A stretch of DNA of 60,650 nucleotides. Origin: Terriglobia bacterium. Lineage in GTDB: Bacteria; Acidobacteriota; Terriglobia; 20CM-2-55-15. Positions 1-60,650 of this stretch are shown piece after piece; within the stretch, counting starts at the first letter, position 1; every line of letters begins with the position of its first letter. A program made the translations under genes and the position numbers. The notes beneath the pieces were generated by a model. It was not told the origin of the DNA. It worked only from the letters and a program-made list of their open reading frames with translations, and did not search any database. The stretch lies in NCBI GenBank assembly GCA_036496425.1, contig DASXLG010000250.1, positions 1-60,650 on the forward strand. The letters run 5' to 3'.

Positions 1-382
1 AAACTCTTTGGCTTACCGCGCGGGGTAAGGCAGAGACTTTGAAACTCTCTGGCTTGCCGCGCGAGGTAAGGCAGAGACTTTAAAACTCTTTGGCTTACCG
101 CGCGAGGTAAGGCAGAGACTTTAAAACTCTCTGGCTTACCGTGCGGGGTAAAGCAGAGACTTTAAAACTCTCTGGCTTACCGCGCGAGGTAAGGCAGAGA
201 CTTTGAAACTCTCTGGCTTACCGTGCGAGGTAAGGCAGAGACTTTGAAACTCTCTGGCTTACCGTGCGAGGTAAGGCAGAGACTTTGAAACTCTCTGGCT
301 TACCGTGCGAGGTAAAGCAGAGACTTTGAAACTCTCTGGCTTACCGCGCGAGGTAAGGCAGAGAAATTAAAACTCTCTGGCT
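1..382. repeat. 41-bp tandem repeat array of hairpin-forming units
   Basis: Nine complete 41-bp units run from base 1 to 369, and a tenth stops after 13 bases. The array begins at the window edge, so its real length is unknown. Each unit is an imperfect inverted repeat: CTCTGGCTTACC faces GGTAAGGCAGAG across a six-base loop, a 12-bp stem with one mismatch. Differences between units are mostly in the loop (GCGCGG, GCGCGA, GTGCGG, GTGCGA). There are no variable spacers, so this is not CRISPR. 41 is not a multiple of three, so a protein repeat is unlikely. Confidence 0.95.
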
Positions 383-600
383 GTTGAGGCGGTTATTGAC
401 CTGTGCGGATGCTAAGCCACTATTTATCAGTCATTTGTGGAGTATCGCTGGTCTGCTTAGCTGCCAGGAAGGTCGTTTCCTCCATCCTTATATATATGTA
501 AGTTCCTAACTACGGTTGACTCATGTCGCCGAAATCTGACCAAAAGGCTGTGACGCAGGGTCACTGCATGATAACGGCTTGGCTAAGATCAGGGCGCCGG
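383..600. other. intergenic DNA without a recognisable gene
   Basis: No open frame with coding character was seen between the tandem array and the exporter. The only local symmetry noticed is a weak short inverted repeat near 467-482. The stretch may hold the exporter's promoter, but no convincing -35/-10 pair was identified. Confidence 0.5.
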
Positions 601-626
601 GATGTCGCATGTCGACGTGCGACATC
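601..626. promoter_or_regulatory. 26-bp near-perfect palindrome, candidate operator of the MFS gene
   Basis: The arms GATGTCGCA and TGCGACATC flank a GTCGAC core, giving a 26-bp palindrome with one mismatched pair. It lies about 70 bp before the exporter's first possible start codon. Multidrug exporters of this family are often controlled by TetR- or MarR-type repressors that bind such sites. That role is inferred; no repressor gene is adjacent. Confidence 0.5.
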
Positions 627-680
627 GAATTGAGGGGCCTCGGTTTCGGACACTCCTTGACCAGCAACCCGCTCTAAAAA

Positions 681-768
681 TACTATCCGCAGATCGTGCA
701 ACCCTGTGATGAAGGTGTAATCCGATCATTGCCGGCGGCAACTCCTTGTTCCGCCGCAGTTGCGCCGT
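681..768 (+). repeat. 88-bp segment duplicated at 9944-10031 (copy 1)
   Basis: This segment covers the 5' edge and first 24 codons of the MFS gene. It matches 9944-10031 at all but six of 88 positions. Three of the five differences inside the reading frame are synonymous, and both copies can be read as the same peptide start, MQPCDEGVIRSLPAA. See copy 2 for the broken version. Confidence 0.9.
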
Positions 769-2258
769 GGATTCTGGCGGCGACGATTCTTGGATCGAGT
801 CTGGCGTTTATCGACAGCAGCGTCGTCAACCTTGCGCTGCCGGCGTTGCAAGCGGATCTAAACGCGACAGTGGTCGATGCGCAATGGGTCGTGGAGGCTT
901 ACGCTCTTCTCCTGGCTGCGCTGATTTTGGCCGGAGGATCGCTGGGCGACATTTACGGCCGCAGGCGCACATACGCCGCCGGCGTCGTCCTGTTCGCCGC
1001 CTCGTCTGTCTGGTGTGGGCTCGCGCCGAATATCCATCAGTTGATTGTTTTACGGGCGTTGCAAGGGATCGGCGCCGCGCTGCTCATACCAGGAAGTCTC
1101 TCGATTATCAGTGCCTCCTTCGATGATCGCGATCGAGGCCGGGCTATCGGTACATGGTCGGGGTTTACGTCGATTGCCGCTGCAGTGGGGCCGGTTCTCG
1201 GCGGCTTCCTGATCGAATACGGCTCATGGCGGTGGGTGTTTTTCATCAATGTTCCGATCGCCGCAGTCGTTCTGATCCTGACGTTCTTGCATGTACCGGA
1301 AAGCCGGAACCCTCGCGCGGCCCCCAGGCCCGACTGGGTGGGCGTCGGCCTTGCGGCTGCCGGACTCGGCGGCCTCACATACGCACTGATCGAATCGTCG
1401 CAACGAGGTTGGATGGACCCGGCGGTGAAGACTGCCCTTTTGGCAAGCGTGTTGGCGCTGGCCGCGTTCGTCGTCGTCCAGGCGAAGAGCAAGGCGCCGT
1501 TGCTTCCGCTCGCGTTGTTTCGGTCGCACACTTTCAGAGGGGCGAATCTGCTGACTCTGCTTCTGTATAGCGCACTGAACGGCCTGCTCTTCTTTTTTCC
1601 TCTGAATCTGATTCAGGTTCAGGGCTACTCCGCGACGGCGGCAGGCGCCTCGATGCTGCCGTTCATCCTGTTGATGTTTCTTTTGTCGCGGTGGTCGGGC
1701 GGACTGGTCCATCGCTACGGGCCCAAGCGACCGCTTGTATTCGGCCCGGCCGTGGTGGCACTCGGATTTGCCCTTTTCGCCGTTCCGTCAATCGGTGGTA
1801 ATTATTGGACGACGTTCTTTCCAGCGGTCGTCACGCTTGGCCTCGGAATGGCGATAAGCGTCGCGCCGCTTACCACCACGGTCATGAATTCCGTTCCTCA
1901 GGAGTTCGCCGGCACCGCGTCGGGAATCAACAATGCGGTTTCACGGCTTGCCGGAGTGCTCTCGATCGCAGCATTTGGCATCATTATGCTTGCGAGTTTC
2001 GACCAGCATCTCTCCTCCCGTTTGGCGGGAATGAATCTGGGGCCGCAACTCCAGGGAGAAATCGGAAATCAGCGCGTGAAACTCGCGGCCATCGAAATCT
2101 CTCAACGGATCGATAAGACATTGGCAGCTGAAATCCGGAGATCAATTGATGATTCATTTGTGGCTGGTTTCCGTCTTGTCATGATCATTGCGTCGGGATT
2201 GGCCATCTTGAGCGCGGTAGCCGCGGCTTTAATGATCGACGGTAAATCCGAACGTTGA
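696..2258 (+). CDS. MFS transporter, DHA2 (EmrB/QacA) drug exporter family
   Basis: A 520-residue polytopic inner-membrane protein, likely a proton-driven exporter of toxic compounds. The first membrane segment with the DHA2-typical region DSSVVNLALPAL lies at about residues 27-55. The MFS loop motif GGSLGDIYGRRR follows near 80-91, and a GxxxGPxLGG-type motif near 160-170. The length and hydrophobic pattern fit a 14-helix transporter. The listed start is GTG at 696 and is uncertain: about 25 non-conserved residues precede the first helix, and that leader is duplicated downstream of the SDR gene. The gene stands alone, with no membrane-fusion partner nearby. Substrate unknown. Confidence 0.85.
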   Translation: MQPCDEGVIRSLPAATPCSAAVAPWILAATILGSSLAFIDSSVVNLALPALQADLNATVVDAQWVVEAYALLLAALILAGGSLGDIYGRRRTYAAGVVLFAASSVWCGLAPNIHQLIVLRALQGIGAALLIPGSLSIISASFDDRDRGRAIGTWSGFTSIAAAVGPVLGGFLIEYGSWRWVFFINVPIAAVVLILTFLHVPESRNPRAAPRPDWVGVGLAAAGLGGLTYALIESSQRGWMDPAVKTALLASVLALAAFVVVQAKSKAPLLPLALFRSHTFRGANLLTLLLYSALNGLLFFFPLNLIQVQGYSATAAGASMLPFILLMFLLSRWSGGLVHRYGPKRPLVFGPAVVALGFALFAVPSIGGNYWTTFFPAVVTLGLGMAISVAPLTTTVMNSVPQEFAGTASGINNAVSRLAGVLSIAAFGIIMLASFDQHLSSRLAGMNLGPQLQGEIGNQRVKLAAIEISQRIDKTLAAEIRRSIDDSFVAGFRLVMIIASGLAILSAVAAALMIDGKSER

Positions 2259-2293
2259 CTACAAAACATCACGGCTCTGATTCAAGAAAGTGA

Positions 2294-3214
2294 TTACGTT
2301 GTCCGGCTGAGCTGCTGACCGAGGAAAGCCGCGGCATCGTCCAGCGCGTCCCGTGCCTCGTCCAGCAACGCTGCACTGGTGTGCCAGACATGAAACATAT
2401 CGGGCCAAACGTCCAGACGTATACGGACTCCTGCGGCCCCCGCCCGCGCCGCAAGCCGGGTGGCATCATCGAGGAGGACTTCCGCCGACCCGACCTGTAT
2501 CAGCAGAGGAGGCAAGCCCTTCAGGTTCGCATATAAAGGAGAGGCTCCCGGTGTCCGCGGAGGTGTCGCGCCGAGGTATGCCCCTGCCATTTCTCGAAGT
2601 CCATCGGCTTCAATCAATGGATCTTGCCTGGCTTTCGAGGTTAATGAATCCGAGCGGACATCCAGATCAACCCAGGGTGAAATGACAGCGGCTCCGGCCG
2701 GCAGCGGCAGGCCCAGATCGCGCACCGCCGCTAAAGTGGCGACTGTCAGCCCACCACCACACGAGTCTCCGGCCACGACTATCGATTTCGGATTCGTGCC
2801 CTGATCGATCAGCCAGCGATAGACGCACACCGCATCTTCCAGTGCCGCCGGAAAAGGGTTCTCCGGCGCAAGCCGGTAATCCGGGATCAGCACGCAACTT
2901 TTTAAGCGCACGGCGAATTCACTACCCATCGGCCGATATGCCTTTGCGCTTCCGATCACATAGCCACCACCATGCAGATACAGAAGGACACGGCCGTCGA
3001 CGGCTTGAGATGGAATACACCAGGACGCCGGAATCCCGCTTACCGATTGCTGCTCAAAGGCCACTCCCGGCGGAATTGGCGCCTGCATCAGCATCTCGTC
3101 GAAGGCGTTCCGTATTTGAGGGATATCGCCAACCATCTTCGATTTGTATTGCGCCAGAATCGGACGCAATTGCTCCAACTGTGCTTTGCCCACGAGAGGA
3201 TTCTCCTGGTGCAT
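2294..3214 (-). CDS. alpha/beta hydrolase, HSL-family esterase/lipase
   Basis: A 306-residue carboxylesterase of the hormone-sensitive lipase family (alpha/beta-hydrolase fold 3), with no signal peptide and probably cytoplasmic. HGGGYVIGSA (81-90) is the oxyanion-hole motif. GDSCGGG (149-155) carries the nucleophile Ser151; the family usually has GDSAGG. By comparison with EstE5-type enzymes, Glu245 in GSAEVLLDD and His275 in PDMFHVWH complete the triad. It converges with the MFS gene at its 3' end. It could hydrolyse short acyl esters or a xenobiotic. A role beside the exporter is possible but not shown. Confidence 0.9.
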   Translation of the reverse strand: MHQENPLVGKAQLEQLRPILAQYKSKMVGDIPQIRNAFDEMLMQAPIPPGVAFEQQSVSGIPASWCIPSQAVDGRVLLYLHGGGYVIGSAKAYRPMGSEFAVRLKSCVLIPDYRLAPENPFPAALEDAVCVYRWLIDQGTNPKSIVVAGDSCGGGLTVATLAAVRDLGLPLPAGAAVISPWVDLDVRSDSLTSKARQDPLIEADGLREMAGAYLGATPPRTPGASPLYANLKGLPPLLIQVGSAEVLLDDATRLAARAGAAGVRIRLDVWPDMFHVWHTSAALLDEARDALDDAAAFLGQQLSRTT

Positions 3215-3306
3215 GATTGTGTCACAGAATCGCCGAACATTCAGGCAGGCGAGTGGATCACCTTTTGTGTAACAAGGTCGTAAGTGTTAGTTTTTTTGAC
3301 AAGGTT

Positions 3307-3390
3307 TTTAGCCGCAGATGACGCAGATGACGCAGATGGGGCGCAACAACGAACTTTGGAGCCGCCCCATCTGCGTCATCTGCGGCTAAA
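3307..3390. repeat. palindromic repeat, family A (TTTAGCCGCAGATGACGC)
   Basis: A long inverted repeat. The left arm begins TTTAGCCGCAGATGACGCAG at 3307, and the right arm (3363-3390) is its reverse complement. The left arm contains one extra copy of the ATGACGCAG word. The same arm sequence recurs at 4893-4988. It could act as a transcript-end hairpin or be a REP-like mobile palindrome. No transposase is seen. Confidence 0.85.
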
Positions 3391-3403
3391 AAAGTTGGTT
3401 GGC

Positions 3404-3422
3404 GGCATAGCCGCGCTATGCC
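3404..3422. promoter_or_regulatory. 19-bp palindrome upstream of a sigma-54 promoter
   Basis: GGCATAG and CTATGCC flank CCGCG, a perfect dyad whose right end is 56 bp before the -24 element at 3478. The position suits an activator site, but the sequence differs from the TTCGCGA sites upstream of the next two sigma-54 promoters. A structural role is equally possible. Confidence 0.4.
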
Positions 3423-3477
3423 TTTTGTGGCTGATCTCTTCGTTGAATCCCGCAACACCTTGACGCACTCCCGTCCA

Positions 3478-3492
3478 TGGCACGCCATTTGC
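3478..3492 (+). promoter_or_regulatory. sigma-54 (-24/-12) promoter
   Basis: TGGCACGCCATTTGC matches the RpoN consensus TGGCAC-N5-TTGC, with the required GG-N10-GC spacing. The -24 T is 43 bp before the start codon of the 36-residue ORF, nearly the same distance as at 3890 and 9150. Confidence 0.8.
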
Positions 3493-3520
3493 GTTAGCCC
3501 CTCTGTTGAGGAGGTGGCAA

Positions 3521-3631
3521 ATGACTTATCTTGCAATTCCGATCATGGTTTTTCTGACTGTGCTCCTCCTCGCAGGCGTCGCTTTGATCGCCGATGCCGG
3601 GCGCCGTATTTCGCGTGGCGAAAGGAAGTAA
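3521..3631 (+). CDS. 36-residue membrane protein (small ORF)
   Basis: An ATG at 3521 preceded by a strong GAGGAGG Shine-Dalgarno sequence at 3508-3514 opens a 36-residue protein, MTYLAIPIMVFL onward. It has one predicted membrane helix (about residues 3-24) and a basic tail ending RGERK. It sits directly behind a sigma-54 promoter and three bases before the next ORF, so the two are probably co-translated. The function is unknown. The promoter, ribosome site and hydrophobic design support its being a real gene. Confidence 0.7.
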   Translation: MTYLAIPIMVFLTVLLLAGVALIADAGRRISRGERK

Positions 3632-3634
3632 AAC

Positions 3635-3880
3635 ATGTGGTATCTGCTGAAAGTTAACGCTTTAGTTGCGGCTCTTATTCTTCTTGCGGCCGGCCTGGTG
3701 ATCTTTGCGATATGGATCTGGACGGAAGCGAAAGCACTCGCCGCCGCGCGGTATCGAATTTCCGAACGCGTTGCCACGTTCACGAACGACCCTCGGTTTT
3801 TCGCGAATCCCCTCACGATTTCGCGACGCAGTTCGCGAAATCGGCAAGGCGTTCACGCCACAATTGACACATATCAGTAA
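3635..3880 (+). CDS. 81-residue single-helix membrane protein
   Basis: The second gene of a two-gene unit, starting three bases after the 36-residue ORF. Its start lies on the GGAAG overlapping the end of that ORF. Residues 7-31 form a strong membrane helix (LVAALILLAAGLVIFAIWIW), followed by a basic, soluble tail. The last third of the frame overlaps the TTCGCGA cluster that probably serves the next promoter, so the C-terminal sequence may be constrained as DNA. No family recognised. Confidence 0.6.
   Translation: MWYLLKVNALVAALILLAAGLVIFAIWIWTEAKALAAARYRISERVATFTNDPRFFANPLTISRRSSRNRQGVHATIDTYQ
3800..3839. promoter_or_regulatory. cluster of three TTCGCGA(A) sites, candidate activator-binding UAS
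   Basis: Sites at 3800-3807 (TTCGCGAA), 3820-3827 (TTCGCGAC) and 3832-3839 (TTCGCGAA), spaced 20 and 12 bp. The last site starts 58 bp before the -24 T of the promoter at 3890. The cluster at 9060-9099 has the same sites with spacings 12 and 20, and also starts its last site 58 bp before its -24 T. This is what enhancer sites of one NtrC-type activator would look like. Confidence 0.65.
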
Positions 3881-3889
3881 CTTACGGAT

Positions 3890-3904
3890 TGGCGCGCCGG
3901 TTGC
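3890..3904 (+). promoter_or_regulatory. sigma-54 (-24/-12) promoter of the outer-membrane protein gene
   Basis: TGGCGCGCCGGTTGC keeps the invariant GG-N10-GC spacing and the TTGC -12 element. It lies 45 bp before the preferred start codon at 3935, consistent with a leader of about 20 nt. Confidence 0.75.
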
Positions 3905-3934
3905 GTTCCCATGCCAGAGAAGGAGGAAATGAAA

Positions 3935-4537
3935 ATGAAGAAATCAATTCTAGCAACCGCAGCAGGTCTGGTTCTTTTCGCCACCGCAGCCATGGCGCAG
4001 GTGGAGCAGCCCTCACAAATCACTGTTGAAGGGACGGGTTTGTTTACCAGGGATTCAACGGCAGATTCGGGAACGACGCATAGCGCGACGAATTCAGGCG
4101 GACTGCTTGTCGGGTATTCATATCAGTTCAGCCACTGGGCCGGCGTCGAAGGGAACTACGGATATTCCCGCAACACTCAAGATTACGTGGGAACGTTCGG
4201 CGAATCCTCGGTTCGCACCAATACCCATGAAGTGATCGGCTCGTTCGTGGTTCACATCCCGATCCATGCCGCTCACTTCCGGCCCTACGCCCTGGCTGGC
4301 GGCGGCGCGCTGATTTTCGATCCGGTCGATAGTTTCGGGAACGGAATCGACCGGCAGTCCCGTGGGACTTTTGTCTATGGCGGCGGCGTCAACTTTGACG
4401 TCACGCATAATTTCGGTGTTCGGGCCGAATACCGTGGACTGATTTATAAAGCGCCCGACTTCAACGTCACCGCTCTGAATCTCGACAAAGTGACTCACCT
4501 CGCACAACCCTCCATCGGATTCTATTTCCGATTCTAA
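3935..4537 (+). CDS. outer-membrane beta-barrel protein (OmpA/opacity-like barrel)
   Basis: A secreted 200-residue protein. MKKSILATAAGLVLFATAAMA is a textbook signal peptide with cleavage after AMA. The mature part alternates polar and hydrophobic residues as in an eight-strand barrel, and ends in aromatic-rich GFYFRF, typical of BamA substrates. Upstream ATGs at 3911 and 3929 are in frame, but the AGGAGG at 3921-3926 is correctly spaced only for 3935. The -24-to-ATG distance also matches that at the two sister promoters. It is probably a stress- or envelope-related barrel of unknown ligand, driven by sigma-54. Confidence 0.8.
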   Translation: MKKSILATAAGLVLFATAAMAQVEQPSQITVEGTGLFTRDSTADSGTTHSATNSGGLLVGYSYQFSHWAGVEGNYGYSRNTQDYVGTFGESSVRTNTHEVIGSFVVHIPIHAAHFRPYALAGGGALIFDPVDSFGNGIDRQSRGTFVYGGGVNFDVTHNFGVRAEYRGLIYKAPDFNVTALNLDKVTHLAQPSIGFYFRF

Positions 4538-4556
4538 CTCGCCAATCTCCCCACTA

Positions 4557-4585
4557 CAGACGGCCGTCACGAAGACGGCCGTCTG
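4557..4585 (+). terminator. perfect 12-bp hairpin between the barrel gene and the 64-residue ORF
   Basis: CAGACGGCCGTC and its exact complement are separated by ACGAA. No T-run follows, so it may be a factor-dependent terminator, an RNA-stability stem or an attenuating structure rather than a simple intrinsic terminator. Confidence 0.5.
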
Positions 4586-4611
4586 CGGCTTCTCACCGTG
4601 AAGGAGGATCA

Positions 4612-4806
4612 ATGGATAAGGCAATCATTCACTTGAAAGTTCAGTTTGACGGTGCGACTCAAACACTCCGGCTTCTTGTTCCCGCCTTTGAGGCATTGCT
4701 CGAGCCGGATGAAGTGTACGAGTTGAATGTTCCCGTTCACATGCATGACGAGACCGAGGTGGAAGGTCTTCTCTCGACCGAAAACCCGGTTATTGCGCAC
4801 GCTTGA
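4612..4806 (+). CDS. 64-residue hypothetical protein
   Basis: A small acidic soluble protein of 64 residues, MDKAIIHLKVQFDG onward, with no membrane segment or cysteine. GAAGGAGG about six bases ahead of the ATG is a strong ribosome site. It follows the sigma-54-driven barrel gene across a hairpin and is probably read from the same promoter. No family recognised. The beta-rich start (IIHLKVQFDG) suggests a small folded domain. Confidence 0.6.
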   Translation: MDKAIIHLKVQFDGATQTLRLLVPAFEALLEPDEVYELNVPVHMHDETEVEGLLSTENPVIAHA

Positions 4807-4892
4807 GGCGATGGGCATTCCGGATGCTTTGATGCATCCGATCCGCATAGCGGTTCAGGGTTCCAACGAGTCTGTGATTCTGCGAAACAGGT

Positions 4893-4988
4893 TTTAGCCG
4901 CAGATGACGCGGATTACGCAGATGGGGGCGCATTCTAAGTCGTCTTCTTACGCCCCCATCTGCGTAATCCGCGTCATCTGCGGCTAAA
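4893..4988. repeat. palindromic repeat, family A, perfect 38-bp arms
   Basis: The arms at 4893-4930 and 4951-4988 are exact reverse complements, separated by 20 bases. The outer arm sequence TTTAGCCGCAGATGACGC is the same as at 3307-3390. It lies between convergent genes, so a bidirectional transcript-end role is possible. Confidence 0.9.
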
Positions 4989-5085
4989 CAAACTTTGACG
5001 GATTTACCCGCGAGTCCCTGGGCCGCCTGGCGAAAACCGGTGCCGAAACAGGGCCAATGTGCTCAAATTAATCTTGCCGATGCGC

Positions 5086-7326
5086 TCACATAAGCTTGTC
5101 GAGAGTGATAGGCAGGTCCCGAACGCGCTTCCCCGTCGCGTTGAAGACTGCGTTGGCAACCGCTGCCGCCACGCCGGTGATGCCGAGTTCGCCGATTCCA
5201 CGCGCACCCAGAGGGGCATTTTCATCGGGTATATCGTTGTAGATGATTTCGATGTCCGGTATGTCGCGATTCACGGGAATATGGTATTCGGCAAGCGACG
5301 GATTCATGATGCGGCCGCGACGCTCGTCGAATAGAGTCTCCTCCGTCAGCGCCATGCCGATTCCCATGACGATCCCTCCGCGAAACTGGCTGGTGGCGGT
5401 CTTTGGGTTCAGAACCCGGCCGCAATCGAACGAGCCCAGCCACCTCGATACTCGCACTTCACCGGTTTCTTCGTTGACCCGGACTTCGCAGAATTGCGCA
5501 CCATAGGACGCCATCGCATATTTCATCATCTCCGCCGGCGGGGCCGATGATGGCTCGGCTTCCACCGATGCTTGTCCGGCTTTTTGGAGAATGGCCGAGT
5601 AGGTTTCGCCGCGTGTCTTATCGTCGCGCCGGAACAATCCGCTATCACGCGCTTCCACTTGTTCGTGCGCGGCGCCTGCGAGCGGTGAATCCGAACGTTT
5701 CTGCGCCAGTTCGAGCAGTTCGCGATGGAGTTGCGCCACGGCGGCGTCCACCGCCGCGACTATGCTCGCGGTCTGATTAGAGCCACCCGCAATGATCGGC
5801 GTATCGGGCAACCCGGAATCCCCATATTGAAATGTGACCCGATTCAGCGGCAAGCCAAGACGATCGGCGGCATTCTGAATCTGCGTGGTCGCCAACCCCA
5901 TTCCCATCTCGTTTCCGGGCGTCTGCACCATCGCCGATCCATCGGCAGAGATCCGGACGCGAGCCTTCGCTGGAAAACGGAGATAGGGATAATAGGCCGT
6001 GGCGACACCCTGCCCCACCAGCCATTTGCCGTCACGTTGCGAGCGCGGCGCGGGGTTGCGTGCATTCCACCGGAACTTCTCTGCGCCGCGGCGGTACGCT
6101 TCCGTCAGATTCCGGTTCGAGAATTCGACACCTCTAATGGGATGTTTCCCGGGCTCGTTGATCCTCCGGAGTTCAATCGGGTCCATCTTCAGTTTGTCCG
6201 CGAGTTCGTCCATGGCGGACTCCAGCGCGAATGTGCCGATCGATTCGCCGGGAGCGCGCATCCACGTATTGGTGACGGTGTCGAGGTAAACGACTTTCTG
6301 GCCGATATAAAAATTGGGTGAAGCATAAAGAATCCGTGGCGGAAACGTACATTGTTCGGCATAGCGCCCGCTCAGTGTTGTTGCCGTCAATCCGGTGTGG
6401 ATCAGGGCCGTCAGCTTGCCGTCCTTCCGGGCACCCAACCCGACCTGCTGTTCCGCGAGCGTGCGTCCGCCGACCATTCGGAAAACCCCTGCTCGCGACA
6501 ACACCAGCTTTACCGGACGCTCCACGACTTTTGCCGCGGCCACGCACATCGCGGTGTTGCTCCATTGGCCCTTGCCGCCGAAACCGCCGCCAACATATGG
6601 CCCAACCACTCGAACATCTTTCATTTTGAGGCCGAATATATAGGCCAGTGTATGAGCCGACAGGTTAACCGACTGCGTGGACTCATATACCAGCAGACCG
6701 CCGTCCTTGTTCCAAACGGCGATGGTCGCATGCGGCTCGATCGCGTTGTGGTTGTAGCGCGGCGACCGGTAAACATGGCTGACGCTTACATCCGCTTCCC
6801 GCATACCCTTGTCCGCATCGCCGATTTTGACTTCGGGCGGCTCGCCCAGGATGTCGGGAGGCACAACGGCTTTGGCTTTCATGCCTTCGAAGGAAACATC
6901 CGGCGTCTTCGTTTCATATTCGACGCCGACCAGGGACGCGGCATATTCGGCTCGCTCCGCCGTTTCGGCGACGACAATGGCCACCGGTTCGCCGTCCCAG
7001 TGCACTTCCGCGTTCTGCATGATCGGAAGATCGCTCATCGCAAAACCCTTCGACAGGTCGTGGAAGTCTATGGGCGCCGGCGCCTTCATCCGCGGCATAT
7101 TTTCATGAGTGATGACGGCCAGGAGACCCGGCACCTTTTTGGCTCGTCCGGAATCGATCTTGCGGATTCTTCCTTTGGCGATGGTGCTGTAGACCAGCGC
7201 CGCATACGCCATGTTGTCCACTTTGAATTCGGCCGTGAAGCGGGCTTCGCCGCGCACCTTGGCCTCGCCGTCGACGCGCTGAAGAGGCTGGCCGACATAG
7301 TGCCGGCTGTCTGTAAGCGTGCTCAT
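5086..7326 (-). CDS. paoC: aldehyde/xanthine dehydrogenase, molybdenum-binding subunit
   Basis: The large subunit (746 residues) of a three-subunit molybdenum hydroxylase. It oxidises aldehydes or N-heterocycles with water as the oxygen donor. Molybdopterin-binding motifs such as VGPYVGGGFGGKG are present, and Glu713 in GARGIGELG is the expected catalytic base. The open frame extends upstream to 7512, but ATG at 7326 has a good GGGAGG ribosome site and overlaps the FAD gene stop by four bases. Subunit order and the FAD subunit's extra cysteines match E. coli PaoABC (YagTSR). No PaoD-like maturation factor is seen. Substrate unknown. Confidence 0.9.
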   Translation of the reverse strand: MSTLTDSRHYVGQPLQRVDGEAKVRGEARFTAEFKVDNMAYAALVYSTIAKGRIRKIDSGRAKKVPGLLAVITHENMPRMKAPAPIDFHDLSKGFAMSDLPIMQNAEVHWDGEPVAIVVAETAERAEYAASLVGVEYETKTPDVSFEGMKAKAVVPPDILGEPPEVKIGDADKGMREADVSVSHVYRSPRYNHNAIEPHATIAVWNKDGGLLVYESTQSVNLSAHTLAYIFGLKMKDVRVVGPYVGGGFGGKGQWSNTAMCVAAAKVVERPVKLVLSRAGVFRMVGGRTLAEQQVGLGARKDGKLTALIHTGLTATTLSGRYAEQCTFPPRILYASPNFYIGQKVVYLDTVTNTWMRAPGESIGTFALESAMDELADKLKMDPIELRRINEPGKHPIRGVEFSNRNLTEAYRRGAEKFRWNARNPAPRSQRDGKWLVGQGVATAYYPYLRFPAKARVRISADGSAMVQTPGNEMGMGLATTQIQNAADRLGLPLNRVTFQYGDSGLPDTPIIAGGSNQTASIVAAVDAAVAQLHRELLELAQKRSDSPLAGAAHEQVEARDSGLFRRDDKTRGETYSAILQKAGQASVEAEPSSAPPAEMMKYAMASYGAQFCEVRVNEETGEVRVSRWLGSFDCGRVLNPKTATSQFRGGIVMGIGMALTEETLFDERRGRIMNPSLAEYHIPVNRDIPDIEIIYNDIPDENAPLGARGIGELGITGVAAAVANAVFNATGKRVRDLPITLDKLM

Positions 7327-8318
7327 CGCATACCTCCCGCTTCCGCCAATTCGCTCAGGGCGCTGACGATCGTACGCTTCGCCAATTCGATCTTGAAGTT
7401 GTTGTAACCGTATCCCCGGGCATCGGAAAATTCGGCTTCGGCCGCACGCTGGAATGTTTCCCGGCTTGCTTTCTCGCCGGCCATAACCTGCTCCGCGCGA
7501 TAAGCGCGCCACGGTTTCGGTGCGACACCACCCAGTGCCAAACGCACGTTGCGGATTTCACCGTTCTCTATTTCAAGCGCTGCGGCCAAGCTGACCAGTG
7601 CGAACGAAAAGCTAGCCCGATCGCGAACCTTCCGGTATCGCGACTGCGCGGCGAAGGCGAGAGGAGGCAACTCGACGGACGTAATCAACTCACCCGGCTT
7701 GAGAACCGTTTCAACCTGCGGCGTGTTTCCCGGCAAGAGATGAAAGCCGCTGAAGGGAATCTTCCGCGGGCCTGCCGGACCATCGACTCGGACCGTCGCA
7801 TCGAGAGCCGCCAGCGCGACGCACATATCGGATGGATGCGTGGCGATACAGTGTTCCGAGGTGCCCAGAATGGCGTGAATCCGGTTAAACCCGTCGATCG
7901 CGTCGCATCCCGATCCCGGGCTTCGCTTGTTGCAGTTTGAGGCTTCATCGTAGAAGTAATAGCAGCGGGTGCGCTGCATAATATTGCCGCCGACAGTAGC
8001 CATATTCCTGATCTGGCCGGAAGCGCCGAACAGGATCGCCTGCGACAAGACCGGATAGCGCCGGCGTATCAGGTCATGGTTCGCCACGGCGGTGTTCTTC
8101 ACCTCCGCGCCGATGGAGATGCCGCCATCCGCCGATTCGGTAATGCTGGTGGACGGCAATCGCGTGACGTCGATCAGCGCGTCCGGTTGCTCGATGTTCT
8201 CCCGCATCAGATCGACCAGGTTGGTCCCTCCGCCCAGGAATTTTGCGTTCGGGCGCGTCGAGATGAGAGTCAGCGCCTGCTGGGATGTTTCGGCGCGGGA
8301 GTAGCTGAAATTCTTCAT
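7323..8318 (-). CDS. paoB: aldehyde/xanthine dehydrogenase, FAD-binding subunit
   Basis: A 331-residue medium subunit (CO-dehydrogenase flavoprotein fold) that passes electrons through FAD. The N-terminal FLGGGTNLVDLM and the ATVGGNIMQRTRC region are FAD contacts. The cysteine set in CYYFYDEASNCNKR and PGSGC resembles the additional [4Fe-4S] site of PaoB, so this enzyme probably carries that cluster. ATG at 8318 is chosen; the open frame continues upstream but would run through the iron-sulfur gene. ATGA overlaps join it to both neighbours. Confidence 0.9.
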   Translation of the reverse strand: MKNFSYSRAETSQQALTLISTRPNAKFLGGGTNLVDLMRENIEQPDALIDVTRLPSTSITESADGGISIGAEVKNTAVANHDLIRRRYPVLSQAILFGASGQIRNMATVGGNIMQRTRCYYFYDEASNCNKRSPGSGCDAIDGFNRIHAILGTSEHCIATHPSDMCVALAALDATVRVDGPAGPRKIPFSGFHLLPGNTPQVETVLKPGELITSVELPPLAFAAQSRYRKVRDRASFSFALVSLAAALEIENGEIRNVRLALGGVAPKPWRAYRAEQVMAGEKASRETFQRAAEAEFSDARGYGYNNFKIELAKRTIVSALSELAEAGGMR

Positions 8319-8893
8319 CGCGGCACCTCCGAGGCAAACACTTGGCGAATGGCGGCTCGGATGCCGACGTAAGCTCCGCAGCGGCACAAGTTGCCGCTCA
8401 TCCGTTCCTGGATTTCTTCGTCGGAGAACTCTATCGCTTGCGTGGACACGTCTGCGGTAACCGAGCTCGGCAATCCGGTTTGAAACTCGTGGATCATGCC
8501 CACTGCCGAACAGATCTGCCCAGGCGTGCAATATCCACACTGAAAACCGTCGTGATCCACAAACGCGGCCTGCAGTGGACTCAACTTTCCGTCCGTGGCG
8601 ATACCCTCGATTGTCGTGATCTCCATGTCTTCGTACTGAACCGCCAGCGCGAGACAGGAAAGGGTCCTTTCCCCGTTGCACAGGACGGTGCACGCGCCGC
8701 AAGCTCCCTGATCGCAACCCTTCTTCGTGCCGGTCAGGTTCAGATACTCCCGCAACGCATCAAGCAGGGAGACGCGGGGCTCCACTTCAAGCGCGCGCGA
8801 AGTGCCATTGACTCGCAGCGTCATGTGAATTGTCGCAGGAGAGGAAATGATCGCGGCCTCATCCCCGTCTGTCACTGGATGCCGTTTTTTCAT
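8315..8893 (-). CDS. paoA: aldehyde/xanthine dehydrogenase, 2Fe-2S subunit
   Basis: A 192-residue small subunit with two [2Fe-2S] clusters. GCDQGACGACTVLCNG is the plant-ferredoxin-type N-terminal site; CGYCTPG and NLCRCGAY form the C-terminal site. It is the first gene of the operon, with a four-base overlap into the FAD gene. The first about 24 residues are not conserved in this family and include no clear twin-arginine signal (only KKRHP), so export is uncertain. PaoA of E. coli is Tat-exported. Confidence 0.9.
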   Translation of the reverse strand: MKKRHPVTDGDEAAIISSPATIHMTLRVNGTSRALEVEPRVSLLDALREYLNLTGTKKGCDQGACGACTVLCNGERTLSCLALAVQYEDMEITTIEGIATDGKLSPLQAAFVDHDGFQCGYCTPGQICSAVGMIHEFQTGLPSSVTADVSTQAIEFSDEEIQERMSGNLCRCGAYVGIRAAIRQVFASEVPR

Positions 8894-9059
8894 AGTGCTC
8901 CTTGGGGCTTGTTCTGGTCAGCACGTCCATTGCCGCTGGAACATCCGGGCGAACTGCCGATTTTAGCGATGCATGCCGGTCCGCCGCCAGATGGTGTGGC
9001 ATTTCAGGACCGATCCGTGAACCTAACGGGGCCTCTCAGTTTGCGATCGGTTTCAGGTT

Positions 9060-9099
9060 TTCGCGAGCCTCTTCGCGATTTTGCGTAGAGATTCGCGAG
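9060..9099. promoter_or_regulatory. second cluster of three TTCGCGA sites
   Basis: TTCGCGAG at 9060-9067, TTCGCGAT at 9072-9079 and TTCGCGAG at 9092-9099, spaced 12 and 20 bp. The spacing is the mirror image of the cluster at 3800-3839. The last site starts 58 bp before the -24 T at 9150, identical to the other cluster. Probably binding sites of a sigma-54 activator. Confidence 0.65.
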
Positions 9100-9149
9100 C
9101 CGAAGCTTTTCCTACCCGCCCCTTCTTAACGATTTCAATGACTTAGGAT

Positions 9150-9164
9150 TGGCACCCCTGTTGC
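9150..9164 (+). promoter_or_regulatory. sigma-54 (-24/-12) promoter of the SDR gene
   Basis: TGGCACCCCTGTTGC is an exact TGGCAC-N5-TTGC match, 46 bp before the SDR start codon. The bases in front (ACTTAGGAT) also resemble those in front of the promoter at 3890 (ACTTACGGAT). Confidence 0.8.
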
Positions 9165-9195
9165 GCTCGACCGCACATGTATAAGGAGGAAGACA

Positions 9196-9942
9196 ATGGG
9201 TAGGCTCTCAGGAAAAGTTGCGGTTATTACGGGCGGGAATAGCGGGATCGGGCTGGCTACGGCAAAGCGTTTTGTCCAGGAAGGCGCTCAGGTAGTGATC
9301 ACAGGGCGCCGGAAGAAAGAATTGGATGAGGCCGCCGGTGCAATCGAAAGGAACGTCACGGCGGTAGAAGGGGATGTATCGCGCCTTCAAGACCTGGATC
9401 GTCTTTACAGCATCGTGGGTGAAAAGCACGGGCGGATCGATATTTTGTTCGCGAATGCAGGGATCGGTTCCGTGTCTCCTCTCGGAACGATCACGGAGGA
9501 GCAGTTCTACCGTCAGTTCGACATCAACGTCAAAGGACTGCTGTTCACCGTTCAGAAGGCGCTGCCGTTGTTCCAGGATGGCGGCTCGATCATTCTGAAC
9601 GCGTCAGTCGCCGGGCGAAAAGGCTTCGGAGGGTTCAGCGTCTACAACGCCACGAAGGCTGCGGTCCGCTCTTTCGCGCGATCGTGGACCTCCGACCTCA
9701 AAGACCGCAAGATTCGCGTCAATTCGATCAGCCCGGGACCAATTGAAACTCCGATTTTCGGCAAGATGGGTCTTAGCGACGAAGAATTCACACAGTTTTC
9801 AAGCATCATCGCGCAAATACCCGCCGGTCGCGTCGGCCGGCCGGAAGAAGTTGCGGCTGCCGTCTTGTTTCTGGCGTCCGAGGAAAGTTCCTTTGTGACA
9901 GGCGTGGATTTTTGCGTCGATGGCGGCATCGCGCAGATCTGA
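9196..9942 (+). CDS. short-chain dehydrogenase/reductase (classical SDR)
   Basis: A 248-residue NAD(P)-dependent oxidoreductase with a Rossmann fold. TGGNSGIG at 12-19 binds the cofactor and NAG at 87-89 stabilises it. Ser137, Tyr150 and Lys154 (YNATK) form the catalytic triad. AAGGAGG lies seven bases before the ATG. Arg after the first cofactor-binding strand (TGRRKKE) suggests a preference for NADPH. The gene is alone behind a sigma-54 promoter with TTCGCGA sites, so it belongs to the same putative regulon as the barrel protein. Substrate unknown. Confidence 0.9.
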   Translation: MGRLSGKVAVITGGNSGIGLATAKRFVQEGAQVVITGRRKKELDEAAGAIERNVTAVEGDVSRLQDLDRLYSIVGEKHGRIDILFANAGIGSVSPLGTITEEQFYRQFDINVKGLLFTVQKALPLFQDGGSIILNASVAGRKGFGGFSVYNATKAAVRSFARSWTSDLKDRKIRVNSISPGPIETPIFGKMGLSDEEFTQFSSIIAQIPAGRVGRPEEVAAAVLFLASEESSFVTGVDFCVDGGIAQI

Positions 9943-9943
9943 G

Positions 9944-10031
9944 TAGTATCCGCAGATCGTGCAACCCTGTGATGAAGGTGTAATCCGGTCATTGCCCGCG
10001 GCAGCTCCTTGTTCCGCCGCTGCTGCGCCGT
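9944..10031 (+). pseudogene. copy 2 of the 88-bp MFS-start segment (broken leader)
   Basis: A repeat of 681-768 placed directly after the SDR stop. Read in the same frame it begins MQPCDEGVIRSLPAAAPCSAAAAPY and then meets TGA, so only the leader peptide of the exporter is present. Two amino-acid changes and three silent ones separate the copies within the frame. It is most simply the remnant of a second exporter copy or of a duplication that moved the exporter's 5' end. Confidence 0.7.
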
Positions 10032-10122
10032 ATTGACGGCAGCGCAACGGCTGCGCAGTCAAAGGCTTCGATTCACGATTTCGAATCGTTGGGCCTGAGC
10101 GTGGATTCTGAAATGCAAGAAT

Positions 10123-10893
10123 TCAGACCGCATACCTGGAGCGCCTGCGCCACCACCCATCGCCGGCCGTGATGTCCAGACTTTTCGGTCTCGAACGCAT
10201 CAGGAGGAGCGGCCGGCCAAAACCTTCCCACTCCTCGCCGAGTGAATTCTCAATCACTTCGAGATCCGATTCAGACGACAGCAAGCCATCGTGCAACGCT
10301 CGACGCGCCTCGGGCAGAAGCTCCGCGGCGCAAAGCTCGCCGGCAAAACAAAACAGGAACTCCCATAAGCCGGACCGCTTCCGTTCCAACTTTTTGTTAA
10401 ATAACTCGCGGAAATACAGGATGGCAGCCGCGCGGTCAAGCCGGCCGAATCCTACGAGATACGGAATACTTTCGAGGGCCGCGATGCGAGCGACCATGCT
10501 GGCGTCCCGGTTTTCTACAAGCAACTGAATGGCTTTCGTGTCTGTAGCAGTGTACGCGAGGGCGCGTGCAAATTCGCACATAATGAAATCCCCGCTGAGC
10601 GGCTCGAGAAATTTGGCCGGCAGCATGCCGAAACGGGTTAAGAGTCCGTGGGCACGGGGCTCGCGAAATTGTCCAAGGAGATAGATCGAATATAAGTGGG
10701 CCGTATAGTCCGCCAAAGGGTCGACTTGAGCCCACATTTCAGGAGCGTTTTCGAGAGTCAGCAGCGATTTCCGAAGAATCTCCAGCAACTCCGGCGCAAT
10801 TTCCTTTTTCCTCTCCATAGCGGCTTCAACGGCTTCTCTTTCAAATCTGCCGGTCGCCCGATGGATGCGGTCCAATATTTCGCTGATCTCCAC
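10123..10893 (-). CDS. DUF1186-like helical repeat protein
   Basis: A 256-residue, mostly helical soluble protein, from a GTG start with an AGGGTGA ribosome site. The N-terminal IPELL/APELLEILRK pattern, with helical pairs through residue 210, resembles DUF1186/HEAT-type proteins. The zinc-binding SEC-C tail that some relatives carry is absent. Cys-rich stretches (FLFCFAGELCAAELL) lie near residue 185-200. No enzymatic motif is seen. The family assignment is from memory of the pattern and is moderate. Convergent with the SDR gene. Confidence 0.55.
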   Translation of the reverse strand: MEISEILDRIHRATGRFEREAVEAAMERKKEIAPELLEILRKSLLTLENAPEMWAQVDPLADYTAHLYSIYLLGQFREPRAHGLLTRFGMLPAKFLEPLSGDFIMCEFARALAYTATDTKAIQLLVENRDASMVARIAALESIPYLVGFGRLDRAAAILYFRELFNKKLERKRSGLWEFLFCFAGELCAAELLPEARRALHDGLLSSESDLEVIENSLGEEWEGFGRPLLLMRSRPKSLDITAGDGWWRRRSRYAV

Positions 10894-10956
10894 GTTCAGT
10901 CACCCTGCAGTTTCGGCCACATCGACGTATACAAACTTAACCTCAATATATCGAAA

Positions 10957-11382
10957 ATGACGGAACGTCAAGCGCCGCGCGCAACGGACGCCGGCAATGT
11001 CTTTATTCGCCGTTCGAACTCCTGGCGGGGCAAGGTCCAGGCACTCGCGGACGAACTTTCGGATTGGACCGCCTCGCGCGGAGCTGGTTTCTTCATTCCT
11101 CCCGAGCCCGCCATGTTCCCGGCACTGGCCACGGTCAGTTCGTGGGCGAGCACTCAGCGATACGAACCTGCCGCCGTGAGCACGTTTTTGCAGGTCGCCG
11201 ATTACTATCTTGTGGCACAGGCTCTAGGCGGCGGCCAGACAGTTGTCACCCATGAAGTGCCTTCCGCCTCGGTGCGTAAGATCAAGATTCCGGATGCCTG
11301 CATCGGGCTCGGCATTAAGTTCATGACACCGTACGAAATGCTGCGCCGGGAACGGGCGCGCTTCATACTGGGGGACGCATGA
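10957..11382 (+). pseudogene. N-terminally truncated DUF4411 (PIN-like toxin/nuclease)
   Basis: From the word ADELSDW on, the protein follows the DUF4411 pattern well: FLQVADYYLVAQAL, VVTHEVPSAS, KIKIPDACIGLGIKFMTPYEMLRRERARFILG. DUF4411 is a PIN-like family of putative RNases found in toxin-antitoxin and restriction loci. The usual start (LLDANVFIxAKN and about 40 more residues with the first catalytic acid) is missing. The first 25 residues here look frame-scrambled. The stop overlaps the hsdR start by four bases (ATGA), so the two once formed an operon. Probably inactive. Confidence 0.65.
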
Positions 11383-14300
11383 GCCGTCAGACCAACGAAC
11401 GGGCCTTCGAACTGCATGCGGAGGAAGTCCTGATCCAACAAAGCGGCTGGCGATCTGGTACCAACGCCGAGTGGGATGTCCGGCGCGCTCTCTTTCCTGC
11501 GAGAGTGTACTCATTTCTCGAAGCCACTCAGCCCAAGCTATGGTCGGAAATGCGCACCCTCCATGGGGCGGGGCTGGAAAACCTGATCATTGGCGCACTA
11601 ATCAAAGAACTCGACCTCAAAGGCGCGCTGCACATCCTGCGTCACGGGTTCAAGTTTTATGGCAAGACATTCCGGCTCGCGTACTTCAAGCCTGCGCACG
11701 GTCTCAACGATGAAGTATTGGCGCTTTACGGCCAGAATCAGCTCACGATGACTCGCCAGGTGCTCTGTCATCCGGACACGCATGACACCGTGGATCTTCT
11801 ATTCGCAGTCAACGGCCTGCCCGTCGCGACCTGCGAACTTAAAAATCCCGGCACCGGTCAGAACTGGCGCCACGCCGTGCGTCAATATCAGAAGGATCGC
11901 GATCCTCGGGCGCCACTGTTCGCCTTTAAGACTCGCGCGCTGGTCCACTTTGCCGCCGATCCGGATGAAGTGCATATGGCGACTCGACTGCGCGGCGAGA
12001 CGACTCATTTCCTACCTTTCAATCGCGGCAGCCACCCGGGAGAGGTCCAGTGCGGGGCGGGCAACCCTCAGCACTCCTCCGGCTACCGTACCGGTTACTT
12101 CTGGGAAGACGTACTGCAACGCGACAGCTTCCTCGACATCCTTGGGCACTTCATGTTCGTGGAGAAGAAAGAGGAAAAGGTCGCAGATGGCAAGGGCGGC
12201 CAGCGATTTGTCACGAAAGAGACCATGATCTTTCCCCGCTATCACCAGCTCGACGCAGTGCGAAAAATTGTTGCTGTGGCTCGTGGCGAGGGGGCGAGCC
12301 GGAACTATCTCATCCAGCATTCGGCCGGAAGCGGCAAAACCAACAGCATCTCCTGGCTTTCACATCGACTGTCGAGTCTGCATGACGGCCATGATTCCAA
12401 AGTGTTTGATTGCGTGGTTGTGATCACCGATCGCCGTGTGCTCGATCAACAAGATGCGATCTACCAGATCGAACATGCCCAAGGCGTGGTCAAAGCCATC
12501 GATCAGGACAGCAAGCAACTCGCGGCAGCGCTGATCGACGGCACAAAAATCGTGATCACGACCTTGCAGAAGTTTCCGTTTGTGTTGCGCGGACTGCTGC
12601 ACGCGGCGGGCGCGGAGACGCAAGAGAAGGCCACAGCAGAGGAGAAAGCACAGGCTAAGGTCTGGGAGATCGAGATCGCGAAGCGCCGCTACGCCGTGAT
12701 CGTTGACGAGGCACACTCCAGTCAGACCGGCGAGACAGCGCGTGAGCTAAAAGCGATTCTCGGCGCCGGCGTCCCAGATGATTCAGAGGGCGAATCCGAA
12801 GGCGAGTCCGATTGGGAAGACAGGCTCAACCAAATCATGGCCTCGCGCGGCGGGCAATCGAACCTGAGTTTCTTCGCCTTCACCCCTACGCCAAAGGGCA
12901 AGACGCTCGAACTATTCGGGCAACCGGGAGCCGGAGGAAAGCCCGAAGCCTTCCACATCTATAGCATGCGGCAGGCGATCGAGGAGGGGTTTATCCTCGA
13001 TGTGCTGACCAATTACACGACATACACCACGTATTACAACCTATTGAAGGCGGCCGAAGACGACCCCAACCTGCCGAAAAAGAAAGCGGCGTTGGCGCTC
13101 GCGAAGTTCATGACGTTGCACCCGCACAACATCGAACAGAAGACGGAGGTGATCGTCGAGCACTTCCGGCGTAGCGTGAAGCACCGGCTGTGCGGGCGCG
13201 GAAAGGCCATGGTGGTGACCGCGTCACGGCTGCACGCCGTCCGATACAAGCTCGCGTTCGAGCGCTACCTGACGGAAAACCTTTATACGGGCATCCGTGT
13301 TCTGGTTGCCTTCAGCGGTACCGTGCGCGATCCGGAAACAGCGCGCGATTACACGGAACCGGGCATGAACACCGACATCCTGACGGGCCGGTCCGTGAGT
13401 GAGAAGGAATTGCCGGCTCGCTTTGAATCCGACTACCAGCTGCTGCTGGTCGCCAACAAGTATCAGACGGGATTCGATCAGCCACTGCTGTGCGCCATGT
13501 ACGTCGACAAACGGCTTGATGGCGTTCAGGCAGTGCAGACGCTCTCGCGGCTGAATCGCATGATCCCGGGCAAAGACGCTCCCTTCGTGCTCGACTTCGT
13601 CAACGATGCCGAGAACATCTTTCGGGCCTTCAAACCGTATTACGATAAAACCGAATTGGCCGAGACGACAGATCCGTCCATGCTCGACAGTTTGAAGCAT
13701 GAACTCGACGAGGCGCAGGTCTATCACTGGAGCGAGGTTGAGGCGTTCGCCCAGGTGTTCTACAAGCCTATAGAGCGGCAGGGTACGTCAGATCACGCTC
13801 ACATGCAGCGCCCATCTGCAACCCGGAGTAGACCGTTTTAAGTCGATACTCGAGGATGCGAAGCGTGGCGAGTTTCGTGAGAAGCTCGCGGGCTACGTCA
13901 GGGTGTATGCCTTTCTAAGCCAGATCGTCCCGTATGCAGATCCTGATCTCGAGATGCTTTACAGCTACGGGCGATTCCTGTTGCCACACCTCCCTCTTGA
14001 TCGCGATACGACGATCTTCAAGGTCGGCGACGACGTGGCGTTGCAATACTACCGGTTGGAGCGAGTCTTTTCCGGCGCAATCGCCCTCAAGGAGGGCGAG
14101 ATACAACCCATTAAGAGTCCAAGCGAGGTAGGTACCGGTAAGGTAAAAGACCAGAAGGCGCCGCTGTCTGAAATCATTCAGGTGCTTAATGAGCGCTTCG
14201 GCACCCAGTTTACCGAGGAGGATAGGCTTTTCTTCCAGCAGATCAAAGAGAAGGCTTGCAAAAGCGAACAGGTCATTCAAACAGCGATGGCCAATCCGCT

Positions 14301-14526
14301 CGACAAATTCGAACTGGGTATCCGCAAACTGATCGAGAGCCTGATGATCGAGCGTATGGACGAGAACGACAAGATCGTTACGCGGTACATGTCGGACCAA
14401 ACTTTCCAGGGGACCGCATTTCCCATCCTTGCCAGGGAGATTTTTGATGCTGTACGAGAAAAGGCAGCAGTCCGGGATGCAATCCGCGAAACTCACTCGA
14501 CTGAAATTGATCCGACTGGTGTCTAG
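11379..14526 (+). pseudogene. hsdR: type I restriction enzyme R subunit (hsdR), one frameshift
   Basis: The motor/endonuclease subunit of a type I restriction system. Asp139, Glu153 and Lys155 (VDLL...CELKN) form the PD-ExK nuclease site. SAGSGKT (315-321) is Walker A, and DEAH (443-446) is motif II. The first frame ends at 13841 after MQRPSATRSRPF. The correct C-terminus resumes in the +1 frame as HLQPGVDRFKSILEDAKRGEF and runs to 14526. One extra C in the CCC at 13811-13813 explains the break. No hsdM or hsdS lies nearby, so even a corrected protein would lack its specificity and methylation partners here. Confidence 0.9.
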
Positions 14527-14996
14527 GAGGCCGATCAGATGATCTGGTCTCCGCCAAAAAATTCGCCTGGTGGACCGGACGGAGAGGTTTACTCTTGGGA
14601 GGATAGCATGGCAAATGCGGTTAAGCACTTGATACAGCAAGGGTCGTTGGGGTCCTGTCGGTCCTCAGCACGGCGGGTATCGCCATCTACCGGTTCTTCA
14701 CCGGCGCCGGCACAAATGTGAACCGGTTCCAGCTCCTGGTGAAAGATGAATAAGGAGGCGGCCGAACATATGAAGAACGAGATCGATCAACGGAAGGCAA
14801 ATCAATGAGCCGATCGGATCTTGCGCGAGCTGGAGGCGCTGTACCAAAAGAACCACGACAGGGTCGTGGACCTCGTATATCGGACAACGGGCCAACGCCT
14901 ATAACGTGGCGCGCGCGTCCTGGCTGGCATACCGGGGCGCGATCGTGACGAACACTGCGCCGGATGCGTATCTCCAGCAGCTCAATTAATGCGCTG
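14527..14996 (+). other. decayed coding debris after hsdR
   Basis: There is no intact gene, but protein-like strings appear in shifting frames. One string with a membrane-helix look, VVGVLSVLSTAGIAIYRFF, ends at a stop at 14751. Another reads ILRELEALYQKNHDRVVDLVY around 14820-14880. A third, NAYNVARASWLAYRGAI, runs to a stop near 14988. Each would need small indels to be joined. This fits remnants of one or two small genes of the same accessory island. Families not recognised. Confidence 0.5.
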
Positions 14997-16724
14997 CTAG
15001 TTCTTTAAGTAGTTTCGCCAGCCGCCGAAGCGTGTGATTTCCTGCGCAGAGGCCAATCCTGCCTGCTCGCAGATGAAGCCCTTGAGGACGCTGCCGTCTT
15101 CAAGCGTGATGCTGCCGATTCCCAGCGGCGCGGGAATTGCGGCGACGAAACTGCCAAATGTGTTTTCAGGAATGGCCCAGACTTCGACTTCGATGCCGGA
15201 GCCCGAAAATTCGGGGTCGCGGACGAGGCCGGGTTTCGGTGGAGTGGTTTCCAGAGCGTATAGCCGGTATTCGGGAGAGGTGCGGCACGTTCGAATCAAA
15301 CGTGCTCCTCGATCGGTGAGCTGGTAATTCAAAGGTTGGCCCGTCAGGTGGGCGCCCGCCACAGCGACAGGAACGCATCCGGGCGCTGTATCCGCTTTCG
15401 CGATTTCCCCGAGATACCGGCCGGAAAGTTGCAGTAACGCTCCATCCGTAAATGCCGGGCCGATGAAGGATACCCCGAAGGGCAACCCATCGCGCCGGAA
15501 GCCCGCCGGAACGGCGATCGCCGCGAGATCCATCAGGTTAACGAAGTTCGTGTAAAAACCCAGGTTGGAATTTGACCGGACCGGATCGGCGAGCACCGCT
15601 TCCAACCGATAGATGGTTCCGGCTGTCGGAAGCAGCATGATGTCCATCTCGGACCATTGGGCGGCGGCGCGCTGCTTGAGCGCTTCGAGCTGGTAGGCGC
15701 TCTTGTAGGCATCAGCCGCGGAGTACTTCATTCCACCGAGGATGATGTTTTTCACGATCTCGTTTACGCCCTCGGAATGCATCTGCAAAAACTCGCCGAC
15801 GGCCGCGAAGCGCTCTGCGACCCATGGCCCGGCGTACAACAATTCGGCAGCCTCGCGGAACACCGAGTAGTCGATCGTGACAGCGGTACCTCCCATGCTC
15901 TCGAGTTTCTCGATCGCTTTCCGAAACAGCAAAGGCGTCTCGCTGTCACCGAAGAACTTCAACTGCGATTCTTCCGGAACTCCGAATCGGAAAGCTCCGG
16001 TCAACCATGGCGCGGCAGCCGCGCCGGGTGGGAACGCGCGCGAATATGGGTCGCCGGCATCGAAGCCCTTGGCGGCTTTCCATATGGTTTCCGCATCCGC
16101 GGCCGTTCGCGCGAATATCGAAACGCAGTCGAGCGAACGGCAGGCGGGCACGACACCACTGGCGCTCAGCAATCCACGGCTCGGTTTCAGTCCGATCAGG
16201 TTATTGAATGCGGCCGGAACGCGGCCGGACCCCGCCGTATCCGTGCCCAGAGAGAAAGCGCACAAGCCTTTAGCGACGGCGACCGCGGAGCCGGAACTCG
16301 ATCCCCCCGAGATGTATCTGGAATCGTAGACGCTCGAGCATGCACCGTACGGCGACCGCACGCCCACGAGGCCGGTGGCAAACTGGTCCATGTTGGTCTT
16401 GCCGATCAGTATGGCTCCAGCATCGATCAGCCTCTGGACGACAAATGCAGAATGGTCCGGTTCATACGCGAATGACGGGCAGCCGGCAGTGGTGGCCATT
16501 CCGGCCACATCGAAGTTGTCTTTAACGGCGAACGGAACCCCGCCGAGCGGCAGTCGGACATCAATGGACGCCGCGCGCTGGACGGCATCTTTTTCGTTTA
16601 CAAGCGATATCCAGACCGGTCGTTCACCCTCGGAGCGGATGCGGCTGTAGACTTCCTCGATGACACGAACAGGCGTGGTTTTCCCGGACCGGTAGCCTTC
16701 GCGCAAGTTCTCGATCGTCGTCAT
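14997..16724 (-). CDS. atzF: allophanate hydrolase
   Basis: A 575-residue amidase that cleaves allophanate to ammonia and CO2, the last step of ATP-dependent urea (or carboxyguanidine-derived) nitrogen release. The amidase-signature core spans about residues 20-440. VKDNFDVAG supplies the catalytic Lys, and ISGGSSSGSAVAVA the cis-Ser/Ser pair. The C-terminal domain (about 460-575), with VAVAGAHLTGQPLNYQL and GWRNYLKN, is the extension characteristic of AtzF. It starts three bases after the carboxylase stop, as the last gene of the operon. Confidence 0.93.
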   Translation of the reverse strand: MTTIENLREGYRSGKTTPVRVIEEVYSRIRSEGERPVWISLVNEKDAVQRAASIDVRLPLGGVPFAVKDNFDVAGMATTAGCPSFAYEPDHSAFVVQRLIDAGAILIGKTNMDQFATGLVGVRSPYGACSSVYDSRYISGGSSSGSAVAVAKGLCAFSLGTDTAGSGRVPAAFNNLIGLKPSRGLLSASGVVPACRSLDCVSIFARTAADAETIWKAAKGFDAGDPYSRAFPPGAAAAPWLTGAFRFGVPEESQLKFFGDSETPLLFRKAIEKLESMGGTAVTIDYSVFREAAELLYAGPWVAERFAAVGEFLQMHSEGVNEIVKNIILGGMKYSAADAYKSAYQLEALKQRAAAQWSEMDIMLLPTAGTIYRLEAVLADPVRSNSNLGFYTNFVNLMDLAAIAVPAGFRRDGLPFGVSFIGPAFTDGALLQLSGRYLGEIAKADTAPGCVPVAVAGAHLTGQPLNYQLTDRGARLIRTCRTSPEYRLYALETTPPKPGLVRDPEFSGSGIEVEVWAIPENTFGSFVAAIPAPLGIGSITLEDGSVLKGFICEQAGLASAQEITRFGGWRNYLKN

Positions 16725-16727
16725 GGG

Positions 16728-19700
16728 TCACCCGTGAAGCCGGAGCGTCGCCAGATTCTGCCCGGCCATTACCATTCCACCGCGCGCGCAGTGGACGCCT
16801 TCGACCACGCCGTTGGCGGGAGCGACGACCACGAACTCCATCTTCATCGCTTCCAGCACGAACACTCTTTCACCTGCGCCGACCCGCTGTCCTGGCTCCA
16901 CTGCAACCTGCCACACGCTTGCCGTCATCGGCGAACGCACGGCTTCACATCCATCCGGAATATCCGCTGTAACCGGCGGCACGTCATCGTTCGATCGATC
17001 GACAAATTCCGGCTGTCCCGCCATTGCCCAGCGCTCTCGTTCCGCCAGAAATGCTGCCTGCTGGCGCGCTTTGAATCTGGCCGCGTCCGATGATGTCTTC
17101 TCGATGAATTGATGATACTTCTTCAGATTGAAGTCCGTGTGCTCGATCTTCAACGAATATTTGCCGTGAGGAAACGCGTCACGAATTTCGAGCAACTCCT
17201 GCGCAGACACAGGGAAGAAACGGATCTGATCGAAGAACCGCAGCAGCCACGGCGTTCCGGGAGTGAACTCGGCTGTACTTCGATGCGTATTCCACATCTG
17301 AACGGTGCGGCCCACAAACTGATAGCCGCCGGGTCCTTCCATTCCATAAACACACAGATAGGCTCCGCCGATGCCGACGGAATTCTCGGCGGTCCAGGTC
17401 CGCGCGGGATTGTATTTCGTCGTCACCAGGCGATGCCGCGGATCGAGCGGAGTAGCAACCGGCGCGCCGAGATAAACGTCTCCCAGGCCGAGGACAAGAT
17501 AGTTCGCGTTGTACACGATATGACTTACGTCTTCGATCGTATCGAGTCCGTTGATGCGCCGGATGAATTCGATATTGCTCGGACACCATGGCGCGTCGGG
17601 ACGGACAGACTGCATGTATTTGTGGATTGCGAGTTGGGTTGCCGGATCGTCCCATGACAGCGGCAGATGCACGGTCCGCGTGGGCAGCGTTACATTATCG
17701 AGATCGGGCAGGGCTCCTTCACATGCTTCAAGACATGCGATCAATTCCTCACGGCGGAGAATGGCGCTGTCGTAATGAACCTGCAACGACCGGATACCGG
17801 GCGTGATGTCGATGATGCCGCGAAGATATTGCTGCCGCAGAATGCGCTCGAGTTGATGGATGCGAAAACGGAGATTCAAATCGAGAACATTAGGACCGGC
17901 CTCGATGAGCAGGTAACGATCGCCGGATGCGCGGTAGACGGTGCCGCGATTCTGATGCAGGACGCACGGTTCGGTTTCAGAAATGCGGTAGAAGCGGACC
18001 GTGTCCCCCGGCCGCAGCTGGCCTAATTTCCAGAGTTCGTCTTCGACAATGACAACCGGGCATACGAAGCCGCCGAGACTTGGACCGTCCGGGCCGAGCA
18101 GGACCGGCATATCGCCTGTAAAATCCATCGCGCCGATCGCATAGGCGTTGTCATGAATGTTTGAAGGATGGAGTCCCGCTTCACCGCCATCTCTGCGCGC
18201 CCATTTGGGTCGTGGGCCGATCAGCCGCACTCCCGTCCGGTCCGAGTTGTGATGGACTTTCCAGGAGGTGCGGAAAATCGTTTCGATGTCTTCTTCCGTG
18301 AAGAAGTCAGGCGCGCCGTGCGGCCCATACATTACACCGATTTCCCATTCGTGACCGTAACGGGGAATGGGGAATAGAGGGGGGGCGCACACCTGATTTC
18401 CTGAACTGCGGAATTCAGGTGTGCGCCCCCCCTCTGTTCCCCATCGAATCATGTCTCCGGTTCGGAGTGTCCGGCCCGCGTGGCCGCCGAACTTGCCAAG
18501 AATAAAGGTGGACCAGCTTCCGAGATAGACCGGAACATCAATGCCGCCTCGAACGGCGATATAGGTACGCGAGCCCTCCGCTGCGGCGTTGAGACGCAAG
18601 ATTGCCCCCGCATTTACGTCGACGGCTTGCCATAACGGAATCGCTTTCCCATCGAGCCGCGCGCTCATGTCCGCACCTGTAATTGCGATCACCGCATCCG
18701 AGTGGAAACGGATCGCCGGTCCGGTCATCGTGCACTCGAGCGCCGCCGCCGATTCCGGATTTCCGACGAGGCTGTTCGCGACCCGGAACGCCAGCGAATC
18801 CATCGGTCCCGAGGGCGGCACGCCGACGTGCCAGTACCCGAGACGGCCGGGAAAATCCTGCACGGTTGTCTGCATCCCGGGCTCGACGATTTCCATCGCG
18901 CGAGGTTGATAGGTCACTCGGCTCAGAAAGCTTGTGGGATAGCCGCCGATAGAGAACTCGGGGTCGGCAATGACGGTGCGAAGGTAGTCGAGATTCGTTT
19001 CTATCCCGTCGAATCGCGTGACGGACAGGGCGCCCATCAGTTGCTTCACAGCCTCATCGCGGGTTCCGGCGTGAACGATAATCTTCGCCAGCATGGGATC
19101 GTAGAAGGGAGTGACTTCGGTTCCATTCTCAACCCAGGTTTCGCACCGTGCGTCTGCCGGCAACAGCACATTCATCAAAGTGCCCGTGCTCGGGCGGAAC
19201 GCGTGCGCCGGATCTTCCGCATAGATACGTACCTGGATGGATGCGCCATGCGATGCAGGCCGGATCTCCTGGAGTGAACGAAGCTCTCTGCACCCGAGGC
19301 GGACCATCCACTCGACCAGATCCACGCCCGTAACCTCTTCCGTAACGGCATGCTCTACCTGCAGGCGGGTGTTCACTTCCAGGAACGAAAACTCTTCGCG
19401 ATCGGAATCGTACAGAAATTCCACCGTGCCCGCCGAGCGATACTGCAAAGCCGCAGTCAGCCGTTCCGCCATCCCCCAAAGCCGGCGGCGGATTTCATCG
19501 CGCAGATGGGCTGCGGGCGTTTCCTCGACCACCTTCTGGTTACGGCGTTGCGCCGAGCAATCGCGTTCTCCGAGCGCAATGACATTCCCGTTTCCATCGC
19601 CGAAAATCTGTACTTCAATATGCCGGGCTCTCTCGACGTAGCGTTCCAGGTAGACTCCGGCCTGGCCGAAGTTCGCGGCTCCGAGACGTGAAACGGACGC

Positions 19701-20246
19701 GAAGTGTTCATTCAATTCGCCCGGCGTCCGGCAAATCTTCATGCCGATGCCGCCGCCTCCGGCCGTGCTTTTGAGAATGATGGGATAGCCGCAGCGTTCC
19801 GCTTCCTGCAGCGCATGATGGAGATCCTGTAGAAGTCCTGTGCCGGGCAGCAGCGGAACGCCTTCGCGAAGGGCAATCTCGCGGGCTCTGTGCTTCAAGC
19901 CCAGGGCGCGCATTTGTTCTCCAGTCGGGCCGAGGAAGACGATGCCGGCTTCCTCGCAGGCTTCGGCGAAACCGGCGCTCTCGCTCAGGAAACCATAACC
20001 CGGATGGATGGCTTCGGCTCCTGTCCTGCGGGCAGCTTCGATAATGGCGGCCTGGTTCAGGTAACTTTCAGCCGCGGGTGCTGGTCCCAGCAGCACAGCG
20101 GTATCGGATTGCGCAACATGCCGGGAGTGCCGGTCGGCCTCGGAATAGACGGCCACCGGCGACACGCCAAGCTTCCGGAGAGTGCGGATGATCCGGCATG
20201 CGATAACACCTCGATTCGCAATCAAAACCTTGCCGAACATAGCCAT
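16728..20246 (-). CDS. uca: biotin-dependent urea/guanidine carboxylase with an in-frame palindromic insert
   Basis: A 1172-residue single-chain enzyme. The N-terminal biotin carboxylase (1-450) has [13 protein letters not shown] and GGGGIGMK. The carboxyltransferase is KipA/KipI-like (about 460-1080; METVQ-type [37 protein letters not shown]). The C-terminal biotinyl domain has Lys1135 in EAMKMEF. Beside two DUF1989 genes, the substrate may be guanidine rather than urea. At residues about 602-629 the linker [21 protein letters not shown] is encoded by a near-perfect palindrome (18367-18444) that keeps the frame. The start could also be the second Met at 20240. No strong ribosome site is seen. 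Confidence 0.92.
18367..18444. repeat. palindromic repeat, family B, inserted in frame within the carboxylase gene
   Basis: The 30-base arms (18367-18396 and 18415-18444) differ at one position and enclose 18 bases. The core GGGGCGCACACCTGA is shared with the intergenic palindrome at 46936-46987. The element is translated on the minus strand into a linker between the conserved stretches RTGDMIRW and [11 protein letters not shown]. Confidence 0.9.
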
Positions 20247-20289
20247 TACTTTACTGGCTGCGCCCTATCGGGCTTGCATTCGCTTGCGC

Positions 20290-20931
20290 TCATGCTGCTG
20301 GATCCCAGATCAGCACGCGAATCGGCGTCGGATTGTACGCATTGCAGGGATTGTTCAGTTGCGGGCAATTGCTGATCACAGCGAGGACATCCATTTCGGC
20401 ACGCAGTTCGACATATTTGCCGGGACCGGAGACGCCGTCTTGAAACGTGAGCCCGCCATCGGGCGCGACGGGGACGTTCATGAAGAAATTGATGTTGTGC
20501 GCGATATCGCGTTTTTCGAGGCCGCGGCCCCATCCAATGACGGCTTTGACAAAGCTCTGGCGGCAGGCGTGCATATAGCGCTTATCGATCGCGTACCGGA
20601 CCATGTTGCTCTCGGCCGCGCATGCTCCGCCCAGTGTGTCGTGGCGTCCGCATGTATCGGCGACGATCGTCAGCAGAACGTTGCCCCGTGATGACATCAG
20701 GCTCGTTGCGGTCGAGAGGTAGATGTTTGCCTGTTCGCGAATCGTATCCTGTGCGGAGTAGCGGTCTTCGTAATCGTGCGCATTGTAGAACAACGTGTCG
20801 GCGGCCTGGTTGCCTTCGACATCGACGATCCGGAAATATTGTCCCTTCAAGATCTCATATATCCACGGTTCTCCTGCCGGGACGACGGCGTCATATCGGG
20901 CTTTCGCGGGATCGAGCAGACTCTCTTTCAT
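20290..20931 (-). CDS. DUF1989 protein UAAP2, probable carboxyguanidine deiminase subunit
   Basis: A 213-residue urea-carboxylase-associated protein. The DUF1989 signature includes [22 protein letters not shown] and the [11 protein letters not shown] region. In bacteria that grow on guanidine, the paired DUF1989 proteins (CgdA/CgdB) form the enzyme that converts carboxyguanidine to allophanate between the carboxylase and AtzF steps. Gene order here, UAAP1-UAAP2-carboxylase-hydrolase, is the one known for that pathway. The start at 20931 lies five bases after the UAAP1 stop. Confidence 0.85.
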
Positions 20932-20936
20932 AAAAC

Positions 20937-21635
20937 CTACATGAAATAGCGTTCCGTCAGCACAAAACCGCGTTCGTTTTCGGGACGTGAAGTGCGGCAG
21001 GGATCGTCGAGCGCGGGCGCGGGAACGTTTCGGATCTGAACAGTCACGGGTTTCGGATCGTAAACAGGATTTGGATCGAGTGGGTGCTGGCAGGTGTTGA
21101 GAAGGACCAGCACATTCATCTCGGCCCTCAGCTCGACATAAGCGCCGGCCTTGGCGTTGCCCTCCACGAAGCGCATGCCGCCGCTGTCATCGACGATGAC
21201 TTTGCTGAAAAAATTTACAGGCGCCGCCATGTCCCGCTCTGAGAGACCGTATTTTGCAAGCTCTATAAGGAACCCTTCAAGCGCATTTTTGTGGCAGTCG
21301 TTCCGCTGTTCCTGATAACGCCCAACGCCGTACTTCTTTTCAACCAGGCGGGCATTCGAGCAGCCGCTCAGCGGGTCATGCCAGCCGGAGGTATCCGCGA
21401 CGATCGAGCAGAGAATGCGGCCCATATCGGAATACAGCACATATCCCCGGGTAAGCCGGGAGATGTGCTGGGCTTTGAGCGTATCGGGCATGTTGTAGCG
21501 CTCGGCCGGATTTTCCCAGTTGTAGAAGATGGCGCCGGCATTTGCGCCGCCGGCCGTATCCGTGATGCGTAGAGCCGTGCCCCGCTTCAGAACATGCGAC
21601 CACGTGGCGCCAGGGTGCACAATTTCCTCAAACAA
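20937..21635 (-). CDS. DUF1989 protein UAAP1, probable carboxyguanidine deiminase subunit
   Basis: About 232 residues from a TTG start at 21635 ([19 protein letters not shown]), which overlaps the ANTAR gene stop by eight bases. The open frame continues upstream to 21800, but that part antisenses nothing conserved and lies inside the ANTAR coding region, so it is rejected. [26 protein letters not shown] and [14 protein letters not shown] are DUF1989 hallmarks. It is the larger partner of the UAAP pair. Translational coupling to the regulator gene is likely. Confidence 0.82.
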
Positions 21636-22875
21636 TCTCTTTCTTCTCCCCCTTCCGGTGAAGTTCTTCGGCAAGGATGATTGCGTCTGCCAGGTCGCGC
21701 ATCGGCCGCCGCAGACGGCGGCTTTCGCTGCGCAGATCGAGATAGGCCTGTTCCTCGGTGACGCCGTGACGATGCTGCAGGATGCCCTTCGCGCGCTCAA
21801 TGACTTTTCGCGCTTCGAGCGTCCGCTTCATTTCGAGAGTTTCGGAAATCAGCCGGGCGTTTTCGAATGCGAGCGCGGCCTGTCCCGCAACCGCCTGTGC
21901 AAAGCCGATTTCTTCCGGCGTGAATGTGCGGCGCTCGCTCGCATAGATGTTCAGCGTGCCGATGACTTTTGAGCCTGCCAGCAAAGGCACCGACAGAAGG
22001 GAAGTCAGTCCGGACCGCCGCGCCAGTTCCGGATATTTGTATGATTTTTCAGCGGAGACGTCGGGGACGGTCACGAGCTGACGCTCGCGCACCACACGCC
22101 CGATCAATGAATCGCCGATTTTGATGGGCCCTTTCTGGAGGTATTCCGGCGACGAGCAGCGTGCCGCCTTGATCGACAGCTCCTGCCTGTCCTCATCGAC
22201 GATCATGATCGAACAGACCGGTGAATCGAAGGTCTCGGCAACCATTTCCGAGATCACCTGCAGGATGCGGTCGAGATAGCTCTCTGTCGAGATGGTGCGT
22301 CCGACGGCTGCAAGCAACTCCACCTTCTTCACAGCTGCCAGAGAGCGTTCCGACAGACGCGCCTTTGCGATTGCTCCGCCCATTTGCTCGGCGACGTAGG
22401 TCATCAACGCCACTTCTTCCGGTGTATGATCACGCGCTTCGCGATGGTGGACGTTAATCACGCCGATGACCTGGCCCGAGTCGATCAACGGCACGGACAT
22501 GAAGGACTCATAGGAATCCTCGGGCAGTGAGTTGAAAGGTTTGAACCTCGGATCTTTCGCTGCCCTTGATGAGAGGGCGACAACGGATTGGTGCTTGGCA
22601 ACCCAGCCGGTGACGCCTTCGCCGATCTTCATCCGGATGTTGCCGATCTCACCCTGGTGCGGCAATTGAGAAGCGCAGAGAACGATCTCAGCCTTGGATG
22701 AATCGAGGAGGTAGACAAGACATGCATCGCAGCTGGTGACACCGACCACGAGGTTGATCAGAGCATCGAGCATCTTCTGGAGCGACAAATCGGAACTGAC
22801 AATGCCGCTGATGCGATGCAACAGGGCCAATTGCGACATGGCAGATTCCGAGGAATGGGTTTCAGTAACGTCCAT
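21628..22875 (-). CDS. GAF-GAF-ANTAR RNA-binding antiterminator
   Basis: A 415-residue regulator. GAF domains lie at about residues 15-175 and 185-340, and the C-terminal ANTAR domain at about 350-408 (ARKVIERAKGILQHRHGVTEEQAYLDLR). ANTAR proteins bind paired RNA hairpins and prevent transcription termination, often in nitrogen-use operons (NasR, AmiR). Its place inside the operon, between transporter and enzymes, suggests it senses the substrate or nitrogen state and controls this same transcript. No paired target hairpin was identified with confidence. The ATG at 22875 has GGGAGG nine bases upstream. Confidence 0.9.
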   Translation of the reverse strand: MDVTETHSSESAMSQLALLHRISGIVSSDLSLQKMLDALINLVVGVTSCDACLVYLLDSSKAEIVLCASQLPHQGEIGNIRMKIGEGVTGWVAKHQSVVALSSRAAKDPRFKPFNSLPEDSYESFMSVPLIDSGQVIGVINVHHREARDHTPEEVALMTYVAEQMGGAIAKARLSERSLAAVKKVELLAAVGRTISTESYLDRILQVISEMVAETFDSPVCSIMIVDEDRQELSIKAARCSSPEYLQKGPIKIGDSLIGRVVRERQLVTVPDVSAEKSYKYPELARRSGLTSLLSVPLLAGSKVIGTLNIYASERRTFTPEEIGFAQAVAGQAALAFENARLISETLEMKRTLEARKVIERAKGILQHRHGVTEEQAYLDLRSESRRLRRPMRDLADAIILAEELHRKGEKKEIV

Positions 22876-22877
22876 CG

Positions 22878-22896
22878 ACTTTTCCTCCCGAAAAGT
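22878..22896 (-). promoter_or_regulatory. hairpin presenting the ribosome site of the ANTAR gene in its loop
   Basis: On the minus strand ACTTTTC and GAAAAGT pair perfectly and enclose GGGAG, so the Shine-Dalgarno GGGAGG starts in the loop two bases before the start codon region. It could tune translation of the antiterminator. The stem is short and AT-rich, so it may also be chance. Confidence 0.4.
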
Positions 22897-22970
22897 GTTA
22901 ACTGTTGCACGACATCTGCCAGTTGAAGGCCAGCGGCGTAAGTCCTGGCAAAGTAAGCGTCGAGTGGGAT

Positions 22971-23816
22971 TCAGCCGGGAAGAACCGCTTCGACAAAGCC
23001 ACCTTTTTGTAGCTCTTTGCCTTCGGTTCTGACATTTCTGTTGGTGTGTGTTCTTGCTTCGATGTCGCGAATCACGAATTGAATGTGATCCTCCTCCGCA
23101 TCGAAGTCGACGTGCGCCACGGTGCGCTCATAAACAGCCGCGCCGCCCAGCGCGATCACGCGCGTGCCGAGCCATACCGCTTCACGCGTGTTGTGGGTGA
23201 CGAAAACGATCGTCGTGGCGCTCTCGCGCCAGAGGTCTTTGATCAGCCGCTGCATTCCGCGCCGCGTTGCAGGATCGAGCGCGCTGAAGGCTTCGTCCAT
23301 CAGAAGGATCGGCGGTTGCATGATGAGAGCCTGGGCAATCGCGACGCGCTGCTGCATGCCGCCGGACAGCTCGTGAGGGTACTTCCGTGCGTCGGATTCG
23401 TTCAAACCCATCTGCTTCAGGAACCGCAGCGCCTCGCTTCTGTGTTCCCGCAGCCGTTGGCGGCGGCCGGGATGCAGCATTGCGAATGCGCCGAATTCCG
23501 CGACGTCGGGCCCGAAGGTCACGTTGTCGAGTACAGTTTTGTCGGAAAAGAGGGAATACTTCTGCGGAACGTATCCGCACAGGCGGTCCGGCTGCGACCG
23601 TTCCTTGCCATTGACCAGGACGCGCCCGCGGTTCGGTTTCTGTTCACCGAGGATCAGCCGCAACAGAGTCGATTTACCGCAGCCGGTCTGCCCGACGATC
23701 GAAATGAACTCGCCGCTCTCGATTTCCAGATTGACGCCGGCAAGAACCCGGCGCGTGGCCGGGCCATCCGGGTACTCCACATCCACGTTGTCGATTCGAA
23801 TGATGGGTTCCGCCAT
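22971..23816 (-). CDS. ABC transporter ATP-binding protein (TauB/SsuB type)
   Basis: A 281-residue ATPase that energises the adjacent permease. GQTGCGKST is Walker A (about residues 41-49). LSGGMQQRVAIAQAL is the ABC signature and ILLMDEAFSALD is Walker B. VTHNTREAV is the switch-histidine region. It resembles the ATPases of taurine/nitrate/urea-type importers and lies three bases behind the permease gene. Import of guanidine, urea or a related small nitrogen compound is inferred from the operon. Confidence 0.92.
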   Translation of the reverse strand: MAEPIIRIDNVDVEYPDGPATRRVLAGVNLEIESGEFISIVGQTGCGKSTLLRLILGEQKPNRGRVLVNGKERSQPDRLCGYVPQKYSLFSDKTVLDNVTFGPDVAEFGAFAMLHPGRRQRLREHRSEALRFLKQMGLNESDARKYPHELSGGMQQRVAIAQALIMQPPILLMDEAFSALDPATRRGMQRLIKDLWRESATTIVFVTHNTREAVWLGTRVIALGGAAVYERTVAHVDFDAEEDHIQFVIRDIEARTHTNRNVRTEGKELQKGGFVEAVLPG

Positions 23817-23819
23817 CTC

Positions 23820-24674
23820 TTACTCCTGAAACCACGGATGCAATTTGCGATTGAACATATGCATTCCCATATCGACGAGAAAGAGCAGCAACGCCACCCA
23901 CAACACATACGGAATGATCGTATCCATTCCCATGTGACGGCGGAGCAGCGCGATTCGATACGCCAGCCCATCGGTCGAAGCGATCATTTCTCCGGCGAAC
24001 AGAAACAACATCACCGCTTTGAGGTTCAGCCGGATGCTGTTCAGGACGCGCGGCAGGATCTGCTTGAAAACGATCCGGTACGTCACCGCGAAATCGGCGG
24101 CGCCCAGTGTGAAGGCCTTCACGATCTGTTCACGAGGCACGCTCTTGCTGAGATTGAAGGTATCCAGAATGATCGTAGGGGTCACGCCGATGACGATAAG
24201 CATGATTTTGGACAGCTCATCGATACCGAAAGCGATGAACAGAATCGGCAGCAGCGAGAGAGCGACAATTTTGTCGAAGAACTGGATGAAGCGCAGAAAG
24301 AATGCGCCGATGTAGGGAAACATCGCCATATGGAGGCCGAGCAGCACCGCCGGAAACAGCAGCACGATGCTGAAGAGGAAGCGGCGCCCGGTGGCAACCG
24401 TGTCTTTCCAGAGCATGCTGCCGCGGATGCGCGCCAGAAGCGGCGCCGGCGCGGCAGCGTCGTCCGCATTGTCCTCTTCGGCCGGTTTAAGAGTGGCGTC
24501 TTCAAAAGCCTGGACTATCTGGGTGGCCGTCGGCATGACGCGATCGTCCGGATTGTCCCGATGCCGCTGTTGCGATACATAAAAGTAGGACGTGATGCCG
24601 GCGACAAACAGAAACCACGACAACAGCCAGGCCGTCGTGCGATGGGGAGCAGCGTGAAGGCGAAGAAAGCTCAT
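23820..24674 (-). CDS. ABC transporter permease (BPD_transp_1 family)
   Basis: A 284-residue inner-membrane permease. The N-terminal helix TAWLLSWFLFVAGITSYFYV is followed by a soluble stretch rich in D/E/A (about residues 45-80), unusual for this family, then a group of core helices. The EAA-type coupling loop is near GAADFAVTYRIVFKQILPRVLNSIR. The start overlaps the binding-protein stop by four bases (ATGA). It works with the ATPase at 22971 and the binding protein at 24671. Confidence 0.88.
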   Translation of the reverse strand: MSFLRLHAAPHRTTAWLLSWFLFVAGITSYFYVSQQRHRDNPDDRVMPTATQIVQAFEDATLKPAEEDNADDAAAPAPLLARIRGSMLWKDTVATGRRFLFSIVLLFPAVLLGLHMAMFPYIGAFFLRFIQFFDKIVALSLLPILFIAFGIDELSKIMLIVIGVTPTIILDTFNLSKSVPREQIVKAFTLGAADFAVTYRIVFKQILPRVLNSIRLNLKAVMLFLFAGEMIASTDGLAYRIALLRRHMGMDTIIPYVLWVALLLFLVDMGMHMFNRKLHPWFQE

Positions 24675-25780
24675 AGCTTCCCCTGCGCCGCAAGCTGCAT
24701 ATACGTGGTGTTGAAACGCAGCCGGACTTTAGCCGGATTGCCGAGGACGGCGCCATCCACGAACTGAATGCCGATGTCGTCGGCCGATTTCGATTTTTCA
24801 CCCAGCAATCTGTGAGAGAAACAGAACTGCCGGACGAGGTCCATGGTCTTCCTGATATCCGGTGAAGCGGTCATCTGGGCGGCCGACTGAGCGGTGTAAT
24901 ACATGTGCGTCGTGCTCAGTTGTTCTTTATAGGAGGCCAGGGTGTCTTTCGAGGCTTCGGCAATGCCGCCAAGCACCTTGTCTCCGGCCGGTCCCGCTTG
25001 CTGCATGTCGGCCATCAGCTCATACCAGGCGCCTGCAACGGCCTTGGCGAACTTCTGTCCTGACCCGTCAGGACGGTTCAACACTTCGGTGCGCACCACG
25101 AGCAGATCCATGATCTCGCCGGGAATCTGCGAGGAATTGAAGACCATTTTCACGTCTTTGGCCTTCATAATCTGCGAGACAAGAGGTTTCCAGGTCACCA
25201 CCACGGGTTTGCTGGAATCGGCCAGAAATGCGTACGCAATGTCGGAGTCCGAAGTATTGATGTACTTGACCTGCTTGATCTGCGCATTGAGGCCGTTCAG
25301 CGTCATCGCCCGTTCGAAGAGGTATTGGGAAACCGTCTTTTCGACCAGCATGACAGGCTTTCCGGGAATCTGCGCGAGCGTCAGATTCTGGCGCGCAATG
25401 ACAGCGTCATTGCCGTTCGAATAATCGCCGAGAATGACGCTGGTGGTGTCGACGCCGGCAGCCGCAGGCATATCGAGCGCTTCCATGTTGGTCATGGCGC
25501 AGGCGTCGATGTTCTTCGCCACGAACGCATCGAGCGAGGGCGCGTAGTCGAAGCGTTGGACTTTGATGTCGATGCCATATTTGTCGGCCCACTTTTTCAG
25601 GATTCCCGATTTCGCCATGTAGTAATAGGGATCCCAGCCGACGTAAACGGACCAGCCGACAGTGAATGATGGCTTTTGTTGAGCGACCAGCGTGCGTTGC
25701 GCTATGAATGCGATCGCAAGACAGAAAAGGATGGAGCAGAAAAGTTTTCTGAAATTGGAAATAAAAAATCGGCCAAACAT
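24671..25780 (-). CDS. ABC transporter periplasmic substrate-binding protein
   Basis: A 369-residue secreted protein of the nitrate/taurine/urea-carboxylase-linked type. The signal peptide is about residues 1-32 (LFCSILFCLAIAFIAQRTLVA), cleaved before QQKPSFTVGWSVYVGWDPYYYMAKSG. The domain then alternates the usual alpha/beta segments with YWxxGYDPYY-like aromatic ligand residues near the start. As first gene of the operon it lies behind a large inverted repeat (25848-25974) that separates it from the phosphatase gene. Confidence 0.88.
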   Translation of the reverse strand: MFGRFFISNFRKLFCSILFCLAIAFIAQRTLVAQQKPSFTVGWSVYVGWDPYYYMAKSGILKKWADKYGIDIKVQRFDYAPSLDAFVAKNIDACAMTNMEALDMPAAAGVDTTSVILGDYSNGNDAVIARQNLTLAQIPGKPVMLVEKTVSQYLFERAMTLNGLNAQIKQVKYINTSDSDIAYAFLADSSKPVVVTWKPLVSQIMKAKDVKMVFNSSQIPGEIMDLLVVRTEVLNRPDGSGQKFAKAVAGAWYELMADMQQAGPAGDKVLGGIAEASKDTLASYKEQLSTTHMYYTAQSAAQMTASPDIRKTMDLVRQFCFSHRLLGEKSKSADDIGIQFVDGAVLGNPAKVRLRFNTTYMQLAAQGKL

Positions 25781-25847
25781 CGATACCTCCCCGCGCGGAC
25801 TGGGCGGAAGCGGCGACTTGGCCGATTGGAGCTCATCCTACCAGATG

Positions 25848-25974
25848 AAGGGAATGCACCACAAGAAGCCTATTGCATCATTGCATCATCGGAAATTTCG
25901 CAGTTCTAAATTTGAAATGCAGAAACCTCTGATGATGCAATGGTGCAATAGACTTCTTGTGCTTCCTTTCCCTT
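25848..25974. repeat. large imperfect inverted repeat (arms of about 43 bp)
   Basis: The left arm 25848-25890 contains CACAAGAAGCCTATTGCATC, and the right arm 25931-25974 is its near complement. The loop between them also contains matching words (AAATTTCGCAG against CTGCATTTCAAATTT). It lies between the phosphatase stop and the transporter operon, on a path where a terminator is needed. The CACAAGAAG word recurs in the repeat at 53400-53505. Confidence 0.8.
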
Positions 25975-25979
25975 GTTCT

Positions 25980-26684
25980 TTACGGGATCCGGTAGAAAGG
26001 ATTGGGCACCAGGAACGTCCGCTCGGAGTAGCCGCCGGCAAGATCGCTGGGCTGATCACCGACGTTGGCAATGATTGTAAATCCTTGTGCTGCAATTTTT
26101 GCCCGCTCCGGCGCTTTAAAGTCTGCTGCCGATGGCGTGGACGTGCCTGCCGGCCGCATGAGCAACGCGGCCCAGTTGTCATATCCAGCCTTCCTGAGGT
26201 TTGTTTCCGTCGCGGCCCGCACGACTTCAGTGCGGCCCGTCAGAAAGAAAACCGACACGCCCTTTGCCTTCGCGGCCTTATATAGCGCCAGCGTCGGGCC
26301 GATGGCCGCGCTTTCCGCGCGCATCTGCCAGGTTCTCTGGCCGCAAGGGCCTGCCGGCAGATCGCATGGCCCGTTGACGATTCTTCCGTAGTCGTTTGCC
26401 TGGATTTGAGGCCAGTTCGAAAGCGAGGTCTCATCGATGTCGAGGACGAGCGCCGGCTTATTCACCATCGTCGCGCGGCGTTCCACATATTGCTGAACTT
26501 TCGCCAGCGTCGTGGCGACTTCGTGATCATACTGGCCGGACTGTTTGTACCGGGTGAGTTGTTGCTTGAAATCGCCGAGGTTGGCGGGTGAAGTCAGGGG
26601 CGCCGGTCTGGCGGCCGATTGCTCGAACCAGACCGGCAGGGAAAGGGACAGAACCAGGAGAAGACTGGGCTTGAGCCGGTTCAT
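25980..26684 (-). CDS. HAD-family acid phosphatase (subfamily IIIB)
   Basis: A 234-residue secreted phosphatase. MNRLKPSLLLVLSLSLPVWF is a signal peptide. DIDET (82-86) is HAD motif I, with the two catalytic Asp residues. FFLTGR supplies motif II Thr, a Lys follows in KIAAQG, and NVGDQPSDL is motif III/IV. It is related to class B acid phosphatases and the lipoprotein e(P4) nucleotidase. No lipobox is seen. An in-frame start at 26753 exists but would place a tRNA gene inside the coding region, so 26684 is preferred; its AAGGAGG is rather far upstream. Confidence 0.88.
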   Translation of the reverse strand: MNRLKPSLLLVLSLSLPVWFEQSAARPAPLTSPANLGDFKQQLTRYKQSGQYDHEVATTLAKVQQYVERRATMVNKPALVLDIDETSLSNWPQIQANDYGRIVNGPCDLPAGPCGQRTWQMRAESAAIGPTLALYKAAKAKGVSVFFLTGRTEVVRAATETNLRKAGYDNWAALLMRPAGTSTPSAADFKAPERAKIAAQGFTIIANVGDQPSDLAGGYSERTFLVPNPFYRIP

Positions 26685-26716
26685 TGATTTGGACGCCCTC
26701 CTTGTAATCTGGAATT

Positions 26717-26788
26717 GGCGCCGTACCCGAGCTGGAAAGGGGAAGGCCGGCACAGCCTTCTGCGGCGGTTCGAATCCGTCCGGCGCCT
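26717..26788 (+). tRNA. tRNA-Cys (GCA)-like gene with G at position 33
   Basis: A full cloverleaf can be drawn. The acceptor stem is GGCGCCG/CGGCGCC. T8 and A9 are in place. The D arm is CCC/GGG. The anticodon arm is AAGGC-CGGCACA-GCCTT, with anticodon GCA at 26750-26752. The T arm is GGCGG-TTCGAAT-CCGTC. The discriminator is T, as tRNA-Cys requires. No CCA is encoded. Position 33, almost always T, is G here (26749), so this may be a damaged or atypical gene. It sits between two minus-strand genes. Confidence 0.72.
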
Positions 26789-26804
26789 TCTTCCGGAGTT
26801 CCCC

Positions 26805-27203
26805 CTACTTCTTTGTCAGTTTGAAATCGCCTTTGGACGCTCCGTGATTCCAGGAGCCAGACATCGTCCCGCCCGTCATCTTGCCGTCGATCACATAGTG
26901 AACGGAGCCGCCACGCCCGCTGGCGTCCGCTTCGAGATGGATCGTGCCGGCCGCCGGATCGTAAGATCCTTTCGAAATCATAACGTCGGGGCGGGTGTAA
27001 TTAATGGAGTGCACCGTTCCGGTCACGTTCTTCCCGTTCAACTTCAAGTCCACGTTAACCGTGTTTCTGTCGTTCGCATTCGGACCCCAGTCGCCGCTCC
27101 AGGTGCCGCTTATGGGATCGGAGCCACGCTGAAGAGCCACTAAAGGGACTGCGATCGCAAGACATACCAACAAACAAGCCAGCCTGAGAATGTTTGATCT
27201 CAT
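26805..27203 (-). CDS. small secreted beta-rich protein, unknown function
   Basis: 132 residues from ATG 27203 with GGAGG four bases upstream. The signal peptide MRSNILRLACLLVCLAIAVPLVA is followed by ISGTWSGDWGPN and alternating beta-strands ending GTMSGSWNHGASKGDFKLTKK. The repeated G-x-W-x-G strands resemble periplasmic or surface beta-sandwich proteins common in Acidobacteria. No catalytic motif is seen. It lies just downstream of the peptidase gene on the same strand and may be co-transcribed with it. Confidence 0.7.
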   Translation of the reverse strand: MRSNILRLACLLVCLAIAVPLVALQRGSDPISGTWSGDWGPNANDRNTVNVDLKLNGKNVTGTVHSINYTRPDVMISKGSYDPAAGTIHLEADASGRGGSVHYVIDGKMTGGTMSGSWNHGASKGDFKLTKK

Positions 27204-27228
27204 TGATCCTCCGTAAAAGTTTCCGATG

Positions 27229-29340
27229 TCATTTCTTAAGGCCTCGCTGCTCGAGCATTGCCGTGATCTCGGGATCGCGGCCGCGGAACTCGCGAAACAT
27301 TTGAGCATAATCTGCGGTGTTGCCACGCGAAAGGATTAAATCGCGGAATCGCTGGCCGTTCTCCCGGGTCAGCCCTCCGTGTTCTTTGAACCACTGGAAG
27401 GCGTCGTCGTCGAGCATTTCGGTCCAGAGATAGGCGTAATAACCGGAGGCGTAGCCGTTAGCCCAGATGTGTAAGAAGTAACTGGACCGATAGCGCGGCG
27501 GGACCTGCGGCAGGTCGAGATGGGTTTTCTTCAGAGCTTCGACTTCGAATTTGTCGGAGTCGGTGACGTTGGCAGTGGCCGGCAGCATATGCCACTGCAT
27601 GTCGAGGGCGGCTGCGGCCACAATTTCGGTCAGTGCATAGCCCTGATTGAATTTCTCGGCTTTCTTGATCTTCTCCACAAGGTCGGCCGGCATGGGTTTG
27701 GCGGTTTGATAGTGCAGGGCATAATGCGCGAACACTGTTGGATCGAGCGCCCAATGCTCGTTGAACTGTGAAGGAAACTCGACATAGTCTCGGGCAACCG
27801 AGGTGCCCGAGAGGCTTGGATACTTCTGCTTCGCAAACATTCCGTGAAGAGCATGTCCGAACTCATGGAACATCGTCGTCACGTCATCGAAGCTGATCAG
27901 CGCCGGCTGTCCCGGCGCGGGTTTCGTAAAGTTTGCGACGTTATAGATGACCGGCTGGGTATTCAGCAGTTTCGATTGGCCGACGAGTGTGTCCATCCAG
28001 GCTCCGCCGTTTTTATTATTGCGTTTGAAGTAATCGCAATACCACAGAGCGAGGTGAGAGCCATCCGCGTCGAAAACTTCGAAAACACGGACGTCAGGCT
28101 GGTATATCGGCAGGTCGTGGCGTTCCTTGAACGTTAATCCGTAGAGTTCGTGTGCGGCGTAGAAGACACCGTCTTGCAACACTCTGTCCAGTTCGAAATA
28201 GGGTTTGATGTCACTTTGCTGGACGTCATACTTCGCTTTCCGCAATTGTTCGGCGTAAAAATTCCAGTCCCACGGTTCGAGGGTGAAGCCGCCCTTCTGC
28301 TTATCGATCAGCGCCTGAATGTCCGCGGCTTCTTCACGCGCCTTGGCGGTGGAGGCCGGGGTCAGATCGTCGATGAACTTTTCGACCCGCTTCGGTGTTT
28401 TGGCCATCTGGTCCTGCAGCCGCCATGCGGCAAAACTCGGCTGCCCGAGCAGGGCCGCTTTATCGGCGCGGATCTTCGCGAGTCTGGTGATGGTTGCACG
28501 GGTGTCATTCGCGTCGCCATGCTCGGCACGGTTCCACGATGCCTTGAAGAGCTTTTCGCGCATGGCGCGGTTCGTGAGAGATTGCAGGAGCGGCTGTTGC
28601 GTGGTGTTCTGCAGCGTGATGACCCAGCCGCCATCGATTTTGCGGGACTTCGCTTCCTCGGCCTCGGAGCCCAGATCGTCCGGCGAGAGGCCCTGCAATT
28701 CAGACTTGTCGCGCACCACGAGCGCGCCGTCTTTCGCGGCGGCGAGCAACTGATTCGTGAATTTGGCGCTGAGCGCGGCATCCTCTTCGTTGATTTTCTT
28801 GAGTTTTGTCTTGTCCGCCTCGGACAGTTTGGCTCCCGCTATCACGAACTGTTGATGGTCATATTCGAGCAGGCGATTACTCTCGGGATCGAGCTTCAGG
28901 TTCTTGCGGTCGTTATAAAGCTTTTCGATGCGCGCGAACAGCTTCGAGTCCATATTGATGGCATCCTGATGGGCGGCGAGCTTCGGCGCCACCTCTTCCT
29001 GGAGCTTCTGCAGTTCGTCATCCGTATTGGCGCTGGAGACCGCGTTGAAGATCATCGACACCCGTGTCAGGGTCTGGCCGGTTTTTTCGAGCGCCGCAAT
29101 CGTGTTGTCGAACGACGGCGGAGCGGAATTGTTCGCGATTTTGTCGACCTCTTCCCGCTGCTCTTTCATGCCGGCGTCGAATGCAGGTGCGAAGTCACCG
29201 TCCTTTATCTGGTCAAACAGCGGCGCCTGAAAAGGCAGCGTGCTGGGAAGCAGCAGCGGATTGACGCGCTGCGGAGCGGTCCTCGACGCGGGTACAAACA
29301 GAAGAAGGCTCAGGAAGCTGATTGTAAGTAGTCGTCGCAT
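27229..29340 (-). CDS. dcp: M3-family zinc oligopeptidase / peptidyl-dipeptidase (Dcp-like)
   Basis: A 703-residue metallopeptidase with an N-terminal signal peptide (LLTISFLSLLLFVPASRTA), so probably periplasmic. H492-E493-F-G-H496 in FHEFGHALHGMF is the zinc site of the M3 (thimet/Dcp) clan. The downstream glutamate ligand lies in the following helix (ARDYVEFPSQFNEHW). The C-terminal YASGYYAYLWTEMLDDDAF and FRDLILSRGNT motifs are typical of Dcp. It likely removes dipeptides from short peptides. Length agrees with the family. Confidence 0.93.
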   Translation of the reverse strand: MRRLLTISFLSLLLFVPASRTAPQRVNPLLLPSTLPFQAPLFDQIKDGDFAPAFDAGMKEQREEVDKIANNSAPPSFDNTIAALEKTGQTLTRVSMIFNAVSSANTDDELQKLQEEVAPKLAAHQDAINMDSKLFARIEKLYNDRKNLKLDPESNRLLEYDHQQFVIAGAKLSEADKTKLKKINEEDAALSAKFTNQLLAAAKDGALVVRDKSELQGLSPDDLGSEAEEAKSRKIDGGWVITLQNTTQQPLLQSLTNRAMREKLFKASWNRAEHGDANDTRATITRLAKIRADKAALLGQPSFAAWRLQDQMAKTPKRVEKFIDDLTPASTAKAREEAADIQALIDKQKGGFTLEPWDWNFYAEQLRKAKYDVQQSDIKPYFELDRVLQDGVFYAAHELYGLTFKERHDLPIYQPDVRVFEVFDADGSHLALWYCDYFKRNNKNGGAWMDTLVGQSKLLNTQPVIYNVANFTKPAPGQPALISFDDVTTMFHEFGHALHGMFAKQKYPSLSGTSVARDYVEFPSQFNEHWALDPTVFAHYALHYQTAKPMPADLVEKIKKAEKFNQGYALTEIVAAAALDMQWHMLPATANVTDSDKFEVEALKKTHLDLPQVPPRYRSSYFLHIWANGYASGYYAYLWTEMLDDDAFQWFKEHGGLTRENGQRFRDLILSRGNTADYAQMFREFRGRDPEITAMLEQRGLKK

Positions 29341-29394
29341 TCAAACAGGTTAAACCAGGAGCGGAACTCATGTCACTGGGATCAACAGGGTGAG

Positions 29395-29472
29395 CGACCC
29401 CCTGCCCGGCTTGCGTCGGGCTGTCCCCCTTTATAAGGGGGACAGTGCGACGCGAAGCATGGCAGGGGGCCG
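29395..29472. repeat. palindromic repeat, family C (CCCCCTGCC...GGCAGGGGG)
   Basis: Arms of about 37 bases meet at a TCCCCCTTTATAAGGGGGA centre. The outer parts (CCCCCTGCCCGGCTTGCGTC and GCGACGCGAAGCATGGCAG) are imperfect complements. It lies between the peptidase gene and the small secreted protein. It could be a transcription-end structure or a MITE-like palindrome. No other copy was noticed in this window. Confidence 0.75.
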
Positions 29473-29492
29473 CTCATACGCCATGTCGAAAA

Positions 29493-29813
29493 TTATTTGG
29501 TTCCCGTTTTCGTCTGTGCGGCGCCGATCTCGATTTCCTCTGCGGAAAGCATCTTCATCTTTTCTTCCATGTGGGCGTCGATGGAGACACGGCTTCCGAC
29601 TTTCAGATCCGCCATCGTCGCCGCTTTCTTATTAATCAGAAATTTCGTGTCTTTTTCCAGCATGACGATCACGGTCTTGCCGGTCTTGTCTTTGATGGTC
29701 ACGGTATCTTTGCCGACAGCCGTCACTGTGCCCAGCAACGGGTCGCCGTGGGCGGCTAATAGCGCGGCAAACAACAGGATCACTCCCAGGGACGAAATGA
29801 ATCTTTTAAGCAT
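29493..29813 (-). CDS. small exported OB-like protein
   Basis: A 106-residue protein with signal peptide MLKRFISSLGVILLFAALLAAHG. The mature part GTVTAVGKDTVTIKDKTGKTVIVMLEKDTKFL reads as a small beta-barrel like DUF5666/OB-fold periplasmic proteins that bind metals or coat surfaces. The Met-rich HMEEKMKML stretch could bind metal. It starts 11 bases after the cytochrome c stop on the same strand, so co-expression is likely. A role in copper or redox handling is possible but not shown. Confidence 0.7.
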   Translation of the reverse strand: MLKRFISSLGVILLFAALLAAHGDPLLGTVTAVGKDTVTIKDKTGKTVIVMLEKDTKFLINKKAATMADLKVGSRVSIDAHMEEKMKMLSAEEIEIGAAQTKTGTK

Positions 29814-29824
29814 AGCTGCTCCTT

Positions 29825-30442
29825 TTAATGATGGTGTTCGTGGACATTTTCCACCGCTGGGCTGTCGTCACCCTGCAAAAACTTTCGAATTTCTTGTTCT
29901 TTGGCCAGTTCCGAAGGGCTTTTCGGATCCATATTTTTCATCTGAGCGATTTCGTCGGTCGTCATTTGCGGCAGATGCCGGATGAAGTGCACAAGATCCC
30001 AGCTCTCCTGATCTCCTTCGTCGCCTGCATTTTCGCCGAAGGCGGGCATTCCTGTGAATCGAATACCGTTTTCAATGATGTAGTAAATCTGTCCGTCTGT
30101 CAGCTTTTGCGTCGACACCGTCATATCGGGCGGTTTTGGGTAAAGCCCGCGCCCGATCAATGTGTTACCCCGTCCATCGTTGCCATGACAGGATGCGCAA
30201 TGGTCAGCAAAATGTGCCATCGCACGTGGCAGGACTTCGGGACCCGCTTGAACAGGATTCTTAAGGTCGACGGCTTTTCCGGGTATCGAAAGGAGGAACA
30301 GGCGATGGGCCACGAACGCTTCAGCCGGAGATGGTTCGCCGCGAGCGCTGAAGCCGTGAGAACGCGCGTAGTTGCCGACGCCCAGGGAGGCGGCAACTAC
30401 GATAACCAGAAGAACCAGGATGACGATCCCAATGCGTTTCAT
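29825..30442 (-). CDS. membrane-anchored mono-heme cytochrome c
   Basis: A 205-residue class I cytochrome c. The N-terminal uncleaved-looking helix (IGIVILVLLVIVVAASLGVG) anchors it facing the periplasm. CASCH (about residues 82-86) attaches the heme, and the Met ligand is probably in RFTGMPAFG. The C-terminus ENVHEHHH is histidine-rich and may bind copper or zinc. It is upstream of and close to the small exported protein. It probably carries electrons for a periplasmic reductase or oxidase not in this window. Confidence 0.88.
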   Translation of the reverse strand: MKRIGIVILVLLVIVVAASLGVGNYARSHGFSARGEPSPAEAFVAHRLFLLSIPGKAVDLKNPVQAGPEVLPRAMAHFADHCASCHGNDGRGNTLIGRGLYPKPPDMTVSTQKLTDGQIYYIIENGIRFTGMPAFGENAGDEGDQESWDLVHFIRHLPQMTTDEIAQMKNMDPKSPSELAKEQEIRKFLQGDDSPAVENVHEHHH

Positions 30443-30604
30443 GACACGGGTGCCGCCATTTTACCCATTCAGCCGGCGCACCTTCGCACGAAAAGTACTG
30501 GGCCTGCACGAAGTCACGCGGGCTGGGACTGTCCAATGTGCAACAACGCCTCGAGAGGCTTCGCCCGCGTGACCTACTGCCCGTCATTCGCCCAAGTTCC
30601 GGTC

Positions 30605-30952
30605 TTACTTCCGCAGCGTGCGTAATTGCTTGCTGAGTTCCTTCTGCAGATTCTTGAGATCCTGAATCCGGTGGGTAATCCGGTCGATGGCTGCCGGAAT
30701 TCCTTTTGACGACGCGAGGTCTCCTGCTTCATTCAGTGAAAAGCCGAGATCCTGAACGTTCTTGATGAAGCGGATCCGGTCAACTGTATCCATGTCAAAC
30801 TGCCGGTAACCCGACGCCTTCCGTTTCGGCTTCGGCAGGACGCCTTGCCGCTCATAAAATCGAATCGTTTCAACTCCGACACCGGACAGCTTTGCAATCT
30901 TCCCGATGTTCATCATTTTCTCGTTCGATGTGTTCGTCGTTTTCCTTTGCAT
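30605..30952 (-). CDS. MerR-family transcriptional regulator
   Basis: A 115-residue regulator starting at ATG 30952 with AGAGGTG upstream. The winged helix-turn-helix is MNIGKIAKLSGVGVETIRFYERQGVLP, and GYRQFD is the family's conserved turn. A C-terminal coiled coil (RITHRIQDLKNLQKELSKQLRTLRK) provides the dimer interface. There is no cysteine, so it is not a MerR/CueR/ZntR metal sensor of the usual type. It may control the cytochrome genes beside it or the divergent small ORF. Confidence 0.88.
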   Translation of the reverse strand: MQRKTTNTSNEKMMNIGKIAKLSGVGVETIRFYERQGVLPKPKRKASGYRQFDMDTVDRIRFIKNVQDLGFSLNEAGDLASSKGIPAAIDRITHRIQDLKNLQKELSKQLRTLRK

Positions 30953-31125
30953 TCTGTGCACCTCTTTAGTTTCAAGCAAACCTATGTGATTTAATCCTAA
31001 TCGGGTCATCCATGACCTGATTGTCAGACGTATATGATTAGACAATTCTTGCCAAAAACAAGCCAAAAGAGGGAGAACTTGAAAAACAGCGCTGGATTGC
31101 GTCTTTTTTCAAGTCAGATCAACCC

Positions 31126-31317
31126 ATGCCAAATCGAAAGGAACCGGTACTGAGCGAGGATGATATAGAAAAAACCTATAAGCAAACACTAAGGGTTCTG
31201 AGTATGACCAAAGGGACCATTACAGATGCCACGCGGCAATCGATGGCGGATGCAGTCCACGAATTCCACCGGATTTTACTGGGAAAAATCGAAGCCAAAC
31301 GCTCTGCCTCCTCATGA
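31126..31317 (+). CDS. 63-residue hypothetical protein
   Basis: A small charged helical protein, MPNRKEPVLSEDDIEKTYKQ onward, ending EAKRSASS. It is divergent from the MerR regulator. No good ribosome site was found, so expression is uncertain. The helical heptad character and the position support a small real gene more than a random frame. No family recognised. Confidence 0.45.
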   Translation: MPNRKEPVLSEDDIEKTYKQTLRVLSMTKGTITDATRQSMADAVHEFHRILLGKIEAKRSASS

Positions 31318-31456
31318 CCTGAACAAACAGAAAGCCGCTGGTCTGATCGGGGAAACGGGCATAGCTCGTGAGGCCAGCGGGATCAACGATACATCACGTG
31401 GACATAGGTGTCGAGCCCGACTTTATAGGCGAGGTGCCTGCCGATAAGGTCTTCGT
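31318..31456. other. short convergent gap, nothing recognised
   Basis: The gap lies between the 63-residue ORF and the TonB receptor stop. No terminator hairpin with a T-run and no repeat was noticed. Confidence 0.4.
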
Positions 31457-34306
31457 TCAGAAGGACACCCGCAGACCCAGTTGCAGCGTGCGCGGGTCGG
31501 CGACTGCCGTGGTCTGCTTGAACGCCGGGAGGGGATTGGCAGGGTATGTTCCGGAACCGAAAGCGCCGTTCAATGCGACGCCATTAACGTGGTTGAGGAG
31601 ATTGAACGCTTCAATCATCGCTTCGACCCGCACGCCCTCGGTTGCCTTGAAAGTGCGGCTCAGTCTCGAGTTCAGGTTGAAGAAATCGAAGCCCATTCCG
31701 GCGTTGCGCGGGATGAAGGCGCCGTTCAGCATCGGCCTCGCCGCTGTCCCCTGAATCGTGTTCGTGCCGGCAGTGATGTTGAACGGCAGCGCCGAGTAGT
31801 ATTGGAGCATCGTGCCCAGTTGAAATCCATGGCTGATCCGCCGCCAGGCATTATGAGAATCGCCGGCCGGCGGCTGAAGTGTTCCGTCGAAGACCAACCG
31901 CTGCCGCTGGTCGTCGTCGGAACGGCCGTAGTCCTGCCAGATATTGAAGTTGTCGATCGGCGCGCTGAAGAAAAATTCTCCGGCGTTATCGAGTGCTTTC
32001 GAATAGGTATAGGAAATGCGGTAGTGACCCCAGCGCGACGGGCGCTGCACGAACGAAATGTGGAGACCGTCGTAGTGAGAATCCGCCAGTGATGAATACT
32101 GGCTGTTGTTGCCGTAGGCCGGGTTGGGCCTGCAGCCGTTATTGCTGCCGGACGCCACGCACGCCGGTACATTCTGATTCTCGGAGATGATCAGGTGCAG
32201 TCCGCGAACGTGCTGGTAGCCGGCGCTGATCGTATTATTCCGGCCGATCTGCCGTTCGATTTCCAGGCTGCCCTGCTCGGAATATGCATTCTGCATGTTC
32301 CGGTTCATCGTGGAGAAATTGAACAGTACGCCGGCTGGCAGCGTCAGGCTGCTGAGAATATTCGGAAAGACGGGCGCGCCTGCCTGTGCCGGCGAGAGGC
32401 TGATGCTGATCTGGCTCAGGTTCCCGGCATCTGCCGTGTTCCCGGCCGACAGCAGCGCATTTGCGAGAGCGCGCAACGGAACGCGGTCGAAGAACAGGCC
32501 ATAGCTGCCGCGGATCACGGTGTTATGCCAGGCCGCCGGCATCCACGCGAAACCGGCGCGGGGTGAGACGTTATTCGTGTCCGTGATGATCGTCTTCAGA
32601 TACTGCAGGTCATAGCGCAATCCCAGGTTCAGAGTCAGCCCGCGCGAAGCCTTCCACTCATCCTGGACATACAAGCCGATATTCGGGTTGGTCTGCGAGA
32701 CGACGGAGTTGTTGAATGTCTGCGTGAAGCCGGAGTTATTGTAGGTTCCGTTCAGAAAATTCGCGAGCGACGAAAAGGAATAGCTGCCGCGAAACGAACG
32801 GGGGAACGTGATGGTGTCGTCGTTATACAGGAATTGCGTTCCGACGCGAATCGCGTGCGCACCGGCCTGGTACGACAGATTGTCGACAATTTCGTACTGC
32901 TTGTTCAGGCGGGCGGTGGGGGAACTGGACAACGTGCCGAATGAAGCCACTCCAGAGATGCTCACCGCCGGACCGATCGGGTCCGAGGGCGGCGCCTTCA
33001 GGTTGCTGTGCGTGAACTGGGCGCGCGTTTCATTCACCAGCCGGGAAGACAGTGTGGCGACATTGCCCGCGGCGAAGATCTCATCCGTATCGTCCAGGCC
33101 GGCGGAAGCGCTCGCGGAACTGAGGCCGCCGGCGCCGCGGGAATTTCCACTATTAACGTCGTAAACGTTATAGCGCATGGTGAACTGATCGCGGGGATTG
33201 AACTGGTGGTCCATCTTCACCAGTCCCGTCGTCGCGTGGACAGGGTTGGGATAAATTCCGGTCGCGATCAGCGGCCCGGGATAGCGCAGTCCCGTCAGCC
33301 GGGAATTGATCGCCGCGACATTCAGCGGAGATATCGTAATCAGGCCGGACTGGTTCAGCCTGCGCTGCTCAAAGTTACCGAAATAGAACGTCCGGTCTCT
33401 GACGAGCGGACCGCCGAGCGTCGCGCCGTATTGTGCCTGGGTCACGGGGAGCAAAGTCTGCGCAAGAGCATTCGCCGCGTTGAGACGCTGGTTGCGGAAA
33501 TAACCGTACATGTTGCCGTGCGGGGTGTTCGTTCCGCTTTTGGTGATGACATTGACATATCCGCCTAGCGCGCGGCCGAACTCGGCCTGGCCGCCTGCCG
33601 TAACGACCTGGAATTCGCCGACGACATCGTAGCCATAGAAGACGCCGCTCAGACCTGCGGCATCGTCGTCCGCGGAGAGCCCGTCGACGATGAAACTGTT
33701 CGAAAAGTTACGCTGGCTGTTTACGGACAAGCCCTGGCCCGGTACCGCCGCCGTTTCGGCGAAGAGCTGATTGGCCGCGGTGTTCGTCGGGGAGACGCCG
33801 GGAATCAGCAGCGCGATATCGAGAAAATTGCGGCCGTTGACCGGCAGGTCTGCGACGACGGCCTGCGTTATCGTTCCGGCAATCTGGGTGCGGGCCGTTT
33901 CCAGCACTTCCTGCTGTTCGTTCACACCGATCTCGGTTTGAAGTGAAGCCACGGCAAGAGAAACGGGCATGTCGAAGTCTGCGCCGACAGTCAAGGTTAC
34001 CGGCCGCGTCAAGGCCGCAAACCCCGGCGCGCGCACCGTGATTTCGTAAGGCCCGGGCCTGAGGTACGGAAAACGAAATCGCCCTTCAGCATCGCTGACC
34101 GTCGTACTGGCCAGGTTCGTCTCGGTTTCGCGCGCCGTAACCTGTGCGCCCGCCACCACGGCAGCAGTTGGATCCGTGACGCGGCCACTCACTGTCGCGT
34201 AATTGATGGTTTGCTGAGCCAGCGCGATTCGACCGGAAGCCATGCAGGCCAGGAGTAAAGGCAGAACGAGTTGCAGCCTGCGAGAGAGGCCCTTTCCTGG
34301 TCGCAT
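31457..34306 (-). CDS. TonB-dependent receptor, Oar-like with N-terminal CarboxypepD_reg domain
   Basis: A 949-residue outer-membrane transporter or adhesin. Signal peptide LQLVLPLLLACMASGRIALA. A carboxypeptidase-regulatory-like beta-sandwich spans about residues 38-120 (ATVSGRVTDPTAAVVAGAQV). The plug domain follows with NGRNFLDIALLIPGV and DDDAAGLSG, and the barrel runs to the C-terminal LQLGLRVSF. The start at 34306 gives a proper signal peptide; an upstream frame to 34387 does not. This architecture is expanded in Acidobacteria. The ligand, possibly a peptide or polysaccharide, is unknown. Confidence 0.88.
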   Translation of the reverse strand: MRPGKGLSRRLQLVLPLLLACMASGRIALAQQTINYATVSGRVTDPTAAVVAGAQVTARETETNLASTTVSDAEGRFRFPYLRPGPYEITVRAPGFAALTRPVTLTVGADFDMPVSLAVASLQTEIGVNEQQEVLETARTQIAGTITQAVVADLPVNGRNFLDIALLIPGVSPTNTAANQLFAETAAVPGQGLSVNSQRNFSNSFIVDGLSADDDAAGLSGVFYGYDVVGEFQVVTAGGQAEFGRALGGYVNVITKSGTNTPHGNMYGYFRNQRLNAANALAQTLLPVTQAQYGATLGGPLVRDRTFYFGNFEQRRLNQSGLITISPLNVAAINSRLTGLRYPGPLIATGIYPNPVHATTGLVKMDHQFNPRDQFTMRYNVYDVNSGNSRGAGGLSSASASAGLDDTDEIFAAGNVATLSSRLVNETRAQFTHSNLKAPPSDPIGPAVSISGVASFGTLSSSPTARLNKQYEIVDNLSYQAGAHAIRVGTQFLYNDDTITFPRSFRGSYSFSSLANFLNGTYNNSGFTQTFNNSVVSQTNPNIGLYVQDEWKASRGLTLNLGLRYDLQYLKTIITDTNNVSPRAGFAWMPAAWHNTVIRGSYGLFFDRVPLRALANALLSAGNTADAGNLSQISISLSPAQAGAPVFPNILSSLTLPAGVLFNFSTMNRNMQNAYSEQGSLEIERQIGRNNTISAGYQHVRGLHLIISENQNVPACVASGSNNGCRPNPAYGNNSQYSSLADSHYDGLHISFVQRPSRWGHYRISYTYSKALDNAGEFFFSAPIDNFNIWQDYGRSDDDQRQRLVFDGTLQPPAGDSHNAWRRISHGFQLGTMLQYYSALPFNITAGTNTIQGTAARPMLNGAFIPRNAGMGFDFFNLNSRLSRTFKATEGVRVEAMIEAFNLLNHVNGVALNGAFGSGTYPANPLPAFKQTTAVADPRTLQLGLRVSF

Positions 34307-34447
34307 GAGACCGAATGCTAGAAGGACATAACCGTCTTGGCAATGCGGCCAATTGTCGCAGCAAAATAGCCGGCCCCGGCCATTCATTTCAATGGTCAGC
34401 CAGTCCCGATTTGCAAAGCGGATAGCCCCGAACTATCATTTTTAAGA

Positions 34448-34747
34448 ATGGCCGGTCTATTCCGTCATATGAACGGACGATCAACCGCAACAACGGTTGT
34501 TACGCTTCTGTTGCTGGCAGCGGCCTTATTGACGTTTGTCCACTGGCACCAGGAGTCGCCGGGTCAGCATTGCGAAATCTGCTTTGCGCGAAACCTCCCG
34601 AGTGTCCATGTGCCTTTTACCGCATGGCTCACCGTCCCCACACGGGTCGAGTGGTGGTCTTCGGTCGAAAAACCTGTCAGTGTCCGATCCGCCGCTCCCC
34701 AGTCCAAAACGTCCCGGGCGCCGCCGCGCCGTTCCTCCTCCCTTTAA
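34448..34747 (+). CDS. small membrane protein with an H-x2-C-x2-C motif
   Basis: About 99 residues. One membrane helix (TTVVTLLLLAAALLTFVHW), then HQESPGQHCEICFARNLPSVHV, a proline/serine-rich tail and a basic C-terminus. The clustered His and Cys residues after the helix resemble DUF2946-like small proteins and suggest metal or heme binding on the outer face. Start at 34448 or 34469. It lies 55 bases upstream of the second TonB receptor and is probably co-transcribed with it, so a role with that receptor is plausible. Confidence 0.6.
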   Translation: MAGLFRHMNGRSTATTVVTLLLLAAALLTFVHWHQESPGQHCEICFARNLPSVHVPFTAWLTVPTRVEWWSSVEKPVSVRSAAPQSKTSRAPPRRSSSL

Positions 34748-34802
34748 GCAAAGAAAACTCGTTTGGTTCGATTGGCAGTGTTTTTCATGAAAGGGGAGAC
34801 CT

Positions 34803-37358
34803 ATGCGGCGAAGCTGCTTTTATTCGATATTCATTGGACTCATCTTCTGTTCCAGCATTCTTTTGGCTCAATCCGTTGCAAGCGGTACGATCGAAGGGAC
34901 AGTTACCGACCCGACCGGTGGCGTCATCATCGGCGCAATGGTGGAGTTGCAGAATCCGGTAACCGGATTCAAACAGATGACGATGACCGACGCGTCAGGA
35001 ATGTTCCGTTTTACCAATATCCCGTTCAATAACTATCACCTGCAGGTGATGCAGGACGCATTCTCGCCGGCGGCGCAGGATGTCAGTGTGCGTACCGCAG
35101 TCACGGTGCCGGTCAAGGTGACGATGACTCTCGCGGGAGTCTCGCAGGAAGTCCAGGTCCAGACGGGTACCGAAGATATTCTGGAAAACGTGCCTTATGC
35201 TCATGCGGACGTCGACATCGGCACATTGGATAAACTGCCGACGCTCTCACCGGCCTCTGGTCTCAGCGATGCGATCATGCTTTCATCGCCGGGCGTCGTC
35301 GCCGACTCGAACGGGTTCTTTCATCCGCTGGGCGACCATGCGCAAACATCGTTCTCGATCGACGGACAGCCGATCAGTGACCAGCAGAGCAAGGCCTTCT
35401 CCACGCAGATACCCGTCAATGCCATCCAGAACATGGAAATCGTTACGGGAACCCCGAATGCCGAATATGGCGACAAGACAAGCCTCGTTGTGAACGCCAC
35501 GACCCGTTCCGGCCTCGGTCTGATGAAGCCGACCGGAAGTGTAACTGCCGAGTACGCATCCTTCGGAACTCCATCTCTCGAAACCACACTGGGTCTGGGC
35601 GGACCCAAGACCGGCTGGTTCATGGCAACCAATGGACTCCGGACGGGACGGTTCCTGGACACTCCGGAGTTCGCCCCGATACACGCGATCGGGAACAACG
35701 AGAACACGTTCAATCGGTTCGACTACACGCCGGATTCGAAGGACTCATTCCACATGAACGTCTTTCTGGCCCGGAACTGGTTTCAGATTCCCAATACCTA
35801 TGACCAGATCGGTCAGGATCAGCGTCAGAAAGTTGTTACCTTCGATATCGCGCCGGGATACCAGCACACATTCAGCTCGACAACGCTGCTGACGGTCAAT
35901 CCATTCGTGCGGGAGGATCGAGTTCACTATTATCCGAGCGGCGATGTATCTTTGGATACTCCGGCAACTGTTTCTCAAGCGCGGCATTTGATGAATTGGG
36001 GAGTCCGCTCGGATATCTCGTATGCCGCCGGGCATCACAATTTGAAAATCGGAACGCAGTTGATGCAGACCCGGCTGAACGAGCAATTCGACCTCGGTAT
36101 AACGGATTACACGTTCAATCCGCTGTGCACGACTGCATCCGGAACAGCCTTGCCGTTGCCGAACGTCACGAACCCGTCCCAGTGTCCGCCACCTTCGATA
36201 GCCAATGCGAACTTCAATCCGGCCTTGCTGCCCCTCGATCTGACCCGCGGCGGATCGCTCTTCCAATTCGCCGGTACAGGCAATGTCAACGAATATGCGG
36301 GCTATGTGCAGGACGCGATTACCGCAAAGAGCCTGACCTTGAATCTGGGCCTGCGGGTCAGCCGCTATGACGCATTCGGCACGATCAAGGATACGCAGGC
36401 CGAACCCAGAACCGGACTGTCCTATCTGGTTCACCGGACAGGAACCGTGTTGCGCGCGGGTTATGCGCACACGATGGAGACGCCGTACAATGAGAATCTG
36501 CTTGTCGCGACATCCCCTCAGGGTGCGTTCCTCATCACTGCGTTTTCAACCCAGGGGCAGGAAGGTCTCAAGCCGGGCAGCCGGAACCAGTACAACGTGG
36601 GGTTCCAGCAGGCCTTGAGCCGATATCTGCAGGCCGAAGGCGACTACTTCTGGAAGTACACGGACAATGCATTCGACTTCGGTGTGATCCTGAACACTCC
36701 GATCACCTTTCCCGTCGCCTGGCAGAAATCGAAGCTGGATGGTGTTTCTTTCCGCGTATCCAGTATCAATATCGGCGGCTTTCAGTGGTACACCACCCTG
36801 GGCCACAATCGCGCCCGGTATTTTCCGGTGGATGGCAGCGTCTTCAGGATCGACCACGATCAGGAATTCCAGCAGACCACGAACGTCCGTTATCAGTGGA
36901 AGAAAACCGGGCCCTGGACCTCGTTCACATGGCGTTATGACAGCGGGCTTGTCGCCGGCAATGTCCCGGATCTGGCCAGTGTTCTTGCCTTGACCGGCGC
37001 GCAACAGCTCGCGATCGGTTTCAGCTGCGGCGGCGTTGTCCCGGCCATCAGCACTCCGCTCACGTCTGCCCAGTGCAACAGCTCGAATTACAGCGCATCC
37101 CGGGTACGCATCCCGGCTCCGGGAGCCGAAAACGACGATACGAATCCGCCGCGCATCGCTCCGCGCAACATTCTTGATGCAGGCTTCGGCATTGACGACT
37201 TGCTGCACCGCTCGCCGGAGCGTTCCCGTCTCACGCTGCGGTTCACAATCAGCAACCTGACGAATAACGTGGCGCTATATAACTTTCTGTCGACATTCAG
37301 TGGAACACACTTCGTGGCGCCGCGCACCTATAGCGCTGCGATCGGCTGGGTGTTCTGA
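34803..37358 (+). CDS. TonB-dependent receptor, Oar-like with N-terminal CarboxypepD_reg domain
   Basis: An 851-residue outer-membrane protein. Signal peptide CFYSIFIGLIFCSSILLA. The regulatory beta-sandwich spans about residues 28-115 (SGTIEGTVTDPTGGVIIGAM). The plug region includes SFSIDGQPISDQQ and IVTGTPNAEYGDKTS, and the barrel ends in SAAIGWVF with the terminal Phe. It is divergent from the receptor at 31457 across a 60-base gap that must hold both promoters. The two proteins differ in length and sequence, so they are not a recent duplication. Confidence 0.88.
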   Translation: MRRSCFYSIFIGLIFCSSILLAQSVASGTIEGTVTDPTGGVIIGAMVELQNPVTGFKQMTMTDASGMFRFTNIPFNNYHLQVMQDAFSPAAQDVSVRTAVTVPVKVTMTLAGVSQEVQVQTGTEDILENVPYAHADVDIGTLDKLPTLSPASGLSDAIMLSSPGVVADSNGFFHPLGDHAQTSFSIDGQPISDQQSKAFSTQIPVNAIQNMEIVTGTPNAEYGDKTSLVVNATTRSGLGLMKPTGSVTAEYASFGTPSLETTLGLGGPKTGWFMATNGLRTGRFLDTPEFAPIHAIGNNENTFNRFDYTPDSKDSFHMNVFLARNWFQIPNTYDQIGQDQRQKVVTFDIAPGYQHTFSSTTLLTVNPFVREDRVHYYPSGDVSLDTPATVSQARHLMNWGVRSDISYAAGHHNLKIGTQLMQTRLNEQFDLGITDYTFNPLCTTASGTALPLPNVTNPSQCPPPSIANANFNPALLPLDLTRGGSLFQFAGTGNVNEYAGYVQDAITAKSLTLNLGLRVSRYDAFGTIKDTQAEPRTGLSYLVHRTGTVLRAGYAHTMETPYNENLLVATSPQGAFLITAFSTQGQEGLKPGSRNQYNVGFQQALSRYLQAEGDYFWKYTDNAFDFGVILNTPITFPVAWQKSKLDGVSFRVSSINIGGFQWYTTLGHNRARYFPVDGSVFRIDHDQEFQQTTNVRYQWKKTGPWTSFTWRYDSGLVAGNVPDLASVLALTGAQQLAIGFSCGGVVPAISTPLTSAQCNSSNYSASRVRIPAPGAENDDTNPPRIAPRNILDAGFGIDDLLHRSPERSRLTLRFTISNLTNNVALYNFLSTFSGTHFVAPRTYSAAIGWVF

Positions 37359-37373
37359 CAAAGCGGAAATTGC

Positions 37374-37402
37374 TGTAGGCGCGGTCACAGACCGCGCCTA
37401 CA
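37374..37402. terminator. 12-bp hairpin after the TonB receptor
   Basis: TGTAGGCGCGGT pairs exactly with ACCGCGCCTACA across CACAG, 16 bases after the receptor stop. No T-run follows. It belongs to a set of GC-rich palindromes with GTAGGCGCG/CGCGCCTAC flanks seen also near 39541 and 45844. Confidence 0.55.
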
Positions 37403-37445
37403 TTGCCAACGCCATGTCATTGAAACCAGGGTGCAGCAAAACCAT

Positions 37446-37497
37446 TTCGCGAGTGTGCTCGCGAAACACCTCGCGAAATCGCGATCAGATTCGCGAA
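37446..37497. promoter_or_regulatory. third TCGCGA site cluster (five sites), no matching promoter
   Basis: Sites TTCGCGAG (37446), CTCGCGAA (37458), CTCGCGAA (37470), ATCGCGAT (37478) and TTCGCGAA (37490) are spaced 12, 12, 8 and 12 bp. They resemble the clusters upstream of the sigma-54 promoters at 3890 and 9150. No good -24/-12 element lies at the expected distance on either strand. The nearest imperfect candidate, on the minus strand around 37394-37408, points at no gene. Confidence 0.5.
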
Positions 37498-37556
37498 AAA
37501 TCGAGCCGCGGCTTTCACCTCATGCCACGCGATCAAGAGTTGTGCCAAAAAAGAAC

Positions 37557-37572
37557 GCGGGCTTCAGCCCGC
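37557..37572. terminator. GCGGGC-TTCA-GCCCGC hairpin
   Basis: A perfect 6-bp stem two bases past the stop of the STAS gene (minus strand). It is flanked by GAAC like the hairpin at 39541. Likely a transcript-end or palindromic repeat structure; it lacks a T-run. Confidence 0.45.
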
Positions 37573-37574
37573 AA

Positions 37575-37871
37575 CTACTCGTCGTTTTCGGTGGGTTCGG
37601 AACCGCTGCAGAGGCGTTCCTGCTGAATCCAGCGGATAACGTATGAAGGGCAATTTTCGATCGTGATGTTTCGCGATTTCACCGAACATAGAAACATCAT
37701 TGCATCGCGATCGACAAATGTAACATTCGAGAGATCGATCGACGTGGTTTCAGGTGTCGTGCCCTCTGCCAGAAGGCGCTCGACTTCCGGAAGATATTCT
37801 TTCGTCAATTGCCCGCACAGCCGAATCTTCAAGCGGTTTTCATTTTCGCGAGTTGGACTGATCTTCAACAC
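37575..37871 (-). CDS. STAS-domain protein (anti-sigma-factor-antagonist-like)
   Basis: A 98-residue STAS fold. LKIRLCGQLTKEYLPEVERLL is the first strand-helix, and SIDLSNVTFVDRDAMMFL the central strand and loop. In phosphorylatable antagonists this loop reads DSS/DSSG; here it is DRDA, so the usual serine is missing and the protein cannot be switched by that phosphorylation. It follows the sigma-54 activator gene by about 50 bases on the same strand and may act with it or as a lipid/protein-binding STAS. Confidence 0.75.
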   Translation of the reverse strand: MLKISPTRENENRLKIRLCGQLTKEYLPEVERLLAEGTTPETTSIDLSNVTFVDRDAMMFLCSVKSRNITIENCPSYVIRWIQQERLCSGSEPTENDE

Positions 37872-37920
37872 GGTTTATGACTTCCTATCGTATTCATGCA
37901 AGTCCGTAGCCACAACCTTT

Positions 37921-39516
37921 TCATGGCCTGCCCCGGAACTGATGTTTATTGATCTTCAGCGCCTTGATTCTCGATTCCAGCGTCGAGGCCGGAATGCCCA
38001 GCCGGGCCGCGGCCCCATCTGGACCCGAGATCCTTCCGCGCGTTTCCCTGAGGACCGTCTCTATTTGAGCCTGTTGATCGCTCATGTCTGCTGTTTCGAC
38101 CGCCGGCGTGGTCGAAACCGGATTGCCCGGAGCCCCTTCCGGGAGCGTGCCAGGTTCCAGCCTGAAAATTTCGCCGTCCGCCAGAATAACGCCGCGTTCG
38201 ATGACATTCTGCAGCTCGCGGATATTGCCTGGCCAGGCATAACGCTGCATCGCATCCAGTGTCCGGCGCTCGACCTGCCGGATGCGCTTGCCCATCCGCG
38301 TTGCGAAACGCGAGACGAAGTAGTCCACCAGAATTGGAATGTCGTCGGCCCGTTCCTTCAATGACGGAGAGTGTATAGGAAAGACATTCAAGCGATAGTA
38401 GAGGTCGGCACGGAACCCGCCCTGGTTGACTTCGCGCTGCAGATCGCGATTCGTCGCCGTGATCACGCGTACATCGGTGTGAATCGTCCGGTTGCCGCCG
38501 ACCCGCTCAAATTCCTTCTCCTGGAGGACGCGCAGCAGGGCGATCTGCATGTCCGGAGTGAGTTCGCCGATCTCATCAAGAAAGATCGTTCCTCCGTGCG
38601 CGGTCTCGAACCGCCCTATACGCTGCTGGAGCGCGCCGGTAAAGGCGCCTTTTTCGTGTCCGAACAACTCGCTTGCGATCAGTTCCGCGGGAAGCGCCGC
38701 GCAATTGACCTTGACGAGCGCGCGTCCGGCCCGCAACGACCGGCGATGAATCGCATGGGCAATGAGCTCTTTTCCGGTTCCGGTTTCTCCCGTGATCAGG
38801 ACGGTGGAATCCGTCGGCGCGACGCGATCGATCGCCGTCAAGACCTTCCTTAACGACTGCGATGAGCCGACGATTTCCTCGAAGATCGATTGCTGAACGA
38901 TTTCATCCTGCAGCAGCCGGTTCTCAGCCTGAAGCTGTTCTTTCAGCGCCTTGATCTCTTCGAACGCCAGCGCATTTGATACGGCGATCGATACGATTTC
39001 CGAGACGTCCTGAAGCAGCTGGACCTCACCGCGGTCGAAGCTTCGTTGCTCGAAGGAAACGAAATCGACGGCCCCGAGAACAGCGCCATGTTTGAGGAGC
39101 GGCAGGGAGACATAGCTGCGCACCCCGTACTGCAACATTCTTTCATCGCGGGGAAATCGCTTTTCCAGCCGGAGATCCGTGCACACGTACGGCTCCATGG
39201 TCGAGGCCACCGCGCTGATGTGATGTTCGCTCAGCCGCTGCCGGATGGGGTTTGGAGGCAGATGTAAAGAGTCCGCCGCGCGAGCCACCACGCTTTCGAC
39301 GGATTCTCCCGGCTTCCGGCCGACGTGCTCGATGTGCAGCGAGTGCAATCTCGCGTAGTCTCCTTCGATCACCGACACGGCAATGGCATCGAAGCGGCTG
39401 GTGGGCTTGAGCGCTACAATTAACGCTTCGAGCACCTCGGCCAGTTCCAGATGGCCGGCGGCAGCTTTGGCGACGTCGAGGATGAGTTGCGCGCTGGTCT
39501 GAGTTGCGTATCGCAC
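37921..39516 (-). CDS. sigma-54-dependent transcriptional activator, GAF-AAA-Fis
   Basis: A 531-residue bacterial enhancer-binding protein. A GAF sensor domain spans about residues 10-185 and a linker helix 186-205. The AAA+ domain has Walker A GETGTGKE (243-250), the sigma-54-contacting GAFTGA (290-295) and [12 protein letters not shown] Walker B. A Fis-type helix-turn-helix ends the protein ([24 protein letters not shown]). There is no receiver domain, so it senses a small molecule or redox signal directly, as FhlA or NorR do. It is the obvious candidate activator of the sigma-54 promoters at 3478-9164. Confidence 0.93.
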
Positions 39517-39540
39517 CTTAACAATTTAGCGGAATTCGAA

Positions 39541-39559
39541 CGCGGGCATAAAGCCCGCG
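39541..39559. terminator. CGCGGGC-ATAAA-GCCCGCG hairpin
   Basis: A 7-bp perfect stem between glgC (minus, ending at 39561) and the activator gene. It has the same GAAC prefix as the hairpin at 37557 and the same CGCGCCTAC suffix as that at 37374. Probably a terminator-like palindromic element. Confidence 0.45.
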
Positions 39560-39560
39560 C

Positions 39561-40799
39561 CTACGTACGTGCTTTTCCTTCGGCAAAGCGGTAGGCCTTG
39601 GGAATCACGACGACCCCATCGTCGGAGACCGTAAAGCGTTCGGCATCCTGCTTCCGATCAAAGCCGATCTTTTCGCCGGCGGGAATGGTGACGTGCTTGT
39701 CGACGATGCAGCGCCGAAGATGCGCCCCTTCGCCGACCGCGACCCCTGGAAAGAGCAGGGAATGCTCCACCACGGCCCGCTCTTCGACGCGGACATTCTG
39801 GAATAGAATCGAGTGCCTCAAGGATCCGCCGACAATCAACGTGCCTGATGCCAGCATACAATTGACGATCTCCGCCTCGCGTCCCGAAATGCCGTGGACG
39901 CTGCGAGCCGGCGGATGTTGTCCTTCATACGTGCGGATCGGCCAATCCCCCTGATACAGGTCGATGCCGGGCGTGGGCTTGAGCAGGTCCATATTGGCTT
40001 CGTAATATGCATCGATGGTTCCGACGTCACGCCAATAGCGGTCGGCTGTAACGCGGCCGCTGCTTCCTCCGAAGCGGTAGGCAGCCACACGATGGGTGCC
40101 TGCGATCGAGGGCAGAATGTCCTTGCCGAAATCATGCGATGACGACTCGCGGCTGTGATCTTCCAGAAGCAGCTGCGAGAGGAAGTCCATCGAGAAAACG
40201 TAGACGCCCATCGACGCCAGCGCGTGTTCGGAATCGCCGGGGATCGTCCGCGGGCTTTCCGGCTTTTCATGAAAGGAAACGATACGATCTTTTTCGTCGA
40301 CCGTCATGACGCCGAACGAACGTGCCTCTTCGACATTGACCGTCAGACACGCAACCGTCAATTCGGCGCCGGTACGGTAGTGGTACTGCAGCATAGCGGC
40401 GTAATCCATCCGGTAGATATGGTCTCCCGAGAGAATCAGCGCGTAATCCGCCCCGCTGCGTTCCAGCAGATACAGATTCTGGTAAATCGCGTCCGCCGTG
40501 CCGCTGTACCAGGATTCCCCCGTCCGCATCTGCGGAGGTACAGGTGTGATGTACTCCTCGAGTTCGGGGTTATATACCGACCAGCCGTCCCGCAGGTGTT
40601 TCTGCAGTGAATGCGATTTGTACTGAGTCAGAACTAGGATGCGGCGCAAGCCGGAATGGAGGCAGTTACTCAGGGTGAAATCGATGATGCGATATCGTCC
40701 GCCGAAGGGCACGGCCGGCTTGGCCCGTTCAGCCGTGAGCGGATTCAGCCGCGAGCCGATTCCCCCCGCCAGGATGATACTGATCGTTCTTTCAAGCAT
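39561..40799 (-). CDS. glgC: glucose-1-phosphate adenylyltransferase
   Basis: A 412-residue ADP-glucose pyrophosphorylase, first committed step of glycogen synthesis. The nucleotidyltransferase start [26 protein letters not shown] contains the ATP-binding GGxGxRL and the Lys of the AKPAVPFG motif. [11 protein letters not shown] is the metal-binding region. A left-handed beta-helix follows ([19 protein letters not shown]). Length is standard. It is a single gene in this window; no other glycogen genes are adjacent. Confidence 0.95.
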
Positions 40800-40855
40800 G
40801 AGATGTCAACCCGGAAGCAACATTCCGCCCCCGATGTTACACCACATCGCAAGCA

Positions 40856-41290
40856 TCACAGATCCGGCTTTATCGAGGTTCGAATGTCGATTTCCGCCTT
40901 CAATGTCCTGTGGACCGGGCAGTGTTCGGCAATTTCCAGGAGCCGCCGTTTTTGAGCTTCATCAAGATTGCCGCTCAGCTCGATCTCACGATCGATACGG
41001 TCGAGGAAGCCTGTCTTTGTTTCGCAATCAACGCAATCCTCGGCATGGATGCGGGAGTGTTGCAGCCGGACCGTGATGCGCTGCAGATCGATGCCTTTCC
41101 GCTGCGCGTAGAGCCGCAGAGTCATGGAAGTGCAGGCCCCCAGGCTGGACAGCAACAATTCATACGGCGATGGACCGGTATCCGTTCCGAACGGCGCCGG
41201 TTCGTCAGCGTGCCATCGATGAGCGCCCGAGACAATCTTCTGAGTCAGCCCACTCTCGCTCGAAACGATCACCTGCGCCGTTTGATCCAT
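40856..41290 (-). CDS. OsmC-family redox protein
   Basis: A 144-residue peroxidase-like protein. [20 protein letters not shown] holds the first redox cysteine and [14 protein letters not shown]-type sequence ([13 protein letters not shown]) the second, as in the YhfA/OsmC-like subfamily. The open frame extends upstream to 41662, but that overlaps the DinB gene in another frame. ATG 41290 begins the conserved region ([17 protein letters not shown]). It probably detoxifies organic hydroperoxides. Confidence 0.88.
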
Positions 41291-41316
41291 TTGCAGTCCC
41301 GCCTTCCTGACGTGCG

Positions 41317-41850
41317 CTACATCGCCGGCGAATCGGCCGACGGTCCGTAAATGCTGGGCACCTTTCCACCCATCGGACGGATGTATGTGCTGAGTTGTCC
41401 GCGGTGATGGACGGCATCGAACAGGGCGAGCCACAACAGTCCACCCACCGTGTCCTTGAGGAGGATTTCCTGCTCGCCTTGAATCATCCACGCCGCATGA
41501 TTCCAGATACTGTCGTCGATGGCATTCAACTTCACCGCAAGGCTTCTGTGATGAAGTTCGTAGGCCGTAATCATCTCTTCCAGCGTGGCGGCCCGATCGT
41601 GCGTATGCCAGCGCATACTCGTGCTGTAAGAGCTTTGCTTCGTCGTGCAAAGATCGATGCATCCCTGTTCGAGCGATACCAGGAAAGCCACCAGTTCTCC
41701 AGCGGATCGTGAAGCGGGATGCGGCCGGTACGTAAGCCGGTCATGAGGCAGCGCGCGGATCACGCGCAGAGAGCCCGGGAACTCCTGCTCCCATCGCCGG
41801 AGGTAGAATTCGCGATTTGTCAGGTCTCTTCCGTCCGATTGAGTGCTCAT
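41317..41850 (-). CDS. DinB-family metal-binding four-helix protein
   Basis: A 177-residue member of the DinB/YfiT superfamily. The C-terminal FDAVHHRGQLSTYIRPMGGKVPSIYG carries the conserved HHRGQL histidines. An earlier histidine in ELVAFLVSLEQGCID/RWHTHDR completes the expected metal site. Members include thiol-dependent transferases and damage-inducible proteins of unknown activity. It lies 26 bases upstream of the OsmC-like gene and ten downstream of tag, so the three may form a stress operon. Confidence 0.85.
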   Translation of the reverse strand: MSTQSDGRDLTNREFYLRRWEQEFPGSLRVIRALPHDRLTYRPHPASRSAGELVAFLVSLEQGCIDLCTTKQSSYSTSMRWHTHDRAATLEEMITAYELHHRSLAVKLNAIDDSIWNHAAWMIQGEQEILLKDTVGGLLWLALFDAVHHRGQLSTYIRPMGGKVPSIYGPSADSPAM

Positions 41851-41860
41851 CGAATGTCTC

Positions 41861-42439
41861 CTATCTCAGTATGTGTCTGCTGCGGAAGCAGTCCTTCGAA
41901 TGATCGTCAAGCATGCCGACGGCCTGCATGAACGCATAACAGATGGTAGCTCCCACAAATCGAAAGCCGCGCTTCTTCAGGCTTTTGCTCATCTGTTCGC
42001 TCGCCGCGGCAGCGTCCTTTTTCGGCACGGGCTTCCCGCCGATGAGGCCCCAGATGTAATCATCGAAGGTTCCGAACTCGCGTTGCACATCCAGAAAAAC
42101 TTTCGCATTTTCGATTACTGCGTGGATTTTGAGGCGATTACGAACGATCCCTTCATCAAGGAGCAGCGCAGTCTGTTGGGCCGCGGTGAAGCGGGCAAGT
42201 TTCTTCGCGTCGAAGTTACGGAACGCTTTGCGGTAACCGTCACGCTTTTTCAGTATCGTCAGCCAGTTCAATCCGGCCTGAGCGCCTTCCAGATTCAGCA
42301 TTTCAAAAAGCTGCCGGTCATCATGGACCGGAACACCCCACTCGTTGTCGTGGTACGCGGCAAGGAGCTCGTGACCTTCCGCCCACTTGCATCTTATCTT
42401 GCCGTTGCCAGTCTTCATGAAGTTCTCTGCACCCTTCAT
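41861..42439 (-). CDS. tag: DNA-3-methyladenine glycosylase I
   Basis: A 192-residue base-excision-repair enzyme that removes 3-methyladenine. CKWAEG, YHDNEWGVPVHDD and the C-terminal DDHSKDCF provide the Cys-His-His-Cys zinc site known for TagI. NWLTILKKRDGYRKAF and the following helices bind the base. It starts at ATG 42439, or possibly at 42418 (MKTGNGKIRCKW), which is closer to the family's usual start. Standard length for the family. Confidence 0.93.
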   Translation of the reverse strand: MKGAENFMKTGNGKIRCKWAEGHELLAAYHDNEWGVPVHDDRQLFEMLNLEGAQAGLNWLTILKKRDGYRKAFRNFDAKKLARFTAAQQTALLLDEGIVRNRLKIHAVIENAKVFLDVQREFGTFDDYIWGLIGGKPVPKKDAAAASEQMSKSLKKRGFRFVGATICYAFMQAVGMLDDHSKDCFRSRHILR

Positions 42440-42473
42440 TCTAGCGGCCGGAGCAAATTCGTTCGAGCTCCGC

Positions 42474-43541
42474 TTAAATCAGCAATGTATCCATTCGATG
42501 GGCGCGCACCACATTCTTGAGAGGGGACCAGGCAAAGACAGTGAACTGGCCGTCCTGAGAAGCCACGAGCGCGACTGCATCCTTCTGATCGTGGGCGAAC
42601 TGTGCAGCGGAGAGGTGCCGTGTCCCTCCAAGATGCGCCGGATCGACGGCGGTATCGCGGACTCCTTCGATGGGTTCGGTCAACAGAACCTGATCGACTC
42701 GCTGTACGCCGTCGCGGCTCAGGATTTTTGCACCGAACGCCAGGGGTTCCAGCTGGTCCGAAATCACAGTGGCTCCATCGACGGCAGTGAGTCCCGCCAG
42801 GGCATCGACGGCGGACGCTTCCATGTCGGCAATGGCCGGCATTAGAGAATAGGTCATGGGTTGAACAATCGAGTGACGCCACTCAGCGGAATCCTTCGGC
42901 ACGACGAGCAGCGACCCGCCTCTGCCGTGGGCGCGCATCGCGGTTGCAACCCGGACCAGCACGTTGTCGGATTCTCTCCGCCCGGCCGAGGAGTAAAACT
43001 CGAGCAGAGAACCGAGCACCGGCGGGCCCTCCGACATCGCCGGTTGCTGCTCGATGAACTTGACGTCGGCGCCTTCCAGGACGGCAACATTTGCGAATTT
43101 TGTCGACGGATCCTCGCGGCGGAATTTCACGACAAGCAACCCGGGGCCGACGACTTCGAGAATGAAGCACCAGGTAGGAATCGTTCGCGTCACGCCCCAC
43201 ACACACAGATTGCCGTCGTAGGACCACACGCCTATATGAATGCCTGGTTTTTCCACTGCGGGAGCCAGCCGTGCGAGCAGGTTTGCCTCAAGCCTCACCG
43301 GCGGGTTGAACTGGAGCGGGCCGGCGCTCTGTTCCGGCGGCAGGTACGCTATCGAAACTTTGGGCGCATGGCCCTCTTCGCGGCGCAGACTCGCCCAGAA
43401 TGCCGTTGTAATGATTTCTTCGATCGTCGCGGCGTCCGGTTTCGGCGTGTTCGAGCTTCTGTAAGCAGGGGTGCCTGCGGTAAGGCGCGCCTCGAGCCGT
43501 TTTGCGACTATTCGTGCTGCGGGATAAGACGGTCCAGCCAT
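42474..43541 (-). CDS. diadenylate cyclase-like protein (DACNV sensor + DAC domain)
   Basis: A 355-residue protein. Residues about 1-180 match the putative N-terminal sensor domain called DACNV. Residues about 190-345 form a DisA-N (DAC) domain, which makes c-di-AMP from two ATP. Catalytic DGA is at 255-257 (AVDGATVIS). The second motif is GGTRHLSA (305-312), where the canonical form is GTRHR, so the last arginine is Leu. Cytoplasmic, no membrane anchor. It lies upstream of tag on the same strand. Activity with the altered motif is uncertain. Confidence 0.78.
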   Translation of the reverse strand: MAGPSYPAARIVAKRLEARLTAGTPAYRSSNTPKPDAATIEEIITTAFWASLRREEGHAPKVSIAYLPPEQSAGPLQFNPPVRLEANLLARLAPAVEKPGIHIGVWSYDGNLCVWGVTRTIPTWCFILEVVGPGLLVVKFRREDPSTKFANVAVLEGADVKFIEQQPAMSEGPPVLGSLLEFYSSAGRRESDNVLVRVATAMRAHGRGGSLLVVPKDSAEWRHSIVQPMTYSLMPAIADMEASAVDALAGLTAVDGATVISDQLEPLAFGAKILSRDGVQRVDQVLLTEPIEGVRDTAVDPAHLGGTRHLSAAQFAHDQKDAVALVASQDGQFTVFAWSPLKNVVRAHRMDTLLI

Positions 43542-43648
43542 GCTACTGCAATGGTACCGCTTTTGACGTTGGACATATTTTTCAACGTTCCGCCGGCGTG
43601 TCTCCCTGGGTGTGCTGCACAGACGCGCTTATTTTACATGCCGGGTCT

Positions 43649-44065
43649 TCAGTATTCCAACTGATGAAGGTAGGAGAGGATCTGGGCATTCCCGACCTGC
43701 CGCGATACGGGAGCATTCTCTCGTAAGAAAAATGCGGAGGGTATGCCCTGATTGACATCGACGCCGAGTAACCGGGCAACGTCGAGATTCCGGTTAAACT
43801 GGCCGACGTCGACCGTTACCAGGTCCACATGCCTCGCCAGGTAATCCCGGATGCCGGGTTCCTGCAGGCTTCTGGAGAGGTTGCGGCAGTCGCTGCACCA
43901 GTCGGACTCGAATTCCACCATTAAGACTTTGTGGTTCAGCCGCGCGTCCACTCGTGCAGAAGAAACTGCCTGTAGCGGCGATGTTTTATGGTGCCTATAA
44001 TAGGGAATCCATAGAATTGCGCCGCCCAGGACAACCACCGATAGAACCATGAGGCGTAGGGTCAC
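43649..44065 (-). CDS. membrane-anchored thioredoxin-like protein
   Basis: 138 residues. An N-terminal helix (LRLMVLSVVVLGGAILWIPYY) anchors a thioredoxin fold facing outward. FESDWCSDCRNL is the CxxC redox site, close to DsbD-gamma/thiol:disulfide interchange domains. The cis-proline is in GIPSAFFL. It probably passes electrons to or from periplasmic thiols. It is divergent from the S1 gene and separated from the DAC gene by about 100 bases. Confidence 0.85.
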   Translation of the reverse strand: MTLRLMVLSVVVLGGAILWIPYYRHHKTSPLQAVSSARVDARLNHKVLMVEFESDWCSDCRNLSRSLQEPGIRDYLARHVDLVTVDVGQFNRNLDVARLLGVDVNQGIPSAFFLRENAPVSRQVGNAQILSYLHQLEY

Positions 44066-44126
44066 AAATCCGGTTCTGCACGTTTTGTTCCGAATACGAC
44101 GCCGGAGGCTGATATAGTTCTAAACC

Positions 44127-45848
44127 ATGTCGAATGATTCTCATCAACAGGGCGACGAGACAGAGCGCTCGTTCGCCGATATTTTGAACGAATTTGAAAC
44201 TACGAGCGGCGGAGCCGCGAAAAGCAAAGATAAAGATAAAGGCAGACCAAGAGGAAAGGGGAGAGGCCGCGGGCCTGCTCCATCGGCACTCCGGGGGACA
44301 GTTGTCGGAATATCCTCCGATGTTGTCCTGGTCGATTTCGGCGGAAAGTCGGAAGGCATGATCCCTGCCGCCGATTTTCGGGATAGCGACGGAAATCTCA
44401 GCGTCAAACAAGGAGACGCCTTCGATGTCGCGATCACCGGCTTCAATAGCGACGGCATGGCCAGGCTTTCGCGTGTGGCCGGGCCCCGTCCGAAGGATTG
44501 GGATTCGCTGCAGCGCGCATTTGAGGGCAAGGAAGTCGTGGCTGGGCGTGTTACGGGCCAGGTGAAAGGCGGCTTCATTGTCGACCTTGGAACGCGAGCG
44601 TTCATGCCCGGGTCGCGCAGCGGAGTTCGTGACGCCGCGGATATGGAGAAACTGATCGGCCAGGAGATCCGCGTCCGGATCATCAAGCTGGACGTCGACG
44701 ATGAAGATGTCGTTGTGGACAGGCGCAGCGTGGTGGAAGAAGAAGCCCATCAGTTACGCCAGAACACAATCGACGGTTTGCAGGAAGGCTCCGTCGTGCG
44801 CGGTACTGTGAGGTCCCTCGCGGAGTACGGCGCTTTCGTCGATATCGGCGGTGTCGACGGGTTGCTGCACGTCGGCGATATTTCGTGGGCGCGCGTCAGC
44901 GACCCCTCCACCGAACTCGCCGTCGGTGATGTCCTGGACCTGAAGGTACTCAAAGCCGACAAACGGACCGGGAAGATTTCTCTCGGCTTGAAGCAGACGT
45001 TGCCGGATCCCTGGGAAGTTGCAGCGTCGAAGCTGACTCCCGGCGACCGCGTGACGGGCGAAGTCACAAGGCTCGCCGACTTCGGAGCATTTGTCGAAGT
45101 GGTCCCTGGAGTCGAAGGATTGATCCATGTTTCAGAAATGTCCTGGACAAAGCGGGTCACCCGGCCGGGCGATGTTTTGAAACTCGGAGAGCGCGTCGAA
45201 GCCGTCGTCCTGAAGGTCGAGCCGTCCGGGCGCCGTCTCAGCCTCGGGCTGAAGCAGGTTCTGGGAAATCCCTGGGACACGATAAAGGACCGCTATCCGA
45301 ACGGAAAAATCGTCGAAGGGAAAGTCACGAGACTTGCGAAGTTCGGAGCTTTCGTCGAAGTGGAAGAGGGCATTGAAGGCCTCATTCACATTTCCGAATT
45401 TACCAACGAACGGCGGATCTCGAATCCCAACGAGATCGTCAAGCCCGGCCAGGCCGTGCGCGCTGTCGTTCTTTCCGTCGATTCGGAAGCGAAGCGGCTC
45501 AAGCTCGGCATGAAACAGCTTGAGGCGACGCCCGCCGACCAGATCGTCAAAGAATTCGCGGTCGGCGACCGTGTCACCGGACGCATATTGCACGTTGCGG
45601 GAAATAAGGTAACGGTGCAGGTCGGTGAAGGCGTCGAAGGTGTCTGCATGCTGGAAAATGCTCCACAGGCGCCGGCCGCAAGCGTCTCGGGTTCGCTCGC
45701 AGAACAGCTCGCTGCGGCCTGGAAAGGCGGTGTGAAACCGTCGGTCTCCGGAACTTCGGGCGAACCTTATCGTGAAGGTGAACTGCGGTCGTTCACGATC
45801 AAGTCGATCGACGCGGCTTCGAGAAAGGTCGAACTTTCCAGCACGTAG
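44127..45848 (+). CDS. rpsA: S1 RNA-binding-domain protein (ribosomal protein S1-like)
   Basis: 573 residues. An N-terminal tail (1-50) is rich in Lys, Arg and Gly. Six S1 OB-fold repeats follow, at about 55-117, 136-201, 220-290, 305-376, 391-464 and 479-515. Repeats three to five carry the strong GAFVxI/VxxGxxGLLHxSxxSW signature; the first and last are weaker. S1 bridges mRNA to the 30S subunit. The gene runs into a stem-loop that overlaps its stop codon. The last 55 residues are not S1-like. Confidence 0.88.
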   Translation: MSNDSHQQGDETERSFADILNEFETTSGGAAKSKDKDKGRPRGKGRGRGPAPSALRGTVVGISSDVVLVDFGGKSEGMIPAADFRDSDGNLSVKQGDAFDVAITGFNSDGMARLSRVAGPRPKDWDSLQRAFEGKEVVAGRVTGQVKGGFIVDLGTRAFMPGSRSGVRDAADMEKLIGQEIRVRIIKLDVDDEDVVVDRRSVVEEEAHQLRQNTIDGLQEGSVVRGTVRSLAEYGAFVDIGGVDGLLHVGDISWARVSDPSTELAVGDVLDLKVLKADKRTGKISLGLKQTLPDPWEVAASKLTPGDRVTGEVTRLADFGAFVEVVPGVEGLIHVSEMSWTKRVTRPGDVLKLGERVEAVVLKVEPSGRRLSLGLKQVLGNPWDTIKDRYPNGKIVEGKVTRLAKFGAFVEVEEGIEGLIHISEFTNERRISNPNEIVKPGQAVRAVVLSVDSEAKRLKLGMKQLEATPADQIVKEFAVGDRVTGRILHVAGNKVTVQVGEGVEGVCMLENAPQAPAASVSGSLAEQLAAAWKGGVKPSVSGTSGEPYREGELRSFTIKSIDAASRKVELSST

Positions 45849-45884
45849 CCGCGGGCTCTTTGCCCGCGGCTACGCGTGGTTTTT
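45844..45884 (+). terminator. intrinsic-type terminator of the S1 gene
   Basis: CGTAGCCGCGGGC and GCCCGCGGCTACG pair perfectly across TCTTT, and GTTTTTA follows a few bases later. The stem begins inside the last codons and includes the TAG stop. Convergent with the small coiled-coil gene at 45894. Confidence 0.7.
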
Positions 45885-45893
45885 AGCCGGATG

Positions 45894-46160
45894 TTACTTC
45901 GCCTGATCTTGCAGTTCCTGGATGCGGCGGTCGAGGTCCGCCAGCGCAGCAGCGAGTTGCTTTCTGCGGGCTTCGTGCGTGGTGGTTTCGAGCGAGCGAG
46001 CCATTTCCTTTCGAGCCAGCTGCAGCGATTCGATTTGCTGTAAAAGTTTGGGATTTTTTACAGCTGGTTTTCCCGACTGCGCGCGATCCCGCTGCAGTTC
46101 TTCTATCCGTTCCTGAATACGGCCTTCATTGTCGATAAGTCCTTCCCCTGAATCTCCCAT
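45894..46160 (-). CDS. 88-residue coiled-coil protein
   Basis: A highly charged, almost wholly helical protein, MGDSGEGLIDNEGRIQERI onward, with heptad repeats through LLQQIESLQLARKEMARSL and ALADLDRRIQELQDQAK. No membrane segment. Such small helical proteins often serve as dimerisation or scaffold factors. No family recognised. It is convergent with the S1 gene. Confidence 0.6.
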   Translation of the reverse strand: MGDSGEGLIDNEGRIQERIEELQRDRAQSGKPAVKNPKLLQQIESLQLARKEMARSLETTTHEARRKQLAAALADLDRRIQELQDQAK

Positions 46161-46286
46161 CCTTTAATTGTAAAATAAGGACCATTACTTTCCGCCCTGT
46201 TTTCGGTCTATTGATTGAAGCAAAGCAAACCGACGCCGGAGCCCTCCGTCGCACCTTGTCTTACGTGTCGTGTTACAATGTATTTC

Positions 46287-46514
46287 ATGGAGAAGACGAT
46301 TACGATCCGCTTGGACAGGGATCAGGATGAAGCACTGACCCGCCGTGCGCGGACTCTCGGCAAGACGCGCTCCGCGGTAGTCCGTGAACTCCTGGCACAA
46401 GCTCTGTCCGATGCGCCAGTCTCGGACAGAGCTGGTCATCTCAAAGGCGCCGTTAAGTTGATCAAGCCGGAGGATGCGTGGGGTAAGCACTTGAGAAAGC
46501 AGAATTGGCGCTGA
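46287..46514 (+). CDS. ribbon-helix-helix antitoxin (VapB-like)
   Basis: About 75 residues. MEKTITIRLDRDQDEALTRRARTLGKTRSAVVRELLAQAL is a CopG/Arc-type ribbon-helix-helix DNA-binding domain. The acidic/basic tail would wrap the toxin. A second ATG at 46278 is in frame but overlaps a TACAAT -10-like sequence at 46274-46279. Its last bases overlap the start of the PIN gene, the classic antitoxin-first order with autoregulation. Confidence 0.83.
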   Translation: MEKTITIRLDRDQDEALTRRARTLGKTRSAVVRELLAQALSDAPVSDRAGHLKGAVKLIKPEDAWGKHLRKQNWR

Positions 46515-46924
46515 GAACCGTCCTGATCGATACCGGTCCGCTGGTTGCATATCTGGACAATAACGATGTCGATCATAAGACCATCGCTTCTATAGTCGGC
46601 GCCTTCAGGGGTACTCTTTGCAGCACCAGCGCGGTCATCACAGAAGCGATGCATCTTCTTAAGGACGATCCACGCGGCCCGCGGCTGCTGGCGGAATTTA
46701 TTCAAGCTGCGGGAGTTCAGGTGTTTGAATCCACGCAACCCCAGCAACTCCTGTCGGCCGTGTCCCTTATGGAAAAGTACTCGGATACGCCGATGGATTT
46801 TGCCGATGCCACATTGGTCCAACTTGCCGGAGAACTCGGTACACACCGGATCATTACAATGGACAGGCGCGGTTTTCGGACCTTCAGAACCCCAAGAGGA
46901 CAGGCTTTCGAGATCCTGCAGTAG
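46505..46924 (+). CDS. PIN-domain ribonuclease toxin (VapC-like)
   Basis: 139 residues from a TTG start overlapping the antitoxin stop by ten bases. VLIDTGPLVAYLD supplies the first metal-binding Asp, SAVITEAMHLL the Glu, and DFADATLVQLA plus TMDRRGF the remaining acids. Such toxins cleave tRNA or rRNA when free. All four acidic positions are present, so it is probably active. The pair is followed by a family B palindrome at 46936. Confidence 0.85.
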   Translation: MALRTVLIDTGPLVAYLDNNDVDHKTIASIVGAFRGTLCSTSAVITEAMHLLKDDPRGPRLLAEFIQAAGVQVFESTQPQQLLSAVSLMEKYSDTPMDFADATLVQLAGELGTHRIITMDRRGFRTFRTPRGQAFEILQ

Positions 46925-46935
46925 CCCTTGTAAAC

Positions 46936-46987
46936 GGGGCGCACACCTGAATTCCCGAATCGATTCGGGAATTCGGGTGTGCGCCCC
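46936..46987. repeat. palindromic repeat, family B, stand-alone copy
   Basis: 26-base arms (46936-46961 and 46962-46987) meet without a loop and differ at one position. The outer sequence GGGGCGCACACCTGAATT is the same as in the element inside the carboxylase gene (18367-18444). It lies between convergent genes and could end both transcripts. Confidence 0.88.
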
Positions 46988-47001
46988 ATTTTCCGACACA
47001 C

Positions 47002-47652
47002 CTACACGCACATGCAGGTCGCCGAGTCTGTCCAGTCCGTCCAGCCGAGTTTGCCTAACGCGCGAACTTGAAACGCGTAGAGCGTGCCCGGTGTCAGACC
47101 ATCGATACCGGCGGGCGGCTTGACCCCCGGCATCGCCGTGCTCGTCCATGAACTCGGCGGGGCGCCGTTAACCACCGAGCCGTAACGGATTTCGTAGCTC
47201 TTAGCCCTTGTGACTTTCTGGACCTGAACGACGATTTTCCCGCTGACAGCGCCGTGGTAGACGCTCGTGATGACCGGCAGAGGCAACGGCGCCGGTGGAG
47301 TTTTGGCTGTCGAAGCCGCCAGGAACCCGCTGGTCGCGAAAGCCGTCATGTCGCCATCCGATGTGATTTCAACATAACGTCCCAGCAACCGCAGCTTCTT
47401 GATAACGGCTTCCCGTTGCTTGTTCTTCTGGGCAATCACCCTTTTACTTCCATCGAGCGCCTCGGCCATCAGCGCCGAGAGACTGTCGATATCCGTTTTG
47501 AGGACTGCCAGATCGACCGGCGGATTCGGGAATTTCGAATTGCCGGTCATTCCGGTCTGAATGGCCGTCCCACGCACGACGATGCCGGTGTCGGACATGC
47601 CACTGTAACCTTCGAGTGGTTTGATACTTGGTGTTTTCATTTTCTTGGACAT
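47002..47652 (-). CDS. fibronectin type III-like protein of unknown function
   Basis: About 216 residues from ATG 47652, which has AAAGGAA eight bases upstream; ATG 47658 is also possible. The N-terminal half (to about residue 100) is helical and charged, with TDIDSLSALMAEALDGSKR and KNKQREAVIKKLRLLGRYVE. The C-terminal half (about 118-216) has the strand order and the GLTPGTLYAFQVRALGKLGWTDWTDS signature of a fibronectin type III domain. No signal peptide. A similar layout is seen in some phage/contractile-system-linked bacterial proteins, but nothing nearby supports that here. Confidence 0.62.
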   Translation of the reverse strand: MSKKMKTPSIKPLEGYSGMSDTGIVVRGTAIQTGMTGNSKFPNPPVDLAVLKTDIDSLSALMAEALDGSKRVIAQKNKQREAVIKKLRLLGRYVEITSDGDMTAFATSGFLAASTAKTPPAPLPLPVITSVYHGAVSGKIVVQVQKVTRAKSYEIRYGSVVNGAPPSSWTSTAMPGVKPPAGIDGLTPGTLYAFQVRALGKLGWTDWTDSATCMCV

Positions 47653-47841
47653 TTTCATTTTCCTTTCTTTAATTGTTAACGGTTTTGGGAAGAGCCCCAT
47701 CCAGCAGTGGCTGGAGGATTTCTTGCCCGCCTTTCATACGCGCGGAATAATTGCAATCGCATTGCCACACAGCGGATTCAATAACCTAACCTGCCTTTTC
47801 AGACACATACGTAGGATTTGCTGCGGTAATCCGGCGATTTT

Positions 47842-47879
47842 GTCTACTTTCAGTAGACTGCTGTCTACTGCGAGTAGAC
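47842..47879. promoter_or_regulatory. twin palindromes GTCTACT-N3-AGTAGAC
   Basis: Two identical 17-bp palindromes (47842-47858 with TTC centre; 47863-47879 with GCG centre) lie 21 bp apart, two DNA turns, so their faces match. This is the pattern of a cooperative repressor or activator site. They lie about 190 bp upstream of the fibronectin-like gene and just before the nested repeat array. Confidence 0.55.
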
Positions 47880-47900
47880 GGAGGGGAGGCCAACCGCTGA

Positions 47901-48280
47901 GATCGGAAACAGGAACTCCGGATTGCAATCTGATGTCGCAGATCCGACTCTGTACGCCCTGAAGTCAACCTGGGCGTTCAGATCGCGTTCTGAAGCGTGT
48001 GAAATCGTACGGCGCGCACCCATTCCAATCTGACACCTCAAATCAGAAACAGGAGTTCCGGACTGCGACCTGACGCCGCGGATTCGATTCCGAGCGCTCT
48101 GCATTCGATCCGAGCGCGCAGGTCGCGTTCTGAGGAGTCTGAAATCGATCTACGCGCTCAGCTTGCTATCTGGCGCCTAAGCTTGGAAACAGGAGTTCCG
48201 GATTGCGATCTGACGTCACTGGTCGAATTCTGCGCGCTCTGAATTCAATTTCTTTGCGCAGATCGGTGCTCGCGGGCAGT
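47901..48280. repeat. nested tandem repeat: 20-bp monomers in a 140-bp (7-monomer) period
   Basis: From 47901 the DNA divides into 20-base monomers of the general form GATTGCGATCTGACGCGCTC, 19 in all. Every seventh monomer is most alike: GAAACAGGA-type monomers start at 47901, 48041 and 48181, and the next six match in order. The 140-bp super-repeat is present about 2.7 times. Neither 20 nor 140 is divisible by three, and all frames are interrupted, so it is not a protein repeat. Divergence between monomers suggests it is old or selected as DNA. Confidence 0.9.
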
Positions 48281-48312
48281 TTCAGACTATCCGTGATGCT
48301 CCGGAGACCACC

Positions 48313-48573
48313 TCACGCGTTCCGCCACAAACTCCGCAAACTGGGTGATGTCGCCGTCAATGCTTGCACGATCGAGCGCCGATAGGTATGTAGATTGCAA
48401 TCGATACAGGCAAGCGCAAGATTATCGAGATCATCACTTCCGCCATGACTTTTCGGAACGATGTGTTCGATATGAAGTGGTGCTAACGGTGAATCGTCTT
48501 GATGCAGGTGGCAATACTCGCAAGTGTTTTGGGCGCGTTCGCGGACTTGGGCTCTAGTCCTCGCCCCGAGCAT
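48313..48573 (-). pseudogene. C-terminally truncated HNH endonuclease
   Basis: 86 residues. CEYCHLHQDDSPLAPLHIEHIVPKSHGGSDDLDNLALACIDCNLH is a good HNH core with both zinc CxxC pairs. Related proteins continue for about 80 more residues after CIDCNLHKG; here TYRRSIVQALTATSPSLRSLW follows and the frame stops. The break lies next to the 20-bp repeat array, which may have caused it. The start overlaps the upstream partner by 20 bases. The core might still fold, but activity is doubtful. Confidence 0.7.
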
Positions 48574-48790
48574 CGACGGATGGCTTGTTGGTAGTGAGGC
48601 GACGGGCTTGCCGTTTCAGAATGGCGACGAATTTGTTCGCACGGATGAAGCCGGCGTACTCCGATCGCTCCTCCTCCGTCAACTCGCCTTCTGTTGATTT
48701 CTCGGCCAGTTCTTCGATGCGCGCTTGAATTTGCGGGTCTGCGTGAAAACTGATAACGGCGTCTGCTTTATCGGGCAGGACGATTTCCAT
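48554..48790 (-). CDS. small partner protein of the HNH nuclease
   Basis: 78 residues: MEIVLPDKADAVISFHADPQIQARIEELAEKSTEGELTEEERSEYAGFIRANKFVAILKRQARRL and a short tail. Very similar small acidic-basic proteins precede HNH nucleases in many genomes, particularly cyanobacteria, which suggests a two-gene nuclease/antitoxin-like module. The function is unproven. The stop lies inside the nuclease start. Confidence 0.7.
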   Translation of the reverse strand: MEIVLPDKADAVISFHADPQIQARIEELAEKSTEGELTEEERSEYAGFIRANKFVAILKRQARRLTTNKPSVDARGED

Positions 48791-48974
48791 CAGGGGGCGA
48801 ATGCCCCTTTCGAATGCGAGTGTTTCTGATGGTCGCCATTAAACTGAACGTACCATGCACGCTCGCCTTTCGCAATGTCGTCGAGTTGTTGCCCTTGAAA
48901 CAAGGCACATGTCAGGAACGCGGCCGGAGAGCGCACTCTCGTGACGCTCCGCATCTCAATCATGAGAAAGACTT

Positions 48975-49012
48975 AAAAAAGAAAGGACACGGGCTCCAAA
49001 GAACCCGCGTCC
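48975..49012 (-). terminator. intrinsic terminator of ssrA
   Basis: On the minus strand GGACGCGGGTTC pairs with GAGCCCGTGTCC across TTTG, and TTTCTTTTTT follows. It lies about 36 bases beyond the tmRNA 3' end. The stem copies part of the tmRNA T arm sequence (GGACGCGGGTTC). Confidence 0.85.
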
Positions 49013-49048
49013 GATGAGTTAACTATCTTAGAGTCAGTTTTTTATAAG

Positions 49049-49400
49049 TGGAGGCGGCGGGAATTGAACCCGCGTCCGAAAACGTTCCGCGCGAAAATCT
49101 ACATACTTGTCAGGTTCCGATTTGTTGTCGAGCCCCGGCCTGAAGGAGCCTGCAACCTAGCCGGGACACCAGCCCATTAAGTTTCACCTCGCGCTGCCGG
49201 GCCGGCGGTTTGAGGCTATCCTGCATAAAGTGACGCCCTTTAACTAACCTACAGGCGAGTCAATCAAGGACGTTAACCGGTATTAAGCGGCTAAAGCTGG
49301 CTGAAAGTCAGCAGTTGATTGTTTTCCACGTTTTAACGAGGTCATGGGCCTCGGTATGCATCTCGAACTTCTTCGTCCCCGTCGAAACCGGTGCGCCCCC
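49049..49400 (-). ncRNA. ssrA: transfer-messenger RNA (one-piece)
   Basis: Rescues stalled ribosomes. The 5' end GGGGGCG pairs with CGCCTCC near the 3' end and is followed by the hallmark GGTTTCGACGGGGACGAAG. The T arm is GCGGG-TTCAATT-CCCGC. The tag reading frame ends in GCT GAC TTT CAG CCA GCT TTA GCC GCT TAA, encoding a tag ending ADFQPALAA. CCA is not encoded beyond the discriminator A. A promoter and a terminator flank it. Confidence 0.95.
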
Positions 49401-49417
49401 CTTTCTATACATACCTT

Positions 49418-49446
49418 TATATAAGAGGATGTGGATGCAATGTCAA
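49418..49446 (-). promoter_or_regulatory. sigma-70 promoter of ssrA
   Basis: On the minus strand TTGACA (49441-49446) is separated by 17 bases from TATATA (49418-49423). The mature tmRNA 5' end lies 17 bases beyond the -10, leaving a short leader for RNase P removal. Confidence 0.8.
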
Positions 49447-49502
49447 ACAGCAAGTGGCATTAAGATATAATCCTGATTTTTCAGGAGGTAGCTCCCCTGC
49501 CA

Positions 49503-50537
49503 ATGGATCCCAAGACCCAGTCGTTAGACCGATTGCTGCAAGTGCTCTCACCTGCGCTGGCCGCTGAGCTTGACCGTGTGGTCCAGGAAGCCAGTGAGTC
49601 GCTCGAAAACGATTTCAAGAGCCGGCTGCAAACCGCTATTGAGGAAGCTCAGGCGCTCGTCCAGATGAACGCCGCAGAGGAATTGAACCGCGCGGTTGCA
49701 GAAGCGATTGAGGCCACGCGGAAACAGGTGACTGGCGAGCTGGAACAGAAATTCGCGCAGCGGCTGGCCGAAACGACGAATCAACTCCAGGTCCAGGCGG
49801 CCGAAGAACATGCCCGCATCGAGGAGCAACTCGCACAGTGGAAGACTTTCGCGGATACGCCGCGGGAGCTTGGGGAAGCGTCATCACAACCGGAAATCCT
49901 GGCGAGATTTTTGCGGCTCGTCGAGCCTTTCGCCAAGGGGCTGGCTGTCTATGTCGCCAAGAGCGATGGGCTGGCCCTGTGGAAGAGCCGCGGCAAGGCG
50001 GCGTTTCCCGAAATCATTTCGCAGGAAACGACCGACCCGGAATCTTATTTCCGCACCATCGTGGTGCGGGGCAGGACGGTGGCGGCGATATCCGCTGCCG
50101 CGCCGTTCAAGCCGGAGGCCTTGGATTTCTTCGGCGCTTCGCTGGAGCGGGCCATCGAGTCGTTTGGACTGAAGCTCAAAAATCCTGTGCTGAAAGGCGC
50201 AATGTCCGAGAAAACCATTGCCGTTGCCGCTGCATCCGGAACGGAATCGAATCCGGGTGATGAAAAAGCTCATGCGGAAGCCCGCCGCACGGCGCGGCTG
50301 CTGGTTTCGGAGATCAAGCTGTACCACGAGCCGGAACTGCAAAGCGGCAGGCAGAACAGCGACATTTACCGGCGGCTTCAAAAGGAAATCGACCGGGGCC
50401 GCGAGATGTACCAGCACCGGGTGTCCGGCGCCGTGCCGGCGTCGCACGATTATTTTCATGAAGAACTCGTCCGCATCCTGGGCGAGAACGATCCTTCGCG
50501 CCTGGGTCCGGCATATCCCGGGCCCATAAATTCATAA
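49503..50537 (+). CDS. coiled-coil protein with a conserved C-terminal domain, unknown function
   Basis: 344 residues. Residues about 10-125 form a long coiled coil (EELNRAVAEAIEATRKQVTG). Residues 130-230 resemble a degenerate GAF/PAS-like fold (LARFLRLVEPFAKGLAVYVAKSDGLALW). The C-terminus EARRTARLLVSEIKLYHEPELQSGRQNSDIYRRLQKEIDRGREMY and DYFHEELVRILGENDPSRLGPAYPG is a block I associate with uncharacterised acidobacterial proteins. A TATAAT at 49466-49471 and AGGAGGT lie upstream. It is five bases ahead of the aminotransferase, so probably co-transcribed. Confidence 0.7.
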   Translation: MDPKTQSLDRLLQVLSPALAAELDRVVQEASESLENDFKSRLQTAIEEAQALVQMNAAEELNRAVAEAIEATRKQVTGELEQKFAQRLAETTNQLQVQAAEEHARIEEQLAQWKTFADTPRELGEASSQPEILARFLRLVEPFAKGLAVYVAKSDGLALWKSRGKAAFPEIISQETTDPESYFRTIVVRGRTVAAISAAAPFKPEALDFFGASLERAIESFGLKLKNPVLKGAMSEKTIAVAAASGTESNPGDEKAHAEARRTARLLVSEIKLYHEPELQSGRQNSDIYRRLQKEIDRGREMYQHRVSGAVPASHDYFHEELVRILGENDPSRLGPAYPGPINS

Positions 50538-50542
50538 ACCCG

Positions 50543-51736
50543 ATGTTTAAAAAACCGATTTCATCGAAAGCCGCTCTATTTACCGAGTCCGTGATTCGCG
50601 AGATGACCCGCCTCGCCATGGAACACGACGCCATCAACCTGTCGCAGGGGTACCCGGATTTCGCCGCGCCTGAAATCCTGAAGCGCGCCGCAGCCGACGC
50701 CATTTTCGCGGACGTCAACCAGTACGCCATCACCTGGGGCGCAAAGTCGTTCCGCGATGCGCTGGTCGAAAAAACCAAACGTTTCCTGGGCATCGACATC
50801 GATCCGGAGCGGGAGATCACCGTTTCGTGCGGATCGACCGAGGCGATGATCGATGTCCTTCTTGCCGTCATCAATCCCGGAGACGAGGTCATCGTTTTCG
50901 AGCCGTTCTACGAAAATTACGGCCCGGACGCGATCATTTCCGGGGCCACGCCGCGCTATGTTCAACTGCGAAGGCCGGACTGGTCTTTCGACGAAAAGGA
51001 GCTGGCGGCCGCCTTCAACAACAAGACGAAGGCCATCATTATTAATACGCCGAATAATCCGACCGGAAAGGTGTTCAGCCGCGAAGAGCTGAAGGTCATC
51101 GCGGACCTCTGCCAGAAGTGGGATGTGCTCGCCATTACCGACGAAATCTACGAACACATCATCTATGATGGCGCGAAGCATATCTCTCCGATCACGCTCG
51201 ACGGCATGCGCGAGCGGACGATTGTCATCAACGGCATGTCGAAGACGTTCAGTGTCACGGGATGGCGTGTGGGATACATCATCTCTCCGCCGGGCATCAG
51301 CGGAGCCATCCGCAAGATGCACGATTTTATGACCGTCGGTGCGCCGGCTCCGCTTCAGGAAGCGGGCGCGGTCGCGCTGCGGCTGCCGGACTCGTATTTC
51401 AGCGAACTTGCCGCGCATTATGTGAAGCGGCGGGATCGCGTGATGAAGATGCTGGAGCAGGCCGGACTGAATCCCATGCTGCCCAAGGGGGCGTACTACA
51501 TCATGTGCGACATCGGCAGCTGGGGATACCCGAACGACGTTGAATTTTCGAGATTTCTGGTAAGGGACGTCGGCGTGGCGACGGTTCCGGGCAGCAGTTT
51601 CTTCAGCGATCCGAGGGCAGGCAAGGACATTATCCGGTTTACTTTCTGTAAGAAAGAGGAAACCCTTCGTGCTGCCGAGGAAAGGCTTGCCAGGCTCGAA
51701 AAGGGCGCGGGAGTGCACAGCCGTCCCCGCGGCTGA
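50543..51736 (+). CDS. class I/II PLP-dependent aminotransferase
   Basis: A 397-residue fold-type I transaminase. NLSQGYPDF and NTPNNPTGKVFS are substrate/PLP contacts, and ITDEIYEHIIYDG supplies the Asp and Tyr to the cofactor. NGMSKTFSVTGWRVGY holds the Schiff-base lysine. IRFTFCKKEETL near the end holds the carboxylate-binding Arg. The sequence is closest in style to the aspartate/methionine-type YbdL or kynurenine aminotransferase group, so the substrate is open. Confidence 0.9.
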   Translation: MFKKPISSKAALFTESVIREMTRLAMEHDAINLSQGYPDFAAPEILKRAAADAIFADVNQYAITWGAKSFRDALVEKTKRFLGIDIDPEREITVSCGSTEAMIDVLLAVINPGDEVIVFEPFYENYGPDAIISGATPRYVQLRRPDWSFDEKELAAAFNNKTKAIIINTPNNPTGKVFSREELKVIADLCQKWDVLAITDEIYEHIIYDGAKHISPITLDGMRERTIVINGMSKTFSVTGWRVGYIISPPGISGAIRKMHDFMTVGAPAPLQEAGAVALRLPDSYFSELAAHYVKRRDRVMKMLEQAGLNPMLPKGAYYIMCDIGSWGYPNDVEFSRFLVRDVGVATVPGSSFFSDPRAGKDIIRFTFCKKEETLRAAEERLARLEKGAGVHSRPRG

Positions 51737-51831
51737 CCGGAAACTAATTGGCCGCCAGTGCGTCAAATGTGACTTGGCGGTAAGTTATAATTCAATGCAT
51801 TGTATGTTCTGAAAGGACAAAACCAAGAGCC

Positions 51832-53394
51832 ATGAGTAAAACGCGATTGCTTTATCTCACCTTGATCATCGCAACCCTCACGATCGGTGTGGTCATTGGC
51901 ACGATCGTCTCGGGTGGGGTCAAAGCGGGCGAGCAGAAGGCGCAGACGCTCGTCATCCCCGATCCGGTTTCGCTCTCCAATGCGTTTTCGCAGATCGCCG
52001 CGAATCTGGATCCCGCAGTCGTCAATATCAGCACCGAGGCCGCTCCTGAGAATCCGGTCCGCAATCGAGGCGGAAACCGCGGCCAGAACCAGGATCCGCG
52101 GCAGGTCGATCCATTCGATTTCTTCAACTTCTTCGGAAATCCGGATGCGCCGAATCCGAATGAGAAAGTTCGCAGCCTGGGCACCGGTTTTATTGTCGAT
52201 AAAGCCGGCTTTATTATTACGAATCATCACGTCGTCGACAAAGCCATCAAGATTACGGTTCGCCTGGAAGACAAATCGGAATTCAGCGCAAAACTCATCG
52301 GCAGCGATGACGACACCGACCTTGCGGTTATCAAGATCGAAGCGGGGCGTGATCTGCCCGTCGCGAAGTTCGGGAATTCCGAGTCCGTTAAAGTCGGCGA
52401 CTGGGTGCTCGCGATCGGGAGTCCGTTCTCCCTGGATCACACTGTCACTCATGGCATCATCAGCGCGAAAGGCCGCGATCAACTGCCGGGCAGCGAAACC
52501 AAAGGCTTCCAGCCGTTCCTTCAAACCGATGCGGCGATCAACCCCGGTAACAGCGGCGGTCCGCTGGTGAATATGGCGGGCGAGGTGATCGGCATCAATA
52601 CTGCCATCATTTCCGAAACACGCCAGTCCGCAGGACTGGGTTTTGCATTGCCGTCGAACGTCGCGGTGAAGGTGTACAACCAGCTGGTTCAAGGCGGTAA
52701 GGTCACCCGCGGTGGTATCGGTATCCAATACCAGCCGAATCAGGATCCAAAGCTCTGCCATGCTTATGGCTTGGCCGCGGAGTGCGGCGTGTTTGTCCAG
52801 AATGCGCCGGCCGGTGGTCCGGCTGCCAAAGCCGGGATACGCGAGGGCGATGTCATCACCGAAATTGATGGTATAAAGACGCCGAATGGTACGGCGCTGT
52901 TGAATATCGTGGCGGACAGCCCGGTCGGTAAAACCATCCGGGTCAAAGTCAATCGAGACGGTAAGGAAATGACGTTCCCGGTGATGATCGTCGACCGTCA
53001 GGAGATCCTCACGACCGATCGCGCCAGCAACGGCGGCGGTGGCGGCCCCGATAACGGCGGCGACCAGGGCGAGACTTCACAAGCCAAGCTCGGCATCCGC
53101 GTTCAGGCCATCACCCCCGACATGGTTCGCCAGTTGCACCTGAGCTCTCCGGACGGCGTTTACGTTTCGGCCGTCGATCAGGACAGCGTGGCAGACGATG
53201 CCGGTATCCAGCGGGGCACCATCATCACCCGCGTGATTGCCGGAACTCAGCACCTCGATATCCACAATCTGGACGACTTTACGCGCGCGGAACGCCAGAT
53301 GAAGTCCGGCATGGATGTCGCGTTTATGGTCATGCAGCGCGACCAGCAGAGCGGTGCCTATCGTTCCGGCTTCGTGGCGGTGACGGTACCGTAG
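51832..53394 (+). CDS. htrA: Do/HtrA-family periplasmic serine protease
   Basis: A 520-residue protease with an N-terminal membrane anchor or signal (LLYLTLIIATLTIGVVIGTIV). The triad is His133 (TNHHVV), Asp163 (DTDLAV) and Ser241 (NPGNSGGPL). PDZ1 spans about 285-385 and PDZ2 about 410-515. A proline/asparagine-rich linker and a variable loop (PENPVRNRGGNRGQNQDP) precede the protease core. It degrades or refolds damaged envelope proteins. TATAAT at 51786-51791 is a possible -10, but its -35 is poor. Confidence 0.93.
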   Translation: MSKTRLLYLTLIIATLTIGVVIGTIVSGGVKAGEQKAQTLVIPDPVSLSNAFSQIAANLDPAVVNISTEAAPENPVRNRGGNRGQNQDPRQVDPFDFFNFFGNPDAPNPNEKVRSLGTGFIVDKAGFIITNHHVVDKAIKITVRLEDKSEFSAKLIGSDDDTDLAVIKIEAGRDLPVAKFGNSESVKVGDWVLAIGSPFSLDHTVTHGIISAKGRDQLPGSETKGFQPFLQTDAAINPGNSGGPLVNMAGEVIGINTAIISETRQSAGLGFALPSNVAVKVYNQLVQGGKVTRGGIGIQYQPNQDPKLCHAYGLAAECGVFVQNAPAGGPAAKAGIREGDVITEIDGIKTPNGTALLNIVADSPVGKTIRVKVNRDGKEMTFPVMIVDRQEILTTDRASNGGGGGPDNGGDQGETSQAKLGIRVQAITPDMVRQLHLSSPDGVYVSAVDQDSVADDAGIQRGTIITRVIAGTQHLDIHNLDDFTRAERQMKSGMDVAFMVMQRDQQSGAYRSGFVAVTVP

Positions 53395-53399
53395 GGGCA

Positions 53400-53505
53400 G
53401 GAACACAAGAAGCACAATAATAGAGGCTGCGCGCTATCGCGCTTGCGCTCCGCAAGCACAAGAAAGGGCTGCCCTTTCTTGTGCTTTTTGTGCTTCTTGT
53501 GTTCC
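53400..53505. repeat. nested inverted repeat with CACAAGAAG arms
   Basis: The outer arms GGAACACAAGAAGCACA (53400-53416) and its exact complement (53489-53505) enclose an inner hairpin, GCACAAGAAAGGGC facing GCCCTTTCTTGTGC. The stretch between htrA and the ligase gene is almost entirely repeat. The right side supplies no good T-run. Shares the CACAAGAAG word with 25848-25974. Confidence 0.85.
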
Positions 53506-53515
53506 GGTTAAGTAG

Positions 53516-54229
53516 ATGTGGAAGCTGATCATTGATGGGGCGCGGGACGGTGCAAGTAATATGTCCATTGATGCGGCCTTGCTGGATGAGGTCGAATCTG
53601 CTCCCGCGCCGCGCACCATCGTCCGGTTCTATGGCTGGCAAACTCCGACAATATCCCTGGGCCGGAATCAGAAAATCGATAAGGCCGTTGACACCGGATA
53701 TTGCCGGGCAAACGGCATCGATATCGTTCACCGGCCGACGGGCGGGCGGGCGGTGCTGCACGATGACGAGTTGACATATGCGGTGGTTTCAAGCGACTCG
53801 GATATCTTCGGCGACACGATCTACGGCAATTACAAACGCGTTTCGGAGGCTTTGTGCCTCGGTTATAACCGGCTCGGCGTGCCGGCAATTCTTGCGCCCG
53901 ACACCCGAAAGCCTTCCGGAGTTTCAGATGATGTGGACCTGCCTTGCTTCCTTTCCACCTCAAGATATGAGTTGATGGTAAGCGGCAGAAAAATCGTCGG
54001 CAGCGCCCAACGGCGGGTCCGCCGGAGCTTTCTGCAGCACGGTTCGATGCCCATCACCTGCGACCGGAGTACGCTGGCGCACGCCACCCGTATGGCGGAT
54101 GCCGCTCCTCTTGAGGCGGAAATGGCAGGGGTTGCGGAATTTCTCAGGGAAAGGCCCGGCCTCGACCTTTTTAGAGGAGCGTTTATCCGGGCGTTTCAGG
54201 ACTATTTTTCGATCGAATTCGTGTTATAA
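53516..54229 (+). CDS. lipoate-protein ligase A / octanoyltransferase (LipM type)
   Basis: A 237-residue biotin/lipoate transferase fold. RPTGGRAVLHDDELTYAV is the acyl-adenylate or octanoyl binding loop. ELMVSGRKIVGSAQRRVRRSFLQHGSM holds the invariant lysine. CFLSTSRYEL provides the cysteine typical of LipM octanoyltransferases, which use a thioester intermediate. It transfers octanoate or lipoate to E2/GcvH proteins. Starts ten bases after a palindromic element and ends eight bases before hrcA. Confidence 0.88.
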   Translation: MWKLIIDGARDGASNMSIDAALLDEVESAPAPRTIVRFYGWQTPTISLGRNQKIDKAVDTGYCRANGIDIVHRPTGGRAVLHDDELTYAVVSSDSDIFGDTIYGNYKRVSEALCLGYNRLGVPAILAPDTRKPSGVSDDVDLPCFLSTSRYELMVSGRKIVGSAQRRVRRSFLQHGSMPITCDRSTLAHATRMADAAPLEAEMAGVAEFLRERPGLDLFRGAFIRAFQDYFSIEFVL

Positions 54230-54237
54230 AAGGCGCT

Positions 54238-55290
54238 ATGGCGGTGAGAGAGGAAACCCGGACACTGGACGATCGAAACCGGGCCATTCTCAGACTTATC
54301 ATCCGTGCCTATGTGACTTCCGGAGAACCGGTTGGTTCGCGAACCCTTGCGAAGTCCATGGATTGGAAGTTCAGCCCGGCCACGATCCGTAACATCATGG
54401 CAGATCTCGAAGAGGAAGGATATCTGGCGCAGCCGCATACCTCTGCCGGCCGAATTCCATCGGAAAAGGGCTATCGTTTTTATGTCGACCATCTGCCGGA
54501 CTCCGGCAGAATCAGTAAGTCCGACGAGCGCTACATCAGCCGGATGCTCGCAGAAAGCGACAGCCCCGAAGACGTCATGTCGCGTGCCTCCATGGTGTTG
54601 TCCACGATTTCAAAGAACGTGGGCATCGTGATTGCGCCGCCCATGGGCGCCACGATTCTGAAGCACATTGAATTTCTCGATCTATCGGATGGCAAGATTC
54701 TCGTGCTTTTTGTATCCACCTCGGGTCTGGTACAGCGGAAGCTGATCCGGGTCGGCGAACGCTATACGCAGGAAGAACTCGATAAGGCCGGCCGGTATCT
54801 GGTCGAAAAGTTTTCCGGTAAAACGCTGACCGACATTCGTAACGAGTTATTGCGAATGATGCAGGCCGAGCGCTCCATCTTCGATCGCATGCTGTCGCTG
54901 CTTCAGACCTGGGGCGAAACCCTGAATGAGCCTGCGAGCGCGGAAAGCATCTATGTGCAGGGCGCCACGAACATGATTAATCAGCCGGAGTTTGCCGATG
55001 TCGAGCGGATGCGCATGCTGTTTCAGATGTTCGAAGAGAAGGGACGGCTGGTACAGATCCTGAACGAATGCATCGCGTCCAATCCTCCGGAAGGTGTCAA
55101 AATCGCGATTGGTTCGGAACTCGGCGTCCCGGACATGCGTGATTTCACGCTGATCACCGCCTCCTACGCGTCCGCCGACCGTACGACGGGATTCCTGGGA
55201 ATCATCGGCCCCACGCGCATGCAATACGAGCGAGGCATTTCGATTGTCGAATATCTGGGCCGGCTTGTCGGCGAGATGATCAACGCGTAG
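54238..55290 (+). CDS. hrcA: heat-inducible transcription repressor HrcA
   Basis: A 350-residue repressor of class I heat-shock genes. An N-terminal winged helix (LRLIIRAYVTSGEPVGSRTLAK, WKFSPATIRNIMADLEEEGYLAQPHTSAGRIPSEKGYRFYV) is followed by a GAF-like core with an inserted dimerisation region. It normally binds CIRCE elements. No TTAGCACTC-N9-GAGTGCTAA was found within this window, so its targets, for example groESL, are presumably elsewhere. Start close behind the ligase stop suggests co-transcription with it. Confidence 0.93.
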   Translation: MAVREETRTLDDRNRAILRLIIRAYVTSGEPVGSRTLAKSMDWKFSPATIRNIMADLEEEGYLAQPHTSAGRIPSEKGYRFYVDHLPDSGRISKSDERYISRMLAESDSPEDVMSRASMVLSTISKNVGIVIAPPMGATILKHIEFLDLSDGKILVLFVSTSGLVQRKLIRVGERYTQEELDKAGRYLVEKFSGKTLTDIRNELLRMMQAERSIFDRMLSLLQTWGETLNEPASAESIYVQGATNMINQPEFADVERMRMLFQMFEEKGRLVQILNECIASNPPEGVKIAIGSELGVPDMRDFTLITASYASADRTTGFLGIIGPTRMQYERGISIVEYLGRLVGEMINA

Positions 55291-55305
55291 CTTGCGCTTA
55301 AGCGC

Positions 55306-55333
55306 CTGACAAGAACGCAAAAACCCATATAAT
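55306..55333 (+). promoter_or_regulatory. sigma-70 promoter of grpE, probably leaderless
   Basis: CTGACA (55306-55311), a 16-bp spacer and a perfect TATAAT (55328-55333). The ATG of grpE is at 55341, seven bases after the -10, where the transcript itself should begin. No Shine-Dalgarno can fit, so the mRNA would start at or next to the start codon. Confidence 0.65.
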
Positions 55334-55340
55334 TGTTGCT

Positions 55341-55868
55341 ATGGAAGAGAACGACAAGTACCAGAGCGTTGCCGCAGACCAGGATTTGCCGCAGACTGTG
55401 CCGCCTGAGCAACAGGAGATCGAAACCCTTAGGAAAGAAAGGGATGACTTGTTCGACCGGTTGCTGCGCAAACAGGCGGAGTTCGAGAACTTCAGAAAAC
55501 GCATGGAGCGCGAGAAAGCGGAGTACGTGCAGTTCGCATCGGCGGATCTGGTGAAGGAACTGCTGAACGCGCTTGATTCCTTCGATCTCGCGATCCGGAA
55601 CGCCGCCGCCGAAGGCAAAAAAGGCGAGAATATGCTGCGCGGTTTCGAACTGATCTATAAACAGCTTCAGGATACGCTTACACGTTTTGGCCTGAAGCCT
55701 TTGGAAGCGAAGGGCAGGCAGTTCGATCCCAATTTCCATCAGGCAGTTTCCACAAAAGCCACGAATGAAGCCGAAGAAAACACCGTCATCGAAGAGATGA
55801 GGAAAGGGTACACGCTGAACGGGCGGCTGCTTCGGCCGGCAATGGTCACAGTTTCAGTGAAGGAATAA
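55341..55868 (+). CDS. grpE: nucleotide exchange factor GrpE
   Basis: A 175-residue partner of DnaK that releases ADP. An N-terminal coiled coil ([38 protein letters not shown]) is followed by the four-helix and beta-wing part. [54 protein letters not shown] is the family signature. The stop lies seven bases before the dnaJ start, suggesting coupled translation. Confidence 0.95.
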
Positions 55869-55875
55869 CGAACAA

Positions 55876-57000
55876 TTGAGCGGAAAACGCGATTATTACG
55901 AGGTGCTCGGCGTATCGCGCACCTCCAGCGACCAGGAGATCAAGAGCGCATACCGCAAGCTTGCGCTCCAATACCATCCGGACCGCAACCCGGGCAACGA
56001 AGAAGCCGAAGAGGCGTTCAAGGAAGCGGCTGAAGCCTATTCCGTTCTGAGCGATTCGCAGAAACGCGCCAATTATGAACGCTTCGGACATGCCGGCGTT
56101 GGCGGCGCCGGGGGCGCCGGCGGATTTGATCCGAGCGTCTTTGCGGACTTCAGCGATATTCTCGGCGACATCTTCGGGTTCGGTGATTTGTTTGGCGGCG
56201 GCGGCCGCCGCGGCTCACGCGTGCAGCGGGGCGCCGATCTCCGCTACGATATTCAGCTTTCTTTTGAAGAAGCTGCCTTCGGAGTCACCAAAAAGATCAA
56301 AGTGCCGCGTCATGAAACGTGCGCGGAATGTGGCGGAACGGGAGGCGAGAAAGGATCGGCGCCAACCACCTGCCAGACCTGTAACGGTTACGGCCAGGTC
56401 CGTTTCCAGCAGGGCTTCTTCAGTATCACCCGCACCTGCAACCAGTGCCATGGCACCGGACAGATGATCAAGCACCGCTGCGCGGCGTGTCACGGCGAAG
56501 GACGGCTTGTCCGCGAAAAGATTCTCGAGCTGAAAATCCCGGCTGGAGTGGATAACGGTACGAAACTGCGTGTGACCGGCGAGGGCGATTCCGGAGGAAA
56601 AGGCGGGCCTGCGGGTGATTTGTATGTCGTGCTCGATGTTCACGATCACGAGTTCTTCGAACGGCGGGAACACGACCTCTTCTGCCACATTCCGGTTTCG
56701 TTTCCACAGGCCGCGCTCGGCGCGCAGATCATGGTGCCGACTCTCGAGAAGGAAGAAGAGAAGTTGTCGATCCCGGGCGGAACCCCGACCGGTTCCACAT
56801 TCCGGATCAAGGGCCGCGGCATTTCCAAGCGCGGCGGGTCGGCGCGGGGCGATCTTTACGTCACTGTCAACGTCGCGGTTCCGGCCAAGCTGACGCGTGA
56901 GCAGAAGGAACTGTTGACGAAGTTCTCTTCCACGATCGAAACTGAGAACAAGCCGATTCAGAAGAAGATTCTCGAGCGCGTTAAAGAAATTTTCTCGTGA
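55876..57000 (+). CDS. dnaJ: chaperone DnaJ (type I Hsp40)
   Basis: A 374-residue co-chaperone from a TTG start. The J domain (about 6-70) carries HPD at 34-36. A Gly/Phe-rich region (75-125) is followed by four CxxCxGxG zinc-finger repeats ([32 protein letters not shown]), then the C-terminal substrate domains. All four repeats are intact. dnaK is not in this window. It ends 13 bases before prmA. Confidence 0.95.
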
Positions 57001-57013
57001 CGGGCTAACAGGC

Positions 57014-57874
57014 ATGTCCTGGAACCAGCTCACCCTCGATGTCCCGGATGAACTTATCGACGCCGTCGTCGGAGAACTTGCCGGCAATGATGTCGCCGGT
57101 ATCTGGGAAAGTCCGTCGCCCGAAGCGGGCTTGACGCGGCTCGTCCTTTACTTCCACCAGCGATCGAACCTCCACGACATCGAGAACGCCGTAGGGTCCA
57201 TTTTTCAGCGCTCCCAGAAACAGAATCCCTCCATTTCGCGGGCCGTCGTCGAGGACCGCGACTGGACGGCGGAATGGAAAAAGTCGTACACGAGTTTCCC
57301 CATCGCCGATGATTTCTTTGTCATCCCCAGCTGGGAGGATTCGATCTGTCCCGAGGACCGTCTTCCCATTCGCATCGACCCGGGACAGGCGTTCGGAACA
57401 GGGACCCACGAAACCACCCAGATCACCATGGAAGCCCTGGCCCGGTGGGTCGAGCCGGATCATGCCGTTCTCGATGTCGGCACGGGCTCGGGAATCCTGG
57501 CGATTGCCGCGCGGCTGCTCGGCGCGAAACTCATCTTTGCCTGTGACAATGATCCGGTCGCAAGCGAGGTTGCCCGCGCCAATATCCTGCGCAACGCCGA
57601 AGACGCCGTTTTCGTATTCTGCGGATCGCTGGATGCGGTAAGGAGCGCTTCGGCCCGCCTGATCCTGGCAAATCTCACGGCCGACGTTATTACGAACCTG
57701 CTTCCTGAATTCAACCGCGTGCTTGCGCCTCAAGGCGTCGCGATCCTTTCGGGGATTCTCCTGGAGCAGGCCGAAGATCTGCGCGACCACATGACGCACT
57801 ACGGATTCAGTATCCACGAAGAGATTACACGAGGCGAGTGGCTGGCCGTGGTGATCGAGAAACATGGCCGTTAG
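57014..57874 (+). CDS. prmA: ribosomal protein L11 methyltransferase
   Basis: A 286-residue SAM-dependent methyltransferase. The N-terminal substrate-binding domain (1-110) is followed by GQAFGTGTHETTQ, LDVGTGSGILAIAA (SAM motif I) and LANLTADV. It trimethylates L11 amino groups. The last codons overlap the rsmE start by 11 bases. Confidence 0.94.
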   Translation: MSWNQLTLDVPDELIDAVVGELAGNDVAGIWESPSPEAGLTRLVLYFHQRSNLHDIENAVGSIFQRSQKQNPSISRAVVEDRDWTAEWKKSYTSFPIADDFFVIPSWEDSICPEDRLPIRIDPGQAFGTGTHETTQITMEALARWVEPDHAVLDVGTGSGILAIAARLLGAKLIFACDNDPVASEVARANILRNAEDAVFVFCGSLDAVRSASARLILANLTADVITNLLPEFNRVLAPQGVAILSGILLEQAEDLRDHMTHYGFSIHEEITRGEWLAVVIEKHGR

Positions 57875-58583
57875 GTCGATCTATCTTGCCGAGCCTGCAA
57901 TCGCGGAGAATCGAATTCACATCAGTGGAGAAGAGCACCGCCACCTTATGGTGGCGCGGGCCGAGGCCGGTGAGGCCGTCGAAATTTTCGACGGCAAGGG
58001 CAGTGTCTGGACCGCGGTCGTGGAATCGATTGGCAAACACGCGACGATCGCGGGAATAAGGCAGTCCCGGAAAGTAGAGCGCGATAAGGCCGAGGTTATC
58101 CTCGGTCTCGCGCTGATCCGAATGGCGGCCTTTGAGCTGGCGCTGGAAAAGGCCGTCGAAGTCGGCGTCTCCAGGATTGTGCCTTTTCCGGCAAGCCGTT
58201 CCAATGCCGTGCCCGGAAACCGGCATGACCGCTGGCTGCGCATCCTGATCGAGGCAGCCAAACAATCCAAACACTATTACCTGCCCGCTCTGGATTTACC
58301 CCGAAGTTTTGCCGAAACGATCTCCCTGACCGCTTCGTCGAAGATACTATTTGCCGAAAACGGCGGCGGCCCGCTCAAACCCGCGCTTTCCGGCTCGCCG
58401 GTCTTGTATCTTGTGGGACCGGAAGGCGGCTGGACGGACGCGGAACTCGTCTCGGCGCGCAGCGCAGGTTTCAAAGCGGTGTCGCTTGGAACTGAGATTC
58501 TGAAGGCGGAAACAGCGGCCATCGTCGGCGGAGCTCTTATCCGGTATGCAATTTCCCCTGCCCGGGCTAGCGAATCCTGTTAA
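57864..58583 (+). CDS. rsmE: 16S rRNA (uracil-1498-N3)-methyltransferase
   Basis: A 239-residue SPOUT-fold enzyme. LALIRMAAFELALEKAVEVGVSRIVPF is the SPOUT core, and VGPEGGWTDAELVSARSAGFKAVSLGTEILKAETAA the knotted SAM site. A start codon inside the prmA 3' end suggests coupled translation. prmA-rsmE neighbours are common in bacteria. Confidence 0.94.
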   Translation: MAVRSIYLAEPAIAENRIHISGEEHRHLMVARAEAGEAVEIFDGKGSVWTAVVESIGKHATIAGIRQSRKVERDKAEVILGLALIRMAAFELALEKAVEVGVSRIVPFPASRSNAVPGNRHDRWLRILIEAAKQSKHYYLPALDLPRSFAETISLTASSKILFAENGGGPLKPALSGSPVLYLVGPEGGWTDAELVSARSAGFKAVSLGTEILKAETAAIVGGALIRYAISPARASESC

Positions 58584-58629
58584 AATACGAATTCCATTAT
58601 TTGTAAAGGATCCTTCCAACACACTCGAA

Positions 58630-59244
58630 ATGACAACGGAGCCCGAATATCAACCTGTCTCGGAAACCGAGACCCAAACCAGAACACTGCCGAACCCCGC
58701 GGCTGTTGCAGCCGCGCCGGCCGGACCGACCATCGTCGGAGAAATTCGCGGCTGGGCCCGCGACGTTTTCTTCGCGATCGGTACGGCGATCCTCATCGTT
58801 GTTTTCCTGTATCAACCTGTAAAAGTCGAAGGCACCAGCATGTTGCCGGAACTGGTCGATCAGGAACGCATTTTCGTCAACAAGTTCGTTTATAAGATCG
58901 AGAAAATTCAGCGGAAGGATATCGTGGTGTTCTGGTACCCGCTCGACCCGACGAAATCCTACATCAAGCGCGTCATCGGCATGCCCGGCGACGTGGTCGA
59001 GGTCCGCCGCGGGATTATCTATGTCAACGAGAAGCCGCTGGATGAGCCCTATCTCCTGCCCGAATTCATCGATCACCGCACCTATCCCCCGGTATACGTC
59101 GAGCCTGGACACTATTACGTCCTCGGCGATCACCGCAACCAATCGAACGACAGCCGCATGTGGGGGCAGGTCCCGGAGAAATACATCTACGGAAAAGCCG
59201 TTTTCAGATATTGGCCGATGAACAAATTGGGATCCTTAGATTGA
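58630..59244 (+). CDS. lepB: signal peptidase I
   Basis: A 204-residue inner-membrane protease that removes Sec/Tat signal peptides. A cytoplasmic Pro/Ala-rich tail, one membrane helix (DVFFAIGTAILIVVFLY), then Ser70 (GTSMLPEL) and Lys113 (YIKRVIGMPGD) as catalytic dyad. GDHRNQSNDSR is box E. ATG 58630 is preferred over an upstream in-frame start because the longer N-terminus would fall inside the rsmE 3' end. The stop TGA overlaps the next ATG (TGATG). Confidence 0.92.
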   Translation: MTTEPEYQPVSETETQTRTLPNPAAVAAAPAGPTIVGEIRGWARDVFFAIGTAILIVVFLYQPVKVEGTSMLPELVDQERIFVNKFVYKIEKIQRKDIVVFWYPLDPTKSYIKRVIGMPGDVVEVRRGIIYVNEKPLDEPYLLPEFIDHRTYPPVYVEPGHYYVLGDHRNQSNDSRMWGQVPEKYIYGKAVFRYWPMNKLGSLD

Positions 59245-59405
59245 TGTGGGGGGACCGGCCAATGCCAATCCAGAAGGCCGCCGCTAAGCGCAAGTCCTAC
59301 AGCGCGAAGCCCAATCCCGCGAAGCGCAAGTGCGACAGCACGAAGCCCAATTCAAGGCGGTGTACCAACTACGGCTGGCCGGTGGGCCCGACATTTCAAA
59401 GATGA
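59244..59405 (+). CDS. 53-residue basic protein coupled to lepB and carA
   Basis: An ORF that starts in the lepB stop (TGATG) and ends in the carA start (ATGA). [19 protein letters not shown] onward, with a duplicated basic unit, [12 protein letters not shown] then [10 protein letters not shown], encoded by a 33-36-bp tandem duplication. A start at 59262 with GGGGGG upstream is an alternative. It contains two cysteines. It is unlike any family I know. The tight double coupling argues that it is translated, if only to carry ribosomes from lepB to carA. Confidence 0.5.
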
Positions 59406-60535
59406 AAAAGACGGCGACGTTGCTGCTCGAGGACGGGCGCGTTTTTCGCGGCAACGGACACGGCTTTGAAGGCGAAGCCGTTGGCGAAGTCGTTTTTAAT
59501 ACTTCAATGACGGGCTATCAGGAAATCCTGACAGACCCCTCTTATGCCGGCCAGATCGTCACCATGACGTATCCGCTGATCGGCAACACCGGCGTCAATC
59601 CGGAAGATGTCGAATCGCGGAAGCCCTTCCTCGAAGCGTTCATCGTCAAACGGCTCTCGCCGGTTCCCAGTAACTGGCGCACCACGGAGTCACTCGACGA
59701 TTACCTGTTGAAGCACAGGATCCCCGTCATCTCCGGAATCGATACGCGGGCCCTCGTGCGTCACATCCGTCTCAAAGGTTCGATGCGCGGAATCGTTTCA
59801 CTGATCGACCACGACGAAGCTTCGCTTCTGAAGAAGGTCAAGAAAGCGCCGGAAATGGTCGGATGGGACCTGGCTTCGAAGGTTACGATCGACAAGCCCT
59901 ACGACAACGGCGACAAGAACGTGAACTTCGTAGAGTTCTCGGGGCTGGCCGAGTTTGAGCCCTGTCCTGTTCATGTCGTCGCATACGACTACGGTATCAA
60001 GTCGCATATCCTGCGGAATCTGTCGCGCTGCGGCGCCACAGTAACCGTCGTGCCGTCGATGACGTCCGCCGAAGATGTGCTGGCGTTAAAGCCGGACGGC
60101 ATCTTTCTCTCGAACGGGCCCGGCGATCCCGAGCCGCTCGAATACGCCATCAAGAATGTGCGGGCGCTGATGGGGAAGAAGCCGATTTTCGGCATCTGTC
60201 TCGGGCATCAGATCATGGGTCTGGCTTTCGGCGGAAAGACATACAAGCTGAAGTTCGGACATCACGGCGGGAATCATCCGGTGCTGAATCTCGAAAGCAA
60301 GCAGGTCGAGATCACCGCGCAGAATCACGGTTTCGCGGTCGATCCGGACAGCCTGAATCTGAATGATGTGAATATCACGCACATCAATCTGAACGACGAT
60401 ACGCTCGAGGGGTTGCGGCATCGCACCATGCCACTCTTCAGCGTGCAGTATCACCCCGAGGCCTCGCCCGGGCCGCACGATTCGGCGTATCTGTTTGATG
60501 AGTTTGTGACGATGATGGAAGAATTCAAGAAGTAA
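59402..60535 (+). CDS. carA: carbamoyl-phosphate synthase small subunit
   Basis: A 377-residue glutamine-hydrolysing subunit for pyrimidine and arginine synthesis. ATG 59402 starts the conserved [17 protein letters not shown]; a frame upstream to 59330 is not conserved. The C-terminal class I glutaminase has [15 protein letters not shown] (Cys nucleophile) and [12 protein letters not shown] (His/Glu). No Shine-Dalgarno precedes the ATG, consistent with translational coupling through the ATGA overlap. carB would be expected downstream, outside the window. Confidence 0.95.
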
Positions 60536-60544
60536 TTAAGAATT

Positions 60545-60649
60545 AAAAATTAAGAATTGGGAGTTGAAACTCATTGCACTGTTCCAGAGACCGACATCTG
60601 CATTGAGAACAGATCAACCGCAACTCCTGATTCTCAATTCTTAATTTTT
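60545..60649. repeat. AT-rich imperfect inverted repeat after carA
   Basis: AAAAATTAAGAATTG with GGGAGTTG (60545-60566) faces CAACTCC and CAATTCTTAATTTTT (60621-60649); the right arm has seven extra bases. Its AT-rich make-up stands out from the rest of the window. It probably ends the carA transcript or is a palindromic repeat; the window ends inside the region. Confidence 0.75.
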
Positions 60650-60650
60650 G

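Follow-up and report, generated by a model that had tools for sequence, protein, structure and literature searches.

The window analyzed here, a stretch of 60,650 nucleotides, is the entire contig C250 of a 6.16 Mb genome in 407 contigs, whose 16S gene starts with GATCCTGGCTCAGAATC, which we take to be an Acidobacteriota signature. Its first 382 positions consist of a short palindromic unit repeated head to tail. We asked what such an array is, whether it has counterparts elsewhere in the genome and its relatives, and what could keep its geometry constant.

An array of 41-bp palindromic units

The window contains the following features:

1-382, unstranded: 41-bp tandem array (family A) at the contig start, 9.3 units, from TRF and the unit list
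383-728, unstranded: 3' flank from the array to the MFS transporter gene, with no fn3 remnant
729-2258, plus strand: MFS_1 transporter, the next gene, starting 347 bp from the array (Pfam PF07690, gene prediction)
47002-47700, minus strand: copy of the fn3-domain gene family; the degenerate array lies upstream, 195 bp from the gene start
47895-48255, unstranded: degenerate second array of the same geometric class and unrelated sequence, with lags of 20, 40, 60, 80, 100 and 120

For positions 1-382, TRF reported a period of 41 with 9.3 copies, 93% matches and zero indels. The unit alignment agreed, bearing out the 41-bp tandem array of hairpins with a conserved mismatch described in an earlier note on this DNA. 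Each family A unit consists of TCTCTGGCTTACC, a loop (NNNNNN), GGTAAGGCAGAGA and a 9-bp spacer, and in the window the stems start at positions 5, 46, 87, 128, 169, 210, 251, 292 and 333. The stem comprises 12 pairs, including one G.G mismatch at pair 7, and the loop measures 6 nt. A CRISPR-type array, which needs non-repetitive spacers, was rejected since the 9-bp spacers of family A are nearly identical within each array.

The window also carries an 88-bp direct duplication (681-768 and 9944-10031, 93% identical), whose first copy overlaps the beginning of the MFS gene. Near-perfect intergenic palindromes of 33–127 bp lie at 4893-4988, 18367-18444, 25848-25974, 29391-29476, 46932-46991 and 53454-53486; the one at 25848-25974 also occurs on C330 and on C362; the palindromes at 18367 and 46932 are alike. 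REP-like and other palindromes of this genome are separate from the arrays.

The family A unit is present at nine further loci in the genome (C35, C143, C113, C330, C353, C253, C321, C362 and C265), in arrays of about 4 to 11 copies each. At seven of the ten loci the array is no more than about 142 bp away from a contig end, and the earlier note had allowed for an assembly artefact at such a place. This is excluded by the arrays at C330, C353 and C362, which are internal to their contigs, so the assembly breaks at family A arrays and does not invent them. The search of related genomes proposed in the same note was fruitful in the source genome, where it gave the nine additional loci, and came back empty in ten relatives (five congeners and five other genomes of the same family). 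Beyond the family, about 85,000 species were scanned with the exact stem pattern; the single stray match, in the unrelated Firmicute Pseudoflavonifractor, was taken as chance, and the exact unit pattern gave zero matches in viral contigs. Spread of family A via phages or other species was rejected on these two results.

Variation among the 70 units of the ten loci was highest in the loop (0.87 bits), followed by the spacer (0.65) and the two arms (0.21 and 0.22), and the G.G mismatch at pair 7 was kept in 68 units. The earlier claim that changes concentrate in the loop and leave the arms matched therefore stood for the loop and only partly for the arms, where the changes are uncompensated. Out of 80 changed arm cells, 53 break the pair and 27 turn it into G.T when read on the plus strand, with 47 and 33, respectively, on the other strand; given this similar split, neither strand is favoured as RNA. 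The check for compensatory changes thus went against paired arms, with zero double-compensated pairs in the 70 units. Arm changes within the window yield either G.T wobbles or C.A mismatches, and in the other array families described below compensatory changes remained at or near chance level. So the arms of family A are alike through common descent or as sequence, not via maintained pairing. Most loci have the loop GCGGGA, which is inverted at C362 (TCCCGC and relatives), and intermediate spacers mark the array edges (the window has AAATTAAAAC there and C35 has AGTTAAAAC); both features point to local copying and homogenisation.

Unrelated arrays with the same period and symmetry

We read 869 kb of DNA, about 14% of the genome, in contigs that are non-random and were partly picked for family A. 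A lag scan of this DNA returned 16 regions at a lag of 41, 16 at 82, 16 at 123 and 14 at 164, and at most 3 regions at every other lag. In addition to family A, the following arrays were found:

C253:3512-3825: family B array
C15:15692-16063: family C array
C362, near 16530-16674: family D array
C20:41211-41690: family E array
C135:5052-5467: family F array, with a period of 123 (3 x 41)
C150:1172-1605: family G array, with a period of 82 also
C180: family H array, with a period of 40
C308 and C80: arrays E2 and F2, respectively, added by later array searches

The genome has at least five further families that are unrelated to family A in sequence and have the same 41-bp period and dyad symmetry. 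Circular comparison of the consensus units separated six mutually unrelated groups (A; B; C; D/E/E2; F/F2; G), with no alignability beyond chance among them. In every family tested, the best dyad phase matched 0.57–0.80 of pairs compared with 0.20–0.25 for other phases, and the consensus was more palindromic than shuffles in all families tested but H. Sub-periods of 20/21 bp were seen directly in several families, as were higher-order repeats of 82, 123, 205 and 245 bp. Families other than A occupy one or a few loci each.

A tandem palindrome array has two dyad centres per period, which are here 20.5 bp apart, near two helical turns. The remark in the earlier note that 41 bp is close to four DNA turns gains weight from the wider set of arrays, as spacing by whole helical turns is kept independently of sequence: six unrelated families have a period of exactly 41 bp, and the samples of congeners gave periods of 40–42 bp (42 in G003, 40/42 in G004 and 21/41, with the half period, in G005). 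None of the array families tested is common to the congeners, and the 41-bp class was not found in samples of three genomes from other genera of the same family. A search of the available literature returned no paper describing a 41-bp palindromic array class in Acidobacteria. Judging from these comparisons, our best reading is that family A would be one family of genus-specific, intergenic, satellite-like arrays that are defined by geometry and free to vary in sequence. As a separate observation, the G004 contig with the 42-bp array carries two inverted matches to the Acido-Lenti-1 RNA (L118:1613-1658 and 1751-1796).

Siting of the arrays and the fn3-domain gene family

With genes called by a home-made hexamer model, none of 17 arrays overlapped a predicted gene, in DNA that is 90% coding. 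A coding repeat was rejected for this reason and because a 41-bp period shifts the frame at each unit. Terminators were likewise rejected; the genes on either side of an array may be convergent, tandem or divergent, and the window spacer, CTTTGAAAC, has no T-run at the hairpin, hence a terminator reading is not general. Several arrays have neighbouring genes (L098:5645-6202, L015:4013-4579, L124:791-1006 and L153:2138-2791) that belong to the Uma2, DUF433 and AHJR-like nuclease families, which are frequent in accessory DNA.

Most arrays other than those of family A are linked to the upstream regions of a single gene family. Its proteins measure about 213 aa, with a conserved N-terminal part and a C-terminal fn3 domain (Pfam PF00041); structure prediction of the window member, run without alignment, was poor (mean pLDDT 53). 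About 50 copies are present in the genome (53 matched stretches, a few of which are pieces of one gene) and about 25, 8, 7, 2 and 0 in the five congeners. The five genomes from other genera of the same taxonomic family have no copy, a phylum sample contained generic fn3 domains only, and no such protein was found in plasmids, phages or viral contigs.

An array lies within 350 bp upstream of five of the six intact fn3 genes contained in DNA fetched for other reasons, the window copy with its degenerate array among them, and the distance from array to gene start in these five copies ranges from 114 to 251 bp. Of the 777 remaining genes, 7 have an array in such a position (Fisher P = 2e-9). A sixth fn3 gene with an array, F2, was fetched because of its array. 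No array accompanies one fn3 copy of this genome, on C15, or the only copy that could be read in congener G004. The Y1_Tnp gene of C15, discussed below, is divergent beside the array-less C15 copy (L059:12938-13813) and lies about 2 kb from the family C array, with one gene between.

Arrays D and E are related, and their promoter regions are 86% and their genes 85% identical, with a promoter-like sequence common to both between array and gene; array and fn3 gene thus appear to travel together. Array F has lost its gene and is thus an orphan, although the fn3 promoter region is still present in its flank (91% identical to F2 over 92 bp). Array H adjoins the apparent last codons of an fn3 gene, by our reading of the sequence a C-terminal remnant. 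No fn3 neighbour or remnant was found at family A in the loci read.

Explanations for a constant geometry

We tentatively favour, with a probability of roughly 0.4, the explanation that the arrays are helically phased dyad sites for a putative DNA-binding protein, placed upstream of promoters. Units would multiply and homogenise locally through slippage or unequal recombination, and their geometry would be kept because the putative protein, acting upstream of the promoter, would use dyad sites in helical phase. Family A would then be a branch dispersed to about ten sites without an fn3 gene. Phased dyad sites read by such a protein would explain the pitch, the symmetry and the siting of the arrays. 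Iteron- and centromere-type arrays are phased binding sites in which repeats are spaced by whole helical turns, and the spacing seen here, about 20–22 or 41 bp, is of the same kind. In contrast to those systems, the arrays in the loci read are not beside replication or partition genes, and their sequence differs from array to array. We counted against phased sites the variable distance between array and gene, the fn3 copies without an array, family A without fn3 genes, and the absence of sequence conservation, which is unusual for a protein-binding site.

We gave nearly equal weight to a function-free origin, with the arrays as palindromic minisatellites that are either selfish or neutral. Starting from a dyad seed that promotes lagging-strand fold-back and slippage, arrays would be born, homogenised and lost with no function involved, and the period would reflect the geometry of the slippage machinery. 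Such minisatellites would explain the symmetry, the turnover, the higher-order repeats and the unconserved sequence. The species-private families are consistent with this, as are the degenerate units and intermediate spacers at array ends, the inverted loop of family A, the lack of compensatory changes and the folding back of the array strand as a whole. VNTR/MIRU-type minisatellites are also intergenic tandem repeats, of 40–100 bp, yet the present arrays stand apart in that families of unrelated sequence have a single period and dyad symmetry in common. Taken alone, minisatellites leave unexplained both the one exact period of six unrelated families and the association with one gene family. 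Phased sites and minisatellites may be compatible, with arrays born by slippage and retained when their geometry serves.

It is improbable that the arrays descend from REP/RAYT-type mobile palindromes that a Y1 transposase moved and that then underwent tandem amplification. REP, BIME and REPIN elements are short intergenic palindromes tagged with GTAG and CGTC, they resemble family A in being present in many copies, and some REP clusters are reiterated in tandem (PMC3733652). The ten dispersed family A copies and the presence of one RAYT-like gene, a Y1_Tnp (C15:13160-13498) that is the only such transposase found in the genome, would fit this origin. However, GTAG, CTAC, CGTC and GACG are all absent from the family A consensus unit, the stem has no adjacent GTAG or CGTC, and family A is absent from C15, the contig carrying the transposase. 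The arrays are also strictly head to tail with a fixed 41-bp period, belong to many unrelated families within this one genome, those other than A confined to one or a few loci each, and are linked to the fn3 gene family and not to the Y1 transposase. Pneumococcal BOX elements offer another likeness, as their tandem boxB modules are stem-loops of variable copy number near genes (PMC3049150). Unlike BOX, the arrays have no boxA/boxC-like flanking modules common to all loci, the flanks of family A being common to subsets of loci only.

A transcribed RNA of tandem hairpins, acting as scaffold, decoy or stabiliser, seems more improbable still. Isolated family A units do form hairpins, folding better than shuffles (z about -2.3 to -2.9), and the RNA of the array is much more folded than shuffles (z -17). 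When the whole array is taken as one strand, however, the minimum-energy RNA fold consists of long fold-backs across units, on both strands. Together with the missing covariation, the conserved mismatch and the lack of an Rfam match at gathering scores at the family A array, this preference weakens the RNA scaffold put forward in the earlier note, and a structured non-coding RNA is disfavoured on the same evidence. Furthermore, the promoter-like motif in the fn3 loci is downstream of the array, which would place the array outside the fn3 transcript.

The least probable explanation is that the arrays are a landing platform for a transposable element. At C143 (L010:1-141), the end of a multicopy element, TGTAACGC..., immediately adjoins the family A array, and the same end is found at C346 and C332 (139 bp, 100% identical) and at C136 (57 bp). 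At C113 (L011:1-141) and C330, diverged relatives terminate the array at different positions within the unit, and a relative in congener G003 is 84% identical. Such junctions were seen at only 3 of the 10 family A loci and at none of the other families, and being a target explains neither the period nor the symmetry. Two other elements were noted on family A contigs. A dispersed repeat, GCAGACGGGGCGGTTAGTAANTTCCATCAA, is present on C143 (L010, near 690-720) and at 19 other places in the DNA read, with over 20 matches genome-wide, and is unrelated to the arrays; C362 carries group II intron Rfam matches (RF02001, RF01998 and RF00029; L016:2046-3832, minus strand).

Returning to phased dyad sites, a bolder form of this explanation is conceivable, although we consider it doubtful. 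Most promoters of the fn3 family, with its ~50 paralogs, would carry private arrays in which the pitch (about four turns) and the symmetry are conserved, and not the sequence. Such an array would be a geometry-only cis element that a protein sensitive to structure or phase might read, and it could break loose as dispersed satellites, of which the array at positions 1-382 would be one.

Bacterial intergenic repeats are usually recognised and classed by sequence, and repeat searches that rely on sequence would miss the present class of arrays. Period and symmetry are common to at least six unrelated sequences of this genome, and one expanded gene family has many of the arrays in front of its members, which suggests that geometry, not letters, is kept. 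The arrays thereby provide a testable case of either selection on DNA geometry or a fixed-stride amplification mechanism, and they draw attention to a family of about 50 fn3-domain genes, so far uncharacterised, in a little-known genus of Acidobacteriota.
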